Source of the DNA: Paracoccus shanxieyensis
GTDB lineage: Bacteria > Pseudomonadota > Alphaproteobacteria > Rhodobacterales > Rhodobacteraceae
Reading direction: 5' to 3'
Assembly (NCBI RefSeq): GCF_009711265.1
Contig: NZ_WMII01000004.1
Location: 124,001-188,000, forward strand
DNA: 64,000 nucleotides
Shown: one piece after another, positions 1 to 64,000 of the stretch
Layout: every line of letters starts with the position of its first letter
Position numbering within the stretch: the first letter of the stretch is position 1
The notes under the pieces: generated by a model
The model's input: the letters and a program-made list of their open reading frames with translations, nothing else
Told to the model about the DNA's origin: nothing
The model's database searches: none
Translations under genes and position numbers: made by a program

Positions 1-1
1 G

Positions 2-319
2 GCCAACCTACTGGCTGAAGCCTTGCGCGAAGGACGAATGAAAACGCGCTTGCTGGAGGCCGTGCAGCGCCGACGCGCCTTTCCAACCAGAGCGACCCAA
101 AAACTACAACTGATGATGCGCAGCCGAAAGCGTGCGGGTGAGGCAGACAGCGCACGAAGTCCGAAGCCTCCTCTCTTCATGCGCCTGATTGCCCGGTCGC
201 CACTGTTGCCCCGGCTGACCGGCCGCCTCATCGGACTTGGCTTTCGTCCCGAGCATGTTCGCACACAGCTAGTCGATTGGTCCTGTTCGCTCAGGAAGTC
301 TGCGGCTCCGCCCCGATAA
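2..319 (+). CDS. C-terminal fragment of a probable FAD-dependent oxidoreductase
   Basis: The reading frame is open from the window edge, so the N-terminus lies outside. About 105 residues remain. They contain a basic stretch (QRRRAFPTRATQKLQ) and end near GLGFRPEHVRT, a pattern I associate with the tail of UbiH-like FAD-dependent oxidoreductases. The FAD-binding GxGxxG and the active-site regions are not in view, so the substrate cannot be named. The frame ends in TAA and no gene follows before the tRNA. From 320 to 502 I see only a weak open frame without a ribosome binding site. The family call rests on C-terminal pattern memory alone. Confidence 0.5.
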   Translation, partial: ANLLAEALREGRMKTRLLEAVQRRRAFPTRATQKLQLMMRSRKRAGEADSARSPKPPLFMRLIARSPLLPRLTGRLIGLGFRPEHVRTQLVDWSCSLRKSAAPPR

Positions 320-502
320 AACTATGGAGCAGGTGCTTGACCTAGGCACCTTGGCCGATGTCACCTTCACCGTAGAGACTAGCTTGCGAGAAAGGGATTA
401 TCGTTCGCTGGTGAATTTCCCGCTGACATTCTCGCCATCCGCCGCAGCACGGGAGATTCTCTGCCCGTTTCGAAGAACCAGCAATCAACGATTAGGGGAG
501 AA

Positions 503-579
503 TGGCGCACCCATCAGGATTCGAACCTGAGGCCTCCACCTTCGGAGGGTGGCGCTCTATCCAGCTGAGCTATGGGTGC
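503..579 (-). tRNA. tRNA-Arg (anticodon CCG)
   Basis: The minus strand folds into a complete cloverleaf. The acceptor stem starts GCACCCA, the D arm reads TAGCTCAGCTGGATAGAGC, the anticodon stem CCACC/GGTGG encloses the loop CTCCGAA with anticodon CCG, the T arm carries GGTTCGAATCC, and CCA is encoded at the 3' end. It decodes CGG arginine codons. A truncated relative lies about 115 bp upstream in the direction of transcription (697-745). Confidence 0.97.
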
Positions 580-696
580 CTACTGCTTACGCAGTGCTTA
601 CGCGGTTTTCGAGCGAGTGTTAACCCCAAAAATCGAAGCCCGCAAGTTACTGTTTTACTTCTACTTTTTTACTCACTCGTTCACATTGCCGGACTT

Positions 697-745
<49 letters not shown>

Positions 746-792
746 AGCGTGGCGATTGCATAGCCGCTAACGGGCGGCTCTGCAATGGGGCA

Positions 793-2004
793 TCAGGCGA
801 AAAGCTCACGACAGAAGGTCAGGCCGTCGATCAGGGCATCGACCTCGGCGCGGGTGTTGTACATCGCGAAGCTGGCGCGGGCCGTGGCCGATACGCCAAA
901 GAAATCCAGCAGCGGCATGGCGCAATGCGTCCCTGCCCTGACCGCGATGCCGCGCTTGTCAAGGATGGTCGAGATGTCATGGGCATGCGCCCCCTGCATC
1001 GTCAGCGAAAAGATCGCGCCCTTATCCGCCGCATCGCCCTGAACCGAAATCCAGTTCAGGCTGCGCAGCCGGTCGCGGGCATAATCACGGATGTCACGCT
1101 CATGCGCGGCGACATTTTCCATGCCCAGTTCCATCAGATAGTCCAGCGCGACACCAAGGCCGATCTGATTGACGATGCCGGGCGTGCCCGCCTCGAAGCG
1201 CAGGGGCGGATCGGCATAGTCCACGGTGTCGCGGCTGACGGTGCGGATCATGTCGCCGCCGCCCATGAAGGGCCGCATCTGCGCCTGACGTTCGCGCGAA
1301 ATCCAGATCGCGCCCGATCCAGAGGGGCCATACAGCTTGTGGCCGGTGATGGAGTAGAAATCGACGCCCAAAGCCGCGACATCGACCGGCATATGCACCG
1401 CCCCCTGCGAGCCGTCGACCAGAACCGGCACATCGGTCCCGCGCGCAATCGCCGCGACATCGACCACGGTGCCGGTGACATTCGACATATGCGTGACGGC
1501 GATCAGCTTTGTCTTAGGCCCGACGGCGGCCAGCAGCTTTTCGGGCGGCAGGCTGCCATCCGGCTCGGGCTCGACCCATTTCAAGACGACGCCCTGACGT
1601 TCGCGCAGAAAATGCCACGGCACGATATTGGCGTGATGCTCCAGCACCGACAGCACGATTTCATCCCCGGCCTGCAGGCGCGGCGCGGCCCAGGCATAGG
1701 ACACCAGATTGATGCCCTCGGTCGCGCCCGAGGTGAAGATCACCTCATCCTCATGCGGGGCGTTCAGGAAGCGGGCGATGATGGCCCGCACGCGCTCATA
1801 ATTCTCGGTCGCGAGGTTCGACAGGAAATGCAGCCCGCGATGCACATTGGCATATTCGCTGGCATAGGCGCGGGTCACGGCCTCGATCACCTGCTGCGGC
1901 TTTTGCGACGACGCGCCGCTGTCCAGATAGACCAGAGGGCGGCCGTTCACCTGCCGCGACAGGATCGGGAAATCCGCGCGGACCTTGTCGACATCGAAGC
2001 TCAT
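793..2004 (-). CDS. sufS: cysteine desulfurase SufS
   Basis: A 403-residue class V PLP enzyme that takes sulfur from L-cysteine as a persulfide for Fe-S cluster assembly in the SUF pathway. The PLP lysine is K223 in TGHKLYGPSG. The persulfide cysteine is C361 in RAGTHCAMPL, matching the RxGHHCAMPL motif of group II (SufS/CsdA) enzymes. The length is normal for the family. It is the last gene of the minus-strand suf operon, and its ATG overlaps the stop of the YIP1-type gene (ATGA). No sufE, sufA or sufT follows; the next features are tRNA sequences. A small inverted repeat (762-779) lies after the stop but lacks a T run. Confidence 0.96.
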   Translation of the reverse strand: MSFDVDKVRADFPILSRQVNGRPLVYLDSGASSQKPQQVIEAVTRAYASEYANVHRGLHFLSNLATENYERVRAIIARFLNAPHEDEVIFTSGATEGINLVSYAWAAPRLQAGDEIVLSVLEHHANIVPWHFLRERQGVVLKWVEPEPDGSLPPEKLLAAVGPKTKLIAVTHMSNVTGTVVDVAAIARGTDVPVLVDGSQGAVHMPVDVAALGVDFYSITGHKLYGPSGSGAIWISRERQAQMRPFMGGGDMIRTVSRDTVDYADPPLRFEAGTPGIVNQIGLGVALDYLMELGMENVAAHERDIRDYARDRLRSLNWISVQGDAADKGAIFSLTMQGAHAHDISTILDKRGIAVRAGTHCAMPLLDFFGVSATARASFAMYNTRAEVDALIDGLTFCRELFA

Positions 2005-2588
2005 GGTGCGACCTCTGGGAAAATGCCGAATGCGGCGGCGATGACGGACAGCACGAAGCCCAGCACGAAGACCGTGCCGATGAAGCCAAGCGTCACTTTG
2101 GCGACGCTTTCAAAGCCATGCAGCGCCTTGGTCATCGAGATGGTCAGATAGACCGAGATGCCGAAGGCCACCATCGACATCAGCGCCGCACTGCCGGGCA
2201 TGATCAGCATCAGCACGATCTGCATGGCCTGCAGGCCGACAAGGATCAACTCGACCCATGCGATCAGCAGAATGGCGTCCTCGAACGTGCCGTGACCGCC
2301 GAAGGCGCGACCGATGACGGTGATGACGACGGCCGAAACGATCATCGCGCCGAATTGCAGCACCGCCAGCCACATGGGCACGGACAGAAAGGCCGACAGC
2401 GCATCCTCGGTCGAGGGCGGGAAAAGCTGGCGCGCAAGCCCGGCCAGCAAGGTCGACAGACAGACCGCCAGAACCAGCATCAGCCAGCGTTCGGCCATCG
2501 ACAGGTCCAGCCCGCGCAGCATGGCCACGCCCTGCGCCGGATTGCGCAAAGTCATCACCATCAGATCACCCAGATCGCGGAAATTCAT
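2001..2588 (-). CDS. YIP1 family membrane protein
   Basis: A 195-residue protein with about five hydrophobic segments and the Yip1-like arrangement seen in proteins of suf operons in Rhodobacteraceae. I chose the ATG at 2588 (MNFRDLGDLMVMTL) because it gives the usual short cytosolic lead before the first membrane segment. An in-frame upstream start would add an implausible basic tail. It sits between another small membrane protein and sufS and overlaps sufS by 4 bp. Its function is unknown; a link to Fe-S assembly is only suggested by operon position. Confidence 0.8.
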   Translation of the reverse strand: MNFRDLGDLMVMTLRNPAQGVAMLRGLDLSMAERWLMLVLAVCLSTLLAGLARQLFPPSTEDALSAFLSVPMWLAVLQFGAMIVSAVVITVIGRAFGGHGTFEDAILLIAWVELILVGLQAMQIVLMLIMPGSAALMSMVAFGISVYLTISMTKALHGFESVAKVTLGFIGTVFVLGFVLSVIAAAFGIFPEVAP

Positions 2589-2598
2589 GAAAGCTCCG

Positions 2599-3090
2599 TC
2601 ACTTTGCGGGCGCAGTCGCAACTGCGCGCAATCCCGCACCCCATATCATCAGAAACCCGATCCCCGCCAGCGCCCGCGTCAGCGTCAGGGGCGCGCCCGG
2701 ACCGATCAGCCCCGCCGTCAGCCCCGCCAGCAGCATCGCGGGCGCGACCGCCAGCAAGGCCCAGAACAGCGCCAGACGCGAATCCCGCGCCGCCAGCCGC
2801 CATGGCGTCAGCCGCGCCAGCAGCCCGACCAGCGCGGCCAGCCCATAAGCCGCCAGCGGCATCATGAACAACACGGCCATCGCCGCCCCGGCAATGCGCG
2901 CCGCCAGCGGCACCGAGGGGTCGATCTGCGCCGCCCGCGCATGTTCCGGCAGCTGCGCCACCAGAAACAGCAGCATGGCCGCCATCAGAATGACGACCAG
3001 CGCCCGGTCGGGCATGCCGCGCAGGGATTGCACCACCCTGCCCGGCGCCCACCAGCTTTGCACGATGCGCGGGACGATCCCGGACTGCAT
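2599..3090 (-). CDS. second YIP1-like small membrane protein
   Basis: A 163-residue protein with four or five hydrophobic stretches starting at about residue 28 (ALVVILMAAMLLFLVAQLP), and a polar N-terminus (WWAPGRVVQSLRGMPDR). Its start lies 4 bp after the sufD stop and its end lies 10 bp before the next YIP1 gene, so it is co-transcribed with sufD and sufS. The N-terminal pattern is one I recognise from YIP1 family proteins in Rhodobacteraceae suf operons. No catalytic motif is visible. It may work in a pair with the following gene. Confidence 0.75.
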   Translation of the reverse strand: MQSGIVPRIVQSWWAPGRVVQSLRGMPDRALVVILMAAMLLFLVAQLPEHARAAQIDPSVPLAARIAGAAMAVLFMMPLAAYGLAALVGLLARLTPWRLAARDSRLALFWALLAVAPAMLLAGLTAGLIGPGAPLTLTRALAGIGFLMIWGAGLRAVATAPAK

Positions 3091-3094
3091 CGCC

Positions 3095-4413
3095 TTAGCT
3101 GGCAGCCCGGCTGGTCAGCCATTCGTCAAGGCGACCCAGAATCTCGTCGCGCAGACCGTCATCCTCGATTTCCTCAAGCGCGTCGGCCAGGAAGGACAGC
3201 ACCAGAAGCACCACCGCCTGTTCCTTCGGCACCCCGCGCGAGCGCAGGTAGAACATCGCGGTTTCGTCCAGCGCCCCTGTGGTCGAGCCATGCGAGCATT
3301 TCACGTCATCGGCATAGATTTCCAGCTCGGGCTTGGCCAGAAACTGGCTGCCCTCGTCCAGAAGCAGGCCTTGGCTGATCTGATAGCCATCGGTTTTCTG
3401 CGCGCCGGGCTTGACCAGAATCTTGCCCTGAAAGATGCCGTTGGCGCCGTTCTTCAGCACCTTCTTGAAGACCTGACGGCTTTCGCAACGCTCGGCGGCA
3501 TGGGTGATGAACACGGTGTCGTCGTGGTGGAAATCGCGGCCATCGCCAAGGCCAGCCGCGGCAATATGGGCCACCGCGTCATTGCCAAGGATCTGGATGA
3601 CGCCTTCGTTGCGCATCATCTGACCGTTGATGGCAAGGCTGAACGATTTGAACAGCGCATCCTCGCCCACGCGGGCAAAGATATGGCCGATGCCGACCTT
3701 GGCATCGTCCGCGCGCTTGCTGGCGATGTGGTGGAAGCGCGCGCCCTTGGCCACGTCGACCTCAAGCACCGCGTTCGAGCGCGCACCCAGCGCGCCGGTT
3801 TCCAGCAGCGTCAGTTCCGCACCATCCTGCAAGGCGATGACGTGATGCAGGGTGACATCCGCCTTGGCATCCGTCCGGCGATACAGCACATGCACCGGAC
3901 GCGAGACCTTGCCGGTCACCCGGATCAAGACGCCATCGGTCGCGGCCATGGTGTTCAGGATCGCGAAAGGACGCTTGACCGGGGTCTGGCCCTCGGTTTC
4001 CAGCTTGCCATAAAACGCCTCGGCCCAGTGACCCGCCCCGGCCTCGGCCAAAGTCGAGATCTCCAGCCCCTCGCCCGTCAGATCGTCCGAAGCCTGCGCG
4101 TCAAAACGGCCATCGACAAAGACCAGCTTCAGGCGGTCGACATCTTGGAACAGCGTCGAGGCGCGATCCGGGACCGGCAAGGCCTCGGGCACAGGCGCAT
4201 TGAACGCGGCCGGGTTGGTATAGCGCCAGTATTCATCGCGCGCGCCGGGCAGGCCGATGGCCGACAGACGTTGCGCGGCATCTTCGCGCGCCTTGGCAAA
4301 ACCGCCCTTGGGCAGGTCCAGCGCGGCCAGACGTGCGGCCAAAGCCGCCTCACCGGGCCGCACTTTCCCCTCGACCGTTGGGGTCTGGGCGGCAAGAACA
4401 GCCGTATCTGCCA

Positions 4414-4414
<1 letters not shown>
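3095..4414 (-). CDS. sufD: Fe-S cluster assembly protein SufD
   Basis: A 439-residue component of the SufBC2D scaffold, which builds Fe-S clusters in the cytosol. The C-terminal half carries the SufB/SufD beta-helix core with the family segments DDVKCSHGSTTGALDE and YLRSRGVPKEQA. The conserved His of the CSHG segment is present. The start codon overlaps the sufC stop by one base (TGATG), indicating translational coupling. The N-terminal region (YWRYTNPAAF) is the usual SufD lead-in. Confidence 0.95.
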
Positions 4415-5169
<755 letters not shown>

Positions 5170-5178
5170 GTTTCGTTC

Positions 5179-5486
5179 CTATTCCACAGTCACAGACGTG
5201 CCCGAGGCGGACACCATCAGCATGTTGTTGATGACTTCATAGTCAAGATCGACGCCGATCACGGCATTGCCACCCATGGCTTGGGCGCGCTGCTGCATTT
5301 CGGACAAGGCGGTTTCGCGGGCCTCGGCCAGCGCGGATTCGTAGGCGCCCGAGCGGCCGCCCACGATGTCCCGGATACCCGCGAACAGATCGCGGAAGAT
5401 ATTCGCACCGATGATCGTCTCTCCGGTCACGACGCCATGATAGGCGGTGACACGGCGGCCCTCGATGCTGTTGGTGGTGGTCACGA

Positions 5487-5490
<4 letters not shown>
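5179..5490 (-). CDS. YbjQ/UPF0145 family protein
   Basis: A 103-residue protein of the YbjQ (UPF0145) family, recognised by the pattern TTTNSIEG...[14 protein letters not shown] and the segment [13 protein letters not shown]. The family forms pentameric beta-rich rings and is often annotated as heavy-metal-binding, although its function is not established. It is inserted between sufB and sufC. Its ATG overlaps the sufB stop by 4 bp (ATGA) and its stop is 9 bp before sufC. That position suggests a role linked to Fe-S assembly, but this is inference. Confidence 0.9.
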
Positions 5491-7010
<1,520 letters not shown>

Positions 7011-7011
7011 C

Positions 7012-8082
7012 TCAAACCCTTCCTGCGGTTGCCCGCGTGTCATTCCTTTGCCGCCAGCGCGCATGGGCCGCCAGCCAGGCATCCGCGAAACGCAGAACGT
7101 CCCGACCGTCCGTCAAGGGCCCAATCGAGACGCGGATCGCATCGCCCGCCCATTCCTCCGCGATGCCCATGGCGGTCAGCACCGAACTGGGCCGGACCTT
7201 TCCAGACGAACAGGCCGAGCCCGCCGAAACGGCGAAACCGGCCAGATCCATCTGCATCACCTGCGTCTCTCCGCGCCATCCCGGCGTCAGGATCGACAAA
7301 GTATTCGGCAGGCGGCGGGATTCGCGCCCCGGGAATGTAACCATTTCCGCCCCGGATTCCAGAGTAGCCATCAGCGAATCCCGGAGTTCGGCCATTTTTT
7401 CGGGGATGCCGCGATCCAGATCGGCCTGCGCGGCGCGTGCGGCTGCGGCAAATCCCATGATGCCGATCAGGTTCTCGGTGCCTGCCCGGCGGCCCTGTTC
7501 CTGACCGCCGCCCTTCAGCTGTGCCTCGATTTCCGTGCCGCGCTTGACGATCAGCGCGCCGATGCCGCGCGGGCCGCCCAGCTTATGGGCGCTGACGAAA
7601 CCGGCCTGAACACCCAGCCAGTTGAAGGCGAAGGGGATCTTGCCAAAGGCCTGCGTCATGTCGCTGGCGGCCAGCCCCTGCGGCAGATCCTGAATGACCC
7701 CGGTTTCCGCATTGGCCAGCTGCAGCGTCGCGCAGGCGGGATCGGCGACCGTGGCGATCCCCGCCGCATCGACCGCGATTTCGGGCCGTGTCCAGGCCAG
7801 CACGGCGGCATGTTCCACCGCCGCCGAAGCAAGGCCCCGCCCCGCCAGCGCCAAGGCCGCGCTTTCCGTCGCCCCCGAGGTAAAGATCACATCCGCGCCT
7901 TCGGCCCCCAGCGCTGCCGCGACATCCTCGCGCGCGCGTTCCAGCGCCGATTTGGCCGCCCGCCCCTCGGCATGGACCGAGGACGGGTTGCCCACGATCT
8001 CGGTCGCCGCCAGCATCGCCTCGCGCGCCTCGGATCGCAAAGGAGCGGTGGCGTTCCAGTCCAGATAGGTGCGATGCATCAC
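7012..8082 (-). CDS. NifS/IscS-type cysteine desulfurase
   Basis: A 356-residue class V aminotransferase-fold enzyme, shorter than E. coli IscS (about 400). It has [10 protein letters not shown] at the N-terminus, the PLP lysine in [10 protein letters not shown], and the mobile-loop cysteine in GSACSSGK. It probably supplies sulfur to SufB, giving the operon two desulfurases together with sufS. It starts with consecutive ATG codons at 8082 and 8079, overlaps the coaBC stop (ATGA), and ends next to the sufB start. Alphaproteobacterial suf operons often carry such a gene upstream of sufB, usually behind iscR. Here coaBC takes that place. Confidence 0.92.
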
Positions 8083-9341
8083 ATCTCCTCCAGCGTGTCG
8101 GCGATGCGGTCGGCCAGTCGGCGCGCGACCTGATCCTTACCCATGCGCGGCCACGCATCGGCCCCGGCATCGGAAATCAGCGTCACCGCGTTTTCAGACC
8201 CGCCCATGATCCCGGTCGCTGGGCTGACATCATTGGCGACGATCCAATCCGCCCCCTTGCGCAGCCGCTTGGCGGTGGCATGGGGCACGACATCATTCGT
8301 CTCGGCGGCAAAGCCCACGACCAAAGCCGGGCGATCCTGCGTCAGATGGCCGATCCATGCCAGAATATCAGGGTTTTCCGCGAATTGCAGGCTGGGCGCA
8401 TGGCCCTCGGCATCCTTCTTGATCTTCTGGCCCTGCGCGTTCGACACATGCCAGTCGGCCACCGCCGCCGCCATCACCGCGACATCGGCCGGCAAGGCAG
8501 CCTTGACCGCGTCATGCATCTCTTGGGCGGTCTGGACCGCGATCACCTCAACCCCTTCGGGCGGCGGCACTTCGGCGGGGCCGGTCACGAAGCTGACCCG
8601 CGCGCCCATATCCCGCAAAGCGGCGGCAATCGCCGTGCCCTGCGCCCCGCTGGAGCGGTTGGCGATATAGCGCACCGGGTCGATCGGCTCATGCGTCGGC
8701 CCCGAGGTCACGATGACATGCCGCCCGACCAGACGCCGCGCGACCAAAGGCGGCGCGGGTGCTGCCGGGGCAGGTTCCGGAACCAGCCGCAGCGGGCGCA
8801 CGCGGTCCAAAAGCGTCATGATCGCGGCCTTGATGTCTTCGGGTTCCGACATGCGGCCCGGACCGTGTTCGCCGCAGGCCATGTCGCCCTGAACCGGACC
8901 GACGAAGCGGATGCCATCCTCCTCAAGCGTGTCGCGGTTGCGCTGAGTGGCGGGGTGGTTCCACATCCGCACATTCATCGCAGGCGCGACCAGCACCGGC
9001 TTGTCGGTCGCAAGCAGCAGCGTCGTCGCCAGATCATCGGCCATCCCGGCCGTCATCCGCGCCATCAGATCGGCGGTGGCAGGCGCCACCACCAGCAGAT
9101 CTGCGGCGCGCGACAGCTGGATATGGCCCATCTCGGATTCGCGGGTCAGGTCGAAAAGCTCGGTATGACAGGGGTTCTCGGCCAGCGCCGACAGCGTCAG
9201 CGGCGTCACGAACTGCGCCCCCGCCTTGGTCAGCACCGGCGTCACCTCGACCCCCTCGCGGCGCAACATGCGGATCAGTTCTGGCATCTTGAAGGCGGCG
9301 ATGCCCCCTCCGACGATCAGCAGGACGCGGCTGCCCGACAT
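8079..9341 (-). CDS. coaBC: bifunctional coenzyme A biosynthesis protein CoaBC
   Basis: A 420-residue fusion of phosphopantothenoylcysteine decarboxylase (N-terminal, CoaC) and phosphopantothenate-cysteine ligase (C-terminal, CoaB). The flavoprotein half has GGGIAAFK at the start, PAMNVRMW and the QGDMACGEHGPGRM substrate flap with its Cys. The ligase half has VTSGPTHEPIDPVRYIANRSSG and the AAVADW segment. The ATG at 9341 was chosen because it opens directly on MSGSRVLLIVGGG; an upstream frame adds an unrelated lead. It is the first gene of the minus-strand run into the suf operon and is divergent from comM. Confidence 0.96.
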   Translation of the reverse strand: MSGSRVLLIVGGGIAAFKMPELIRMLRREGVEVTPVLTKAGAQFVTPLTLSALAENPCHTELFDLTRESEMGHIQLSRAADLLVVAPATADLMARMTAGMADDLATTLLLATDKPVLVAPAMNVRMWNHPATQRNRDTLEEDGIRFVGPVQGDMACGEHGPGRMSEPEDIKAAIMTLLDRVRPLRLVPEPAPAAPAPPLVARRLVGRHVIVTSGPTHEPIDPVRYIANRSSGAQGTAIAAALRDMGARVSFVTGPAEVPPPEGVEVIAVQTAQEMHDAVKAALPADVAVMAAAVADWHVSNAQGQKIKKDAEGHAPSLQFAENPDILAWIGHLTQDRPALVVGFAAETNDVVPHATAKRLRKGADWIVANDVSPATGIMGGSENAVTLISDAGADAWPRMGKDQVARRLADRIADTLEEM

Positions 9342-9415
9342 GATGGCGTTCCTTTGATTGAACCTTGCCCTTGCACATAGGCGGAAAGGCGCGTCCCGGC
9401 AAGGAAGCCCCGCCG

Positions 9416-9430
9416 TTAACCTTTCCTTAA
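9416..9430. promoter_or_regulatory. candidate CtrA box upstream of comM
   Basis: The sequence contains TTAA, seven bases, then TTAA (9416-9419 and 9427-9430), matching the TTAA-N7-TTAA consensus of the response regulator CtrA. A third half-site-like TTAACC lies at 9442. The site is 46 bp upstream of the comM start and within the coaBC-comM divergent region. In Rhodobacter capsulatus, competence and gene-transfer-recipient genes including comM are in the CtrA regulon. The match is exact but short, so binding is an inference. Confidence 0.45.
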
Positions 9431-9475
9431 GCCCGGCGCTGTTAACCAGTTGCGGCAAGCGAATACGGGGACAGC

Positions 9476-10990
9476 ATGGCAGCCACCGCCTATACCGTGG
9501 CCTTCGAAGGGGTCGAGGCCCGTCTGGTCGAGGTGCAATGCTCCGTCAGCCCCGGCCTTCCGGGCTTCGGCATCGTCGGCCTGCCCGACAAATCGGTCAG
9601 CGAGGCGCGCGAACGGGTGCGCGCGGCCTTTGGCGCGCTGTCCATCGCCATGCCCTCGCGCCGGGTGACGGTGAACCTGTCGCCCGCCGATCTGCCCAAA
9701 GAGGGCTCGCATTTCGACCTGCCCATCGCGCTGGCGGTGCTGGCCGCGCTGGAGGTGATCCCGGTCGAGGCGCTTGAGCGCATCGTCAGTCTGGGCGAGC
9801 TGGCGCTGGACGGACGGCTGTCCGCTGTCGCAGGCGCCCTGCCCGCCGCCCTTGCCGCAGCCGAGGACGACCGCGCGCTGCTGGTGCCGCGCGCCAGCGG
9901 TCCCGAAGCGGCATGGGTCAGCGCCGTCACGGTCTTTGCGCCGCGCCACCTGCGCGAGGTGGTCGATCACCTGACCGACCGCGCCCCCCTGTCCCGCGCG
10001 ACGCCCGGCCCGCCGCAGATGGCCGGGGATTTCGACGATCTGTCCGATGTGAAGGGCCAGGAACGCGCCCGCCGCGCCATCGAGATCGCTGCGGCGGGTC
10101 GGCATCATCTGCTGATGGTGGGGGCTCCGGGGGCGACCAAGACGATGCTCGCGCGCCGCCTGCCCGGCATCCTGCCGCCCCTGACCCCGACCGAGGCGCT
10201 GGAAACCTCGGTCATCCATTCCGTCGCGGGACTGCTGAAAAGCGGCTCGATCTCGCGCACCGCGCCGTTTTGCCAGCCGCATCACACGGCCTCGATGGCG
10301 GCCATCGTCGGTGGCGGTCGCCATGCCGGGCCGGGCCAGATCAGCTTGGCGCATAACGGCGTGCTGTTCATGGACGAATTGCCGGAATTTGAACGCCGGG
10401 TCATCGACGCGCTGCGCGAACCCATCGAGACGGGGGAAATGCATGTCGCCCGTGCGAATGCCCATATCCGCTATCCCGCGCGGTTTCTGCTGGTGGCAGC
10501 GGCCAATCCCTGCCGCTGCGGCTATCTGCCGGATCCGGCGCGGGCCTGCGCGCGGGCGCCGGTCTGCGGGGCGGATTACATGGGGCGCATCTCGGGTCCG
10601 ATGATGGACCGCTTCGATCTGCGCATGGAGGTGCCGCAGATCACCATCGAGGAAATGAACCTGCCACAGCGCGGCGAAAGCTCGGCCGATGTCGCGGCGC
10701 GGGTCGCTGCCGCGCGCAAGGTGCAGACGGCGCGGTTTGCCCGGCACCCCCATGTGCAGGTCAATGCCGAGGCCTCGGGGCGGCTGCTGGACGAAATCGC
10801 GCCGCTGGACGAAGAATGCCGGGCGCTGCTGTCGCGCGCGGCGGACCGCTTCGGCCTGACCCCGCGCGGCTATCACCGTATCCTGCGCACGGCGCGCACC
10901 ATCGCCGATCTGGACGCCTCGGCAGACATTCGCGCGGCGCATCTGGCCGAGGCGCTGTCCTATCGGCTGGTGTTTACCAAGATGGGCTGA
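9476..10990 (+). CDS. comM: ComM/YifB family Mg-chelatase-like AAA+ ATPase
   Basis: A 504-residue hexameric helicase-type protein; in other bacteria ComM promotes branch migration during natural transformation. The N-terminal Lon-protease-like fold contains GLPGFGIVGLPD and NLSPADLPKEGSHFDLPIA. The AAA+ core has GVLFMDELPEFER (Walker B), a cysteine-rich insert (NPCRCGYLPDP...C) and a C-terminal Mg-chelatase-type domain. The Walker A segment reads GAPGATKT at residues 216-223, so the usual Gly before Lys is Thr221. The RBS GGGGAC precedes the ATG. Confidence 0.93.
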   Translation: MAATAYTVAFEGVEARLVEVQCSVSPGLPGFGIVGLPDKSVSEARERVRAAFGALSIAMPSRRVTVNLSPADLPKEGSHFDLPIALAVLAALEVIPVEALERIVSLGELALDGRLSAVAGALPAALAAAEDDRALLVPRASGPEAAWVSAVTVFAPRHLREVVDHLTDRAPLSRATPGPPQMAGDFDDLSDVKGQERARRAIEIAAAGRHHLLMVGAPGATKTMLARRLPGILPPLTPTEALETSVIHSVAGLLKSGSISRTAPFCQPHHTASMAAIVGGGRHAGPGQISLAHNGVLFMDELPEFERRVIDALREPIETGEMHVARANAHIRYPARFLLVAAANPCRCGYLPDPARACARAPVCGADYMGRISGPMMDRFDLRMEVPQITIEEMNLPQRGESSADVAARVAAARKVQTARFARHPHVQVNAEASGRLLDEIAPLDEECRALLSRAADRFGLTPRGYHRILRTARTIADLDASADIRAAHLAEALSYRLVFTKMG

Positions 10991-11041
10991 TGGTTGTTAT
11001 GTGGTCATGTGCCCCTTGCCGCCATGCACAGCTGGCCGGAC

Positions 11042-11080
11042 ATGGCGCCGATCACAGGCGCCGCTTGATGCAGGCGCCAT
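11042..11080. repeat. inverted repeat between convergent comM and gshB
   Basis: ATGGCGCC at 11042-11049 is repeated as GGCGCCAT at 11073-11080, with one more GGCGCC in between. This can form a hairpin in the 268-bp space between the ends of comM and gshB. No T run follows on either strand, so it is not a classical terminator. The rest of 10991-11258 shows no convincing gene. Confidence 0.35.
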
Positions 11081-11258
11081 CATGTCAGACCTCAGCGTTC
11101 CAGAACTGCGTGGAAGATCCAGCACGCGCGGGAATATGGCCTTCGAGCAGCCACACCGGACACCGGCGTAATGCAGGCTTGGCAAAAGCAGCACCGAAAT
11201 TCGCGCGGGCACGGGCAGAAACAGAATGGCTGCCACCCCCGCGCAAAACGCAGCAAAC

Positions 11259-12209
11259 TCAGCCGCCTTCCGAGATCCGCCGTTCGATCGCTTCCCAGAT
11301 CAGCGCGGCGGCGTTGATGCCGTCGAACCGCTCCAGCTCCTGAATGCCGGTCGGCGAGGTCACGTTGATCTCGGTCAGCCAGCCGTCGATCACGTCGATG
11401 CCGGTAAAGATCAGCCCCTTTTCGCGCAGGACGGGGCCGATGATCCGGCAGATCTCATGTTCGCGTTCGGTCAGGCCTACCTGTTCGGGGCGACCGCCGA
11501 CATGCATGTTGGACCGCGCCTCGCCCGCCGCGGGAACACGGTTGATCGCGCCGACCGGCTGGCCGTCGACCAGAATGATGCGCTTGTCGCCCTTGACCAC
11601 CGCAGGCAGGTATTTCTGCGCAATGATCGGCTCACGGCTGATGGCGGTGAAGGTTTCGATCAGCGAGGACAGGTTCGGATCCTCGGGCCGCAGATGAAAG
11701 ACCCCCGCCCCGCCATTTCCGTAAAGCGGTTTGACGATGATGTCGCCATGCCGCTGCCGGAACGCCCGGATCTGCGCCAGATCGCGGGAAATCAGCGTCG
11801 GCGGCGTCAGGTCGGGGAAATCCAGCACCAGCAGCTTTTCGGGGCAGTTGCGCACCCAGAACGGATCGTTGACGACGAAGGTCTGGGGATGTACCCGGTC
11901 CAGCAGATGGGTGTTGGTGATATAGCCCATGTCGAAGGGCGGATCCTGCCGCAGCCAGACCACGTCGAATTCCGTCAGATCGACATCGGCCCATTCGCCA
12001 AAGCTGACATGATTGCCCTGCTCGCGCCGCAAACTCATGGGGCGACCACGCGCGATGACCCGGCCTTCGACATAGGTCAGTTTGTTGGCGGTGTATTGAA
12101 ACAGCCGGTGCCCGCGCGTCTCTGCCTCAAGCCCAAGACGGAAGGTGCTGTCGGCCTGGATCGAGACGTTCTCGATCGGATCCATCTGCAGCGCGACGTA
12201 AAGACTCAT
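11259..12209 (-). CDS. gshB: glutathione synthetase
   Basis: A 316-residue ATP-grasp enzyme that joins gamma-glutamylcysteine and glycine to form glutathione. Family segments are LQMDPIENV at the start, [24 protein letters not shown], the ATP-grasp loop [13 protein letters not shown], and [12 protein letters not shown] near the C-terminus. It is the last gene of the minus-strand block rsmI-yraN-gshB, 70 bp after yraN, a conserved order in alphaproteobacteria. Confidence 0.96.
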
Positions 12210-12279
12210 GCGATCAACTCCGCCTTGGTTTGGCGCGAGTTGTGGCCCGACAGGACCGCCATTGCAAGCGCGCCGCCCC

Positions 12280-12651
12280 TCAGGCCGAGCCGAAGGCGTT
12301 TTCGATCACCTGAACACGGCCCGTAGCGTCGACCAAGGCCGCGTCGAACCGCATCAGCGTCAGCAGGCCCTGCGCAAGGCCAGTGCAGAATTCAAGCGCG
12401 GCGTTGCAGATGCGGTCCATCTGCCGCCGGTCGATCCGTTCGGCAGCGCGGGCATGGCTGGATGATGCCTTCACCTCGACGAAGACATATTCGTCGCCGC
12501 GCTGCATGATCAGATCGATCTCACCGCATGAGCCGCGCCAGCGCGACGCGATGGGGGCATAACCGCGGGACACATAGTCCCGGCAGACCGACTCTTCGCC
12601 CATCAAACCGGCGGAATAGGCCTTTTGACCGCGGCGCACGCGTTGCATCAC
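12280..12651 (-). CDS. YraN family (UPF0102) nuclease-fold protein
   Basis: A 123-residue protein of the YraN/UPF0102 family. The restriction-endonuclease-like core is visible in [33 protein letters not shown], followed by VFVEVKAS, giving the E...EIDLI...EVK metal-binding pattern. Its cellular substrate is not known. The start codon overlaps the rsmI stop by 4 bp (ATGA). The position beside rsmI is very widely conserved. Confidence 0.9.
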
Positions 12652-13541
12652 TGTTTCGCCTCCTTCAATTCAACCGCCAGCGCGTAGATATCGCGCCGGG
12701 GCAACCCAAACCTTGCCGCGACCTGCGCCGCCGCCTCTTTGACCGGCATCTGGTCGAGCAGCGCTGCCAGGGCACCGCGCAGATCGTCCTCCCCGACCTG
12801 TTTCGGTTCGGGATGGCCGAACAGCACCACGACCTCACCGCGCAGACCTTCGTCGGGGATCTGCGCCAGCAGGTCCTGCGCCGTGCCGCGCAGCACTTCT
12901 TCAAACTTCTTCGTCAATTCCCGACAAATCACCGTAGCTCGATTCGGTTCAACCTCGCACAAATTCTCCAATAATTGCCTAACGCGCCTTGGGCTTTCAA
13001 AGGCGATGACGGTTGCCTCGGCTTCGATCCAGCTTGCGATCCAGCGTTTGCGCGCGCCTGCAGCATTGGGCGAAAAGCCCACGAACAGGAAACGGTCGCT
13101 GGGCAGGCCCGAAACCGACAGCCCCGCCAGCGCGGCAGAGGGCCCCGGCAGCGCCCGCACCACCAGCCCCTCGCCGATCACGTCGCGCGCCAGCCGGTAA
13201 CCCGGATCGGCAACCAGCGGCGTGCCGGCGTCCGAGGCATAGGCCACTGACAGGCCCTGATGCAGCGCCGCAAGAATCGCGGGCCTTGCGCGATCGGCAT
13301 TATGGTCGTGATAGGCTATCAGCCGGCGCCCGCGCAGCGGAATGCCGTGGATGTCCAGCAGATGGCGCAGATTGCGCGTATCCTCGGCTGCCAGCACATC
13401 CGCCGCGTTCAGAACGTCCAGCGCCCGCAGCGTGATGTCGCGGGCCGAGCCGATGGGCGTGGCCACCAGATGCAGCGCCGCCTCTGGCCGGTCGGCGGAA
13501 ATCGACAGCGCCAGTTTGCGGGCCTCCTGCATCTCATTCAT
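12648..13541 (-). CDS. rsmI: 16S rRNA 2'-O-ribose C1402 methyltransferase RsmI
   Basis: A 297-residue SAM-dependent methyltransferase of the tetrapyrrole-methylase fold that modifies C1402 of 16S rRNA. Motifs are LHLVATPIGSARDITLRALDVL, AEDTRNLRHLL, YASDAGTPLVADPGYRL and ALPGPSA. The ATG at 13541 has AAAGGA upstream, and MNEMQEA leads into the core. An earlier in-frame start would add an unrelated peptide. It is divergent from the LpoA-like gene, so both promoters lie in 13542-13654. Confidence 0.95.
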   Translation of the reverse strand: MNEMQEARKLALSISADRPEAALHLVATPIGSARDITLRALDVLNAADVLAAEDTRNLRHLLDIHGIPLRGRRLIAYHDHNADRARPAILAALHQGLSVAYASDAGTPLVADPGYRLARDVIGEGLVVRALPGPSAALAGLSVSGLPSDRFLFVGFSPNAAGARKRWIASWIEAEATVIAFESPRRVRQLLENLCEVEPNRATVICRELTKKFEEVLRGTAQDLLAQIPDEGLRGEVVVLFGHPEPKQVGEDDLRGALAALLDQMPVKEAAAQVAARFGLPRRDIYALAVELKEAKQ

Positions 13542-13654
13542 CTGCCGGTCCTTTCGTTCGGGCGCGGGCCATCCGCGCAAGTTGCCAACCCCCGGATATG
13601 CCAATAACCTGCTGCCGTTAAGTCCCCAGTCCCCCAGTCACAGGGAATCATGCC

Positions 13655-14851
13655 ATGACCGCAAAGACCACGATCCGCGGCAGCTTCAGTCTGCGCCGCC
13701 CCTTCGCGCGTATCGCCGCCATAGCCTCGGCCCTTGTGCTTGCCGCCTGCGAACCCATCCAGACCGGCGCCAGCAGCGGGTCCACCGGGCAGTCCATCGA
13801 CCCCTCGCAGCCGGTGCAGGTCGCCCTGCTGGTTCCGGGCGGAGCGCCCGATCTGGACTGGCTGGCCCGGTCGCTGACCAACTCGGCCCGGATGGCGGCT
13901 GCGGATGCGCAGGGGGCGACGATCGACGTGCGGGTCTATAACGCAGGCTCGGATCCCGCCACGGCGGTGGCGCAGGCGACGCAGGCCGCCGATCAGGGCG
14001 CCAAGATCATCCTTGGCCCGCTGTTCGCCGACAGCGCCAATGCCGTCGGCAATGCCATGGCCCCGCGCGGCATCAATGTGCTGTCCTTTTCCAACAATGC
14101 CGATATCGCAGGCGGCAACGTCTTCGTGCTGGGCAATACCTTTGCCAATACCGCGAACCGGCTGGTGAAATACGCCAAGGATACCGGCCGCCGCCGCATC
14201 ATGGTCGTGGCCGAGGACGACGCGGCAGGCCAGATCGGCGCGCAGGCCATCCAGCAGGCGATCCAGCGCAACGGCGTGGTGATGGCCGGCATGGCCGTCC
14301 ACCCCGTCTCGCGCGAGGGGATCGACGGCGTGATCCCGAACATCCAGCAGGCGGCACAGTCGGGCAATGTCGACGCGATCTTCATGACCGCCAATCAGGG
14401 CGCGGTGCTGCCCTATCTGACCGACGGGCTGGCCAATGCGGGCGTGACCTCGGCCACAGTGCAGATGATGGGCCTGACGCGCTGGGACCAGCCCTCGGAA
14501 CGGCTTGGCCTGCGCGGCATCCAAGGCGGCTGGTTCGCCCTGCCCGACAACAGCATGAAAGCGCAGTTCGAGCAGCGCTACCGCTCGGCCTATGGCGAGG
14601 CGCCGCATGATCTAGCCTCGCTGTCCTATGACGGTGTGGCCGCCATCGCGGCGCTGGTGCGGGCGGGCAAGCGCAATGCGCTGACCACGGCGGGTCTGAC
14701 CCAGAATGCCGGGTTTGCCGGCGTCACCGGCGCGTTCCGGCTGAACCGCGACGGCACCAATGACCGCGCCCTGTCCGTCGCGACCATCACCGGCGGTCGG
14801 GTGCAGATCCTTGATCCCGCGCCGAAAAGCTTCGGCGGCAGCGGGTTCTGA
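13655..14851 (+). CDS. LpoA-like penicillin-binding protein activator lipoprotein
   Basis: A 398-residue lipoprotein with a basic N-terminus, a hydrophobic stretch and a lipobox ending at C32 (LVLAAC). The mature part has a periplasmic binding-protein type I fold: VALLVPGGAPD, LGPLFADSANAV, and a receptor-like second lobe. Homologues (LppC/LpoA family) anchor in the outer membrane and activate PBP1A. Alphaproteobacterial members are annotated as penicillin-binding protein activators, although direct evidence there is thin. It is divergent from rsmI and is followed 2 bp later by glnD. Confidence 0.85.
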   Translation: MTAKTTIRGSFSLRRPFARIAAIASALVLAACEPIQTGASSGSTGQSIDPSQPVQVALLVPGGAPDLDWLARSLTNSARMAAADAQGATIDVRVYNAGSDPATAVAQATQAADQGAKIILGPLFADSANAVGNAMAPRGINVLSFSNNADIAGGNVFVLGNTFANTANRLVKYAKDTGRRRIMVVAEDDAAGQIGAQAIQQAIQRNGVVMAGMAVHPVSREGIDGVIPNIQQAAQSGNVDAIFMTANQGAVLPYLTDGLANAGVTSATVQMMGLTRWDQPSERLGLRGIQGGWFALPDNSMKAQFEQRYRSAYGEAPHDLASLSYDGVAAIAALVRAGKRNALTTAGLTQNAGFAGVTGAFRLNRDGTNDRALSVATITGGRVQILDPAPKSFGGSGF

Positions 14852-14853
14852 AC

Positions 14854-17664
14854 TTGGCCAAGACCGTCCCCGACAAGACGCCACAAAGCGCCCCGGCATT
14901 GCCCGGGGCGAATTCCTTGTTCTCGCCTGCCGAATTCCTGCCCTGGCTGGACAGCCAGCTGGCGGGTTGCGCCGACCCGCGCGAGGTGCGCGCCCGCTCG
15001 GTCGCGATCCTGTCGCAGGCCCGCAGCGATGCCATGGCCGATATCGTCGCGGGCTTTCGCAGCCATCCCCGCGCCGCGCGCGAAACCGTGCGCGCCGTGG
15101 CCAGCCTGACCGATGCCGTGGTGACGGCGGTCCATCACGTCGCCACCACCATCCTGCATCCGCAGCAAAACCCCACCGATGCCGAAAAGCTGTCGGTGCT
15201 GGCCATCGGCGGCTATGGCCGCGCCGAGATGGCGCCGCAATCGGATGTGGATCTGCTGTTCCTGACGCCGTGGAAGGTCTCGGGCTGGGCGGAAAGCGTC
15301 GTGGAATCGATGCTGTATATGCTGTGGGACCTGAAGCTGAAGGTCGGGCAGTCCACCCGCTCGATCGACGATTGCCTGCGGCTGGGCGCGGGTGACATCA
15401 CCATCCGCACCAGCCTTCTGGAACACCGACTGGTCTGCGGCTATGCCACCCCCGCCGAAAGCCTGCGCGAGCGGCTGTGGACCGAGCTTTTCGACAATTC
15501 GGTGCCGGAATTCATCGAGGCGAAGCTGGCCGAACGCGCCGAGCGTCACCGCCGCCAAGGCGGCCAGCGCTATGTGCTGGAACCCAACGTCAAGGAAGGC
15601 AAAGGCGGGCTGCGCGACCTGCAGACGCTGTACTGGATCGCGAAATACATCCACCGCGTCGACCGCGCCGTCGAACTGGTGGATCTGGGCTTTTTTACCC
15701 GCGACGAACACCTGACCTTCTGGCGGGCCGAGGATTTCCTGTGGGCCGTGCGCTGCAACATGCATCTGATCGCCGGTCGCCCGGTCGAACAGCTGACCTT
15801 CGACATGCAGGTCGAGGTGGCCCATGCCATGGGCTATCGCGATCAGGGCGGACGCCGGGCGGTCGAGATTTTCATGCAGGAATATTTCACCCATGCCACC
15901 CGTGTGGGCGAGTTGACGCGGGTGTTTCTGGTCGCGCTGGAAGGGCGGCATCTGTATAAGGCGCCGATCCTTGGCACGCTGTTTTCCCGCCGCAAACGCG
16001 CAAAGCCCGGCTTCCGGCTGGATCAGGGACGGCTGAACTATACCGACGAAGCCAGCTTCCTTGCCGATCCGCTGAACATGCTTCTGGTATTCGAGGAAAC
16101 GCTGCGCCTGCAGGTGCTGCTGCATCCCGATGTGATGCGCGCGGTCGCGGCCAATCTGAAGCTGATCGACGACCGCCTGCGCCAGGACCCCGAGGCGGTG
16201 CGGATCTTTCTGGACCTGCTGCTGAAACACGGCAATCCCGAACGCTCGTTGCGGCGCATGAACGAACTGGGCGTGCTGGGGGCCTTTATTCCGGAATTCG
16301 CGCCCATCGTCGCGATGATGCAGTTCAACGTCTATCACCACTATACGGTCGACGAACATTCCATCCAATGCGTTGCCGCCCTGTCGGCCATCGAACGTGG
16401 CGAGGTGATTGACGATCTGCCGGTGGTCTCGCGCATCATGCAGGGCCGGATCAACCGCCGCGTCATCTATCTGGCGGTGCTGTTTCACGATATCGGCAAG
16501 GGCCGGGCCGAGGATCACTCGATCCTTGGCGCGCGGCTGGCGCGGCGCATCTGCACCCGCTTCGGCCTGCCCACCGATGAGATCGAAACCATCGAATGGC
16601 TGATCCGCAACCACCTGCTGATGTCGGACGTGGCGCAGAAACGCGACATTGCCGATCCCCGCACCCTGCGCGATTTCGCCAAGGCGGTGAAAAGCACGCG
16701 GCGGCTGGAACTGCTGCTGGTGCTGACCGTCTGTGACATTCGCGGCGTCGGTCCCGGCACATGGAACAACTGGAAGGCCATGCTGCTGCGCAAGCTGCAT
16801 GCCGAAACCGAACGCGCGCTGAAAAGCGGGCTTGAGGAGATCAATCGCGACCGCCGCATCGGCGAAGCCAAGCGCTCGCTGCGCCATTTGCTTTCGGCCC
16901 GCAACTGGGACGCCCGCGCCACCAAGGCCGAACTTGGCCGCCATTACGACAATTACTGGCCGGGCCTGCCCACCGAGACGCAGGCGGTCTTTGCGGAATT
17001 GCTGCGCGGTCTGGGCGATGACCAGATCCGCATCGACCTGCATCCCGATACCGACCGCGACGCGACCCGCGCGGCCTTCGTGCTGGCCGATCATCCGGGC
17101 ATCTTCTCGCGGCTGGCGGGGGCCTTGGCGCTGGTCGGTGCAAACGTGGTGGACGCGCGCACCTATACGACGCGCGACGGCTTTGCCACCGCCGTCTTCT
17201 GGTTGCAGGATGGCGACGGCCACCCCTATGACGCCGACCGCCTGCCCCGTCTGCGCAAGATGATCGAACGCACGCTGTCGGGCGAAATCGTCGCGCGCGA
17301 GGCCTTGGCCGGACGCGACAAGCCGAAGAAACGCGAAAGCGCCTTCCGCTTCCCGACGCATGTGAATTTCGACAACGAGGCCTCGGATGTCTATACCGTC
17401 ATCGAGGTGGATACCCGCGACCGGCCCGGCCTGCTTTACGATCTGACGCGGACCCTTGCGGAAAGCCATATCCAGATCGCCAGCGCCGTGATCGCCACCT
17501 TTGGCGCGCAGGTCGTCGATACATTCTATGTCAAGGACATGTTCGGCCTGAAACTGCACCAGCAGCAGCGCCGCGACACCCTGTCCCGCAAATTGCAACA
17601 AGCGATCAAGGACGGTGCCGAGCGCGCCGAAAAGGCCGAGCGCCCCCTTGGCGGCGCGTTCTGA
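14854..17664 (+). CDS. glnD: bifunctional PII uridylyltransferase/uridylyl-removing enzyme
   Basis: A 936-residue nitrogen sensor that uridylylates PII when glutamine is low and reverses this when glutamine is high. The nucleotidyltransferase motif GGYGRAEMAPQSDVD is at residues 119-133. The HD domain (VLFHDIGKGRAEDHS) is near residue 545. Two ACT domains sit at the C-terminus (around HPGIFSRLAGALAL and DRPGLLYDLTRTLAE). I use the TTG at 14854 because the frame has no ATG until about residue 61 and the TTG lies 2 bp after the preceding stop, which fits translational coupling. murJ follows after 10 bp. Confidence 0.95.
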   Translation: MAKTVPDKTPQSAPALPGANSLFSPAEFLPWLDSQLAGCADPREVRARSVAILSQARSDAMADIVAGFRSHPRAARETVRAVASLTDAVVTAVHHVATTILHPQQNPTDAEKLSVLAIGGYGRAEMAPQSDVDLLFLTPWKVSGWAESVVESMLYMLWDLKLKVGQSTRSIDDCLRLGAGDITIRTSLLEHRLVCGYATPAESLRERLWTELFDNSVPEFIEAKLAERAERHRRQGGQRYVLEPNVKEGKGGLRDLQTLYWIAKYIHRVDRAVELVDLGFFTRDEHLTFWRAEDFLWAVRCNMHLIAGRPVEQLTFDMQVEVAHAMGYRDQGGRRAVEIFMQEYFTHATRVGELTRVFLVALEGRHLYKAPILGTLFSRRKRAKPGFRLDQGRLNYTDEASFLADPLNMLLVFEETLRLQVLLHPDVMRAVAANLKLIDDRLRQDPEAVRIFLDLLLKHGNPERSLRRMNELGVLGAFIPEFAPIVAMMQFNVYHHYTVDEHSIQCVAALSAIERGEVIDDLPVVSRIMQGRINRRVIYLAVLFHDIGKGRAEDHSILGARLARRICTRFGLPTDEIETIEWLIRNHLLMSDVAQKRDIADPRTLRDFAKAVKSTRRLELLLVLTVCDIRGVGPGTWNNWKAMLLRKLHAETERALKSGLEEINRDRRIGEAKRSLRHLLSARNWDARATKAELGRHYDNYWPGLPTETQAVFAELLRGLGDDQIRIDLHPDTDRDATRAAFVLADHPGIFSRLAGALALVGANVVDARTYTTRDGFATAVFWLQDGDGHPYDADRLPRLRKMIERTLSGEIVAREALAGRDKPKKRESAFRFPTHVNFDNEASDVYTVIEVDTRDRPGLLYDLTRTLAESHIQIASAVIATFGAQVVDTFYVKDMFGLKLHQQQRRDTLSRKLQQAIKDGAERAEKAERPLGGAF

Positions 17665-17674
17665 AAGACGACCC

Positions 17675-19219
17675 ATGCAACCGATCAGACTTATCCGCGG
17701 CTTTCTTTCGGTCGGAGCGTGGACGCTGGCCAGCCGCCTTGTGGGCTTTGTCCGCGATGTGATGATCGCGGCCTATCTGGGCACGGGGCCGGTGGCGCAG
17801 GCCTATCTGGTGGCCTTCACCCTGCCCAACATGTTCCGCCGCTTCTTTGCCGAAGGCGCGTTCAACACCGCCTTCGTGCCGATGTTTTCCAAACGGCTCG
17901 AGGCCGGGGACAATCCGCGCAGCTTTGCCGAAGAGGCGTTTTCGGGCCTGTTCTCGGTCGTGCTGGTGGTGTCGCTGATCGCGCATCTGGCGATGCCGTG
18001 GCTGGTCTATGCCATGGCCGCGGGCTTCAAGGGCGATGAGCGGTTTGATCTGGCGGTGATCTATGGCCGCATCTGCTTTCCCTATATCCTGTTCATCTCG
18101 TTGACGGCGCTGCTGTCGGGGCTGTTGAATGCGGGCGGGCGGTTCATGGCGGCGGCGGCAGCGCCGGTGCTGATGAATTTCGTGCTGATCGCCGCGATGC
18201 TGCTGGCCGACCGCAATGGCTGGGACATGGGCATGGCGATGGCATGGTCCACGCCGGTTTCGGGCATCGCGCAACTGTTCACCGTCTGGTGGGCGGCCAA
18301 GCGCATGGGCTTTGCGCTGCGCCTGCGCCGCCCGCGCCTGTCGCCCGACATGCGCCGCCTGCTGGCTGTGGCCGCGCCTGCGGTGCTGGCGGGGGGCGTC
18401 GTGCAGGTCAATCTGCTGGTGGGGCGTCAGGTCGGATCGTTTTTCGACGGCGCGATCGCCTGGCTGACCAATGCCGACCGGCTGTATCAGCTGCCGTTGG
18501 GCGTCGTCGGCATCGCCATCGGCATCGTTCTGCTGCCCGACATATCGCGCCGGTTGAAGGCCGAGGATACCGTGGGCGGGCGCTATGCCTATAACCGCGC
18601 CACCGAATTTGCGCTGTTTCTGACCGTGCCCGCCGCCGTCGCGCTGATGGTGGCCAGCTATCCGCTGATCTCGGTCCTGTTCCAGCGCGGTGCCTTCCTT
18701 AAGGCCGATGTCGGCCCGACCGCGCTGGCCTTGGCGATCTATGGCGCGGGCCTGCCGGCCTTCGTGCTGCAAAAGGTGCTGCAACCGCTGTATTTCGCCC
18801 GCGAAGACACCCGCCGCCCGTTCCGCTTTGCCGTCTGGTCGATGGTGGTGAACGCGGTCATGGCGCTGGGGCTTGCGCCGGTGATCGGCTTTTCCGCCGC
18901 AGCCCTTGGCACCACCATCGCGGGCTGGACCATGGCGCTGCAACTGTGGCAGGGCACGCGCACCTACGGCGAGGCTGCGGCCTTCGACGACCGCCTGCGC
19001 CAGCGCCTGCCGCGCATCGTCGCGGCCTCGGTCGCGATGGGCGTGGTGATCTGGGGGCTGATGCAGGCGCTGGGGGGGATGCTGTATCAGCCCGGCACGC
19101 GGTATCTGGCGCTGCTGGCGCTGGTCACGGGCGGCATGGCCGCCTATGCGGTCGCGGGCGTGGCGCTTGGCGCGTTCCGGCCCAGCGACCTGAAAGCCGG
19201 GCTGCGGCGTCAGCGCTGA
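17675..19219 (+). CDS. murJ: lipid II flippase MurJ
   Basis: A 514-residue polytopic membrane protein of the MOP superfamily that moves lipid II across the inner membrane. The N-terminus has the family segment TLASRLVGFVRDVMIAAYLGTG, followed by FTLPNMFRRFFAEGAFNTAFVP. About 14 hydrophobic helices can be traced. I chose the ATG at 17675 (MQPIRLIRGF) because it opens onto the first helix; an earlier in-frame codon lies inside glnD. The 3' end overlaps the convergent rhomboid-like gene by 10 bp. Confidence 0.95.
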   Translation: MQPIRLIRGFLSVGAWTLASRLVGFVRDVMIAAYLGTGPVAQAYLVAFTLPNMFRRFFAEGAFNTAFVPMFSKRLEAGDNPRSFAEEAFSGLFSVVLVVSLIAHLAMPWLVYAMAAGFKGDERFDLAVIYGRICFPYILFISLTALLSGLLNAGGRFMAAAAAPVLMNFVLIAAMLLADRNGWDMGMAMAWSTPVSGIAQLFTVWWAAKRMGFALRLRRPRLSPDMRRLLAVAAPAVLAGGVVQVNLLVGRQVGSFFDGAIAWLTNADRLYQLPLGVVGIAIGIVLLPDISRRLKAEDTVGGRYAYNRATEFALFLTVPAAVALMVASYPLISVLFQRGAFLKADVGPTALALAIYGAGLPAFVLQKVLQPLYFAREDTRRPFRFAVWSMVVNAVMALGLAPVIGFSAAALGTTIAGWTMALQLWQGTRTYGEAAAFDDRLRQRLPRIVAASVAMGVVIWGLMQALGGMLYQPGTRYLALLALVTGGMAAYAVAGVALGAFRPSDLKAGLRRQR

Positions 19220-19938
19220 CGGATCTGGCGCATGACGCGCCCGATGCCGCCGGGGATCAGCACGAAGGACAGAAGGAAGCCGGTGGCAAAGCCCGCCACC
19301 TCGGCGATCCATGTGGTATTGCCGCTTTGGAACAGGATGGCAAAGACCAGCTGAAACGCCAGCAACATGCCGATCAGCGTGAAGGCCCGCATCCGGTTGG
19401 CGTTTTCCTGTCCCAGCCGCGTCCACAGCAGGAAGGTGAAGGCGCCGACAAAGCCATAGACCGCCGGATAGCCGCCGATCAGCGGCTGAAAGCGGAACTG
19501 CGGCAGCAGCGCCACGACCAGCGTATAGACCAGCGCGCCGCCGATGGCCGAGCCGAAGAACAGTGCCAGCACCGCCCAGGGCCGGAACTGCCCGGCCAGC
19601 AGATTGCCCAGTGCCAGCGCAAAGACGATGACGAACAGCGCGTGCATGAAGGACAGATGCACAAAGGAATAGCTGAGGATGCGATAGGCATATTCCAGCA
19701 CGAAAACGCCATGCTGCACCATCTGAATGACCATCTGCGGGATGAAGGCCGTGCGTTCGACCGCGATCTGGCGCATGGCAAGGCCAGCCCCCGGCCCGCC
19801 GCCGCCCGCAAAGCCAAGCTGCGCCAGCCCGAAGACCACCTCGCAGGCGACCATGGGCAGGATCAGCGCCCAGACCACCGCGGGCACCGGGTTCAGCGGC
19901 GATTCATCGTATCCTTGGCGCATCCTTGCCTCATCCAT
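19210..19938 (-). CDS. rhomboid-fold membrane protein lacking the catalytic dyad
   Basis: A 242-residue polytopic protein with a rhomboid layout: the L1-loop/first His region [14 protein letters not shown] (residues 89-102), a Gly-rich helix [12 protein letters not shown], the active-site helix, and a final [12 protein letters not shown] helix. In active rhomboids the fourth helix carries GxSG; here it reads GGYPAVYG (155-162), with Tyr157 where Ser is expected. The usual His of the last helix is Glu213. It should therefore be an inactive, iRhom-like member. The start at 19938 ([10 protein letters not shown]) is chosen by fold; another ATG exists at 19923. Confidence 0.8.
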
Positions 19939-20032
19939 TGGGGCGCATCCGCCCTGCATTTCCTGCGGGCTGTTGCGCCCGACCAGCGCAAGGGGTAAGC
20001 CAGCGCACGGGTTTTTCCAAGCAGGTAGTGCC

Positions 20033-21052
20033 ATGACCACCCCTTTCGCCAAGCGCATCTTCTCTGGCATCCAGCCCTCGGGCGGGTTGACGCTGGGCAA
20101 CTATCTGGGCGCGCTGAAACGCTTTGCGGAATATCAGGGCAAGGGGGCCGAGACGATCTATTGCGTCGTGGACCTGCACGCGATCACCGTCTGGCAGGAT
20201 CCCGAAAAGCTGCGCCACAACACGCGCGAGGTGGCGGCGGCCTTTCTGGCCTCGGGTGTGGATCCCGATGTCTCGGTCCTCTTCAACCAGAGCCAGGTCA
20301 GCCAGCATGCCGAACTGGCATGGCTGTTCAACACCGTGGCCCGCGTCGGCTGGATGTATCGGATGACCCAGTTCAAGGACAAGGCGGGCAAGAACAGCGA
20401 AAACTCCTCGCTGGGTCTCTTGGCCTATCCCTCGCTGATGGCGGCCGACATTCTGGCCTATCACGCGACGGCGGTACCCGTGGGCGAGGATCAGAAGCAG
20501 CATCTGGAACTGACCCGCGACATCGCCGCCAAGTTCAACCACGATTACGGGCAGGACTTCTTCCCGATCACCGAACCGCTGATCGAAGGCACGGCGACCC
20601 GCGTGATGTCCTTGCGGGACGGAGCCAAGAAGATGTCGAAATCCGACCCCTCGGACGCGGCGCGGATCAATCTGACCGACGATGCCGACACCATCGCGCA
20701 GAAGATCCGCAAGGCCCGCACCGATGCCGATCCGCTGCCCGGCAGCATGGACGGCCTGAAGGACCGCCCCGAGGCCCGCAATCTGGTCAATATCTATGCC
20801 GCGCTGTCGGGCGAAACCGCCGATCAGGTTCTGTCCCGGTTCGAGGGTCAGGGCTTTGGCGCCTTCAAGCCCGCCCTTGCCGAGGTCGCGGTCGAGATCA
20901 TGGCCCCGATCACCGCCCGGATGAGCCAGTTCATGGCCGATCCGGCGGAAATCGACCGCATCCTTGGCCGTGGCTCGGATCAGGCAGCGGCCATCGCAGG
21001 CCCCATCGTCGAGCGCACAAAAGAGATCATGGGGATGATCCGCTCACGTTAA
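20033..21052 (+). CDS. trpS: tryptophan-tRNA ligase
   Basis: A 339-residue class I aminoacyl-tRNA synthetase. The HIGH-equivalent motif is in [18 protein letters not shown] at the N-terminus, and the KMSKS loop is present as [18 protein letters not shown] and the NQSQV segment fit bacterial TrpRS. The ATG at 20033 is selected because [12 protein letters not shown] matches the usual TrpRS beginning; the frame stays open upstream but that part is unrelated. It is divergent from the rhomboid-like gene. Confidence 0.97.
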
Positions 21053-21122
21053 AGCGATCAATTAATTCAACCATTTCCGCATGGGGCGTGTTAGCATGGC
21101 CCATGCACCCACGGATTTTCAG

Positions 21123-22076
21123 ATGACGGATTTGCTGTCTCGCCTGCTGGACGAGCGCCGGTGGCTTCTGGCCGATGGCGCGACCGGAACCAACCTTTAC
21201 AATATGGGCCTTGCGCCGGGCGATGTGCCCGATCTGTGGTGCGAAACCCATCCTGACCGCGTGCTTGATCTGCATTGCCAGATGATTCAGGCGGGCGCGG
21301 ATGTGATCCTGACCAACAGCTTTGGCGCCAATGCCAGCCGGCTGCGACTGGCCCATGCCGAAACCCGCGTGGCCCAGATCAACCACGCCGCCGCCCGCAT
21401 CGCGCGCGAGGCTGCGGACAAGGCCGGTCGCCCGGTCATCGTCGCAGGCTCGATCGGCCCGACCGGCCAGATTATGGCCCCCGTGGGTCATCTGACCGAG
21501 GCCGAGGCAACCCGGCTTTTCACCGAACAGGCGCTGGCCCTGAAAGACGGCGGCGCGGATATCCTGTGGATCGAGACGGTCAGCGCCATCGAGGAGATGC
21601 GCGCCGCGTCGCGCGCCGCCGAAGCCGCAGGCCTGCCATGGTGCGGCATGATGAGCTTTGAATCCGGTGGCCGGTCGATGATGGGCGTCAGCCCGCCGCA
21701 ACTGGCCAAGCTGATCGACCGCCTGCCCTGTTCTCCGGTGGCTTACGGCGCGAATTGCGGCACCGGCCCGGCCGAGTTGCTGCTGGCGGTCGCGGGCTTT
21801 GCGGCGGCGGGCTGCGAACGGCCCCTGATCGCCAAGCCCAATGCCGGCGTGCCGCGCTATCAGGATGGCGGGCTGGTCTATGACGCAACCCCCGAGGTGA
21901 TGGCGGAATTTGCCGTGCTGGCCCGTGATCTGGGCGTCAGGATCATCGGCGGCTGCTGTGGCACGACGCCCGCGCATCTGTCGGCCATGCGGGCCGCCTT
22001 GCAGGACCGCCCGCCCGGTCCGCGGCCCAGTTCCGACGCGATTTCGTCGCGGATCGAGTTGCTGATGAACCGCTAG
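21123..22076 (+). CDS. bmt: betaine-homocysteine S-methyltransferase family protein
   Basis: A 317-residue zinc-dependent methyltransferase with the homocysteine-binding barrel: LLADGATGTNLYNMG, ILTNSFGANASRL, GSIGPTGQIM, and the zinc ligands in ANCGTGP and GGCCGTTPAHL. It transfers a methyl group to homocysteine. Rhodobacteraceae copies are annotated as betaine- or dimethylsulfoniopropionate-linked, but the donor cannot be read from the sequence. No strong RBS separates ATG 21081, 21096 and 21123; I chose 21123 because MTDLLSRLL begins close to the family core. The stop overlaps the convergent radical SAM gene (CTAG). Confidence 0.85.
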   Translation: MTDLLSRLLDERRWLLADGATGTNLYNMGLAPGDVPDLWCETHPDRVLDLHCQMIQAGADVILTNSFGANASRLRLAHAETRVAQINHAAARIAREAADKAGRPVIVAGSIGPTGQIMAPVGHLTEAEATRLFTEQALALKDGGADILWIETVSAIEEMRAASRAAEAAGLPWCGMMSFESGGRSMMGVSPPQLAKLIDRLPCSPVAYGANCGTGPAELLLAVAGFAAAGCERPLIAKPNAGVPRYQDGGLVYDATPEVMAEFAVLARDLGVRIIGGCCGTTPAHLSAMRAALQDRPPGPRPSSDAISSRIELLMNR

Positions 22077-23155
22077 AACAGCGCCAGCTGATCGCCCGCC
22101 CTTGGCGGTGGGCGAAACAGGCTGCTGTCCAGCGTCAGCTTGCCGCCCTCCAGCCCCAGCCGCTTTTTCGCCAGCCGAAAGCGCTGGCGCAGCAGGTCTG
22201 CCTCAAGCCCCTCGCCGCGCATGCGCGATCCGAAACGCGGATCGTTGTCGCGCCCGCCGCGCATGGCATGGATGCGGGACATGACATGGGCGGCCTTGCC
22301 GGGATGCAGACGTTCCAGCCAATCGCGAAACAGCGGTGCGACCTCAAGCGGCAGGCGCACGGGGATCATGCTGGCGCCACTGGCCCCGGCATCGCGCGCG
22401 GCCTGCAAAATGCGTTCCAGTTCATGTTCATTCAGCACGGGGATCATCGGCGCGGCCATGACATAGACCGGCACGCCCGCCTTGGCCAAACCCTCGATCA
22501 TGCGCAACCGGGTCGAGGGCGCGGGCGCGCGCGGCTCCATCGCGCGGGACAAGGCCGGATCCAGCGTGGTGATCGACACCCCCGCCCAGGCCAGACGCCG
22601 CGCGGCCATGTCGCCCAGAAGATCCAGATCGCGCAGCACGGTCGCGCCGCGCGTCACCAGCGTCATCGGATGGTTCCAGTCCGACAGCACCTGCAGACAG
22701 CCGCGCATGATGCCAAGCTTCGCCTCGACCGGCTGATAGGGATCGGTATTGGTGCCGAAGGCGATGGGCGCGACGGCATAGCTGCGCCGCCCGATCTCGG
22801 CCGCCAGCAAGTCCGGGGCGTTGGGCTTGGCAGTCAGCCTGGTTTCAAAATCCAGCCCCGGCGACAGCCCCAGATAGGCGTGACTGGGGCGTGCAAAGCA
22901 ATAGATGCAGCCATGTTCGCAGCCCCGGTAAGGGTTCACCGAGCGGTCGAACGCAATATCCGGCGAGCTGTTGCGCGCAATGATCGAGCGCGCGCGCTCC
23001 AGCGTCAGTTCGGTCGTCAGCAGCGCCTGTTCTTCGGGAATGTCCCAGCCATCGGCCTCGCGCACGCGCTGATAAGGCTCATACCGGCCATCGGGGCGGG
23101 TATCCGCGCCACGGGCTTTCAGGATCTCATCCGGGTTGCGGGGCGGCAGGGTCAT
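22073..23155 (-). CDS. PA0069 family radical SAM protein
   Basis: A 360-residue radical SAM protein of the PA0069/Rv2578c group, related to the SplB-type superfamily. The [4Fe-4S] cysteines are in the CxxxCxxC motif CEHGCIYC, preceded by FDRSVNPYRG and followed by FARPSHAYLGLSPGLDFE. ITTLDP and GASGASMIPVRLP fit the group. The reaction is unknown. The start at 23155 (MTLPPRNPDEI) is uncertain because no strong RBS is seen; ATG 23185 is the alternative. Confidence 0.87.
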   Translation of the reverse strand: MTLPPRNPDEILKARGADTRPDGRYEPYQRVREADGWDIPEEQALLTTELTLERARSIIARNSSPDIAFDRSVNPYRGCEHGCIYCFARPSHAYLGLSPGLDFETRLTAKPNAPDLLAAEIGRRSYAVAPIAFGTNTDPYQPVEAKLGIMRGCLQVLSDWNHPMTLVTRGATVLRDLDLLGDMAARRLAWAGVSITTLDPALSRAMEPRAPAPSTRLRMIEGLAKAGVPVYVMAAPMIPVLNEHELERILQAARDAGASGASMIPVRLPLEVAPLFRDWLERLHPGKAAHVMSRIHAMRGGRDNDPRFGSRMRGEGLEADLLRQRFRLAKKRLGLEGGKLTLDSSLFRPPPRAGDQLALF

Positions 23156-23298
23156 GCCGCGATCATAGCGCTGCAGCAAGAACATTTCAAGAACATGAAC
23201 GGCGGCGGAAACTGTTAACCGGGTTTCGCGGTTGTGGAAATACGGACTTCCGATTTTCACCAATGGATCACATACTGACCCCAACGGAGAACGACGAC

Positions 23299-23460
23299 AT
23301 GCCGCTGCCGCATTTCCTTATTCTGATCCTTGCCGTCATTCTGGCGGCGGCACTGACGCTGTGGATCGCCAGTGCCTCGGGCGTGCCGCTGATGGCGATG
23401 GCTCTTGTGATCCTGATGGCGGCGGGGATCGCGCATTTCGCCATGCGCGAAGATCATTAG
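23299..23460 (+). CDS. small hydrophobic membrane protein
   Basis: A 53-residue protein (MPLPHFLILILAVI...HFAMREDH) with two predicted membrane helices separated by SASGVP and a short acidic/basic tail. GGAGA lies about 10 bp before the ATG at 23299. It is divergent from the radical SAM gene and its stop overlaps the convergent HNH gene by 4 bp. I do not recognise a characterised family. The codon usage fits a real gene. Confidence 0.7.
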   Translation: MPLPHFLILILAVILAAALTLWIASASGVPLMAMALVILMAAGIAHFAMREDH

Positions 23461-24050
23461 CTTTCCAGCTCGGAATCCCAATACAGGTAATCCATCCAGC
23501 TTTCATGCAGATAGTTCGGCGGAAAACGCCTGCCCGCCGCGTGCATTTCCTCGGGTGTCGGGTGCCGGGGCGAGCGGTGCAGCTTCAGCCCGGAATTGCG
23601 CAGTGACTTGTTGGCTTTTTTCAGGTTGCAGGGCGAACAGGCGGCAACGACGTTTTCCCAGCTTGTCACCCCGCCGCGCGACCGTGGCACAACATGGTCG
23701 AAGGTCAGATCGCCCTTTGCGCCGCAATACTGGCAGCAGAATTCGTCCCGCAGAAAAAGATTGAAGCGCGTGAATGCCACGCGCTTCTGGGGTTTGATGA
23801 AATCTTTCAGCACCACGACCGAGGGTATGCGTATCGCCTCGCGCTGGCTTCGCACCACCTCGTCATATTCGGCGATGATCTGCACCCGGTCCAGAAACAC
23901 CGCCTTGATCGCTTCCTGCCAAGGCCAAAGCGACAGCGGGTAATAGCTGAGCGGACGGAAATCCGCGTTCAGCACCAGTGCGGGATAGCGGCGCAGGCTT
24001 GACGGCTCGCGCACGAAGTGAGTTCGGAAATCGCCGTGGTCGTCCAGCAT
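23457..24050 (-). CDS. HNH endonuclease
   Basis: A 197-residue HNH nuclease-like protein. The N-terminal part has ALVLNADFRPLSYYPLSLWPW, typical of a widespread alphaproteobacterial group. The nuclease module has CQYCGAKGDLTFDHVVPRSRGG followed by NVVAACSPCNLKKANK, giving the H-N-H residues and two CxxC zinc pairs. The C-terminus ends in PNYLHESWMDYLYWDSELE. Function in vivo is unknown; the gene is not next to phage or restriction genes. ATG 24050 (MLDDHGDF) is preferred; ATG 24089 is possible. Confidence 0.88.
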   Translation of the reverse strand: MLDDHGDFRTHFVREPSSLRRYPALVLNADFRPLSYYPLSLWPWQEAIKAVFLDRVQIIAEYDEVVRSQREAIRIPSVVVLKDFIKPQKRVAFTRFNLFLRDEFCCQYCGAKGDLTFDHVVPRSRGGVTSWENVVAACSPCNLKKANKSLRNSGLKLHRSPRHPTPEEMHAAGRRFPPNYLHESWMDYLYWDSELES

Positions 24051-24191
24051 CGGCCCTTGCCTCGCCTTACCCGGAACTTGTCGGAACATCGTTGGGATCG
24101 ACTATATATCGCGACCCGGAACTGACAAGCCCCTGAATGTATGTCACGCAAGGGATTACATCCGGCCCATGACATCGGCGTGACAGACCGC

Positions 24192-24512
24192 CTAATGCGG
24201 CGTGGCGAATTTCAGCAAAAGCAGTCCCGCGATGATCAGCCCCGCCGCCAGCAGGCGTAGCGGATCGGCGGATTCGCCCAGAAACGCGATGCCCAGCACG
24301 AAGGCACCGACCGCGCCGATGCCGGTCCAGATCACATAGGCCGTGCCCAAGGGCAGCAGCTTCATCGCCATGGACAGAAACCAGACGCTGGCGATCATGC
24401 CGATGACGGTGACGACCGTTGCGACAGGCTTGGTGAAGCCATCCGACTGTTTCATGGCAAAGGCCCAGACGACCTCAAGAATTCCCGCAATTCCCAGATA
24501 GACCCACGCCAT
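24192..24512 (-). CDS. SMR family small exporter, SugE/Gdx-like
   Basis: A 106-residue protein with four membrane helices and the SMR signature: E13 in GILEVVWAFAMKQSDGFT and the segment LPLGTAYVIWTGIGAVGAF. The helix-1 pattern and the TGIGAVG stretch look more like the SugE/guanidinium-exporter (Gdx) branch than the EmrE drug-exporter branch. The start at 24512 is supported by CAGGAG 7 bp upstream. It is divergent from the frameshifted VOC gene, with a palindrome between them. No guanidine riboswitch motif was found upstream. Confidence 0.88.
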   Translation of the reverse strand: MAWVYLGIAGILEVVWAFAMKQSDGFTKPVATVVTVIGMIASVWFLSMAMKLLPLGTAYVIWTGIGAVGAFVLGIAFLGESADPLRLLAAGLIIAGLLLLKFATPH

Positions 24513-24538
24513 TGCACACTCCTGATTGACCATGGCAG

Positions 24539-24555
24539 GTTTGCGATGTGCAAAC
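24539..24555. promoter_or_regulatory. perfect palindrome between divergent SMR and VOC genes
   Basis: GTTTGC, five bases (GATGT), GCAAAC: a perfect 6-bp inverted repeat in the short space between the divergent starts at 24512 and 24580. Its position suits an operator for a dimeric repressor acting on both genes, or a leader hairpin for the exporter gene. No regulator gene is adjacent. It does not carry the ACGR loops of a guanidine-II riboswitch. Confidence 0.45.
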
Positions 24556-24579
24556 GGTTGCGTCAATAAGGAGCGGCGG

Positions 24580-25000
24580 ATGGCCCCGGAAATCATCGGC
24601 ACATTGGAATCGGCGCTGTATGCGAAGGATCTGAAGGCGGCGGCACAGTTCTGGACCGGGATCATCGGGCTGGAACAGATCGTCCATGTGCCGGGCCGCC
24701 ATGTCTTTTTTCCGCTGCGGCGCGCAGGTGCTGCTGGTCTTTGATCCCGCAGCGACCGCCACGCCGCCCGCACCGGACGCGCGCCTGCCCGTGCCGCCGC
24801 ATGGCAGCGACGGGCCGGGTCATTTCTGCATGGCAGTCAAGTCGTCCGAAATCGGCGCGTGGCGCGATCATCTGGAAAGTTCAGGCGTAAAGATCGAGGC
24901 CGATTTCATCTGGCCACAAGGTGGCAGATCCATTTATTTCCGCGATCCGGCCGGCAATTCCATCGAAATCGCCGACCCGAAGATCTGGGACCAGCCTTAG
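24580..25000 (+). pseudogene. frameshifted VOC/glyoxalase family gene
   Basis: A strong RBS (AAGGAG, 6 bp spacing) and ATG 24580 begin MAPEIIGTLESALYAKDLKAAA..., a VOC-superfamily N-terminus. The frame runs through GRHVFF and then leaves the family sequence at a run of six T (24706-24711). With one T fewer, the frame continues RCGAQVLLVFDP...FYFRDPAGNSIEIADPKIW to the stop at 25000, a normal C-terminal half with the conserved DPAGNSIE. A single-base insertion in a homopolymer best explains the break. It may be a true mutation, a contingency site or a sequencing error. If intact the product would be about 140 residues, a dioxygenase or bleomycin-resistance-like fold. Confidence 0.85.
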
Positions 25001-25101
25001 CGGCGGGCGCGCACCGGGACCTTTTGCGGCTGCGGGCGCAGCACCAGCACGGCAGCGGTTGCCGGAACCAAGGCAGTCAATGCGATCCAGATCAGGTCCA
25101 T
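24997..25101 (-). CDS. 34-residue single-helix membrane peptide
   Basis: Reading the minus strand from ATG 25101 gives MDLIWIALTALVPATAAVLV followed by LRPQPQKVPVRARR and TAA. It has one hydrophobic helix and a basic tail, expected to leave the C-terminus in the cytosol. The RBS GAGGAG lies 8 bp before the start. Its stop overlaps the stop of the convergent VOC gene. It lies about 80 bp downstream of the esterase gene on the same strand, with a hairpin in between. No family is recognised. The RBS and composition make it plausible. Confidence 0.5.
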   Translation of the reverse strand: MDLIWIALTALVPATAAVLVLRPQPQKVPVRARR

Positions 25102-25136
25102 TGCGGAATCTCCTCGTATCTTCAGCAATGAACGTA

Positions 25137-25163
25137 AGCCCTGCAAACGCCGCTGCAAGGGCT
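25137..25163 (-). terminator. possible terminator or attenuator hairpin after the esterase gene
   Basis: AGCCCTGCA and TGCAAGGGCT flank an 8-base loop, giving a strong stem with one bulge, 19 bp after the esterase stop on the minus strand. No T run follows, so termination efficiency is uncertain. It could attenuate transcription into the small peptide gene at 24997-25101. Confidence 0.35.
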
Positions 25164-25181
25164 ATTTCATGAAAACTTCAC

Positions 25182-25841
25182 CTAGCTTGCGTCCAGATGT
25201 TGCTTCAGGAAGGCCAGCGCCATGCTGAGCCCATCCGGAGAGATGCCGTGCGGCGTGCCGCGCATCACATGGGTTGCCACGTCAAAGCCTGCGGCTTTCA
25301 GCGCCTTGCCGGCAATCGCCATGCTGTCGAAGGGCACGACGGGATCCTGATCGCCATGCAGCAGCAGGATCGGCGGTTTGCTGCGCACCTGCCCCGCCAG
25401 CCCCTCGGGGTCCAGCAGACGGCCCGAAAAACCGACCACGCCCGCAAGCGCCGTGTCTCGCCGGGGCGCGACTTCCAGCGACATCATCGTGCCCTGCGAA
25501 AAGCCCACAAGCGCCAGACGATCCGGCGTGATGCCCTCGGCCGCCAGCACCGTGTCGATGAAGGCATTGATATCGGCAAATGACGCCTCGGCCGAGGCGC
25601 GCGCCTGTTCCGGGCTGGAGCCGTCCATCCACGGGATCGGGAACCACTGAAAGCCCATGGGATTGTTCACGCAGGGCTCGGGCGCGTTCGGCGCGTAAAA
25701 GGCGGTCTTGGGCAGATGCGGCGCCAGAGGATCGGCCAGCCCCAGCAGGTCGGCACCATCCGCGCCGTATCCGTGCAGGAAGATCACCACGGAATCGACC
25801 GTTTCCGGCCCTTTGCGTTCCGACTTCAAATCGCGTGTCAT
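25182..25841 (-). CDS. alpha/beta hydrolase, phospholipase/carboxylesterase family
   Basis: A 219-residue serine hydrolase. The nucleophile is S115 in GFSQGT, the acid D166 in HGDQDPVVP and the histidine H198 in TPHGIS. The oxyanion segment FLHGYGADGADLLGL lies at the N-terminus. Size and motifs fit the LysoPL/acyl-protein-thioesterase-like carboxylesterase group with broad substrates. ATG 25841 overlaps the AlkA stop by 4 bp. It is the last of three coupled genes: GntR regulator, AlkA glycosylase and esterase. Confidence 0.9.
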   Translation of the reverse strand: MTRDLKSERKGPETVDSVVIFLHGYGADGADLLGLADPLAPHLPKTAFYAPNAPEPCVNNPMGFQWFPIPWMDGSSPEQARASAEASFADINAFIDTVLAAEGITPDRLALVGFSQGTMMSLEVAPRRDTALAGVVGFSGRLLDPEGLAGQVRSKPPILLLHGDQDPVVPFDSMAIAGKALKAAGFDVATHVMRGTPHGISPDGLSMALAFLKQHLDAS

Positions 25842-26464
25842 CTGACCCCCTCGCGTCCTTTTGCCACCCGGTAATAGGCCCACAGCCCGCGCGCCGCAAC
25901 CGAACGCCACGGCCGCCACGGCTGGGCCAGCGCGGTCAGCGCCGCCGGGCCCGGCCGTTCGGGCAGGTCGTAAAGCAGCCGCGCCGCCTCGGCCAAGGCC
26001 AGATCGCCCGCGGCAAAGGCATCGGCGCGACCCAGCGCGAATTTCAGATAGATTTCCGCGGTCCAGCGCCCGATCCCCGGCAGCGCGACCAGCGTGGCAA
26101 TTGCGTCCTCATCGGGCATGTCGCGCAGCGCCGCCCAGTCCACCCCGGCCTGCGCCACACCGCGCAGATAGCGCGCCTTGGGCCGCGACAGGCCCGCCGC
26201 GCGCAGAGCGTCGTCATCTGCGGCATTGATCCCCGCCTCATCGTCCAGCCCGGCCGCGACCATGCGCGCGGTGATCGCCGCCGCCGCATGGGTCGAAATC
26301 TGCTGCGCCACGATGGCATCACGGATGGCCACGAACCCGTCAGGCCAGCGCCGCAGGGGCAGCGGCCCCAGTTCCGGCAAGACCCGCGCCCAGACCGGGC
26401 AGACCCGCGCCAGATGGGCCACGCCTTCGTCCAGATCCTCGGGCCCGGCGATGGTGCGGATCAC
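25838..26464 (-). CDS. DNA-3-methyladenine glycosylase II (AlkA-type)
   Basis: A 208-residue HhH-GPD base-excision glycosylase. The helix-hairpin-helix LPGIGRWTAEIYLKFALGR is followed by AFAAGDLALAEA, in which the Asp of AGDLAL is the expected catalytic residue. IVAQQIST matches the family's IxxQQxS segment. It lacks the N-terminal TATA-like domain of E. coli AlkA and resembles the shorter bacterial form. Its start overlaps the GntR stop and its stop overlaps the esterase start, both by 4 bp. Confidence 0.9.
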   Translation of the reverse strand: MIRTIAGPEDLDEGVAHLARVCPVWARVLPELGPLPLRRWPDGFVAIRDAIVAQQISTHAAAAITARMVAAGLDDEAGINAADDDALRAAGLSRPKARYLRGVAQAGVDWAALRDMPDEDAIATLVALPGIGRWTAEIYLKFALGRADAFAAGDLALAEAARLLYDLPERPGPAALTALAQPWRPWRSVAARGLWAYYRVAKGREGVR

Positions 26465-27102
26465 TCGTCCAGCCCGATATCCACGACGCGGCGCGCCTCT
26501 TCCTTCAGCCGCGTCTCATAGGCCATCGAGATATGGCGGCGCAGCGCGTCCTCGGCCCCCTTGGCGTCGCGGGCGGTGATGGCATCGACGATGGCCTGAT
26601 GCTCATCAAGGCTGACCGCATCGCGCCCCTTGGCCGCCAGCGTGGTGCGCGCCATCAGCGCCATGCTGCGATGCACCAGATCAAGCTGCTGCACCAGGTA
26701 GCGGTTATGCGAGGCCAGATGCACCTGATGGTGAAAGCGCCGGTTCGACCGCGACAGCGCCTGCGGATCGCCCAGCATCTTGCGGTCCTCCTCGACCATG
26801 CCGGCCAGCACGCGGATCTCCTCGGGGGTGGCGTGGTTGGCGGCCAGCCGGGCGGCCAGCGCCTCAAGCTCGGCCCGGACGGTGTAAAGCTCGGCCAGCT
26901 GGTTGTGATCCAGCGTGGCGATGATCAGGCTGCGCCCGTCGCGCTTCAGCATGGACTGGGTTTCCAGCCGCTGCAGAGCCTCGCGCACCGGGGTGCGCGA
27001 CACGCCGAACCGCTCGGCCAGTTCGGATTCGACCAGACGGTCGCCGGGGCGATAGATGCCGCCGTCAATGGCGGCAAGGATCAGGGAATAGGCATCTTTC
27101 AT
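26461..27102 (-). CDS. GntR family transcriptional regulator (FadR/FCD subgroup)
   Basis: A 213-residue regulator with an N-terminal winged helix (residues 1-65: PGDRLVESELAERFGVSRTPVREAL) and a C-terminal all-helical FCD domain with the metal/ligand residues spread over RAELEA, NRRFHHQVHLASHN and DEHQAIVDAI. ATG 27102 (MKDAYSL) is selected because upstream in-frame codons fall in repeat DNA. It is divergent from the HAD phosphatase gene and separated from it by a 25-bp tandem repeat array that may be its operator. It starts an operon with an AlkA glycosylase and an esterase. The ligand is unknown. Confidence 0.9.
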   Translation of the reverse strand: MKDAYSLILAAIDGGIYRPGDRLVESELAERFGVSRTPVREALQRLETQSMLKRDGRSLIIATLDHNQLAELYTVRAELEALAARLAANHATPEEIRVLAGMVEEDRKMLGDPQALSRSNRRFHHQVHLASHNRYLVQQLDLVHRSMALMARTTLAAKGRDAVSLDEHQAIVDAITARDAKGAEDALRRHISMAYETRLKEEARRVVDIGLDE

Positions 27103-27130
27103 GGCGCGCACGATCAGCGGTTGCGCAGCC

Positions 27131-27230
27131 GTTTGCAAGCGCGACTTGCGGGCAGGATTGCAAGCCGCGCTTGCGGGCGGGATTGCAAGCATGGCTTGCG
27201 GGCGGGATTGCAAGCGCCGCCGCGCGGGCT
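27131..27230. repeat. 25-bp tandem repeats with an internal inverted repeat
   Basis: Three full units (27131-27155, 27156-27180, 27181-27205) and a degenerate fourth (27206-27230) fill most of the 140-bp gap between the divergent GntR and HAD genes. Each full unit contains TTGCAAG, five variable bases, CTTGCGG. The dyad arms GCAAG/CTTGC are invariant in the three full units while the five central bases all differ (CGCGA, CCGCG, CATGG). The pattern looks like an array of protein-binding sites rather than a CRISPR or a coding repeat. Confidence 0.85.
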
Positions 27231-27242
27231 TAGGCAGGTGGC

Positions 27243-27938
27243 ATGGATTTTCAGAACGTCACCACCTGGATCTTCGATCTGGACAACACGCTTTACGCGC
27301 CCGAGATGCGGCTGTTCGACCAGATCGACCGGCGCATGACCGAATACATCATCCGCGAATTGCGCGTCGATGAAACGCAGGCCGCACGTCTGCGCGACCA
27401 TTACTGGCGCGCGCATGGCACCACACTGTCGGGGCTGATGGCCGAACATGCCATCGACCCGCTGCCCTATCTGGCCGAGGTGCATGACATCGACTTCTCG
27501 CATCTGACGCCCTCGCCCGAGCTTGCGGCGCTGATCGCGGATCTGCCGGGACGCAAGATCGTGCATACCAATGGCGACGTGGCCTATGCCGGGCGGGTGC
27601 TGAAGGGCCGCGGGCTTGAGATTTTCGACGAGGTGCATGGCATCGACACGCTGGAATTCGTGCCCAAGCCCGATGCCCGCGCCTATCATGCAGTCATCAG
27701 CGCCTCGGGCTTTGATCCGAAAACCGCTGCCATGTTTGAAGATGACCCGCGCAATCTGATGGTGCCGCATGACCTGGGAATGCGCACGGTGCTGGTGGGC
27801 ACGGGCCGCCACGGCCCCGATGAGCTTTTGCCCGGCCATGTCCACGGCGCGCATGTGCATCATCAGACCATGGATCTGACCGATTTCCTGCGCGGGCTGT
27901 CGGCACCGGCAAAGGACAGGCGCCATGCAGGACACTGA
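27243..27938 (+). CDS. HAD pyrimidine 5'-nucleotidase
   Basis: A 231-residue HAD-superfamily phosphatase of the SDT1/pyrimidine 5'-nucleotidase type. Motif I is WIFDLDNTLY with the nucleophile pair D12 and D14. The cap region follows at YWRAHGTTLSGL. Motif II is HTNGD, the Lys is in PKPDARAY, and motif IV is FEDDPRN. It probably removes phosphate from UMP/CMP-type nucleotides. Its last 14 bp overlap the start of the next gene. The upstream repeat array ends 12 bp before its ATG. Confidence 0.88.
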   Translation: MDFQNVTTWIFDLDNTLYAPEMRLFDQIDRRMTEYIIRELRVDETQAARLRDHYWRAHGTTLSGLMAEHAIDPLPYLAEVHDIDFSHLTPSPELAALIADLPGRKIVHTNGDVAYAGRVLKGRGLEIFDEVHGIDTLEFVPKPDARAYHAVISASGFDPKTAAMFEDDPRNLMVPHDLGMRTVLVGTGRHGPDELLPGHVHGAHVHHQTMDLTDFLRGLSAPAKDRRHAGH

Positions 27939-29109
27939 GGTTCTGATCTCGGGCGGCGGCATCGCAGGGCTGGTCGCTGCGGCAGCCTTTGGCAGCGCCG
28001 GGCGCGATGTCACCATCATCGACCCCGCCCCCCCGGTGACGGACGAAACCGCGCAGGGGGCCGATCTGCGCAGCACGGCCTTTCTGCAACCCTCGGTCGC
28101 GGTGCTGGCGGCGGCGGGATTATGGGACCGGCTGGCGCCCTATGCCACGCCCTTGCAGGTCATGCGCATCATCGACGCGGGCGGCGCAATGTCGCAGGCC
28201 CGCCTGACGCGCGATTTCGACGCAGCCGACATCTCGGACCAGCCCTTCGGATGGAACCTGCCCAACTGGCTCTTGAAGCGCGAGATTGCGGCCCGGCTGG
28301 ACCAGCTTGCCAATATCCGCTTTCTGCAAGGCACAGGCACCGCAGCGCTGCTGGCCCGCGACGCCGAGGCGCTGGTGACCCTGACCGATGGCAGCCGTAT
28401 CCGCGCGCAACTGGTCGTGGGCGCAGACGGGCGCAACTCGCCGACCCGCACGGCACTGGGCATCGGCACCCGCACCCTGCGATACGGCCAGAAGGCGCTG
28501 GCCTTTGCCGTGACCCATCCCCGCCCGCACGAAAACGTCTCGACCGAGATCCACCGCTCGGGCGGCCCCTTCACCCTGGTGCCGCTGCCCGATCGCGATG
28601 GCAAACCCTCCTCGGCGGTGGTCTGGATGGATCGCGGCCCCGAAATCGCCCGGCTGCGCGCGATGACCCCCGACGACTTCATCACCGCGCTGAACACCCG
28701 CTCGGCGGGCGTACTGGGACCGCTGACGCCCGCGACCCGCCTGACGGAATGGCCGATCATCAGCCAGATCGCCGACCGCTTCACCGGCCCCCGCACCGCG
28801 CTGATCGCCGAGGCCGCCCATGTCGTGCCGCCCATCGGCGCGCAGGGCCTGAACATGAGCCTGGCCGACATCGCCGATCTGGTGGCGCTGTCGGGCGACC
28901 GCCCCGGCGAAAAAGCCGCGCTCGACGCCTATGACCGCCGCCGCCACCCTCAGGCGATGGCCCGGCTGATGGGCATCGACGCGCTGAACCGCACCAGCAT
29001 GCTCGGCGCCCGCCCGCTGCGGGACCTGCGCGCCGCCGCCTTGGGCAGCCTCTATGCCGTGGCCCCGGTCCGCAAACTGCTGATGCGGGCGGGCCTCGGG
29101 ATGCGCTAA
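27925..29109 (+). CDS. UbiH/Coq6-type FAD-dependent monooxygenase
   Basis: A 394-residue flavoprotein hydroxylase. The dinucleotide motif GGGIAG is at residues 10-15, the DG motif lies in VVGADGRNSPTR, and the C-terminal FAD segment reads AEAAHVVPPIGAQGLNMSLADIADL. This pattern is typical of ubiquinone-ring hydroxylases (UbiH/UbiF/UbiL). In alphaproteobacteria the ring position cannot be assigned from sequence alone. It overlaps the HAD gene end by 14 bp and is followed by a short intergenic element and radA. Confidence 0.88.
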   Translation: MQDTEVLISGGGIAGLVAAAAFGSAGRDVTIIDPAPPVTDETAQGADLRSTAFLQPSVAVLAAAGLWDRLAPYATPLQVMRIIDAGGAMSQARLTRDFDAADISDQPFGWNLPNWLLKREIAARLDQLANIRFLQGTGTAALLARDAEALVTLTDGSRIRAQLVVGADGRNSPTRTALGIGTRTLRYGQKALAFAVTHPRPHENVSTEIHRSGGPFTLVPLPDRDGKPSSAVVWMDRGPEIARLRAMTPDDFITALNTRSAGVLGPLTPATRLTEWPIISQIADRFTGPRTALIAEAAHVVPPIGAQGLNMSLADIADLVALSGDRPGEKAALDAYDRRRHPQAMARLMGIDALNRTSMLGARPLRDLRAAALGSLYAVAPVRKLLMRAGLGMR

Positions 29110-29113
29110 GGCA

Positions 29114-29133
29114 TCTCTGTTCCCCAAATACTC
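29114..29133 (+). repeat. intergenic motif copy 1 (TCTGTTCCnnAAATACTC)
   Basis: The 20-base sequence TCTCTGTTCCCCAAATACTC begins 5 bp after the UbiH-like stop codon. A copy matching at 18 of 20 positions begins 3 bp after the uraH stop (60693-60712). Both lie in the same orientation relative to the preceding gene. It looks like a dispersed 3'-end element. Confidence 0.5.
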
Positions 29134-29169
29134 ATTCCGACCGCGCCACAGGCGCAGCCCAAGGATCCG

Positions 29170-30534
29170 ATGGCCAAGCCCACCACCGCCTTCACCTGCA
29201 CCGCCTGCGGCGCGACCCATCGCAAATGGGCGGGCAAATGCGATGCCTGCGGGGCATGGAACAGCATCATCGAAGAAGCGCCGCTGTCGCAGGGCCCCGG
29301 TCGCGGCCTCGGCACGCTGAAAGGCAAAGCCGTGCCGCTCTCGGGCCTTGCCACGCAAGAGGCCCCGCCGCCGCGCGCCATGTCGGGCATCGCGGAACTG
29401 GACCGGGTGCTGGGCGGCGGGCTGGTGCCCGGCTCGGCCATTCTGGTCGGCGGCGATCCGGGCATTGGCAAATCCACGCTGCTGCTGCAGGCCGCCGCAG
29501 CCTTCGCCAATTCCGGCCAGCAGGCCATCTATATCTCGGGCGAGGAAGCCAGCGCCCAGGTCCGGATGCGCGCGCAGCGCCTTGGCCTGGGCGATGCGCC
29601 GGTGCGGCTGGGCGCGGAAACCGCGCTGCGCGACATCCTGACCACGCTGGATGCCGAACGCCCCGATGTGGCGATCATCGATTCGATCCAGACGCTGTGG
29701 TCCGACCAGATCGAGGCCGCGCCCGGCTCGGTCAGCCAGGTCCGTGCCACCGCGCATGAGCTGGTGACCTTTGCCAAACGGCGCGGAACGGCAGTGATCC
29801 TTGTCGGCCATGTCACCAAAGAGGGCCAGATCGCCGGTCCGCGCGTCGTCGAACACATGGTCGATACCGTGCTGTATTTCGAGGGCGAGCGCGGCCACCA
29901 GTTCCGCATCCTGCGCGCCCACAAGAACCGTTTCGGCCCGGCCGATGAAATCGGCGTCTTCGAGATGACGGGCGGTGGCCTGTCCGAAGTCGCCAACCCC
30001 TCGGCGCTGTTTCTGTCCGAACGCGGCGAGCCCTCGCCCGGATCGGCGGTGTTTGCGGGCATCGAAGGCACCCGCCCGGTTCTGACCGAGGTGCAGGCCC
30101 TGATCGCGCCCTCGACCCTTGCCAGTCCGCGCCGCACGGTGGTCGGGCTGGACAGCGGGCGGGTCTCGACCATTCTTGCCGTGCTCGAGGCGCGCTGCGC
30201 GATTCCCTTCGCCGGTCTCGACGTTTTCCTGAACGTCGCGGGCGGGATGCGGGTGAACGAACCCGCCGCCGATCTTGCAATTGCGGCGGCGCTTCTCAGC
30301 GCACGCGAAGATAGCGCCCTTCCCGCCGATTGTGTCCTTTTCGGCGAAATCAGCCTTTCCGGCGCGCTGCGCCCGGTGGCTCAGGCCGAAAACAGGTTGA
30401 AAGAGGCGCAGAAACTTGGTTTTTCACGGGCTATCCTGCCCACGGCCACGAAGGTCGAGGGTCTTGCCGGGATGCGGATCAACCGCGCCCCGGATCTGAC
30501 AAGCTTCGTGGGCGAGACATTCGGGGCCGGTTAA
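29170..30534 (+). CDS. radA: DNA repair protein RadA
   Basis: A 454-residue RecA-like branch-migration ATPase. The N-terminal zinc finger uses the CxxC pairs CTAC and CDAC. The Walker A motif is GGDPGIGKST, the RadA-specific KNRFG motif is in HKNRFGPADEIGVFEM, and a Lon-like domain forms the C-terminus (FLNVAGGMRVNEPAADLAIA). Length and order are normal. cvpA follows after 58 bp. Confidence 0.96.
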   Translation: MAKPTTAFTCTACGATHRKWAGKCDACGAWNSIIEEAPLSQGPGRGLGTLKGKAVPLSGLATQEAPPPRAMSGIAELDRVLGGGLVPGSAILVGGDPGIGKSTLLLQAAAAFANSGQQAIYISGEEASAQVRMRAQRLGLGDAPVRLGAETALRDILTTLDAERPDVAIIDSIQTLWSDQIEAAPGSVSQVRATAHELVTFAKRRGTAVILVGHVTKEGQIAGPRVVEHMVDTVLYFEGERGHQFRILRAHKNRFGPADEIGVFEMTGGGLSEVANPSALFLSERGEPSPGSAVFAGIEGTRPVLTEVQALIAPSTLASPRRTVVGLDSGRVSTILAVLEARCAIPFAGLDVFLNVAGGMRVNEPAADLAIAAALLSAREDSALPADCVLFGEISLSGALRPVAQAENRLKEAQKLGFSRAILPTATKVEGLAGMRINRAPDLTSFVGETFGAG

Positions 30535-30592
30535 GGCTCGGGATGGCGCGGCCACCCGAAAACGCGGCAGGGTCCGCAAGAAGGGCGTGACA

Positions 30593-31201
30593 ATGGACGG
30601 ATTCACCATCATCGACGGCATCGTGGCGGCAGTCGTCATCCTCTCGGCGATTCTGGCCTATTCGCGCGGCTTCGTGCGCGAATCGCTTTCGATCCTCGGC
30701 TGGATCGGGGCGGCCGTGCTGGCCTTCATCTTCGCCGCGACCGTACGACCGATGGTCGCGCAGATCCCGGTGCTGAACCAGTTTCTGGCCGAAAGCTGCG
30801 AACTCTCGACCATCGCCGCCTTTGCCGCCGTCTTCGCGCTGGCCTTGGTGCTGTTTTCCATCATCACGCCGCTGTTTTCCTCGGTCGTGCAGCGCTCGGC
30901 GCTTGGTGGCATCGATCAGGGCATGGGTTTCCTCTTCGGTGTGGCGCGCGGCATCCTGCTGGTGGCGGTCGCCTTCATCGTTTACGACCGCGTGATGGCA
31001 AGCCAGCCGGTCGCCATGGTGGAAAATTCCCGCTCGGCACAGGTCTTCCAACGCATGAGCGCGCAGATGGACCAGCAGATCCCGCAGGATGCGCCGGGCT
31101 GGGTTGTGTCGCGTTATGAACAGCTTGTGCGCGGCTGCGCGCCGACCCAGCCGGTCGATGCCGGCACTGCGACGCCTGCCGCCACGACGCCCGCAAACTG
31201 A
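30593..31201 (+). CDS. cvpA: CvpA family membrane protein
   Basis: A 202-residue protein with four hydrophobic helices and the CvpA pattern: the opening DGFTIIDGIVAAVV, then YSRGFVRESLSILGWIGA, then SALGGIDQGMGFLFGVARGILL. The family was named for colicin V production and is linked to envelope homeostasis; its molecular role is unsettled. ATG 30593 is preceded by AAGAAGGG; a GTG two codons upstream is possible. It lies upstream of purF, as cvpA does in E. coli, although 145 bp separate them here. Confidence 0.9.
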   Translation: MDGFTIIDGIVAAVVILSAILAYSRGFVRESLSILGWIGAAVLAFIFAATVRPMVAQIPVLNQFLAESCELSTIAAFAAVFALALVLFSIITPLFSSVVQRSALGGIDQGMGFLFGVARGILLVAVAFIVYDRVMASQPVAMVENSRSAQVFQRMSAQMDQQIPQDAPGWVVSRYEQLVRGCAPTQPVDAGTATPAATTPAN

Positions 31202-31346
31202 TCGCCAAGGAAATTAGTGACCATTTCGTGACACATAATGCGCCCTGCTGGTCCAGCGGGGCGTGACTTTATCCGCCCTTGCCCCTATATGTGGCGAAAC
31301 AAGCGCCACTATGCAGCCCTCCCCCTGTTAGCCCCATGAGTCGGTG

Positions 31347-32843
31347 ATGATGCAGCCATTTCTTGCCCATCCCTTCGATCACGACCGCCTGCATGAAGAA
31401 TGCGGCGTCTTTGGCGTGATCGGTGTCGCGGATGCCGCGAATTTTGTCGCCCTTGGCCTTCATGCCCTGCAGCATCGCGGGCAGGAAGCCGGGGGGATCA
31501 TCAGCCACGATGCCGAGCAGGGGTTCAACAGCGCCCATCGCTTCGGCTATGTGCGCGACAATTTCACCAAGCAATCGCTGATGGAGACCCTGCCCGGCTC
31601 GCTGGCCATCGGCCATGTGCGCTATTCGACGGCGGGCACCAAGGCCGCCACCGCGATCCGCGACGTGCAGCCATTCTTCGGCGAATTCGCCATGGGCGGC
31701 TGCGCCGTCGCCCATAACGGCAATATCACCAATGCCATGGCGCTGCGCCGCGAGCTGATCGAGCGTGGCTCGATCTTCCAGTCCTCCAGCGACAGCGAAT
31801 GCATCATTCACCTGATGGCGCGGTCGATCCAGCGCAACATCCCCGAACGGATGAAGGACGCGCTGCGCCGCGTCGAAGGCGCGTTCAGCGTCATCGCCAT
31901 GACCCGCACCAAGCTGCTCGGCGTGCGCGATCCCCTTGGCGTGCGCCCGCTGGTGCTGGGCCGGATCGGCGATGACGGCTTCGCGCTGGCCTCGGAAACC
32001 TGCGCGCTGGACATCATCGGCGCCGAGTTCGTGCGGGAAATCGAGCCGGGCGAAATGGTCGTCATCTCGCAGGGCAAGGTCGAAAGCTCGCGCCCCTTCG
32101 GCCCCTCGACCGGCCGGTTCTGCATCTTTGAACATGTGTATTTCTCGCGCCCCGATTCGATCATCGGCGGGCGCTCGGTCTATGAAACCCGCCGCCAGAT
32201 CGGCGTGGAACTGGCCCGCGAGGCCCCGATCGAGGCGGATCTGGTCTGCCCGGTCCCCGATTCGGGCACCCCTGCCGCCATCGGCTATGCGCATGAAAGC
32301 GGCATCCCCTTTGGCATGGGCATCATCCGCAACCAGTATATGGGCCGGACCTTCATCGAGCCGACCGAACAGATCCGCAACATGGGCGTGCGGCTGAAGC
32401 TCAATGTGAACCGCGCGCTTGTCGCCGGCAAGCGCGTGGTGCTGGTCGACGATTCCGTGGTGCGCGGCACCACCTCGCGCAAGATCAAGGACATGATCCT
32501 TGATGCAGGCGCGGCAGAGGTGCATTTCCGCATCGCCAGCCCGCCGACGGCATGGCCCTGTTTCTATGGCGTCGATACCCCCGACCGCGAAAAACTGCTG
32601 GCCGCGCAGATGTCCGAAGAGGAAATGCGCGACTGGATCGGCGTCGACAGTCTGGCCTTCGTGTCGCTGGACGGGCTGTATCGCGCCGCAGGCGAGGTCA
32701 AGGGACGCAACAATTCCTGCCCGCAATATTGCGACGCCTGCTTCTCGGGCGATTACCCGGTCGCCCCCTTCGATCAGCTGGAGCGTGGCTTCCGCATGAA
32801 GCCGAATTCCGAAACCGCCGAACTGGGCCACGCCGCCGAATAA
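31347..32843 (+). CDS. purF: amidophosphoribosyltransferase
   Basis: A 498-residue enzyme for the first step of purine synthesis, PRPP plus glutamine to phosphoribosylamine. The N-terminal nucleophile is the Cys of EECGVFGVIG (about C19), exposed after propeptide removal as in B. subtilis PurF. The PRPP loop is VVLVDDSVVRGTTSRK. Cysteines in AWPCFYG and in SCPQYCDACFSG resemble the Fe-S ligands of the B. subtilis type. Start choice between 31344 (GTG), 31347 and 31350 is open, since no clear RBS is seen. A strong terminator follows. Confidence 0.96.
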   Translation: MMQPFLAHPFDHDRLHEECGVFGVIGVADAANFVALGLHALQHRGQEAGGIISHDAEQGFNSAHRFGYVRDNFTKQSLMETLPGSLAIGHVRYSTAGTKAATAIRDVQPFFGEFAMGGCAVAHNGNITNAMALRRELIERGSIFQSSSDSECIIHLMARSIQRNIPERMKDALRRVEGAFSVIAMTRTKLLGVRDPLGVRPLVLGRIGDDGFALASETCALDIIGAEFVREIEPGEMVVISQGKVESSRPFGPSTGRFCIFEHVYFSRPDSIIGGRSVYETRRQIGVELAREAPIEADLVCPVPDSGTPAAIGYAHESGIPFGMGIIRNQYMGRTFIEPTEQIRNMGVRLKLNVNRALVAGKRVVLVDDSVVRGTTSRKIKDMILDAGAAEVHFRIASPPTAWPCFYGVDTPDREKLLAAQMSEEEMRDWIGVDSLAFVSLDGLYRAAGEVKGRNNSCPQYCDACFSGDYPVAPFDQLERGFRMKPNSETAELGHAAE

Positions 32844-32872
32844 GGCGCGCGGGCCGCACAGGACCGCAAAAA

Positions 32873-32902
32873 GGCGGGGGCTCGATGCCCCCGCCTTTTT
32901 TT
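32873..32902 (+). terminator. rho-independent terminator after purF
   Basis: GGCGGGGG and CCCCCGCC form an 8-bp GC stem with a seven-base loop, followed by seven T. It begins 29 bp after the purF stop. An AT-rich segment (32909-32926, GGATTTTCAAACCAGTCC) follows and resembles the dyad at 60789-60810. Confidence 0.92.
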
Positions 32903-32935
32903 GCGCCCGGATTTTCAAACCAGTCCTCCGGATCT

Positions 32936-33991
32936 CTAAAGCCGCCCCACGCTTTCGGGCAGGATGACGATGAAGCGGCTGCCTTCGCCCTTCTTGCTTT
33001 CGATGCGCAGCCGGCCGCGATGGCGGCTGATGATGTGCTTGACGATGGCCAGCCCCAGCCCGGTGCCGCCCTGTTCGCGCGATCGGTGCGTATCGACGCG
33101 GTAGAAGCGCTCGGTCAGGCGCGGCAGGTGGCGGGGGTCGATGCCTTCGCCCTTGTCCGCAACCGCGATGGCCCAGGCCGGGCCGCGCATCACCGGCTCA
33201 TGGTCCAGCCGCTCCAGCGTGATCGTCACCAGACCGCCGCCCGCACCGTATTTCACCGCGTTCTCGATCAGGTTGTGAAACACCTGCACCAGCTGATCGG
33301 CATCGCCCGGCAGCTGCACCGCGCGGTCGGCCAGCCCCACCTGTTCGATGGCCACGCCCGCAGCCGCAGCCTGCGGGGTCAGCGCCGTCACCGCGCTGCG
33401 GATCAGACCGGCGATATCCACGGTCTCGACGGGTCGCCGCCGTTCGTCCTGTTCTACGCGGCTCAGCGACAGCAGATCGCCGATCAGACGGTTCATCCGC
33501 CCGGCCTCGCGCTCCATGATGTCAAGGAAGCGGTCGCGGGCATTGGGGTCGTTGCGGGCCGGGCCGCGCAGTGTCTCGATAAAGCCCATCAGCGCGGTCA
33601 GCGGCGTGCGCAATTCGTGGCTGACATTGGCGACGAAATCGCGGCGCATCAGCTCGGTTTCTTCATCGCGCGAGCGGTCCTCGATCACCACGGCGGCGGC
33701 GCGGCGGCCCTCAAGCTGCATCGCGGTGACCGTGACCTCGCAAAACACCCCGCGCCCCTGCGACATCAGCGTGGCGTTCAGGCGCGCGCGTTCCTCTCCG
33801 GCCAGCACGGCATCCAGAGCGGCGTTGATTTCGGGATGGCGCAGCACGGTGACGAAGGGCCGGGCCGAGGGGATCGGCCCCAGCAGCACTTCGGCGGCGT
33901 CATTGGCCCCGATCAGCTTGGCATAGTGATCGACCACCAGCATCGGCACCGTCACCGCCCGCAGGATCTGGCGCAGATCGGACATGCTCAT
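32936..33991 (-). CDS. PhoR-like sensor histidine kinase without membrane segments
   Basis: A 351-residue kinase with an N-terminal PAS-like domain (about residues 10-105), a dimerisation/phosphoacceptor domain with H125 in [13 protein letters not shown], and a HATPase domain with [18 protein letters not shown] and [13 protein letters not shown]. The H-box and FYRVD segment match PhoR. There is no transmembrane helix. ATG 33991 overlaps the carbonic anhydrase stop by 4 bp, so it is the third gene of gmk-gammaCA-kinase. No phoB, phoU or pst genes follow; the next feature is the purF terminator. Confidence 0.88.
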
Positions 33992-34512
33992 GCCTCCGCG
34001 GGTTTCAGCCCCGACCGGAAGCGCTCGGCGTTCCGGCGATAGCCCTCGGCGGATTTCAGCAGCGCGGCGCGGGCATCGGCGTCCAGTTCGCGCACGATGC
34101 GGCCCGGCGCGCCCATGACCAGCGATCCGGGCGGGATCTCTTTGCCTTCGGCCACCAGCGCCCCTGCCCCGATCAGCGAGCCTGCGCCGATGCGCGCGCC
34201 GTTCAGGATGATCGCGCCCATGCCGATCAGCACGCCATCCTCGATGGTGCAGCCATGCAGGATCGCGCGATGCCCGATGGTGCAATCCGCACCGATGGTC
34301 AGCGGAAAGCCCATATCGCTGTGACAGACCGTCAGATCCTGCACGTTCGAGCCACGCCCGACCCGGATCGTTTCATTGTCGCCGCGCAGCACCGCGCCAA
34401 ACCAGACGCTGGCCCCGGCCTCCAGCACCACATCGCCCATAACCTGCGCATCGGGGGCGATCCAAGCGTCCTGGGCCAATTGCGGGTTGCGTCCGTCCAG
34501 ATCCCAGATCAT
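33988..34512 (-). CDS. gamma carbonic anhydrase family protein
   Basis: A 174-residue left-handed beta-helix protein of the gamma-CA/hexapeptide group (YrdA/PaaY-like). Hexapeptide turns run through [31 protein letters not shown]. The zinc-ligand-type histidines are in [15 protein letters not shown]. Activity as a carbonic anhydrase is not assured for this group. It is coupled on both sides by ATGA overlaps to gmk and the kinase gene. Confidence 0.92.
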
Positions 34513-35141
34513 GCGCTGTCCTCCTCCATCAACTGCCGCACAAAGGGGCCAAGCCCCACTTGCCGGGCGCGCCGCATCCGTTCGGCCATCAGGATCGTCT
34601 TCAGCGCCTCGGTGCTGTGGTCCAGATCCTCATTCACGATGACATAATCGTATTCCGCCCAATGGCTGATTTCATCGCGGCTTTTCTGCATGCGCGCGGC
34701 GATCACCTCGGCCGCGTCCTGCTGGCGCGAAATCAGCCGCCGCTCAAGTTCGGCCAGGGACGGCGGCAGCACGAAGATCGAAATGACATGCGCCCCAAGG
34801 ACCGAGGCGCGGATCTGCTGACCGCCCTGCCAGTCCACATCGAACAAGGTATCACGCCCGGCGCGCATCGCGTCTTCGACAGGGCCGCGCGGCGTGCCGT
34901 AAAGATTGCCGAAGACCTCGGCATGTTCCAGCATCTCGCCCGCCGTGACCATGCTGCGGAACTGCTCGCGTTCGCGGAAATAGTAATGCTCGCCCTCGAC
35001 CTCGCCCGGTCGCGGCTTGCGGGTGGTGGCGGACACCGAAAACCGCAGCGCCGGATCCCAGGCCATCAGCCGCCGCGCCAGCGTCGACTTGCCGGCACCC
35101 GAGGGCGATGACAGGATGATCAGAAGCCCGCTGCGTTCCAT
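34509..35141 (-). CDS. gmk: guanylate kinase
   Basis: A 210-residue enzyme converting GMP to GDP. The P-loop is [10 protein letters not shown], the GMP-binding region includes [19 protein letters not shown], and [10 protein letters not shown] matches the family core. ATG 35141 has AAGGAG about 10 bp upstream and is preferred over an earlier in-frame start. It is divergent from the PAS-domain gene; the 181-bp gap holds both promoters but no motif I can name. Confidence 0.96.
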
Positions 35142-35322
35142 GCGTTCCGATCTCCTTACGATTGCCGTCTGAACGGCGCATGAATGGCGCAGCGCGGGGG
35201 GGCGGGTCAAGCCCGGCAGGTCGGCGGTCTTAACCATTGAGAAAGAATTTGCTCGGAACCGTCACATAATGGGTTTAACTTCCGCCACATATCACGAGTT
35301 TTGTTTCATCAGGTTGATCCAC

Positions 35323-36153
35323 ATGTCCGAAGATCACGGCGCAGGCAACGGTCGAGAGGTCATTCGCCCGCTGCAATTCGACAAGCCCGATACCGGCAAG
35401 CTGTTGCATCTTGCCGATTACGAAACGGTGCAGCCCAGCCGCATCGTGGGCGAGCTGCGCGGCTATTGGGAAGGGCTGCGGCAGGGTCGCGCCATCCCGG
35501 CGCGTGCAGATGTCGAACCGCGCGGCATCCGCCGGGCGCTGGATTACGCCTTCATCCTTGAACGTATCGCACCGGGGGCCGCGCGGTTCCGTCTGGCCGG
35601 GCGCCACCTGATCGACCTGATGGGGATGGAAGTGCGCGGCATGCCGATCTGTTCCTTTCTGAATACCTCGTCGCGCGGGCGGCTGTCGGACGTGCTGGAA
35701 AGCGTGTTCCGTGGCCCGCAGATCGCCGAGATCACGCTGGAATCCGAAGCGGGCTATGGCCGTCCGGCGCTGTCGGGGCAGATGCTGCTGCTGCCCTTGC
35801 GTTCGGATCTGGGCGATGTGACGCGCGCCTTGGGGTGTCTTGTGACCGAGGGTGAGATCGGACAGGGCCCGCGCCGCTTCGATCTGCTGACGGATGAGGT
35901 GCTGCCGGTCATCCCCGGCGCCAAGGTCCTGAAGCCCTCGGCCTCAGCCAGCGGATTTGCCGAAGCCCCGAAACGCTGGCGCGGCAAGGCCGAGGTGGAA
36001 CCCGCCGAAGCCCCGACGCCGTCAACACGGCGCCCGGCAACCCAAGCGCCAGGGGCTCAAGCCCCGATCCCGCCCGATAACGACACCCCGGATGAGCGTC
36101 GGGCGCGGTTCCGCATCGTCGCCGCGCCAGACCCGGAACCCAGGCGGGACTAA
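35323..36153 (+). CDS. PAS-domain protein (PAS_5/DUF1457 type)
   Basis: A 276-residue soluble protein. The core (about residues 45-190) has YWEGLRQGRAIPARADVEPRGI and FRLAGRHLIDLMGMEVRGMP, a pattern of the PAS_5 family found mostly in alphaproteobacteria. The C-terminal 80 residues are Pro/Ala-rich and low-complexity. No kinase or output domain is attached. Homologues have been linked to envelope or motility control in a few species, which I cannot confirm here. A bidirectional terminator follows. Confidence 0.82.
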   Translation: MSEDHGAGNGREVIRPLQFDKPDTGKLLHLADYETVQPSRIVGELRGYWEGLRQGRAIPARADVEPRGIRRALDYAFILERIAPGAARFRLAGRHLIDLMGMEVRGMPICSFLNTSSRGRLSDVLESVFRGPQIAEITLESEAGYGRPALSGQMLLLPLRSDLGDVTRALGCLVTEGEIGQGPRRFDLLTDEVLPVIPGAKVLKPSASASGFAEAPKRWRGKAEVEPAEAPTPSTRRPATQAPGAQAPIPPDNDTPDERRARFRIVAAPDPEPRRD

Positions 36154-36163
36154 GCGCGACATG

Positions 36164-36193
36164 AAAAAACGGCGGCCGGATGGCCGCCGTTTT
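36164..36193. terminator. bidirectional terminator between the PAS gene and aroG
   Basis: ACGGCGGCC, four bases, GGCCGCCGT form a perfect 9-bp stem (36169-36190). Six A precede it and four T follow, so it can terminate transcription from both convergent genes. Confidence 0.9.
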
Positions 36194-36215
36194 CTGATGT
36201 TCAGACAGATCGCCC

Positions 36216-37622
36216 CTAGACGGCTTTGGCTTCGCGCGACCGGTCGCGGCGACGGGTGCGCAGTTCTTCGGCCACAAGGAAGGCCAGTTCCAGCGACTGG
36301 CTGGCATTCAGGCGCGGGTCGCAGGCGGTGTGGTAGCGGCTGGACAGGTCTTCATCCGTCACCGCGCGCACGCCACCCGTGCATTCCGTCACATCCTGCC
36401 CCGTCATCTCGAAATGCACCCCGCCGGGGATCGAGCCTTCGGCGCGATGCACGGCAAAGAATTCCCGCACCTCGCGCAGCACGGAATCAAAGGGCCGGGT
36501 CTTGTAGCCCGAGGCCGCCTTGATGGTGTTGCCATGCATCGGATCGCAGGACCAGACGACATTCGCGCCTTCCTCTTGCACCGCCTTGATCAGGCGCGGC
36601 AGGTGATCGCCGACCGATCCGGCACCGAACCGCGCGATCAGCGTCAGGCGGCCAGCCTCATTATCCGGGTTAAGTTTTGTCAGCAGCGTGCGGAAATCGC
36701 TGTCAGAAATCGATGGGCCGCATTTCAGCCCGATCGGGTTCTGCACGCCGCGCGCAAATTCGACATGCGCGCCGTCGATCTGGCGCGTGCGGTCGCCGAT
36801 CCAGATCATATGCCCCGACCCCGCCACCGGCAGGCCGGTGGTGCTGTCGATGCGGGCCAGTGCCTCTTCGTATTCCAGAAGCAACGCCTCGTGGCTGGTG
36901 TAGAAATCCACCTTGCCCAGATCATGCGCGGTTTCCGCCGTCACGCCCGCTGCGGCCATGAAGGCCATGGCGTCGCTGATATGGTCGGCGATGTCGCGAT
37001 AGCGCGCGGCTTCCGCGCCGCCGGTGAAATCGCTGATCCAGCTTTGCACGCGGTGCATGTCGGCATAACCGCCGGTCGAGAATGCGCGCAGCAGGTTCAG
37101 CGAGGCCGCGGCCTGCGTATAGGCCGAGAGCATGCGCTGCGGATCGGGAATGCGGGCCTCGGGTGTGAAATCAAAGCCGTTGATGATGTCGCCGCGATAG
37201 CTGGGCAATTCGCTGTCGCCGATCTTTTCAGTCGGCGCGGAACGCGGCTTGGCGAACTGGCCCGCCACGCGACCGACCTTCACCACGGGAAGCTGCGCCC
37301 CCCATGTCAGCACGACCGCCATTTGCAGCATCACCTTGAAGGTGTCGCGGATATTGTCGGCGGAAAACTCGGTAAAGCTTTCCGCGCAATCGCCGCCCTG
37401 CAACAGGAACGCCTGCCCCAGCGCGACTTCGGCCAGCGATGCCTTCAGGCGGCGCGCCTCACCGGCAAAGACCAGCGGCGGATATTTGGCTAGCTGCGCC
37501 TCGACGGCGGCCACGGCAGAGGCGTCAGGATAGTCCGGCATCTGAATGCGCGGATGGGCGCGCCAGCCACGCTTGTCCCATGCCTTGGCCGGGGTCGCGG
37601 AAGCCGTTTTCTGCTGTGCCAT
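36216..37622 (-). CDS. aroG: class II 3-deoxy-7-phosphoheptulonate synthase
   Basis: A 468-residue plant-type (class II) DAHP synthase, the first step of the shikimate pathway from PEP and erythrose 4-phosphate. Family segments are [52 protein letters not shown] and [15 protein letters not shown]. These hold the metal-binding Cys, His, Glu and Asp residues. Two adjacent ATG codons (37625, 37622) follow GGAGG; the second is better spaced. Confidence 0.95.
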
Positions 37623-37773
37623 CATCCTGTCCTCCTAGAAATGGTGACAAGGATATAAAGCTTCGCGCGACGAAGGGAAAGCACCCGCGTATGCGGGGGT
37701 GACCCAACGTCCGCGCGGGTTCGGGACATGCCGCCGACGCCTGCGCACTTTTCTTTTCATGCCCGCGCTTATA

Positions 37774-37786
37774 ACCTGTCAGACAG
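37774..37786. promoter_or_regulatory. palindrome upstream of the amino acid ABC operon
   Basis: CCTGTC-A-GACAGG is a perfect 13-bp palindrome 28 bp before the start of the binding-protein gene, directly after a TATAAC sequence that could serve as a -10 element. The position suits a repressor operator. Nearby regulator genes do not suggest which protein would bind. Confidence 0.4.
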
Positions 37787-37814
37787 GACAACGTTCCACT
37801 CAGGGAGAGACGTG

Positions 37815-38999
37815 ATGAAGAAACTTCTTCTGGCCAGCGCGGCCTGTGTCGCCATCGCAGGCACTGCCGCCGCCGAAGAGATCAAGATGGGCATTTCGCT
37901 GGGCCTGACCGGCCCGCTGGAATCCATCGCGCCGAACATCCAGAAAGGCGCCGAACTGGCGATGAAGGAAGTCAGCGACAGCGGCAAGCTGCTGGGCGGT
38001 TCGACCGTCGTGCCGGTTGCCGCCGACAATACCTGCGTCGACGCCGCAGCCTCGGTCGCCGCCGTGGAACGGCTGGTGACGGCAGAAGGCGTCAAGGGCA
38101 TCATGGGCGGCATGTGCTCGGGCGAAACCATTGCCTCGCTCGAGCGTGTGGGCGTGCCGAACGGCGTCGTGATGATCTCGCCCTCGGCCACGTCGCCGGC
38201 GCTTTCGACCATCGACGACAAGGGCTTCTTCTTCCGCACCGCGCCGTCGGATGCCCGTCAGGGCGAGGTGATGGCCGATATCGTGCTGGAAAAAGGCATC
38301 AAATCGGTCGCCATCACCTATACCAACAACGATTACGGCAAGGGTCTGGCCGACAGCTTTGCCAAATCCTATACCGAAAAGGGCGGCGCGGTGACGATTT
38401 CCGCCGCGCATGACGACGGCAAGGGCGACTATTCCGCCGAAGTCGCGGCGCTGGCCGCAGCGGGTGGCGATGCGCTGGTCGTGGCGGGCTATGCCGATCA
38501 GGGCGGTTCGGGCGTCATTCAGGGCGCGCTGGATACCGGCGCGTTTTCGACCTTCGTGCTGCCTGACGGCATGGTGAACCAGGCGCTTGTGGACAAGTTC
38601 GGCGATCAGCTTGACACGTCGTTCGGGCAGAACCCCTCGGCCGAGGGCGAAGGCCATGACAAGTTTGTCGAACTGGCGAAAGCCGCCGGTTTCGACGCCA
38701 CCTCGGCCTATTCGGGCGAGGCTTACGATGCGGCGGCGCTGATGCTGCTGGCGATGGAAGCGGCCAAGACCTCGGACCCGAAAGTCTATAAGGACAAGGT
38801 CATGGAGGTCGCCAACGCGCCGGGCGAAAAGATCTATCCCGGCGAACTGGCCAAGGGGCTGGAGCTTCTGGCCGCCGGTCAGGACATCGATTACGTCGGT
38901 GCGACCGCCGTCGAACTGGTCGAACCCGGCGAAAATGCCGGCGTCTATCGCGAAGTCGACTTCAAGGGCGGCACGCTGAACGTGGTGGGCTACCGCTAA
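37815..38999 (+). CDS. branched-chain amino acid-type ABC transporter substrate-binding protein
   Basis: A 394-residue periplasmic binding protein. The Sec signal peptide (MKKLLLASAACVAIAGTAAAEE) is probably cleaved after the AxA at about residue 20. The mature protein is a LivJ-like type I fold: IKMGISLGLTGPLESIAPNIQKG, DNTCVDAAASVAAVERLV and ISPSATSPALS. GGGAGAG precedes the ATG. It leads the order binding protein, LivG, LivF, LivH, LivM. The substrate may be an amino acid or amide and cannot be fixed from the sequence. Confidence 0.93.
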   Translation: MKKLLLASAACVAIAGTAAAEEIKMGISLGLTGPLESIAPNIQKGAELAMKEVSDSGKLLGGSTVVPVAADNTCVDAAASVAAVERLVTAEGVKGIMGGMCSGETIASLERVGVPNGVVMISPSATSPALSTIDDKGFFFRTAPSDARQGEVMADIVLEKGIKSVAITYTNNDYGKGLADSFAKSYTEKGGAVTISAAHDDGKGDYSAEVAALAAAGGDALVVAGYADQGGSGVIQGALDTGAFSTFVLPDGMVNQALVDKFGDQLDTSFGQNPSAEGEGHDKFVELAKAAGFDATSAYSGEAYDAAALMLLAMEAAKTSDPKVYKDKVMEVANAPGEKIYPGELAKGLELLAAGQDIDYVGATAVELVEPGENAGVYREVDFKGGTLNVVGYR

Positions 39000-39107
39000 G
39001 GGTCGCGCCCATATCAACGGAGAGCCCGGAGAAATCCGGGCTTTCTGCAATTATAACAGCACATTGAACGCAACATTTCGCGTGATGTGTGAAGCTTGGG
39101 GAGCATC

Positions 39108-39905
39108 ATGATTCAGGTCCATGACCTGCACCGGCATTTCGGCGGGTTTCGCGCCGTGGATGGCGCCAGTCTGACGATCGAGACCGGCTCGATCACCGGG
39201 CTGATCGGCCCGAACGGTGCAGGAAAGTCAACGCTGTTCAACGTCATCGCGGGCGTTCTGCCCCCCACCTCGGGCCGCGTCATCATGGATGGCGAGGATA
39301 TCACCGGGCTGCCCCCGCACCAGCTTTTCCACAAGGGATTGCTGCGGACATTCCAGTTGGCGCATGAGTTTTCCTCGATGACGGTGCGCGAAAACCTGAT
39401 GATGGTCCCCGGTGCGCAGACCGGCGAGACGCTGTGGAACACATGGTTCCAGCGCGCCCGCATCCGCAACGAAGAACGCGCGCTGCGCCAGAAGGCCGAC
39501 GAGGTGCTTGATTTCCTGACCATTTCCCATGTCGCCGACGAAAAGGCGGGCAATCTGTCAGGGGGTCAGAAGAAGCTGCTGGAACTGGGCCGCACCATGA
39601 TGGTCGATGCCAAGATCGTCTTTCTGGACGAGGTCGGCGCGGGCGTGAACCGCACGCTGCTGGGTACGATCGGCGATGCCATCGTCCGGCTGAATCGCGA
39701 ACGCGGCTATACCTTCTGCGTCATCGAACACGACATGGATTTCATCGGCCGCCTGTGCGACCCGGTCATCGTCATGGCTGCGGGCAAGGTGCTGGCCGAA
39801 GGCCCCGCCGCGCATATCATGGAAAATGAGGCCGTGATCGAGGCCTATCTGGGCACCGGCCTGAAGAACAAGGTCGTCGAGACCACGACCGGGGACACGG
39901 CATGA
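39108..39905 (+). CDS. livG: ABC transporter ATPase, LivG type
   Basis: A 265-residue ATPase with Walker A GPNGAGKST near residue 37, a LivG-type insert (RTFQLAHEFSSMTVRENLM), the signature NLSGGQKKLLELG, and Walker B VFLDEVGAGVN. The residue after the catalytic Glu is Val rather than the common Pro. ATG 39108 follows GGGGAG; an in-frame TTG four codons earlier is less likely. The end overlaps livF by 4 bp (ATGA). Confidence 0.93.
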   Translation: MIQVHDLHRHFGGFRAVDGASLTIETGSITGLIGPNGAGKSTLFNVIAGVLPPTSGRVIMDGEDITGLPPHQLFHKGLLRTFQLAHEFSSMTVRENLMMVPGAQTGETLWNTWFQRARIRNEERALRQKADEVLDFLTISHVADEKAGNLSGGQKKLLELGRTMMVDAKIVFLDEVGAGVNRTLLGTIGDAIVRLNRERGYTFCVIEHDMDFIGRLCDPVIVMAAGKVLAEGPAAHIMENEAVIEAYLGTGLKNKVVETTTGDTA

Positions 39906-40606
39906 GCTATCTTTCCGCAACCGACATGCGCGGCGGCTATGGCAAGGCCGATATTTTGAACGGCTGCACGCTGACCGTGGACAAGGGCCAGATTGCGGTG
40001 ATCGTCGGACCGAACGGCGCCGGGAAATCCACCGCGATGAAGGCGGTGTTCGGCATGCTGTCGCTGCGCGAAGGCGCGGTGACGCTGGGCGGTCAGGACA
40101 TCACCGGCCTGACCCCGCAGGAACGCGTGCATCGCGGCATGGGCTTCGTGCCGCAGACCCACAACATCTTCCCGACCATGACCGTCGAGGAAAATCTGCA
40201 AATGGGCGCCTTCATCCGCAAGGATGATTTCCGCGACACCATCCAGCAGGTCTATGACCTGTTCCCGGCCGTGGCCGACAAGCGTCGGCAAAATGCGGGC
40301 GAATTGTCGGGTGGCCAGCGCCAGCAGGTGGCCGTGGGACGGGCGCTGATGACCAAGCCCAGCCTTTTGATGCTGGACGAACCCACCGCAGGCGTCAGCC
40401 CGATTGTCATGGACGAATTGTTCGACCGCATCATCGAGGTCGCCCGCACCGGCATTTCCATCCTGATGGTGGAACAGAACGCCCGGCAGGCGCTCGAGAT
40501 CGCCGATATCGGCTATGTCCTTGTGCAGGGCGCCAACCGCTACACCGACACCGGCAAGGCCCTGATGGCCGACCCCGAGGTCCGCCGCACCTTCCTTGGG
40601 GGCTGA
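39902..40606 (+). CDS. livF: ABC transporter ATPase, LivF type
   Basis: A 234-residue ATPase with Walker A GPNGAGKST, the LivF-type GFVPQTHNIFPTMTVEENL, the signature ELSGGQRQQVAVGRAL and Walker B LLMLDEPTAGVSP. It pairs with LivG to power the two permeases. The stop is directly followed by the livH start. Confidence 0.94.
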   Translation: MSYLSATDMRGGYGKADILNGCTLTVDKGQIAVIVGPNGAGKSTAMKAVFGMLSLREGAVTLGGQDITGLTPQERVHRGMGFVPQTHNIFPTMTVEENLQMGAFIRKDDFRDTIQQVYDLFPAVADKRRQNAGELSGGQRQQVAVGRALMTKPSLLMLDEPTAGVSPIVMDELFDRIIEVARTGISILMVEQNARQALEIADIGYVLVQGANRYTDTGKALMADPEVRRTFLGG

Positions 40607-40607
40607 C

Positions 40608-41609
40608 ATGGATATCCTGAACGCCCTTGTGGCCTTGCTGAATTTCGTCTTGATCCCCGCCGCCGCCTATGGCGCGCAGCTGGCGCTTGGTGCGCTGGGG
40701 GTGACGCTGATCTATGGCATCCTGCGCTTTTCCAACTTTGCCCATGGCGACACCATGGCCTTCGGCACCGCGCTGGTCATCCTTGTGACATGGGGCCTGC
40801 AGGCGCTGGGGATCAGCCTTGGCCCGCTGCCCACGGCGCTTCTGGCCCTGCCCATCGGCATCGCGCTGTGTTCGGGTTTCGTGCTGGGCACGGACCGCGT
40901 GGTCTATCGCTTCTATCGCAAGAAACGCTCCGAGCCGATCATTCTGGTCATGGCCTCGGTCGGCGTGATGTTCATCATGAACGGGCTGACCCGTCTGGTG
41001 ATCGGCGTCGATGAGATCCGCTTTGACGACGGCGCGCGCTTTCTGGTGACGGTGCAGCAGTTCCGCGCCTGGAGCGGGCTGACCGAGGGGCTGGCGCTGC
41101 GTGTCAGTCAGGTGCTGACGCTGGTGGTGACGGCGCTGGCCTGCTGGGCGCTGTTCCGGTTCCTGAACCACTCGCGCGCGGGCAAGGCCATGCGCGCCTA
41201 TTCCGACAATGAGGATCTGGCGCTGCTGTCGGGCATCGACCCGGAACGCGTGGTGCGTCTGACATGGATCATCGCAACCGCGCTGGCCGTCACGGCGGGC
41301 ACGCTGTACGGTCTGGACAAGTCCTTCAAGGCCTTCAACTATTTCCAGATCCTGCTGCCGATCTTTGCCGCCTCGATTGTGGGCGGGCTGGGCAATCCGC
41401 TGGGCGCGGTCGCGGGCGGCTTCATCGTCGCCTTTTCCGAAGTGGCGATCACCTATCCGTGGAAGAAGGTCGCGGGCTATCTGGGCATCGAATCCGATGG
41501 GCTGCTGCAATTGCTGTCGACCGAATACAAATTCGCGGTCAGCTTCGTCATTCTGATCGTCGTCCTGCTGTTCCGGCCTACGGGCCTGTTCCGCGGCAAA
41601 TCGGTCTAA
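40608..41609 (+). CDS. livH: branched-chain amino acid ABC permease, LivH type
   Basis: A 333-residue inner-membrane permease with about eight helices. It has the LivH features AYGAQLALGALGVTLIYGILRFSNFAHGD near the N-terminus, and the cytoplasmic coupling loop AMRAYSDNEDLALLSGID. The C-terminal ASIVGGLGNPLGAVAGGFIV matches the family. GGGGG lies just before the ATG at 40608. Confidence 0.94.
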   Translation: MDILNALVALLNFVLIPAAAYGAQLALGALGVTLIYGILRFSNFAHGDTMAFGTALVILVTWGLQALGISLGPLPTALLALPIGIALCSGFVLGTDRVVYRFYRKKRSEPIILVMASVGVMFIMNGLTRLVIGVDEIRFDDGARFLVTVQQFRAWSGLTEGLALRVSQVLTLVVTALACWALFRFLNHSRAGKAMRAYSDNEDLALLSGIDPERVVRLTWIIATALAVTAGTLYGLDKSFKAFNYFQILLPIFAASIVGGLGNPLGAVAGGFIVAFSEVAITYPWKKVAGYLGIESDGLLQLLSTEYKFAVSFVILIVVLLFRPTGLFRGKSV

Positions 41610-41619
41610 GGGGGTCAAG

Positions 41620-42960
41620 ATGTCGAACACTCGTCAAGCCGAGGCCACCAGCCGCTGGCGCGCCCTGATCGTCTTTGCCGCAATCGCGGTGCTGTTCGTG
41701 CTGGAGGGCACGACGCGGAACGCCATGTTTTCGGGCTCGTGGAACACGGCGCTGGCCATTCTGAACATGGGGCTGATCTCGGCCGTCATGGCCTTGGGCG
41801 TCAATATGCAATGGGGCTATGCGGGCCTGTTCAACGCGGGCGTGGTGGGCTTTATCGCGCTTGGCGCGCTGGGGCCGGTGCTGGTCGCCACGGCCCCGGT
41901 CGAAGGCGCATGGGCCGCCGGTGGCCTGCGCGTCATCGCCGCACTGGTCGTGGGCTTCGGCACGCTGGCCATGGCCGCGCAGGTCTGGGCGGGGGTGGCG
42001 CGCGGCTGGCGCGTGCCTGCGCTGATCGCCACGCTGATCGTGGGCTTTGTCGCCTATCGCTGGCTGTTCGATCCGGCGGTCATGGCCATCGAGGCCAATA
42101 ACGCGGCCAGCGCCGGCAATATCGGCGGGCTGGGCTGGCCGGTGCTGTTGTCATGGCCGGTCGGCGCGGCCTTCGCGGGCGCTGCCGCATGGGGTGTGGG
42201 CAAGGTCGCGCTGGGTCTGCGCTCGGACTATCTGGCGATTGCGACGCTGGGCATCGGTGAAATCATCATCGCCGTTCTGCGCAATGAGGAATGGCTGGCG
42301 CGCGGCGTCAAGAACATGTCGGGCATCCCGCGCCCCGTGCCCTACGAGCTGGAATTGCAGGGCGACCCGGCCTTCGTCGCCAAGGCGGCAAGTTTCGGCA
42401 TGGATGCGGCGACGGCCTCGGGGATCTGGGTCAAGCTGCTTTATGCCGGGCTGTTCGGCGCGGTGCTGCTGCTGGTCATCCTGCTGGCCGAACTGGCGCT
42501 GAAATCGCCCTGGGGCCGGATGATGCGCGCCATCCGCGACAATGAGACCGCCGCCAGCGCCATGGGCAAGAACGTCACCGGGCGGCATTTGCAGATCTTC
42601 GTCATCGGCTCGGCCGTGATCGGTCTGGGCGGCGCGATGATGGTGACGATGGACGGGCTGCTGTCGCCGGGCGGCTTCAACCCGCTGCGCTATACCTTCC
42701 TGATCTGGGTAATGGTCATCGTCGGCGGCTCGGGCAATAACTGGGGCGCGGTGCTGGGCGCGGTGCTGGTCTGGTTCCTGTGGATCAAGGCCGAGGTCTG
42801 GGGTCCGGCGCTGATGCATCTGATCACCCTGCCGCTGCCCGAGGGCGGCCTGCGCAGCCAACTTCTGGGCGGCGCGCCGCATATGCGCTTCATCGCCATG
42901 GGGCTGGTGCTGCTACTGGTGCTGCGCTTCGCCCCGCGTGGCCTCGTCCCCGAGAAATAG
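41620..42960 (+). CDS. livM: branched-chain amino acid ABC permease, LivM type
   Basis: A 446-residue permease, longer than the usual 320-430 residues. The LivM core is visible in ILNMGLISAVMALGVNMQWGYAGLFNAGVVGFIALGA and LRSDYLAIATLGIGEI. The coupling loop is MMRAIRDNETAASAMGKN. An enlarged, Ala/Gly-rich region between about residues 85 and 185 adds two or three helices. It closes the operon; stem-loops and a terminator follow. Confidence 0.93.
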   Translation: MSNTRQAEATSRWRALIVFAAIAVLFVLEGTTRNAMFSGSWNTALAILNMGLISAVMALGVNMQWGYAGLFNAGVVGFIALGALGPVLVATAPVEGAWAAGGLRVIAALVVGFGTLAMAAQVWAGVARGWRVPALIATLIVGFVAYRWLFDPAVMAIEANNAASAGNIGGLGWPVLLSWPVGAAFAGAAAWGVGKVALGLRSDYLAIATLGIGEIIIAVLRNEEWLARGVKNMSGIPRPVPYELELQGDPAFVAKAASFGMDAATASGIWVKLLYAGLFGAVLLLVILLAELALKSPWGRMMRAIRDNETAASAMGKNVTGRHLQIFVIGSAVIGLGGAMMVTMDGLLSPGGFNPLRYTFLIWVMVIVGGSGNNWGAVLGAVLVWFLWIKAEVWGPALMHLITLPLPEGGLRSQLLGGAPHMRFIAMGLVLLLVLRFAPRGLVPEK

Positions 42961-42981
42961 GGCGCAAGGGGGCATCGCCCC

Positions 42982-43018
42982 CGCCTTGTCCGCCCCCTTG
43001 ATGGGGGTGGGCAAGGCG
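42982..43018 (+). terminator. large hairpin after livM
   Basis: CGCCTTG and CAAGGCG enclose a second GC-rich inner stem (CGCCCCC with GGGGGTG), giving a long stable hairpin 21 bp after the livM stop. A smaller stem-loop (42968-42982, GGGGGC-ATC-GCCCCC) precedes it. Neither has a T run. They may protect the mRNA 3' end or assist the terminator at 43048. Confidence 0.5.
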
Positions 43019-43047
43019 CGCTGATCGGGACATCCCTAAGACACGAA

Positions 43048-43072
43048 AAAAGGGGCCGCGTTGGCCCCTTTT
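43048..43072. terminator. bidirectional terminator between livM and purN
   Basis: AAAAGGGGCC, five bases, GGCCCCTTTT form a perfect stem with an A tract on one side and a T tract on the other. It ends immediately before the purN stop codon and serves both convergent operons. Confidence 0.9.
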
Positions 43073-43073
43073 G

Positions 43074-43670
43074 CTATGCCGCGTTCAGCAGCACCGGTGT
43101 CTGGTCGCCGCTGGCAAAGCGGCGCAGCACCTGCGGATACAGCAGATGTTCCTGCACCAAGACCCGCGCGGCCAGCGTGTCGGCGGTATCGTCCGGCAGG
43201 ACCGGCACGCGCGCCTGACCCAGCAGCGGCCCGGCATCCAGTTCCGGCGTTACCAGATGCACCGTCGCGCCCGCCTCGGCATCGCCCGCGTCGATGGCGC
43301 GCTGATGCGTGTGCAGGCCGGGATATTTCGGCAGCAATGAGGGGTGGATGTTCAGCATCCGCCCCTGAAACCGCTGCACGAAAGCAGGCGTCAGGATGCG
43401 CATGAAGCCTGCAAGGCACAGAATGTCGGGCTGGGCGGCCAGCAAGGGCTCAAGCAGCGCGGCCTCGAAGGCGGCGCGGTCGCCCTGATAGGCACGATGG
43501 TCGATGGCAAAGGTCGTAACGCCCATATCGCGCGCCTTGGCCAGCCCCCCGGCCTGCGGATCGTTCGATCCGACGATGACCGCGCGGGCGGGGTGGTCGC
43601 CCACCATCGCCTGCACCAGTTTCACCATATTCGAGCCGCCGCCCGAAATCAGGATGGCGGTGCGTTTCAC
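43074..43670 (-). CDS. purN: phosphoribosylglycinamide formyltransferase
   Basis: A 198-residue folate-dependent GAR transformylase. The N-terminal [16 protein letters not shown] is followed by [39 protein letters not shown] and [19 protein letters not shown], which hold the catalytic Asn, His and Asp. Its start overlaps the purM stop by 4 bp; purM-purN is a standard operon. Confidence 0.96.
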
Positions 43671-44713
43671 CGCAGGTTGCCGGAATAGCGCACACCTTCG
43701 CCCGGCGTCACATGGCCAAGGCGGAAGACGGTTTCGCCTTCGGATTTCAGCAGGGCTTCCAGCGCCTCGGCGCGGTCGGCCGCGACCGCAAGGATCATGC
43801 CGACGCCCGAGTTGAAGGTCTTCAGCATCTCGGCATCGGCGATGCCACCCGCCTCGGCCAGCCAGTCGAAGACGGCGGGCAGCGTGAAGCTGTTAAGGTC
43901 GATTTCCGCGCCCAGACCCTTGGGCAGCACGCGCGGCAGGTTTTCGGTGATGCCGCCGCCGGTGATATGGGCCGCCGCGTGGACGCCGCCCGAATGGATC
44001 GCCGCCAGCACCGCGTTGACGTAAAGCCGCGTGGGCACCAGCAGCGCCTGACCCAGCGTGCCGCTGCCAAAGGGGTTGGGCGATTCCCATGTCAGACCGG
44101 CATGTTCGGCCACCTTGCGCACCAGCGAAAAGCCGTTGGAATGCACCCCGTCCGAGGCAAGGCCCAGCAGCACGTCGCCGTCCTTGACGCCTGCGGGCAG
44201 CGATTTGCCGCGCTCCATCGCGCCGACGGCAAAGCCTGCAAGATCGAAATCGCCCTTGGCATACATGCCCGGCATCTCGGCGGTCTCGCCTCCGATCAGC
44301 GCCGTGCCCGACAGGCGGCAGCCTTCGGCAATGCCATTGATGACGCGCGCGGCCTCATCGACGGACAGCTTGCCGGTCGCGAAGTAATCCAGAAAAAACA
44401 AGGGCTCCGCGCCTTGGCAGACCAGATCATTGACGCACATGGCCACAAGGTCGATGCCCAGCCCGTCCAGTTCGCCCGTGTCGATGCCGATGCGCAGCTT
44501 GGTGCCGACGCCATCGGTGGCGGCGACCAGAACCGGGTCGTTGAAGCCCGCCGCGCGCGGATCGAACAGCGCGCCGAACCCGCCCAGACCGTCCATCACG
44601 CCGGGACGCTTGGTCGCGGCAGCGGCGGGCTTGATCCGTTCGACCAGCGCATTGCCTGCGTCGATATCCACTCCGGCTGCGGCATAGGACAGGCCATCTT
44701 TGCGCTGGGTCAT
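43667..44713 (-). CDS. purM: phosphoribosylformylglycinamidine cyclo-ligase
   Basis: A 348-residue AIR synthetase, the fifth purine step. Motifs are [49 protein letters not shown] and [19 protein letters not shown] 44713 ([10 protein letters not shown]) has AAAGGA upstream; the longer in-frame lead is not family-like. It is followed directly by purN. Confidence 0.96.
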
Positions 44714-44793
44714 TCGTCGGGTCCTTTCTGGTTTGTCGTCCCGATACCGCAGCCGGGCGGCGCAGGCAATGATCGCTTGCGCATCCCTGATCC

Positions 44794-46506
44794 TCAGCGC
44801 CGGTCCCATGGCATCGGCGGGTCCAGCCGCGGCCCGCCCTGCCCGCGGGCCAGATCGACCGCCTGGGCGCGGGTGCGCGGCGGGTTCGGCCCGGCCATGC
44901 GCTGCGACAGCCAGCGCGCCACCCGCGCGGTGGCGATGCTGGTGCCGCTGACAAATTGCAGACCGGCCCCGCGCAGAGCGGGGGCGGGCATCCCGGCCAG
45001 CAGCGCGCTGCGGTCACCCGGCGCGGTCAGATCGCCGCATGCGCCATCCCCCAGCAGACTGGCATAGGAGGTGATCGCCCCACCCCGCCCCGCGTAATGC
45101 GCGCCGCAGCGGATCTGCTGCGGCCCCCAGGCATAGGCGTTCAGCGTGCCGTCGCGCCGGATGACGGCATTCGGGGGCTGCGGATCGCGTGACTGCCAGC
45201 GACCGCTGGCATCGCGGTCGTGATAGGCGGGATCGGCCAGCCGCGACTGCCGGCCCGCACGCGGAAAGCCGAACAGCCGGTCGTCGCGCTGCACGGTGAC
45301 ATCGCAGGCGCCGGGTGCCTGAAGCAGCGTGATCTGCCACAGCCCCGGCGGCGCCAGCGCCTGCCCCGCCGCATCCGCAACCGTGGGCGGGGCGATCAGC
45401 GTCAGGCATTGGCGCAGGCCGGTATCGCGTTCGACCGCCTGCAGGACCAGCCGCGCAAGCTCTCGTCCCTGCGGATCGACCAGCTTGGCGATCTGCGCGC
45501 CCGCGCCGCCAGGGGCGGCGAAGGCCGTCTCGACCGCATCCAGCCCCGGCAGTTCCAGCCGCAGCCGGATGGCGGGCGCGCCAATGGCTGCGGGCGGGGT
45601 CCAAAGCTGCATCTCGCTGAGGGTGCGGTCATCGGGCAGAAGCTGCCAGCCCAGACCTTGGCCCGGCGCCAGCACCCCGTTCAGCCGCCGCTGCCGGGTG
45701 TTGCCGCTGGCCAGCACGAAATGCACCGGCCCAAGCTCGGGCGGCGGGTCATCGGCCAGATGCTGCTGCATCAGTTCGATCAGCGACTGGCCATCGCGCG
45801 ACCCTGCGGTGATCCCCAATGAGATATTGACCACCAGCGGCGGCCGAACGGGCGGCCCGGCAAGGCTGCGGTTGATCTGGCGCGCCAGCAACCGCGCGCG
45901 GCTGATGATGAACACGACCGCGACCTGCATCAGCAGCGGCATCGCTGCGCCCGAGGTATCTGCCAAGGCCCAGTCGGGCAGGCCGACGGCGATCAGCGGA
46001 TGCGCCCGACCGGTCGGATCGTCGGGCGGATAGCCGGCTGCCGTGCAGGCGATCCCTGCCCCATGGCTGCGCGCCCGCAGCATCCAGCGGCTTTGGGCGC
46101 GGGCCGCATCCATCAGGCCAAGCCCACGATACAGCGCCTCATCCGGGCAAAGCGTGGCACTGCCCGCGCCGCGAAGCTGGTCGATCTCGGGTCCGCGCAG
46201 TTCCTGACCGAACGGAATATCGGGCCGCGCCACCATCGGCGGCGGTCCGTCCTGCATCCAGATCGAGGCCACGCGGCTATGCCCGCTTTGCGTTGTCAGC
46301 AGGCGATGCGCAAAGGGGATGCAATGGTCGATCACCGCCACGATGGCCATCTGGCGCGGATCGGGCGGCATGGCCTCTGCCGACAGCAGATCATCGCCGG
46401 GCGGGACGCCCATTGCCGGAGGCTCGGGCGGCGCGAACAGCGGCAGATTGCGGGTCAGCTGCTCATACAGCGCGTCATAGCGCGCGACCGTGTTCAGCGC
46501 GATCAT
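44794..46506 (-). CDS. subtilisin-like (S8) serine protease, cytosolic type
   Basis: A 570-residue protein with a divergent S8 catalytic set: D60 in [11 protein letters not shown]148 in [15 protein letters not shown], the oxyanion N269 in VLASGNT and S523 in [14 protein letters not shown]. The His motif is SHGAGIA instead of HGTHVAG. A beta-rich insertion of about 250 residues (roughly 270-515) separates Asn from Ser. No signal peptide is visible. Its ATG overlaps the 71-residue gene by 4 bp and that gene overlaps the PAP2-type gene, so three products are coupled. The family is clear; role and substrate are unknown. Confidence 0.85.
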
Positions 46507-46718
46507 GTGTCGAACGCCGAGCGGATCAGCGCCTCCAGCGCGCCACGCCGCGCCCGCCGCAGATCGTGGGATACATCCGCGCCCAGTTCGGCCTGCGCGC
46601 CCTGCGGCGGATGCAGCAGGTAATCCACCAGGGCCGAGCCTTCGGCCCCGATCCGGGCATTCGCCTGATCGTCCAGCGGCTGGAACCGCAGATCCGGGCG
46701 GGGGTGCTTCACAGCCAT
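46503..46718 (-). CDS. 71-residue protein of the protease operon
   Basis: A short soluble protein beginning MAVKHPRPDLRFQPLDDQAN, with one predicted helix in ALVDYLLHPPQ and a basic helical C-terminus (HDLRRARRGALEALIRS). It overlaps the upstream PAP2-type gene by 10 bp and the protease gene by 4 bp. Its position suggests a partner, inhibitor or chaperone of the protease. No family is recognised. Confidence 0.7.
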   Translation of the reverse strand: MAVKHPRPDLRFQPLDDQANARIGAEGSALVDYLLHPPQGAQAELGADVSHDLRRARRGALEALIRSAFDT

Positions 46719-47797
46719 CTGGACCCCCATTCCGCCTGCGCCTCGGCCCACAGCGCCGCCAGCAGGTCCGAGACATTGGCCTGCACCGACGCGCCCACAA
46801 CCAGACAGTCATCGCCGCCGATCACGTCGCACAGCCGCGCCAGATGGAAATCGCGGCTATGGCCGGGGGCGGTGTTGCCCCACTGCTCGCCCTTGAAATC
46901 CAGCGCCGGGCAATCCTGCCCCGCAACGCCCGCGCGTGAGGCCAGCCAGCGCGCCAGCGTGATGCCCAGAACCGCGCCCGCCGCGCTGTCGACCGGGAAA
47001 TGCACCCCGGCGACGGTGCGGTTGACCGCGATCCGCGCCGCCATGCGATACAGCTGGCTGTCGGCGGTGATCGGCGCGGGGGCGGTGTGATCGGCGCGGG
47101 TCAGGATGGCCAGAAATGTCGCCAGCGCAAAGGCTTGCGTGGCATGGCCGCTGGGATAGCTGCCATGCAGCGGCGTGGGGATCATCGGCTGGACCTGATC
47201 GCTCAGCATCTCGGCGCGGGGCGCGGCGAAGGCCAGCTTGACGCGCTGCACCGCGAATGTCCCCAGATCGGCAACCAGCGCCATCAGCCGGCGCGTCATC
47301 GGCGCGCGTCCCGCCTTGATCGGCAGGATCGAGGTGAAGAAGCTGTCCAGATCGGTGGTCTGGACCAGAATCTCCTCCTGCCGCTCGGGCCGCAGATCGG
47401 CATAGCCCAGCACCAGCGCCAGTTCCTCGGCGAAATCCTGATCCGAGGGCAGTCGCAGCTTCAAAAGCGCCGCCTTCCCCGCATCGCCGCGCCCGTAGAG
47501 CGTGACCTTGGTGCTGGGCAGATCGGCGGGCGCTGGCGTGACGGTCAGCGTCTCCAGCATCTCGAACAGCAGGATGCCATGGGCGAAATGCTCCTCCAGC
47601 CGCCGCAGCCGCCGCAGCGGTGTCAGGGGCGCGCGTTGCGGCGTGGCGGCAGGCGGCGGCACGGCGTCGGCAATGCCGTCGCGCGCGATCATCAGCGCTG
47701 TTGACAGGCTGCCACTGCCGCCGCCAGACCCGGACGACTGGTGCGCATTATGGGCATTATGTGCATTATGGGCGTTATGGGCATTTGTCAGCGACAC
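46709..47797 (-). CDS. PAP2/vanadium-haloperoxidase-type enzyme with His-rich N-terminus
   Basis: A 362-residue protein with the acid-phosphatase/haloperoxidase set: K187 and R194 in KLAFAAPR, YPSGHA with H218, and R260, H266, D270 in RTVAGVHFPVD. The order matches the vanadate/phosphate pocket of PAP2 and haloperoxidases. The N-terminus has five Asn-Ala-His repeats (residues 5-19), then a Ser/Gly linker (20-30). No membrane helices are obvious, unlike lipid phosphatases, which favours a haloperoxidase-like soluble fold. The start is GTG with AAAGG upstream. It leads the coupled genes to the protease and is divergent from the regulator. Confidence 0.82.
   Translation of the reverse strand: MSLTNAHNAHNAHNAHNAHQSSGSGGGSGSLSTALMIARDGIADAVPPPAATPQRAPLTPLRRLRRLEEHFAHGILLFEMLETLTVTPAPADLPSTKVTLYGRGDAGKAALLKLRLPSDQDFAEELALVLGYADLRPERQEEILVQTTDLDSFFTSILPIKAGRAPMTRRLMALVADLGTFAVQRVKLAFAAPRAEMLSDQVQPMIPTPLHGSYPSGHATQAFALATFLAILTRADHTAPAPITADSQLYRMAARIAVNRTVAGVHFPVDSAAGAVLGITLARWLASRAGVAGQDCPALDFKGEQWGNTAPGHSRDFHLARLCDVIGGDDCLVVGASVQANVSDLLAALWAEAQAEWGSRWL
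47741..47785 (-). repeat. nine-base coding repeat, five units, encoding (Asn-Ala-His)5
   Basis: Five consecutive nine-base units encode Asn-Ala-His near the start of the PAP2-type protein. Codons vary slightly (AAT/AAC, GCC/GCA/GCG, CAT/CAC), so the array is not brand new. Unit changes would keep the reading frame and would only vary the length of the His-rich tail. Confidence 0.85.
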
Positions 47798-47886
47798 GGT
47801 GATAGCCTTTCATAACCAGCAAGGTTTCGTGCGGAATGCTTAATTCGGATAATATATCTGAACATTAGCAGGGGCTGCGATTCGCG

Positions 47887-49497
47887 ATGACAGCGACGTT
47901 GAGCCTGATGGGAACGGTCCGCTTGCGCGGGTCCGTCGGCGAAGACCTGACACCGCGCAGCCAGAAGGCGCGTGGCGCGCTGGCGCTTTTGGGCACGGCC
48001 CCCGACCTGCGCCTGAACCGGGCGCGGCTGCAGGATCTGCTGTGGAGCGATCGCAGCAAGCATCAGGGCTCGGACAGCCTGCGCCAGATGCTGCGGGAAT
48101 TGCGCTCCAGCCTGCAGGACGACCGCGAGATCCTGCAAACCGGCGTGGGCTGGGTCGGGCTGGATCCAGAGCGGCTGCGCATCGACCTGAGCCCGGTCTA
48201 TGATGCCGGGGGCGCGCCGATCGAATTTGCCGCCGATATCGACGTGCCCGACCCGGAGTTTGAAAGCTGGCTGCGCGACATGCGCCTGCGGCTGACGCCC
48301 GAAAGCGACGGCCCGACCGCGCGGATGCGCAAGCCCGACATTCCGCCGCCTCGGTCCTTTCTGATCGACGGCGCGACCCATCTCCCGGTCGGACGTCGGA
48401 CCGAACCCGCCTATGTCGTGGCGCTGGATCCGGTCGAGAGCAACGAAGCCCGCGCCCATGTCATCGGCGAGATGATCGTGAACGAGGCCGCCGCCCGCGC
48501 CTGCGAGATGATCCCCGCCACGCTGGCCGACCGCGTGCAGGACGACCAGACGGCCACTGGCACAAGGATCGCGGCGATCTGCTATGGCGTGGGCGCGGAT
48601 TGTTCGCTGATGCTGGTGATGCGCGACATCGCCTCGGGCGCGCGGGGCTGGACGCGGCGCTTCGGCATCCGCGCCAGCGATGAAACCGCCACGATGCGCC
48701 ATGCCATCGCCCAGATCACCGTGGCGCTGCTGGACCGGGCGCGGCGCACGGCCTCGCCGAACTGGACCGGCTTTCCGATCTGGGATGTCTTCAGCTTCTC
48801 GCGGGAGCGGCTGGAGGCGGCGGATGCCATTCTGGCCGCCCTGCCCCCGGAACAGGAAAACGCCGTCAGTCTGGCCCTGCGCTCCTATCTGCGCAACACG
48901 CTGATCATCGAGCGGCTGACCGACGATCCGGCGCTGTGTTCCGATCAGGCGGATGCCTTTGCCCGGCAGGCCCGGGCGCTCGCGCCGAACAATCCGGTGG
49001 TGCTGGCGGTCGCCTCGCTGTCGGCAAGCTGGCGGCGCGATGCCATCGGCGCGCTGGAACTGGCGCAGGCCGCCTGCCGCGCCGATCCCGACAATGAAAT
49101 CGCCTGCCACGCACTGTCGCAGGCCCTGACCGATGTGGGCCGCGACGCCGAGGCGCTGGAGGCCACGGATCGTGGGGCCTGCGGCGCGCTGGCCGAACTT
49201 GGCCCGGCCTCGTGGCTGATGCGCCGCGCGGTGGTGCAGGTCCGGTTGGGGCGTTTCGGGGACGCCGAAAACAGCGCCGCCGCCGCTTATGCCTTCGCCC
49301 CCGACAACCGCCCGTCGCTGCGCTTCATGGCGGCGCTGCGATGGCATCGCGGCGATCAGGCGGGGGCCGCCGATGCGCTTCGCCGGTTGCGGGTGATCGA
49401 GCCGGATTTCACGCTGGAGCTGATGGCCGACCCGGATTATCCGGTCTCGACCCTGCGGATGGCGGGGCTGATGGACATCACCCGCTCGCGGCTGTGA
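47887..49497 (+). CDS. SARP/HilA-like transcriptional regulator with TPR region
   Basis: A 536-residue protein. The N-terminal 95 residues form an OmpR/SARP-type winged helix (LTPRSQKARGALALLGTAPD, then LQDLLWSDRS and SDSLRQMLRELRSSL). The middle region (about 150-300) is of unclear fold, with a segment resembling the TolB/cyclase-linked domains that accompany such regulators. The C-terminal 230 residues are helical and TPR-like (ALELAQAACRADPDNEIACHAL, AENSAAAAYAFAPDN). No receiver domain is present. It is divergent from the PAP2-type operon and convergent with the pentapeptide gene, so it probably controls the island. Confidence 0.82.
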   Translation: MTATLSLMGTVRLRGSVGEDLTPRSQKARGALALLGTAPDLRLNRARLQDLLWSDRSKHQGSDSLRQMLRELRSSLQDDREILQTGVGWVGLDPERLRIDLSPVYDAGGAPIEFAADIDVPDPEFESWLRDMRLRLTPESDGPTARMRKPDIPPPRSFLIDGATHLPVGRRTEPAYVVALDPVESNEARAHVIGEMIVNEAAARACEMIPATLADRVQDDQTATGTRIAAICYGVGADCSLMLVMRDIASGARGWTRRFGIRASDETATMRHAIAQITVALLDRARRTASPNWTGFPIWDVFSFSRERLEAADAILAALPPEQENAVSLALRSYLRNTLIIERLTDDPALCSDQADAFARQARALAPNNPVVLAVASLSASWRRDAIGALELAQAACRADPDNEIACHALSQALTDVGRDAEALEATDRGACGALAELGPASWLMRRAVVQVRLGRFGDAENSAAAAYAFAPDNRPSLRFMAALRWHRGDQAGAADALRRLRVIEPDFTLELMADPDYPVSTLRMAGLMDITRSRL

Positions 49498-49505
49498 CGC
49501 GGCGC

Positions 49506-50213
49506 TCATGGCACCACCCGGATATCAATCGTCAGGGTCTTTCGCCCCTTGCCCATGCCGATGCGCAGCTGCGCCTGCCCGACGGCCAGCGCGTCAAGGA
49601 TCAGTCTGGGTTCAGGCGGGCTGCCCGGTCGCGGCCAGACCGGGCGCAGGATGGGGGCGGCGCCGCTTTCGTCCTGCCGGATGCGGGCGCGCTGCGGCGG
49701 ATCGTCCAGCCGCAGCTCCAGCCGCTCGCCCAGACGCAGCGTGACCGGCCCGTCCAGTTCCGTTTGCAGCAGCACGCGCGTCCGGGGACCTGTGGCCTGC
49801 ACGAAACGGATCGGCGGCGCGCCGATGGCCAATGCGCGCTGCATGGCGTCCAGCCATGAATTTTCCAGCTCGGCCCCGGTCAAATCGGCCCCGTCAAGCT
49901 GGGCGCCTGTCAGGTCGCTGTCGCAGATCACCGCGCCGCGCAGGTCGGCCCCGGCCAGCATCGCCAGCCCCAGATTGGCCCCGGCAAGGTTCGCGCCGCG
50001 AAAATCCGCGCGCCGGGCCGAGACCGACCAAAGACAAGCGCCGCAAAGCTGGGCATGGCGCAGATCGGTCCCGGTCAGATCGGCATAGCTCAGATCCGCG
50101 CCGACCAGCGTCAGGCCCGACAGGTTCAGGCCCGACAGATCCGCGCCGCCCAGCTGAAGCTGGCCAAGCGCCACGATCTTGCGCAGGATCTGGGCCCGCG
50201 TGTGCTTTGCCAT
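49506..50213 (-). CDS. pentapeptide-repeat protein with beta-rich C-terminal domain
   Basis: A 235-residue protein. Residues 21 to about 120 are pentapeptide repeats of A(D/N)LxG type (GADLSGLNLSGLTLVGADL and on), forming a right-handed beta helix. The last 100 residues have alternating hydrophobic residues (VLLQTELDGPVTLRLGERLEL), probably a small beta sandwich. ATG 50213 is preceded by GGAGG. It lies 82 bp after the caspase-like gene on the same strand and ends 8 bp from the regulator stop. Possible roles are scaffold or DNA mimic; nothing proves either. Confidence 0.85.
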   Translation of the reverse strand: MAKHTRAQILRKIVALGQLQLGGADLSGLNLSGLTLVGADLSYADLTGTDLRHAQLCGACLWSVSARRADFRGANLAGANLGLAMLAGADLRGAVICDSDLTGAQLDGADLTGAELENSWLDAMQRALAIGAPPIRFVQATGPRTRVLLQTELDGPVTLRLGERLELRLDDPPQRARIRQDESGAAPILRPVWPRPGSPPEPRLILDALAVGQAQLRIGMGKGRKTLTIDIRVVP

Positions 50214-50295
50214 TCCCGCCTCCCTCCTGTGGCTGTGCGGTTCTGCTGCCGGGCGGTGCCCGGGAATGGCTGCCTCCATCCCCGGGCTACTGGAT

Positions 50296-51933
50296 TCAGT
50301 CGCCCAGGTCTGACTGGATCCAGTAACGCTTGCGGTAGCCGCGCACGCAGCAGATCTCGATGCCCTGCCGGGCCACCAGACGCGCGGTATTGCTGCGGAT
50401 CGCATAGCCGATCTCGGTCATGCCGGGCAGGACGCGCAGGGTCAGCGGCGCGGCCCCGCGCGCGGCCAGATCGCGCATCAGCCGCGCGCCTTCCCGTGCC
50501 AGCGCATCGCGGACGGCGCTGCCGCCATGGCTCGTATCGGAAAGCGGCGCGGCCTCGGGCGGAATGGGGTGATGAGCCAAGGCTGGCCGCCGCAGATCGG
50601 CCTCGATCCGCAGCAGGCTGCCATCGGGGCGCAGCGTGACGCGGACCCGGCCCAGATCGGGGGTAATCACCGGAATGCCGTCGATCACCTGACGAAACTG
50701 CACGATGATGTCGTCGCAGGTTTCCGGCAAACTCTCGCCATCAGGCCGCAGACAGCGCCCCGCCGACAGCGACAGCGCAATGCCATCGAAGCACAGATCA
50801 TAGCCCGCGCGCAGAAAGCCGTGTCGCCGCAAGGCCGACCATGCCCGCCCCAGCAAGGCGCGTTTCTGCACGGCGACGCGGCCCCGCCCGCCCCGTGAGC
50901 CGCGGCCATAATCCACCATCACAGTGCCGCGCGGACAGCGCAGGACGCGCAATCCCGGCAAGGACAGCTTTTGCGGCAGGTGGGGTGCGGGCGGCGGCGG
51001 CAGGCTGTCCGGGTCCAGATCCAGCGCCGCAAGCACGGCCCCGATCAGATGCAGATCCTGATCTGGCGCGACCAGCCGGACCCGCGCCGCGCCCCGCGAC
51101 ACCTGCGTGACGGGATCGCGGTGATATTGCGTCAAGGGCTGACGCCAGCGCCACATCCACCAATCCCGCCCCGAGGGTGCGGGCCGAAAGCGGCTTTCGC
51201 CAAACAGCCGCGCCTGCGCCTCGTCGCGGGTGCCGCCCATGGCGCAGGCCACCGCGACCTGATCCTGCGCGACATCGGCCGCGCCATCCAGCCAAGCCTG
51301 CGCGAAGCCCTTGCCCCGCGCCCAGTGACGCCAGAAATTCCGGCCATAGCTGCCGCTGTCCCATGATGCAGACTCAAAGCCGAACATCATGCGCAGGCCG
51401 CGATTGGCCAGGGCCCAGCTGCGCATCGGGCTGTGGCCTTCGGCCACGCGCAGCGATTCACTGGCCGACCAGAACATATAGCGCAGCTTCTCGGCCCCGA
51501 ACCGCATCCGGGTCGAGGCAAGGCTGGCATCCGCCCCCGCCCACATCGCGCCCATCGGCAGATGAAACACCCCTGCCTCATCCATCGCGCCATGGCCCGC
51601 GTGGTAGAACACCCGCACGTCATCCAGCCCTTGCGCGGCGGGCGCGGCCTCGGGGCGGGCAAAGATCCATGATTGCACCAACCCGTCACGCCGCCAGAAA
51701 TCCGCCGTGGCATAGCGGTCCACGCCGTCCAGAAAGCCGCCCGCATCGCGATGTGCCGCGTTCAGCGACCCGGCGGCGCGGAAGGTCTCGACCGAGCAGG
51801 CGCCATACAGGCCCTGTTTCAGGGCGTGGCACGCCGCCGCAGGCTCGGCGGGGTCCGATCCGTCCGTGGCGATCTCGGGCAGCCAGCCCGGCAGGCTGCG
51901 CGCAACTGGGGCGGGGCGTTTCAGATCCTGCAT
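50296..51933 (-). CDS. caspase-like (DUF6345-type) protein with Cys replaced by Ser
   Basis: A 545-residue protein. The first 240 residues resemble the DUF6345 group: VRVFYHAGHG (H111, H114), then LRYMFWSASESL, then GFESASWDSGSYGRNFWRHWARGKGFAQAWLDGAA. In caspase-like folds the HG motif is followed by a Cys after the next strand; here the equivalent position appears to be S158. The C-terminal 300 residues are beta-rich and unassigned. CAGGAG lies 7 bp before ATG 51933. It leads a two-gene unit with the pentapeptide protein. The family assignment is by pattern memory. Confidence 0.7.
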   Translation of the reverse strand: MQDLKRPAPVARSLPGWLPEIATDGSDPAEPAAACHALKQGLYGACSVETFRAAGSLNAAHRDAGGFLDGVDRYATADFWRRDGLVQSWIFARPEAAPAAQGLDDVRVFYHAGHGAMDEAGVFHLPMGAMWAGADASLASTRMRFGAEKLRYMFWSASESLRVAEGHSPMRSWALANRGLRMMFGFESASWDSGSYGRNFWRHWARGKGFAQAWLDGAADVAQDQVAVACAMGGTRDEAQARLFGESRFRPAPSGRDWWMWRWRQPLTQYHRDPVTQVSRGAARVRLVAPDQDLHLIGAVLAALDLDPDSLPPPPAPHLPQKLSLPGLRVLRCPRGTVMVDYGRGSRGGRGRVAVQKRALLGRAWSALRRHGFLRAGYDLCFDGIALSLSAGRCLRPDGESLPETCDDIIVQFRQVIDGIPVITPDLGRVRVTLRPDGSLLRIEADLRRPALAHHPIPPEAAPLSDTSHGGSAVRDALAREGARLMRDLAARGAAPLTLRVLPGMTEIGYAIRSNTARLVARQGIEICCVRGYRKRYWIQSDLGD

Positions 51934-52106
51934 CGCTGGCTCCTGCGGGTGACATCACGGGGACGCTTGGGCGACCGTGATCTCAGGCTAGGAAGCCCGG
52001 CGTGAACGCGGCGTGAATCTGCACACAGTCCAATGAAATCAGCAGCATGTCGTCACGCCGAACCGGCTGACAGCCCACGATATTCAACCATGACGAGAGA
52101 CACTGA

Positions 52107-52979
52107 TCAATCCGTTGCCGCCACCGGCCCGGTGCTGCGTTCCGATTCGACACTGGCCAATCCCATGCCGAAGGACAGCTCGCGCCCCGCCTGCACCACG
52201 GCGCGGGCGATCGCGTCAAGGCGCGCATCGCTCATCCGATGCACCGGGCCCGAGACCGAGATCCCCGCAGCGGCGGCCCCCGCCACGTCAAAGATCGGCG
52301 CGGCAATGCAGCGCATCCCCGTGGCGCGTTCCTCATTGTCCAGCGCATAGCCCCGCACCCGGATCCGGGCCAGATCCGCGCCCAGCGCCTCGGGGTCGGT
52401 CAGGGTGTGATCGGTGAACCGCTGCAGCGTCAGGCCACGGATCATCCGGCGCAGCTCATGCGGGCGGGCATGGGCCAGCAGCGCCTTGCCGATCCCCGAG
52501 GCATGCAGCGCGGACCGCGTGCCCGGCGGAAAGAAGGCGCGGATGGTTTCATGGGTTTCCGCCTGACTGAGAAACAGCACCGCATCGCCGTTCAGGATGC
52601 CGAAATTCGCGGTTTCGCCCGTCACCTCCATCAGGCGGCGCAAAACCGGCTGGGCGCGTTCCACCAGACCCGAGCGGCGCATGAAGGCCGAACCGTGCCG
52701 AAAGGCGGTTGGCCCGATATGCCAGGCCTGCGTGATCGCATCGCTTTCCAGAACGCCGCGTGCCGCAAGGGTTGTCAGCACGCGGTGAACCGTGGAAGGT
52801 GCCAGTTCAAGCGCCTGACCGATCTGGGTCAGGGTCAGACCGTTCGACGCCGCGACCAGATCCAGAATGTCGAAGGCCCGGTCCAGCGCGCGGACCCCGC
52901 CATTGTCGGTGCCGCCCTGGTCGTAGCCGCCCTCGCCCCGGCCCCGCGGGCGGCCCCGTTTGCGAAGCTCTGCTGACAT
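52107..52979 (-). CDS. bhcR: IclR family regulator BhcR
   Basis: A 290-residue IclR-type regulator. The winged helix lies at residues 28-90 (ALDRAFDILDLVA, LTLTQIGQALELAPSTVHRVL). The C-terminal effector domain has HASGIGKALLAH and GMRCIAAPIFD. It is divergent from bhcABCD. In Paracoccus denitrificans, BhcR controls this operon and responds to glyoxylate. ATG 52979 has AAAGGA upstream; a GTG one codon earlier is possible. Confidence 0.92.
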   Translation of the reverse strand: MSAELRKRGRPRGRGEGGYDQGGTDNGGVRALDRAFDILDLVAASNGLTLTQIGQALELAPSTVHRVLTTLAARGVLESDAITQAWHIGPTAFRHGSAFMRRSGLVERAQPVLRRLMEVTGETANFGILNGDAVLFLSQAETHETIRAFFPPGTRSALHASGIGKALLAHARPHELRRMIRGLTLQRFTDHTLTDPEALGADLARIRVRGYALDNEERATGMRCIAAPIFDVAGAAAAGISVSGPVHRMSDARLDAIARAVVQAGRELSFGMGLASVESERSTGPVAATD

Positions 52980-52982
52980 CAC

Positions 52983-53160
52983 GCAAATCCTTTCGACAGC
53001 TGAAATAAAACATTGAAAATCGCCTTCCTGAAATGGAAAACATCAACGCTTTGATCTGAAATGTGAATATCGTGTTTTTCCGCGATTGCGAAATGTTTTT
53101 CAGAAAAATTGCCGGAATGGACAGCAGCACCTAGGCTGGGTCACAAGCGAAGGAGGACAT
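52983..53160. promoter_or_regulatory. bhcR-bhcA divergent control region
   Basis: This 178-bp stretch is strikingly AT-rich against its surroundings. It contains a perfect dyad TTTTTC-A-GAAAAA (53096-53108). It also has near-dyadic GGAAAACA (about 53034) and TGTTTTTCC (about 53073). These are likely BhcR operator and promoter elements. GGAGGA precedes the bhcA ATG. Confidence 0.65.
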
Positions 53161-53161
53161 C

Positions 53162-54349
53162 ATGACCAGCCAGAACCCGATCTTCATTCCCGGCCCGACC
53201 AATATCCCCGAGGCTTTGCGCAAGGCGGTGGACATGCCAACCATCGACCACCGCTCTCCGGTTTTCGGGCGGATGCTGCACCCGGCGCTTGAGGGCGTCA
53301 AACAGGTGCTGAAGACCCGCGATGCGCAGGTGTTCCTGTTCCCCTCGACCGGCACGGGCGGTTGGGAAACCGCGATCACCAACACGCTGTCGCCCGGCGA
53401 CAAAGTGCTGGCCGCGCGCAATGGCATGTTCAGTCACCGCTGGATCGACATGTGCCAGCGTCACGGGCTGGATGTCGATTTCGTCGAAACCCCTTGGGGC
53501 GAAGGCATCCCGGCCGACCGCTTTCAGGACATCCTGACCGCCGACAAGGGCCATCAGATCCGCGTCGTGCTGGCCACCCATAACGAGACCGCCACCGGCG
53601 TCGTCTCCGATATCGCCGCCGTGCGCCGGGCGCTGGACGCGGCGGGCCACCCGGCGCTGCTGTTTGTCGATGGCGTCAGCTCGATCGGGTCGATGGATTT
53701 CCGCATGGATGACTGGGGCGTCGATATCGCCGTCACCGGCAGCCAGAAGGGGTTCATGCTGCCCCCCGGTCTGGCCATCCTGGGCTTTTCGGCCAAGGCG
53801 ATGGCTGCGGTGGAAAGCGCCCGCCTGCCCCGCACCTTCTTCGACATCCGCGACATGGCCACCGGCTACGCGCGCAACGGCTATCCCTATACGCCGCCGG
53901 TCGGGCTGATCAACGGGCTGAACCACGCCTGTGACCGCCTGCTGTCCGAGGGGCTGGAGAACGTCTTTGCCCGCCATCGCCGCATCGCGGGCGGTGTGCG
54001 CGCCGCCGTCGCCGCATGGGGGCTGGAGCTTTGCGCCGTCCGCCCGGACCTGTATTCCGATAGCGTCAGCGCCATCCGCGTGCCCGAGGGCTTTGACGCC
54101 AACCGCATCGTCAGCCATGCGCTGGACACCTATGACATGGCCTTTGGCACCGGCCTTGGCGAGGTTGCGGGCAAGGTCTTCCGCATCGGCCATCTGGGCA
54201 GCCTGACCGATGCCATGGCACTGTCGGGCATCGCGGTCGCCGAAATGACCATGGCCGATCTGGGCCTGAATGTCCGTCTGGGCTCGGGGGTCGCTGCGGC
54301 GCAGGAACATTACCGCCAATCCACCACCGCCTTGCGCAAGGCCGCATGA
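53162..54349 (+). CDS. bhcA: aspartate-glyoxylate aminotransferase BhcA
   Basis: A 395-residue class V PLP aminotransferase of the beta-hydroxyaspartate cycle. It transfers the amino group of aspartate to glyoxylate, giving oxaloacetate and glycine. IPGPTNIPE opens the protein, the PLP lysine is K196 in VTGSQKGFMLPPG, and FVDGVSSIGSMDF holds the cofactor Asp. The gene order bhcA-bhcB-bhcC-bhcD with divergent bhcR is the published Paracoccus arrangement. Its stop overlaps an ATG of bhcB. Confidence 0.94.
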   Translation: MTSQNPIFIPGPTNIPEALRKAVDMPTIDHRSPVFGRMLHPALEGVKQVLKTRDAQVFLFPSTGTGGWETAITNTLSPGDKVLAARNGMFSHRWIDMCQRHGLDVDFVETPWGEGIPADRFQDILTADKGHQIRVVLATHNETATGVVSDIAAVRRALDAAGHPALLFVDGVSSIGSMDFRMDDWGVDIAVTGSQKGFMLPPGLAILGFSAKAMAAVESARLPRTFFDIRDMATGYARNGYPYTPPVGLINGLNHACDRLLSEGLENVFARHRRIAGGVRAAVAAWGLELCAVRPDLYSDSVSAIRVPEGFDANRIVSHALDTYDMAFGTGLGEVAGKVFRIGHLGSLTDAMALSGIAVAEMTMADLGLNVRLGSGVAAAQEHYRQSTTALRKAA

Positions 54350-54360
54350 TGAGGGACGCC

Positions 54361-55338
54361 ATGTATATCCCGACCTATCAGGACATGCTGGATGCCCATG
54401 ACCGCATCCGCCCGCATATCCGCCGCACGCCGGTGCGGACCTCGGACCACCTGAACGCCCTGACCGGCGCGCAGCTGTTCTTCAAATGCGAGAACTTTCA
54501 AGAGCCGGGCGCCTTCAAGGTGCGCGGCGCCAGCAACGCGGTCTTTGGCCTGGATGCCGAACAGGCGGCCAAGGGGGTTGCCACGCATTCCTCGGGCAAC
54601 CATGCGTCCTGCCTGTCCTATGCGGCGATGCTGCGGGGGATCCCCTGCAACGTGGTCATGCCCCGCACCGCGCCGCAGGCCAAGAAGGACACGGTGCGGC
54701 GTTACGGCGGCGTCATCACCGAATGCGAACCCTCGACCACCTCGCGCGAGGAGACGTTTGCCAAGGTGCAGGCCCGCACGGGGGGCGATTTCGTGCATCC
54801 CTATAACGATCCGCGCGTGATCGCGGGTCAGGGCACCTGTGCGCTGGAACTGATGGAACAGATCGCGGAACTGGACGGCGGCGGGCTGGACGCGGTTGTC
54901 GCGCCCATCGGCGGTGGCGGCATGATCTCGGGCACCTGCCTGACACTTGCGACGCTGGCCCCCGATGTGCAGGTCATCGCCGCCGAGCCGGAGCAGGCCG
55001 ATGATGCCTATCGCAGCTTCAAGGCCGGCCATATCATCGCCGATGATGCCCCAAAAACCATCGCTGACGGTTTGCTGGTGCCGCTGAAGGATCTGACATG
55101 GCATTTCGTCAGCAACCATGTCAGCCAGATCTATACCGCCTCGGACGCCGAGATCATCGACGCGATGAAGCTGATCTGGAAACATCTGCGCGTGGTGATG
55201 GAGCCCTCCAGCGCCGTGCCGCTGGCCACGATCCTGAAGAACCGCGACGCATTTGCCGGCAAGCGTGTCGGCATCATCATCACCGGCGGCAATGTCGATC
55301 TTGACCGCCTGCCCTGGACCCAAGGAGAAACGCCATGA
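54361..55338 (+). CDS. bhcB: beta-hydroxyaspartate dehydratase BhcB
   Basis: A 325-residue fold-type II PLP enzyme related to serine/threonine dehydratases. It converts (2R,3S)-beta-hydroxyaspartate to iminosuccinate. The PLP lysine is K53 in EPGAFKVRGASN, with HSSGNHASCLSYA and the glycine loop GGGGMISG. ATG 54361 (MYIPTYQDM) is chosen because GAGGGA lies 6 bp before it; ATG 54346 and 54349 overlap the bhcA stop and are possible. Its stop overlaps the bhcC start by 4 bp. Confidence 0.94.
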   Translation: MYIPTYQDMLDAHDRIRPHIRRTPVRTSDHLNALTGAQLFFKCENFQEPGAFKVRGASNAVFGLDAEQAAKGVATHSSGNHASCLSYAAMLRGIPCNVVMPRTAPQAKKDTVRRYGGVITECEPSTTSREETFAKVQARTGGDFVHPYNDPRVIAGQGTCALELMEQIAELDGGGLDAVVAPIGGGGMISGTCLTLATLAPDVQVIAAEPEQADDAYRSFKAGHIIADDAPKTIADGLLVPLKDLTWHFVSNHVSQIYTASDAEIIDAMKLIWKHLRVVMEPSSAVPLATILKNRDAFAGKRVGIIITGGNVDLDRLPWTQGETP

Positions 55339-56510
55339 ACGCCCCCCAGAAGATCGCCGCCGATTTCGCGGGTTATGAGGTCGGTTATGACATTCCCGCC
55401 CTGCCCGGCATGTCCGAGGCCGAGATCCAGACCCCTTGCCTGATCCTTGATCTGGATGCGCTGGAACGCAACGTGAAGAAAATGGGCGACTATGCCCGCG
55501 CCCACGGCATGCGCCATCGCAGCCATGGCAAGATGCACAAATCCGTCGATGTGCAGAAGCTGCAGGAATCTTTGGGCGGTGCGGTCGGCGTCTGCTGCCA
55601 GAAGGTCTCGGAGGCCGAGGTCTTTGCCCGTGGCGGCATCAAGGACATTCTGGTCAGCAATCAGGTCCGCGACCCTGCCAAGATCGACCGTCTGGCCCGC
55701 CTGCCCAAGCTGGGTGCGCGCGTCATCGTCTGTGTCGATGATCTGGCGAATGTGGCCGACCTGTCCGCCGCCGCGCAAAAGCACGGCACGGTGCTGGAGG
55801 TCTTTATCGAGATCGACTGCGGCGCGGGCCGCTGCGGCGTCACCACAGCGGATGCCGTGGTCCAGATCGCCAAGGCCGTCGATGCGGCAGCGGGGCTGAA
55901 ATTCACCGGCATTCAGGCCTATCAGGGCGCGATGCAGCACATGGACAGCTTTGCCGACCGCAAGGCCAAGCTGGATGCCGCCATCGCGCAGGTCAAAGAG
56001 GCCGTGGCGGCTTTGGACGCCGTGGGCCTGTCGCCCGAACTGGTCTCGGGCGGGGGCACGGGCAGCTATTACTTTGAAAGCAACTCGGGCGTCTACAACG
56101 AGCTGCAATGCGGCAGCTATGCCTTCATGGATGCCGATTATGGCCGCATCAAGGATCAGGGCGGCAAGCGCATCGACGCGGGCGAATGGGAAAACGCCCT
56201 GTTCATCCTGACCAGCGTCATGAGTCATGCAAAGGCTGACAAGGCCATCTGCGATGCCGGTCTGAAAGCCCAGTCGGTCGATAGCGGCCTGCCCTTCGTC
56301 TATGGCCGCGACGATGTGGAATACATCAAATGCAGCGACGAACATGGCGTCATCGCCGATCCCAACGGCGTCCTGCAGGTCAATGACAAGCTGCGCCTTG
56401 TGCCCGGTCACTGCGATCCGACCTGCAATGTCCATGACTGGTATGTCGGCGTCCGCAATGGCCGCGTCGAATGCGTCTGGCCGGTCTCGGCGCGCGGAAA
56501 GGGCTATTGA
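55335..56510 (+). CDS. bhcC: beta-hydroxyaspartate aldolase BhcC
   Basis: A 391-residue fold-type III PLP enzyme of the D-threonine aldolase family. It condenses glycine with glyoxylate to beta-hydroxyaspartate. The PLP lysine region is HRSHGKMHKS (K66 by comparison). The C-terminal metal/active segment is PGHCDPTCNVHDWY. AAGGAG precedes the ATG. The last base of its stop is the first base of the bhcD ATG. Confidence 0.94.
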   Translation: MNAPQKIAADFAGYEVGYDIPALPGMSEAEIQTPCLILDLDALERNVKKMGDYARAHGMRHRSHGKMHKSVDVQKLQESLGGAVGVCCQKVSEAEVFARGGIKDILVSNQVRDPAKIDRLARLPKLGARVIVCVDDLANVADLSAAAQKHGTVLEVFIEIDCGAGRCGVTTADAVVQIAKAVDAAAGLKFTGIQAYQGAMQHMDSFADRKAKLDAAIAQVKEAVAALDAVGLSPELVSGGGTGSYYFESNSGVYNELQCGSYAFMDADYGRIKDQGGKRIDAGEWENALFILTSVMSHAKADKAICDAGLKAQSVDSGLPFVYGRDDVEYIKCSDEHGVIADPNGVLQVNDKLRLVPGHCDPTCNVHDWYVGVRNGRVECVWPVSARGKGY

Positions 56511-57472
56511 TGCTGATCGTCCCGGAAAAGGAGATCGGGGGTCTGATGACCCCCGACGCCGCCTTTGACGCCATTCAGGCGGTGTTTGCCGCCATGGATG
56601 CCGGGCAGGCCTATAATTTCCCCGTCGTGCGCGAGGCCATCGGTCATCAGGATGCGCTTTACGGCTTCAAGGGCGGCTTCGACGCGGCGGGCCTGACGCT
56701 GGGGCTGAAGGCCGGGGGCTATTGGCCCAACAACGCGACCCGCAACCTGATCAATCACCAGTCCACGGTCTTTCTGTTCGACGCCGATACCGGGCGCGTC
56801 GCGGCGGCGGTCGGGGGCAATCTGCTGACGGCGCTGCGCACGGCGGCGGCCTCGGCCGTGTCGATCAAATATCTGGCGCCGAAAGGGGCCAAGGTGCTGG
56901 GCATGATCGGCGCGGGCCACCAATCGGCCTTCCAGATGCGCGCCGCCGCCCGCGTGCAGAGATTTGAAAAGGTCATCGGCTGGAACCCGCATCCCGAGAT
57001 GCTGACCCGGCTGGCCGATACCGCCGCCGAACTGGGCCTGCCCTTCGAGGCCGTGGAACTGGACCAGCTGGGGACCGAGGCGGATGTCATCATCTCGATC
57101 ACCTCGGCCTTTTCGCCGCTGCTGCTGGACGGACATGTCAAAGGCGACACCCATATCGCCGCCATGGGCACCGATACCAAGGGCAAGCAGGAACTGGACC
57201 CGGCGCTGGTGGCGCGGGCGAAACTTTACACCGACGAAATCGCCCAATCGGTCAGCATCGGCGAATTCCAGCACGCCATCGCCGCCGGTCTGATCGAACA
57301 GGACCAGATCACCCGGCTGGGCGCAGTCATCAACGGCGCCGATCCGGGCCGCGACGGCGCCGGGCTGACGATTTTCGACGGCACGGGCGTCGGCCTTCAG
57401 GATCTGGCCGTCGCGGCCAGGGTCGTGAAGATCGCCCAGGAAAAAGGCATCGCTCTGGAAGTGGAGGTCTAG
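56510..57472 (+). CDS. bhcD: iminosuccinate reductase BhcD
   Basis: A 320-residue member of the ornithine cyclodeaminase/mu-crystallin family. It reduces iminosuccinate to aspartate, closing the cycle. The Rossmann segment is KVLGMIGAGHQSAFQ, with VGGNLLTALRTAAASAVS and ITRLGAVINGADPG matching the family. The start overlaps the bhcC stop (TGATG). A purine permease gene follows after 28 bp. Confidence 0.94.
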   Translation: MLIVPEKEIGGLMTPDAAFDAIQAVFAAMDAGQAYNFPVVREAIGHQDALYGFKGGFDAAGLTLGLKAGGYWPNNATRNLINHQSTVFLFDADTGRVAAAVGGNLLTALRTAAASAVSIKYLAPKGAKVLGMIGAGHQSAFQMRAAARVQRFEKVIGWNPHPEMLTRLADTAAELGLPFEAVELDQLGTEADVIISITSAFSPLLLDGHVKGDTHIAAMGTDTKGKQELDPALVARAKLYTDEIAQSVSIGEFQHAIAAGLIEQDQITRLGAVINGADPGRDGAGLTIFDGTGVGLQDLAVAARVVKIAQEKGIALEVEV

Positions 57473-57500
57473 GGCCATAACCGACAAGGGAGGAGGAACC

Positions 57501-58982
57501 ATGTCACAAATGGAAACCGGCCGGGCATTCGATCCGGTCGAGGAAATACTGCCGGCACCCCGGTTGTTCACGCTGGGCTTTCAGCATGTGCTGGTCATGT
57601 ATGCCGGCGCCATCGCCGTGCCGCTGATCGTCGGCCGCGCCTTGCAGCTGTCGCCGCAGGATGTGGCCTTTCTGATTTCTGCCGACCTGTTCGTCTGCGG
57701 CATCGTCTCGATCATCCAGTCGATGGGCGCGACGCAGTGGTTCGGCATCAAGCTGCCGGTGATGATGGGCGTGACCTTTGCCGCCGTGGGGCCGATGGTG
57801 TCGATCGCCAGCGCCAATCCCGGCAATGAAGGCGCGCGGATGCTGTTTGGCGCCATCATCGCGGCGGGCGTCATCTCGATCTTTCTGGCGCCCTTCGTGG
57901 GCAGGCTGTTGCGGTTCTTCCCCAGCGTGGTGACGGGCACGGTGATCCTTGCCATCGGCATCAGCCTGATGCCCATCGGCATCAACTGGATCTTCGGACT
58001 GCCGGTCGGGCCGACCGCGCCGAAGCTGGTCGATCCGGCGGCGCAGGACTGGCTGAACAGCGCCATCGCCGCAGGTGGCGTGCCCGAGGGCGTGCGGCTG
58101 CTGCCCACCGTGCCGAACCCCGCCTATGCCTCGGGGGCCAATATCCTGATCGGCATCGTCGTGCTGGGCGCGATCCTGCTGCTGTCGCGCTTTGGCCGCG
58201 GGTTTGTCGCCAATATCGCGGTGCTGCTGGGCATCATCGGCGGCGGCATCCTTGCCGCGCTGATGGGCATGATGCATTTCGACGCCGTGGCGGATGCCGC
58301 ATGGTTCGCGCCGATCAAGCCCTTCCATTTCGGAACCCCGATCTTCGATCCGATCATGATCGCCACCATGCTGCTGGTGATGTTCGTGACCATGGTCGAA
58401 TCCACCGGCATGTTCCTTGCGCTGGGGGAAATCTGCGGCCGCCGCGTCACGCCCAGGACGCTGACCGCGGGTCTGCGCGTCGACGGGCTGGGCACGGCCA
58501 TCGGCGGGCTGTTCAACACCTTCCCCTATACCTCGTTCAGCCAGAATGTCGGGCTGGTCGGCGTCACGGGCATCCGCTCGCGCTTCGTCTGCGTGGCGGG
58601 GGGCGCGATCATGATCGTGCTGGGACTGATCCCGAAAATGGGCGCGCTGGTGGAATCGCTGCCCACGACCGTGCTGGGCGGCGCGGGGCTGGTGATGTTC
58701 GGCATGGTCGCGGCTACCGGCATCCGCATCCTCTCCAAGGTCGATTTCGCGGGCAACCGGCACAATCTGTTCGTCGTCGCGATCTCGCTGGGCTTTGCCA
58801 TGATCCCGATGATCGCGCCGGACTTCAACCAGTGGATGCCCCACGCCATCCATCCGCTGATCCATTCGGGCATCCTGCTGGCCACGCTGTCGGCGGTGCT
58901 GCTGAACTGGTTCTTCAACGGCGCAGCCCCCGTCAGCGAGGATGAGATCCGCGCCGCAGGCCATGCCGCCGAAGCGCATTAA
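57501..58982 (+). CDS. NCS2 family purine/urate permease
   Basis: A 493-residue nucleobase:cation symporter-2 with about 12-14 helices. The family signature region FPYTSFSQNVGLVGVTGIRSR and the motif MVESTGMFLALGEICGR are present. GFQHVLVMYAGAIAVP is the usual N-terminal segment. In NCS2, this type of sequence is mostly assigned to xanthine or urate import. It begins 28 bp after bhcD with a strong RBS (GGAGGAGG), and catabolic purine genes follow. Confidence 0.92.
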   Translation: MSQMETGRAFDPVEEILPAPRLFTLGFQHVLVMYAGAIAVPLIVGRALQLSPQDVAFLISADLFVCGIVSIIQSMGATQWFGIKLPVMMGVTFAAVGPMVSIASANPGNEGARMLFGAIIAAGVISIFLAPFVGRLLRFFPSVVTGTVILAIGISLMPIGINWIFGLPVGPTAPKLVDPAAQDWLNSAIAAGGVPEGVRLLPTVPNPAYASGANILIGIVVLGAILLLSRFGRGFVANIAVLLGIIGGGILAALMGMMHFDAVADAAWFAPIKPFHFGTPIFDPIMIATMLLVMFVTMVESTGMFLALGEICGRRVTPRTLTAGLRVDGLGTAIGGLFNTFPYTSFSQNVGLVGVTGIRSRFVCVAGGAIMIVLGLIPKMGALVESLPTTVLGGAGLVMFGMVAATGIRILSKVDFAGNRHNLFVVAISLGFAMIPMIAPDFNQWMPHAIHPLIHSGILLATLSAVLLNWFFNGAAPVSEDEIRAAGHAAEAH

Positions 58983-58991
58983 GGAGCGGCG

Positions 58992-60329
58992 ATGAAAACC
59001 CTGATCCGCAAAGCCGATGTGGTCGTGACCATGGACGCCGCAAGACGCGAGATCAAAGGCGCGGACGTGCTGATCGATGGCGGGGAAATCCTCGCCATCG
59101 GCCATGACCTGCCCTCTGACGGCGCCGAGATCGTCCATGCGGCGGGCTGCGTGGTGACGCCCGGCCTGATCAACACCCATCACCATCTGTTCCAGACCCT
59201 GACCCGCGCCGTGCCCGCAGCACAAGACGCCGCGCTGTTCGGCTGGCTGCGCACGCTCTATCCGATCTGGGGCCGCATGGGCCCGGACGATATCCGGCTG
59301 TCGGCGCAGATCGGGCTGGCCGAACTGGCGCTGTCGGGCTGCACCTGCTCGTCGGACCATCTGTATCTCTTCCCGAACGGCGCGCGGCTGGATGACAGCA
59401 TCGAAGCCGCAAGCGACATCGGCATCCGCTTTCATGCCACGCGCGGGGCGATGTCGATCGGCGAAAGCATGGGCGGCCTGCCGCCCGATGCGCTGGTCCA
59501 GCCCGAGGCCGCGATCCTCAAGGACAGCGAACGTCTGATCGCCGCCTTCCATGACCCGAAGCCCGGCGCGATGCTGCAGGTCGCGCTGGCCCCCTGCTCG
59601 CCCTTCTCGGTCAGCCGCGAGCTGATGCGCGACGCGGCCATTCTGGCGCGCGAAAAGGGCGTGCGCCTGCATACGCATCTGGCCGAAAACGACGAGGACA
59701 TCGCCTATTCTCTGGCGAATTTCGGCATGCTGCCCGGCGATTACGCCGAAAGCCTTGGCTGGACCGGCGATGATGTCTGGCACGCGCATTGCGTCAAACT
59801 CTCCGACAGCGAAATCGACCTGTTCGCCCGCACCGGCACGGGGGTCGCGCATTGCCCCTGCTCGAATGCCCGGCTTGCCTCGGGGATCGCGCCGGTCAGG
59901 GCCATGCGCGATGCAGGCGTGCCGGTCGGCCTTGGTGTCGATGGCTCGGCCAGCAATGACTGCTCGCATCTGGGCCTCGAGGCGCGGCAGGCCATGCTCA
60001 TGGCACGGCTGAAGAACGGCCCCGCCGCCATGGGCGCGCGCGAGGCGCTGGAAATCGCCACCCTCGGCGGCGCCCGCCTCCTGGGCCGCAGCGATCTGGG
60101 CGCGCTCGAACCCGGCAAACGCGCCGACCTCGTGCTGTGGGACGTGACCGAACTTGCGGCGGCAGGCGAATGGGATCCCGTCGCGGCCCTTGTCTTCTGC
60201 GCGCCGATGCGGCCCAGATCCGTTTATGTCGAGGGCCGCGCCGTGGTCCGCGACCACCAGCTTCTGACCGCCGACCCGCGCCGCCTGAACGAACAGGCAC
60301 GCAGGGCCACCGCCCGACTTGCGACCTGA
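58992..60329 (+). CDS. 8-oxoguanine deaminase-type amidohydrolase
   Basis: A 445-residue metal-dependent hydrolase. The HxH-type motif lies at residues 63-65 (NTHHHLFQTLTR), with THLAEN, HAHCVK and GVDGSASND supplying the other metal ligands. The FQTLTRAVP and cysteine-rich GLAELALSGCTCSSDHLY segments point to the 8-oxoguanine deaminase group. The product would be urate, fitting the urate-degrading genes next to it. A guanine or other aminohydrolase role cannot be excluded. Confidence 0.85.
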   Translation: MKTLIRKADVVVTMDAARREIKGADVLIDGGEILAIGHDLPSDGAEIVHAAGCVVTPGLINTHHHLFQTLTRAVPAAQDAALFGWLRTLYPIWGRMGPDDIRLSAQIGLAELALSGCTCSSDHLYLFPNGARLDDSIEAASDIGIRFHATRGAMSIGESMGGLPPDALVQPEAAILKDSERLIAAFHDPKPGAMLQVALAPCSPFSVSRELMRDAAILAREKGVRLHTHLAENDEDIAYSLANFGMLPGDYAESLGWTGDDVWHAHCVKLSDSEIDLFARTGTGVAHCPCSNARLASGIAPVRAMRDAGVPVGLGVDGSASNDCSHLGLEARQAMLMARLKNGPAAMGAREALEIATLGGARLLGRSDLGALEPGKRADLVLWDVTELAAAGEWDPVAALVFCAPMRPRSVYVEGRAVVRDHQLLTADPRRLNEQARRATARLAT

Positions 60330-60339
60330 AAGGATCCCC

Positions 60340-60690
60340 ATGACCGGCTATCTGACAACCCATGTCCTCGACACCGCCAATGGCGCCCCGGCGCAAGGCA
60401 TGAAGATCGACCTCTATCGCCTCGACCCGGACCGCCGCCTGATTGCGCAGACCACCACCAACCATGACGGGCGCACCGACAGCCATATCCTGCCCGCAGA
60501 CCAGTTCCAGCCTGGCGAATACGAACTGGTGTTCCATGTCGGCGACTGGCTGGACGCGCAGGGCCATCAGGCCGGCAAGCCGCGCTTTCTGGACACCATT
60601 CCCCTGCGCTTCGGCATGTCGGAACAGGACCATTACCACGTCCCGCTGCTGATCTCGCCCTATGGCTATTCGACCTATCGCGGCAGCTGA
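60340..60690 (+). CDS. uraH: 5-hydroxyisourate hydrolase
   Basis: A 116-residue transthyretin-like enzyme, the second step of urate breakdown. THVLDTANGAPAQGM opens the fold and the C-terminus is YGYSTYRGS, the YRGS-type ending diagnostic for HIU hydrolase. AAAGGA precedes ATG 60340. It is 10 bp after the deaminase gene. Confidence 0.95.
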   Translation: MTGYLTTHVLDTANGAPAQGMKIDLYRLDPDRRLIAQTTTNHDGRTDSHILPADQFQPGEYELVFHVGDWLDAQGHQAGKPRFLDTIPLRFGMSEQDHYHVPLLISPYGYSTYRGS

Positions 60691-60692
60691 TT

Positions 60693-60712
60693 TCTCTGTT
60701 CCGAAAATACTC
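60693..60712 (+). repeat. intergenic motif copy 2 (TCTGTTCCnnAAATACTC)
   Basis: TCTCTGTTCCGAAAATACTC starts 3 bp after the uraH stop and matches the copy at 29114-29133 in 18 of 20 positions. Here it is followed by CGGGGG and then by the terminator hairpins. Confidence 0.5.
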
Positions 60713-60722
60713 CGGGGGTGAA

Positions 60723-60763
60723 GGCCCCCAAAAAGGGGGCCGAGGGGGCAGCGCCCCCTTTTT
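60723..60763 (+). terminator. double hairpin terminator after uraH
   Basis: GGCCCCC-AAAAA-GGGGGCC (60723-60741) is followed by GGGGGC-AGC-GCCCCC (60744-60758) and five T. The second hairpin with its T run is a classical rho-independent terminator. Confidence 0.88.
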
Positions 60764-60788
60764 GCCGTTTCAACCGCCAGCCTGCCCG

Positions 60789-60810
60789 AAAGATTTTCAA
60801 CCAAATCTTT
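60789..60810. promoter_or_regulatory. AT-rich perfect dyad upstream of puuD
   Basis: AAAGATTT, six bases (TCAACC), AAATCTTT: a perfect 8-bp inverted repeat about 80 bp before the puuD ATG. Its core GATTTTCAACCA resembles 32909-32926 after the purF terminator. It could be an operator for puuD or a dispersed element linked to gene ends. Confidence 0.5.
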
Positions 60811-60890
60811 AGACAGCCACGGCACTCCTCCGGATTTTCGCAAATGGCGGCAATGCGCTAGGATCGGGCCAGCAAGACAGGGAGCATTTG

Positions 60891-62138
60891 ATGTCCGATT
60901 TCGCCGTGATCTGGGACTGGCTGGCCTTCGCGATCCGCTGGACGCATGTCGTCACCGCGATCGCATGGATCGGGTCGTCCTTCTATTTCGTCGCCCTAGA
61001 TCTGGGCCTGCAAAAAGCCCCGCATCTGCCCAAGGGCGCGCATGGCGAGGAATGGCAGGTCCATGGCGGCGGCTTCTACCACATCCAGAAATACCTCGTC
61101 GCGCCCGAGCGGATGCCCGAACACCTGACCTGGTTCAAATGGGAAAGCTATGCCACCTGGCTTTCGGGGGCGGCGCTGCTGATGGTGACCTATTGGGTCG
61201 GCTCGGAACTGTTCCTGATCGACCCCGCCAAGATGGCGCTTGCGCCCTGGCAGGCCATCCTGATTTCGGCCGGGTCGCTGTCGATCGGCTGGCTGGTCTA
61301 TGACACGCTGTGCAAATCGCGGCTGGGCGAAACGCCGACGCTGCTGATGCTGCTGCTGTTCGTCCTGCTTCTGGTGATGGGCTACAGCTATAATCAGGTC
61401 TTCACCGGCCGGGCCACCATGCTGCATCTGGGCGCTTTTACCGCGACGATCATGACGGCGAACGTCTTTCTGATCATCATGCCGAACCAGCGCATCGTCG
61501 TCGCCGATCTGAAGGCGGGCCGCGCGCCCGATCCGAAATATGGCAAGATCGCCAAGCTACGCTCGACCCATAACAACTACCTGACGCTGCCCGTCGTCTT
61601 TCTGATGCTGTCGAACCATTACCCGCTGGCCTTCGCCTCGGAACTGAACTGGGTCATCGCCGGGCTGATCTTCCTGATGGGCGTGACCATCCGGCATTTC
61701 TTCAACACCATGCATGCCCGCAAGGGCTATCAGTGGTGGACCTGGGCGGTCACGGCGATCCTTTTCATCATCGTGATGTGGCTCTCGACCGCGCCGATGT
61801 TTCGCGAAACCGTCGAACAGTCCGAGGCCCGTCCCCTGACCGCCACCCAGACCGCCATGATCGAGGCTCGCGGATGGGAGCCCGCCTTCAACGCCGTCAT
61901 GGGCCGCTGCAGCATGTGCCACGCGCGCGAGCCCAGCTATGAAGGCATCCACACCGCGCCCAAGGGCGTGCTCCTGGAAACCCCCGACGACATCACCCGT
62001 GCCGCGCGCGAGATCTATATTCAGGCGGGCGTCACCAATGCCATGCCGCCGGCCAATGTCAGCTTCATGGAGCGTGCCGAACGGCAGGCGATCATGGACT
62101 GGTATCGCAGCTTGCCCAAGACCTTCGCCTTCAACTAA
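60891..62138 (+). CDS. puuD: urate hydroxylase PuuD
   Basis: A 415-residue integral membrane urate oxidase with about eight helices (WTHVVTAIAWIGSSFYF onward) and a C-terminal cytochrome c domain. The haem motif is CSMCH at residues 340-344, with the distal Met in AMPPANVSFM. It oxidises urate to 5-hydroxyisourate and passes electrons to the respiratory chain. GGGAGC lies 7 bp before ATG 60891; an in-frame TTG is just upstream. uraH provides the next step. Confidence 0.95.
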   Translation: MSDFAVIWDWLAFAIRWTHVVTAIAWIGSSFYFVALDLGLQKAPHLPKGAHGEEWQVHGGGFYHIQKYLVAPERMPEHLTWFKWESYATWLSGAALLMVTYWVGSELFLIDPAKMALAPWQAILISAGSLSIGWLVYDTLCKSRLGETPTLLMLLLFVLLLVMGYSYNQVFTGRATMLHLGAFTATIMTANVFLIIMPNQRIVVADLKAGRAPDPKYGKIAKLRSTHNNYLTLPVVFLMLSNHYPLAFASELNWVIAGLIFLMGVTIRHFFNTMHARKGYQWWTWAVTAILFIIVMWLSTAPMFRETVEQSEARPLTATQTAMIEARGWEPAFNAVMGRCSMCHAREPSYEGIHTAPKGVLLETPDDITRAAREIYIQAGVTNAMPPANVSFMERAERQAIMDWYRSLPKTFAFN

Positions 62139-62203
62139 GACGGCAAAAGCCCTGTGGCCCGCGCCGCCCCACGGGGCGGCTTTCTGCTGTCATGGGGGGA
62201 CCG

Positions 62204-62836
62204 ATGCCCGATCTTGCGAACCTTCTGGGCTTTGCCGCCATCGCGCTTGGCATGGTGCTGACGCCGGGGCCGAACATGATCTATCTGATCTCGCGGTCGA
62301 TCTGTCAGGGACCGGGGGCGGGGCTGATCTCGCTGGGCGGGGTGGCGCTGGGGTTCGTGGTCTATCTGCTCTGCGCGGCGCTGGGGATCACGGCCATCGT
62401 CATGGCCGTGCCCTATGCCTATGACGCGCTGCGCATCGCCGGGGCGGGCTATCTCTTATGGCTGGCATGGCAGGCGGTGCGCCCCAATGGCCGGGCGGCC
62501 TTTCAGCCGCGCACCCTGCCCCATGATCCGGCGCGCAAGCTGTTTCTGATGGGGCTGCTGACCAGCCTGCTGAACCCCAAGATCGCCGTGCTGTATCTGT
62601 CGCTGCTGCCGCAATTCATCCGCCCCGAACAAGGCCATGTGCTGGGCCAATCGCTGGCGCTTGGCTTTACCCAGATCGCCATCAGCGTCACCGTCAATGC
62701 GATGATCGCGCTGACCGCAGGATCGGTCGCGGCCTTCCTGTCGCGCCGCCCGGTCTGGGCCTTGGCGCAGCGCTGGCTGATGGGCAGCGTGCTGGCGGGC
62801 CTTGCGCTGAAGATGCTGACCGAGGCCCGCCGCTGA
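62204..62836 (+). CDS. LysE/RhtB family exporter
   Basis: A 210-residue protein with five or six helices and the family signature ALGMVLTPGPNMIYLISRSICQGPGAGL near the N-terminus, plus GLLTSLLNPKIAVLYLSLLPQF. ATG 62204 follows GGGGGA; ATG 62192 is possible. It lies 65 bp after puuD on the same strand and is convergent with the LysR gene. The substrate may be an amino acid; a link to purine use is inferred only from position. Confidence 0.9.
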   Translation: MPDLANLLGFAAIALGMVLTPGPNMIYLISRSICQGPGAGLISLGGVALGFVVYLLCAALGITAIVMAVPYAYDALRIAGAGYLLWLAWQAVRPNGRAAFQPRTLPHDPARKLFLMGLLTSLLNPKIAVLYLSLLPQFIRPEQGHVLGQSLALGFTQIAISVTVNAMIALTAGSVAAFLSRRPVWALAQRWLMGSVLAGLALKMLTEARR

Positions 62837-62845
62837 TCCAAGGCG

Positions 62846-63742
62846 TCAGTCGAACTGCCCCCGCGTCTCGCGCGCGATATAGTCGGCAAACAGCCGCACC
62901 TTCGGATCCTGCAACCGCCGATGCGGCGTCAGCACACCGAATTGCGCGGGCATGGGCAACGTGTCGGGCAGGATCTGCACCAGCCGCCCCGAGATCAGAT
63001 GCTCGGCCACCTCATATTTCGGGCGGTTGGCGATGCCGCAGCCATCCAGCGCCCAGTCGGTCAGGACATCGCCGTCATCGGCGTCGAAATGCCCGTTCAC
63101 CAGCATCTTCTGCGGGCCTTCCGGGGTCTGCAGCACCCAATAGAATTCCGGGCTGCGCGGATAGCGCAGCAGCAGGCAGTTATGGGCCAGCAATTCATCC
63201 GGGGTCTGCGGCGTGCCGTGCTTGGCCAGATATTCCGGCGTTGCCACCAGGATCCGCTTGCATTCCGCGATACGACGCCATTTCAACGCGCTGTCCTGCG
63301 GCTCGCCCAGAAAGAACGACAGGTCGATCCCGTCGGCGATGATGTCCACATTGCGATCCGACAGGCGCAGGCGGATTTCCACGCCGGGATATTCCGCACA
63401 GAACCTCGGCACCAAAGGCGCGATCAGCCGCCGACCCAGCCCCAAGGGGGCCGTCACCCGCAACGCGCCATGCGGCATCCCCGAAAAGCCCGACACCACC
63501 GCCTCGGCCTCGTCCAGCGTTTCGATCACCCGGCGCGCGCTGTCGTAAAACGCCCGCCCCACCTCGGTCGGCACCAGCTTGCGAGTCGTGCGATTCAACA
63601 GCCGCACCCCGAAGCGGGTCTCCAGATCCTTGATGCGATTTGAGGCAACTGCCGGAGACATACGCAAATCGCGCCCTCCGGCCGTGATCGACCCAAGCTC
63701 GACGACGCGCACGAAAACACGAAGACTTTCAAGATATGCCAC
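62846..63742 (-). CDS. LysR family transcriptional regulator
   Basis: A 298-residue LysR regulator. The HTH is at residues 5-65 (LRVFVRVVELGSITAGGRDLRMSPAVASNRIKDLE) and the effector domain covers the rest. The start is a GTG at 63742. It is divergent from xdhA across a 116-bp gap, which suggests that it controls the xdh operon and perhaps responds to a purine. It is convergent with the LysE-type gene. Confidence 0.9.
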   Translation of the reverse strand: MAYLESLRVFVRVVELGSITAGGRDLRMSPAVASNRIKDLETRFGVRLLNRTTRKLVPTEVGRAFYDSARRVIETLDEAEAVVSGFSGMPHGALRVTAPLGLGRRLIAPLVPRFCAEYPGVEIRLRLSDRNVDIIADGIDLSFFLGEPQDSALKWRRIAECKRILVATPEYLAKHGTPQTPDELLAHNCLLLRYPRSPEFYWVLQTPEGPQKMLVNGHFDADDGDVLTDWALDGCGIANRPKYEVAEHLISGRLVQILPDTLPMPAQFGVLTPHRRLQDPKVRLFADYIARETRGQFD

Positions 63743-63858
63743 GGCTCAAACCCGCTTCTTTCAAGGAATGGCTGAAAGTCTTATGCTCAATCACAGGATT
63801 CCGCAAAGCCGAATTCACGTCTAGGCTTTCCCCATACCCAGCAAGTGCGAGGAACTGA

Positions 63859-64000
63859 TGGGCGGTACGATACGCTTTCTGTTGAATGACACCGAAATCA
63901 GCCTGACCGAAGCGGGATCGCGCGACACGCTGCTGGATTTCCTGCGCCTGAACCGTCGCCTGACCGGCACCAAGGAGGGCTGCGCCGAGGGCGATTGCGG
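63859..64000 (+). CDS. xdhA: xanthine dehydrogenase small subunit XdhA (5' part)
   Basis: The first 47 residues are visible before the window ends. MGGTIRFLLNDTEISL begins the plant-type 2Fe-2S domain, and LTGTKEGCAEGDCG carries the first cluster cysteines in the xanthine dehydrogenase form. GAGGA precedes the ATG. The enzyme converts hypoxanthine and xanthine to urate, feeding PuuD and UraH upstream. Confidence 0.92.

Follow-up and report, generated by a model that had tools for sequence, protein, structure and literature searches.

A repeat-tagged PAP2-type enzyme encoded with a TPR regulator and a subtilase: a candidate peptide-barcode module in proteobacteria

The window analysed here is a stretch of 64,000 nucleotides from Paracoccus shanxieyensis (contig NZ_WMII01000004.1, positions 124,001 to 188,000). 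An earlier note on this DNA had placed six genes at window positions 44794-51933, and all six open reading frames are confirmed. The features are:

44794-46506, minus strand: S8 subtilase, 570 aa counted from the ATG at 46506
46503-46718 or 46730, minus strand: small ORF, 71-75 aa
46709-47797, minus strand: PAP2-superfamily enzyme (PAP2), GTG start, 362 aa (PF01569, 46.8 bits)
47741-47785, minus strand: tandem NAH x5 array opening PAP2, directly behind the initiating MSLT
47887-49497, plus strand: SARP-like regulator with winged helix, CadC/FlgO-like middle and TPR superhelix
49506-50213, minus strand: pentapeptide-repeat protein (PPR; PF00805, 90.7 bits)
50296-51933, minus strand: DUF6345 protein (PF19872, 59.5 bits)

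Overlaps of 4 to 22 bases join PAP2, the small ORF and S8 in a pattern as in a coupled operon. The 672-aa S8 frame of the ORF list starts too far upstream, and the ATG at 46506 is preferred. The six genes are flanked by purM, by a gene that we take to be purN, and by an IclR-type gene that we presume to be the bhcR of the earlier note (purM and IclR were assigned through Pfam). Of the parts listed previously, the active-looking subtilase, its small partner, the PAP2 enzyme and the regulator stand and are conserved across genomes, while the haloperoxidase and caspase labels are not supported. The NAH repeat did not figure in that list.

The six genes form two units, i.e. a module of regulator, PAP2, small protein and S8, and a separate PPR/DUF6345 pair. 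A co-occurrence search, as proposed earlier, bears out the core. Around S8, regulator, PAP2 and S8 are found together in 40 of 40 loci, with the regulator divergent in 37 and co-directional in three. A scan of named genomes anchored on PAP2 places a regulator next to PAP2 in each of the best 80 loci (46 divergent, 34 co-directional), with S8 co-oriented within 900 nt in 79 and all three genes present in 79/80. Because the three genes stay together in both samples, the core is not a chance grouping. By contrast, the full six-gene set is limited to the window and five of 40 fetched loci (L060, L061, L063, L064 and L065; the small ORF in L061 and L064 recognised by position only), every one at the purM/bhcR site.

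Among 125 genomes of the genus, DUF6345 occurs in 19, S8 in 54 and both in six, where simple multiplication expects 8.2. In nine loci that carry DUF6345 without S8 (read from 13 such genomes), the regulator is kept in eight and PPR in seven, and PAP2 or S8 in none. For these reasons the six genes do not make up a single system, as had been supposed, and a six-gene conflict island acting as a unit is rejected. PPR, confined to the purM/bhcR site among the fetched loci, is also found there without PAP2/S8; PPR and DUF6345 are a local accessory pair in Paracoccus, outside the conserved module. The DUF6345 protein, formerly labelled caspase-like, keeps an HAGHG motif and has Ser in 6/6 aligned proteins at the position that we assume, from known caspase motifs, to be that of the nucleophilic Cys. 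Lacking this presumed Cys of the His/Cys dyad, it is rejected as an active caspase.

In S8, D60, H148, G268-N269 and S523 are invariant among 28 homologues, giving an Asp-His-Ser triad and oxyanion Asn. S8 thus looks like an active subtilase, as predicted. It also looks cytosolic, and its PF00082 match is under the cut-off (17.9 against 21.8 bits). By profile search, the solved structures nearest to it are the Csp germination proteases (9sj6, 4i0w; CspB and kin). Unlike these, S8 is paired with PAP2 and a regulator and has an N-terminal [DS]PYxxW segment that is sometimes split off; we know of no link to sporulation. Asn269 and Ser523 are separated by a long additional stretch that may, judging from the spacing, be an inserted domain. 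The small protein is the N-terminal segment of S8 in detached form. Its HMM matches the N-terminus of fused S8 proteins (1.5e-13 in L090, the same as L188; 1.6e-10 in L112, the same as L192; 1.6e-4 in L097), and visual inspection shows a small ORF of the same kind in some 33 of 36 Paracoccus-type loci. A [DS]PYxxW-type motif lies in the N-terminal part of 37/95 long S8 frames, against a background of 59/2324 frames that includes those 37; of the 58 long frames without it, the 12 listed are split or over-extended.

In PAP2, K187, R194, P215, S216, H218, R260 and H266 are invariant in 28 homologues, and the vanadate-site residues (K, R, S-G-H, R, H, the G nearly invariant) are present. This residue set also occurs in PAP2 phosphatases. 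The best PDB matches of the AF2 model (pLDDT 91.5) are the acid phosphatases 7f17/7f18; acid phosphatases occupy ranks 1-23 of the fold search, and a vanadium halogenase first appears at rank 31 (E 0.011). The sequence profile gives acid phosphatase at 6.4e-20, LpxE at 9.7e-12 and bromoperoxidase at 1.1e-8. PAP2, a putative phosphatase, thus resembles class A acid phosphatases in fold more than it does haloperoxidases, and identity as a vanadium haloperoxidase, implied by the label "haloperoxidase-type", is rejected as the weaker match by fold and profile alike. Core fold and active-site set are common to PAP2 and the class A non-specific acid phosphatases of the PAP2 superfamily (PhoN, PhoC, 7f17), but the enzyme described here is longer, has no visible signal peptide or membrane segment and carries the N-terminal repeat barcode.

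This repeat is kept perfect at the amino-acid level while the identity of its unit turns over quickly. In the window, the five NAH copies read AATGCCCAT AACGCCCAT AATGCACAT AATGCCCAT AATGCGCAC, and the PAP2 start is the single site of NAHNAH-encoding DNA in its genome. Of 127 distinct PAP2 proteins, 124 carry a perfect tandem tri- or tetrapeptide (123 with at least three perfect copies, 124 counting L110), with about 60 different units, whereas in a control of 5174 other ORFs at least four copies were found in 17, of which 15 are homopolymers or N runs. Across the set, 906 copies are perfect and 23 have one mismatch, the latter mostly at array ends. Copies differ by synonymous codons and rarely in amino acids, with a codon identity of 0.39 between copies (0.32 between neighbouring ones) against 0.49 expected. 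Because these synonymous differences exceed what codon usage predicts, pure DNA-level slippage is rejected as the sole cause of the repeat. Slippage is still visible in copy-number changes and identical neighbouring copies, and NSF is present in four to six copies among Phaeobacter plasmids. Units differ despite 91-93% core nucleotide identity (L080/L081, L224/L229). The mixed array of L338, with NAH x3 followed by TAQ x4, looks caught in mid-change and suggests that a new unit may arise by mutation and spread by slippage. A three-residue repeat is also found in HxsA His-Xaa-Ser proteins (TIGR03979), but the PAP2 unit is not fixed to HxS and the match scores 18.3 bits against a cut-off of 121.65. 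The repeat poses an evolutionary puzzle, namely why all copies must be identical when the choice of word is almost unconstrained.

The regulator has a winged helix (about residues 1-100), a CadC/FlgO-like middle (176-288) and a TPR superhelix (about 298-534). Its AF2 model (pLDDT 90.3) matches TPR superhelices in Foldseek, and the periplasmic domain of CadC is also among the hits. In a Pfam scan of 52 homologues, TPR families match up to 33, Trans_reg_C five and FlgO two, and the window's own regulator has no family at E <= 0.001. Its match to the BTAD domain, on which SARP assignment turns, scores 15.9 bits, under the cut-off of 22.1; a plasmid homologue carries a SARP annotation. The domain order is shared with SARP and CadC-type winged-helix regulators with TPR-bearing sensor domains, but this regulator lacks a visible membrane segment and its TPR domain co-varies with the repeat of a neighbour. 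Because eight regulators are retained, and still conserved, where no PAP2/S8 neighbour is present, the regulator has another job too. For an operator shared by regulator and PAP2, k-mer inspection alone gave no result.

Across all pairs, which are not independent of each other, the repeat unit varies in step with the TPR domain of the regulator next to it and not with the DNA-binding domain or S8. TPR residual identity is +0.081, -0.002, -0.015 and -0.062 at unit distances 0, 1, 2 and 3 (n = 99, 174, 187 and 88), with no comparable fall for the winged helix or the S8 insert. The logistic TPR coefficient is 3.0 (1.6 to 4.65, taxon bootstrap), the AUC lead of TPR over S8 is 0.114 (0.014 to 0.219), and in divergent loci the AUC is 0.83 for TPR against 0.56 for the winged helix. 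Nearest neighbours share a unit in 54-55 of 86 cases for TPR, 52 for the PAP2 N-part and the regulator middle and 41-48 for the rest, a small lead. A tree test is weak: with full alignments it counts 68 and 71 changes of unit for the two TPR segments and 70-73 elsewhere, and with resampled columns 70.3-70.5 for TPR and 71.2-74.5 elsewhere, the minimum possible being 58. In a ten-member subclade, two regulator columns only, both in the TPR region, separate three HGE from seven xxQ units; one of them, by our own count position 9 of TPR helix A, holds R or Q. A global R/Q code at this position is rejected, since HAK, NAR and NAN regulators carry R as well. NAQ is paired with unlike TPR types (L092 and L084, TPR identity 0.48). 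The window's own regulator is outside this set because the short locus L100 represented its PAP2. Together, the comparisons support co-variation of the regulator TPR domain with the PAP2 barcode.

Such co-variation could also arise if recombination tracts swapped the array along with neighbouring regulator DNA, with no recognition involved. In line with this, the C-terminal halves of regulators resemble swapped alleles, and in co-directional loci the winged helix also tracks the unit, while the last helices and C-terminus show the largest excess; because this is the regulator end beside the array, linkage is possible there. In divergent loci, however, the effect is confined to the C-terminal half, though the winged-helix end is nearer the array, and the association holds with the TPR end far from the repeat, which makes hitchhiking unlikely overall. 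The excess divergence in these loci extends across the regulator middle and TPR parts and is not confined to groove helices.

We suggest a model in which the TPR domain, given its co-variation with the repeat, would be the reader of the PAP2 tail. The model would build on regulator, PAP2 and S8 genes that are kept together across proteobacteria and on a barcode, the perfect short-peptide repeat, that is maintained at the amino-acid level and quick to turn over in identity; the supported co-variation of barcode and TPR domain would be its third step. The TPR superhelix would then bind the repeat tail multivalently, and the enzyme, or peptides cut from it, would be the private ligand of the regulator. 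To these four steps jointly, i.e. a three-part regulatory module with a repeat-tagged PAP2 phosphatase read by a TPR regulator, we give slightly less than an even chance. In a speculative fifth step, which we regard as doubtful, the subtilase would cut or trim the tail on a cue and thereby alter both the state of the regulator and the output of the operon, in parallel with the roles of subtilisins and TPR receptors in the peptide signalling of Bacillota. Our broadest proposal is tentative, possible rather than probable: a writable peptide barcode in which the phosphatase repeat would be a private address, decoded by the co-encoded TPR regulator and edited by a dedicated protease, with words arising by mutation and slippage and with reader and word switching together to give dozens of mutually insulated versions. 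If true, this would be a natural code that pairs short peptide words with their readers, for which 59 words across 119 regulators are available; it would help in learning or designing the specificity of TPR domains for peptides and in building insulated circuits in bacteria.

Alternatively, the low-complexity repeat could be a self-assembly tag that drives homotypic clustering or a threefold-helix bundle, the unit being free if the copies match and the TPR link being indirect. The presence of G, A or S in every unit, the low AF2 confidence of the PAP2 tail (pLDDT 42 and 47 for the first two ten-residue blocks) and what we take to be a likeness of many units to phase-separating or elastin/FG-like words speak for such a tag. 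It does not predict graded tracking of the unit by the TPR domain of another protein, and self-repulsion would be expected of charged units (NAE, NAD, HAE, NAR); we think it an unlikely explanation.

Rap receptors, like the regulator described here, are TPR proteins; RRNPPA receptors use a helix-turn-helix type of their own, whereas this regulator has a winged helix. PMC11343458 and PMC8605241 describe RRNPPA systems of Bacillota (Rap/Phr and kin) that resemble the module in tandem short peptide words, protease processing and jointly diversifying receptor/peptide specificities; for instance, Bacillus phages have tandemly duplicated pheromone propeptides with Rap receptors (PMC11343458). A C-terminal TPR domain is found here too (AF2, Foldseek, and Pfam TPR in many homologues), but here the words form perfect repeats of 3-4 aa at the N-terminus of a cytosolic-looking 362-aa PAP2 enzyme of proteobacteria, with no separate secreted precursor gene beside the receptor and no hydrophobic leader visible by eye in MSLTNAHNAH. 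A quorum-sensing-like pherotype system, in which the subtilase would free array peptides that pass from cell to cell and activate the TPR regulator, is suggested by the tandem copies, the fast private diversification and the receptor co-variation, which recall pheromone systems. We consider it decidedly unlikely, in that the array forms the start of a conserved enzyme and not a precursor of its own, inspection by eye shows no secretion signal in the PAP2 or S8 of the window, and no exporter recurs in 25 of 43 neighbour families (ABC_tran and MFS_1 once each).

The module is found in alpha-, beta- and gammaproteobacteria and on plasmids. Its distribution is patchy (54/125 genus genomes by S8, as above, and 9/385 in a class sample), and 11 of 36 records are conjugative. 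Among 80 viral PAP2 relatives kept of 108 from IMG/VR, none has the repeat, S8 or the regulator, and viral carriers are rejected. An anti-phage or abortive-infection module, with the protease sensing infection and the enzyme or tail as effector, would fit this patchiness, the mobile carriage and the fast-changing parts, but is improbable: PADLOC (2023) models match none of the six window proteins or 45 PAP2 proteins, its "subtilase" model matches 1/28 S8 proteins, the 70 neighbours scanned (loci L189-L233) show no defence enrichment (four PADLOC families, each represented once; three are MADS genes), and many Paracoccus loci sit at one and the same location with common neighbours, so that vertical inheritance looks likely there. 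The same scans count against a defence island and against the conflict or programmed-death module of the earlier note. Among the matches listed from open-access full-text literature there is no paper on this proteobacterial gene set, which did not turn up in the other sources searched either; where annotation was read, its genes carry generic names only.

We take the core genes of this island to form a proposed peptide-code regulatory circuit. In this reading of the sequences, the TPR regulator would read a multivalent private word carried on the PAP2 enzyme, and the subtilase would act as editor of the word. The six genes described in the earlier note are all present in the window:

44794-46506, minus strand: S8 subtilase
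46503-46730, minus strand: small ORF
46709-47797, minus strand: PAP2 enzyme; NAH x5 at its N-terminus (47741-47785)
47887-49497, plus strand: SARP/TPR regulator
49506-50213, minus strand: pentapeptide-repeat protein (PPR)
50296-51933, minus strand: DUF6345 protein

Successive overlaps of 4 to 22 bases join PAP2 to the small ORF and the small ORF to S8; these three genes are divergent from the regulator, and PPR and DUF6345 follow. The island is flanked by purM/purN and an IclR-type gene in a genome of 4.33 Mb, and the closest named relatives in a profile search of named genomes (best 80 of 512 places) are Paracoccus species.

The six genes do not form the single system that had been suggested, because DUF6345/PPR loci without PAP2 and S8 exist and S8 loci mostly lack DUF6345/PPR. 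In 40 loci of 14-20 kb fetched around S8 matches, S8 has PAP2 and the regulator beside it in 40/40, across several dissimilar neighbourhoods, while PPR and DUF6345 are confined to the purM/bhcR-site loci L060-L065, of which L062 is without DUF6345. DUF6345 is present in 19/125 genus genomes, and six of these also have S8 (8.2 expected by simple multiplication). In loci from nine of the 13 genomes with DUF6345 and without S8, the regulator is present in 8/9 (74-78% identical), PPR in 7/9 and PAP2 or S8 in 0/9. Regulators thus also survive without PAP2, which limits the proposed reading. Because the PPR-DUF6345 pair persists beside the regulator without PAP2/S8, it is a neighbour unit, with the regulator common to both units at the purM/bhcR site. 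At this site in eight other genus genomes (L363-L369, L371), the regulator adjoins DUF6345, with PPR in 7/8, and PAP2 and S8 are absent. As the TPR of these regulators is still conserved in the absence of PAP2/S8, the regulator at this site may also regulate the accessory pair.

The S8 catalytic residues are invariant in 28 homologues, and the closest solved relatives by sequence profile are the Csp germination proteases. In three independent cases, the small-protein profile matches a fused S8 protein at its N-terminus, where fused proteins have a W...[DS]PYxxW-like segment; judged from these matches, the small protein is the S8 N-terminus in detached form. The PAP2 active-site residues are also invariant. 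The earlier label "haloperoxidase-type" is the weaker match for this enzyme (AF2 model, pLDDT 91.5): its top fold matches are the acid phosphatases 7f17/7f18, and its sequence profile matches acid phosphatase at 6.4e-20 and, more weakly, bromoperoxidase at 1.1e-8. The regulator model (AF2, pLDDT 90.3) has a winged helix, a CadC-like middle and a TPR superhelix.

S8 matches occur in 54/125 genus genomes, 21/149 genomes sampled over the family and 9/385 sampled over the class (profile A1, E <= 1e-20). A PAP2-alignment profile search of named genome contigs gave 512 confirmed places, and the best 80 examined include Paracoccus, other Rhodobacteraceae, Microvirga, Bradyrhizobium and Reyranella, among others, as well as Hydrogenophaga, another Comamonadaceae, a Chromatiales and a Granulosicoccaceae. 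In these 80 loci, S8 is co-oriented with PAP2 and at most 900 nt away in 79 (in the exception, L220, S8 lies on the opposite strand at a distance of 986 nt) and a regulator is near PAP2 in all 80 (46 divergent, 34 co-directional). A further 40 S8-anchored loci (L110-L149) have a PAP2 match in 35, all except L117, L127, L128, L139 and L143; in these 35, S8 is near in 34 (28 on the same strand) and the regulator in 34. The S8- and PAP2-anchored sets overlap, with several genomes common to both. In a phylum sample, PAP2 profile matches, some weak, are present in 21/398 genomes. Of 36 matching plasmid records, 21 are from Phaeobacter, and 14/15 plasmid loci examined are annotated with "winged helix-turn-helix" or "SARP", "PAP2 family" and "S8 family". 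On the Phaeobacter inhibens M647 plasmid (L350), the three genes are annotated as shortened or split ORFs, unlike in sister strains, and this is apparently a decaying copy. A search of open-access full texts turned up no paper describing these genes as a set.

PAP2 starts with a few residues followed by a perfect tandem short peptide, seen in 79 of the best 80 of 512 loci within the part of each that was inspected; the 80th, L160, shares a 771,149-base contig with L066, whose unit is NAH. After removal of exact duplicates over the last 230 residues, 123/127 distinct PAP2 proteins have at least three perfect copies; L110 likewise has three, while L148 (degenerate), L114 (two copies, S8 in pieces) and L129 (fragments) do not. 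The period is three residues in 109 arrays, four in 13 and six in one; the 60 distinct units all contain G, A or S, and copy number ranges from 3 to 16 (median 7). Perfect copies number 906 versus 23 with one mismatch, mostly at array ends. Codon identity between copies is 0.39 versus 0.49 expected from own-gene codon usage (0.32 for neighbouring copies), and 96/123 arrays are at or below expectation. Since the copies are perfect in amino acids yet differ in codons, the repeat is maintained at the amino-acid level and sameness of DNA is avoided or lost. Among 5174 other ORFs in the loci, 17 contain a 3-4 aa unit repeated four times or more; 15 of these are homopolymers or N runs, and DPV and GAS are the two real words. 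The DPV array, long and perfect, lies in a reading frame adjoining one system (L145:7248-9905) and is likewise an array of a short word. In the window's own genome, NAHNAH-encoding DNA is unique to this site and the two other PAP2 proteins have no repeat within their first 150 residues. Three copies are found in 0/80 viral PAP2 relatives. These eighty IMG/VR contigs (L234-L313, kept of 108) encode proteins 22-41% identical over the matched part, with no repeats, S8 or regulator within the viral stretches examined.

The unit turns over rapidly relative to the core: L080/L081 have 91% nucleotide identity in the core, yet HGQ versus HGE in every copy, and L224/L229 have 93%, yet SGGI versus SGGL. 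In Phaeobacter (14/15 plasmid loci examined), the unit is NSF in 4 to 6 copies, and codon differences among the arrays listed are synonymous. The plasmid-borne PAP2 of Paracoccus sp. AK26 (L338:4887-5954) has a mixed array, NAH x3 then TAQ x4, with three of the four TAQ copies identical in DNA; its regulator and that of L070, a relative with NAH x8, are 97% identical, and this is probably a unit switch in progress. At L338, a SIR2-family gene lies two genes past S8.

If the word has a reader, that reader is expected to change whenever the word changes. Systems 50-97.5% identical in the S8/PAP2 core gave 562 pairs (99 same-unit; 119 taxa, with the near relative L060 included and the window's own regulator left out); the pairs have ancestors in common and are not independent. 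In the 548 pairs with equal-length units, TPR residual identity is +0.081, -0.002, -0.015 and -0.062 at unit distance 0, 1, 2 and 3. No matching fall is seen for the winged helix (0.019, -0.037, 0.024, 0.024) or the S8 insert (-0.005, -0.010, 0.003, 0.022), and only a slight one for the PAP2 N-part (0.018, 0.004, -0.009, -0.008). The TPR effect is not explained by rate, with mean identities of 0.60 for TPR, 0.62 for the winged helix and 0.51 for the S8 insert and PAP2 N-part. A logistic model bootstrapped over taxa singles out TPR as the sole clearly positive predictor (3.0 [1.6, 4.65]; PAP2 N-part 1.18 [-0.05, 2.32]; regulator middle -1.22; PAP2 C-part -1.27). Nearest neighbours have the same unit in 54-55/86 cases by TPR and in 41-52/86 by other regions. 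On trees, the gain for TPR is small: with full alignments, the two TPR segments give 68 and 71 unit changes, the regulator middle and winged helix 73, PAP2 70-72 and S8 71-73; with resampled columns, TPR gives 70.3-70.5 versus 71.2-74.5 elsewhere.

Linkage between the array and neighbouring regulator DNA could also generate this co-variation by hitchhiking. The divergent layout places the winged-helix end nearer the array and TPR at the far end, so that hitchhiking should favour the winged helix; yet in divergent loci the AUC is 0.83 for TPR and 0.56 for the winged helix (remaining regions, 0.55-0.74). In co-directional loci, the AUC is 0.91 for TPR and also high for other regions (0.76-0.84), and the excess divergence concentrates on the array side, in the C-terminus and the last helices of the TPR, where linkage may account for it; this makes hitchhiking somewhat more probable, but as a general explanation we consider it unlikely. 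The earlier suggestion of a conflict module finds no support: no defence association was found with PADLOC models for the six proteins and 45 PAP2 proteins (1 of 28 S8 proteins matched a "subtilase" model) or in the 70 of 153 counted neighbours scanned. In the proposed reading, the reader-and-word module would work like RRNPPA peptide sensing, but it fails the precursor feature and is therefore not filed under RRNPPA.

Between L124 (SGV) and L228 (TGL), identity is 0.90 in PAP2, 0.79-0.91 in S8 regions and 0.93 in the winged helix versus 0.70 in TPR. In a ten-member subclade, HGE and xxQ units are separated by two regulator columns, both in the TPR region: TPR position 9, which we take to be ligand-facing (R with E, Q with Q), and a G/A column in the preceding helix. 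As a wider code, the R/Q rule fails for HAK, NAR and NAN. An ATGTTA(n)CAT-like near-palindrome, seen by eye between regulator and PAP2 in several divergent loci (L066-L072), is a possible operator.
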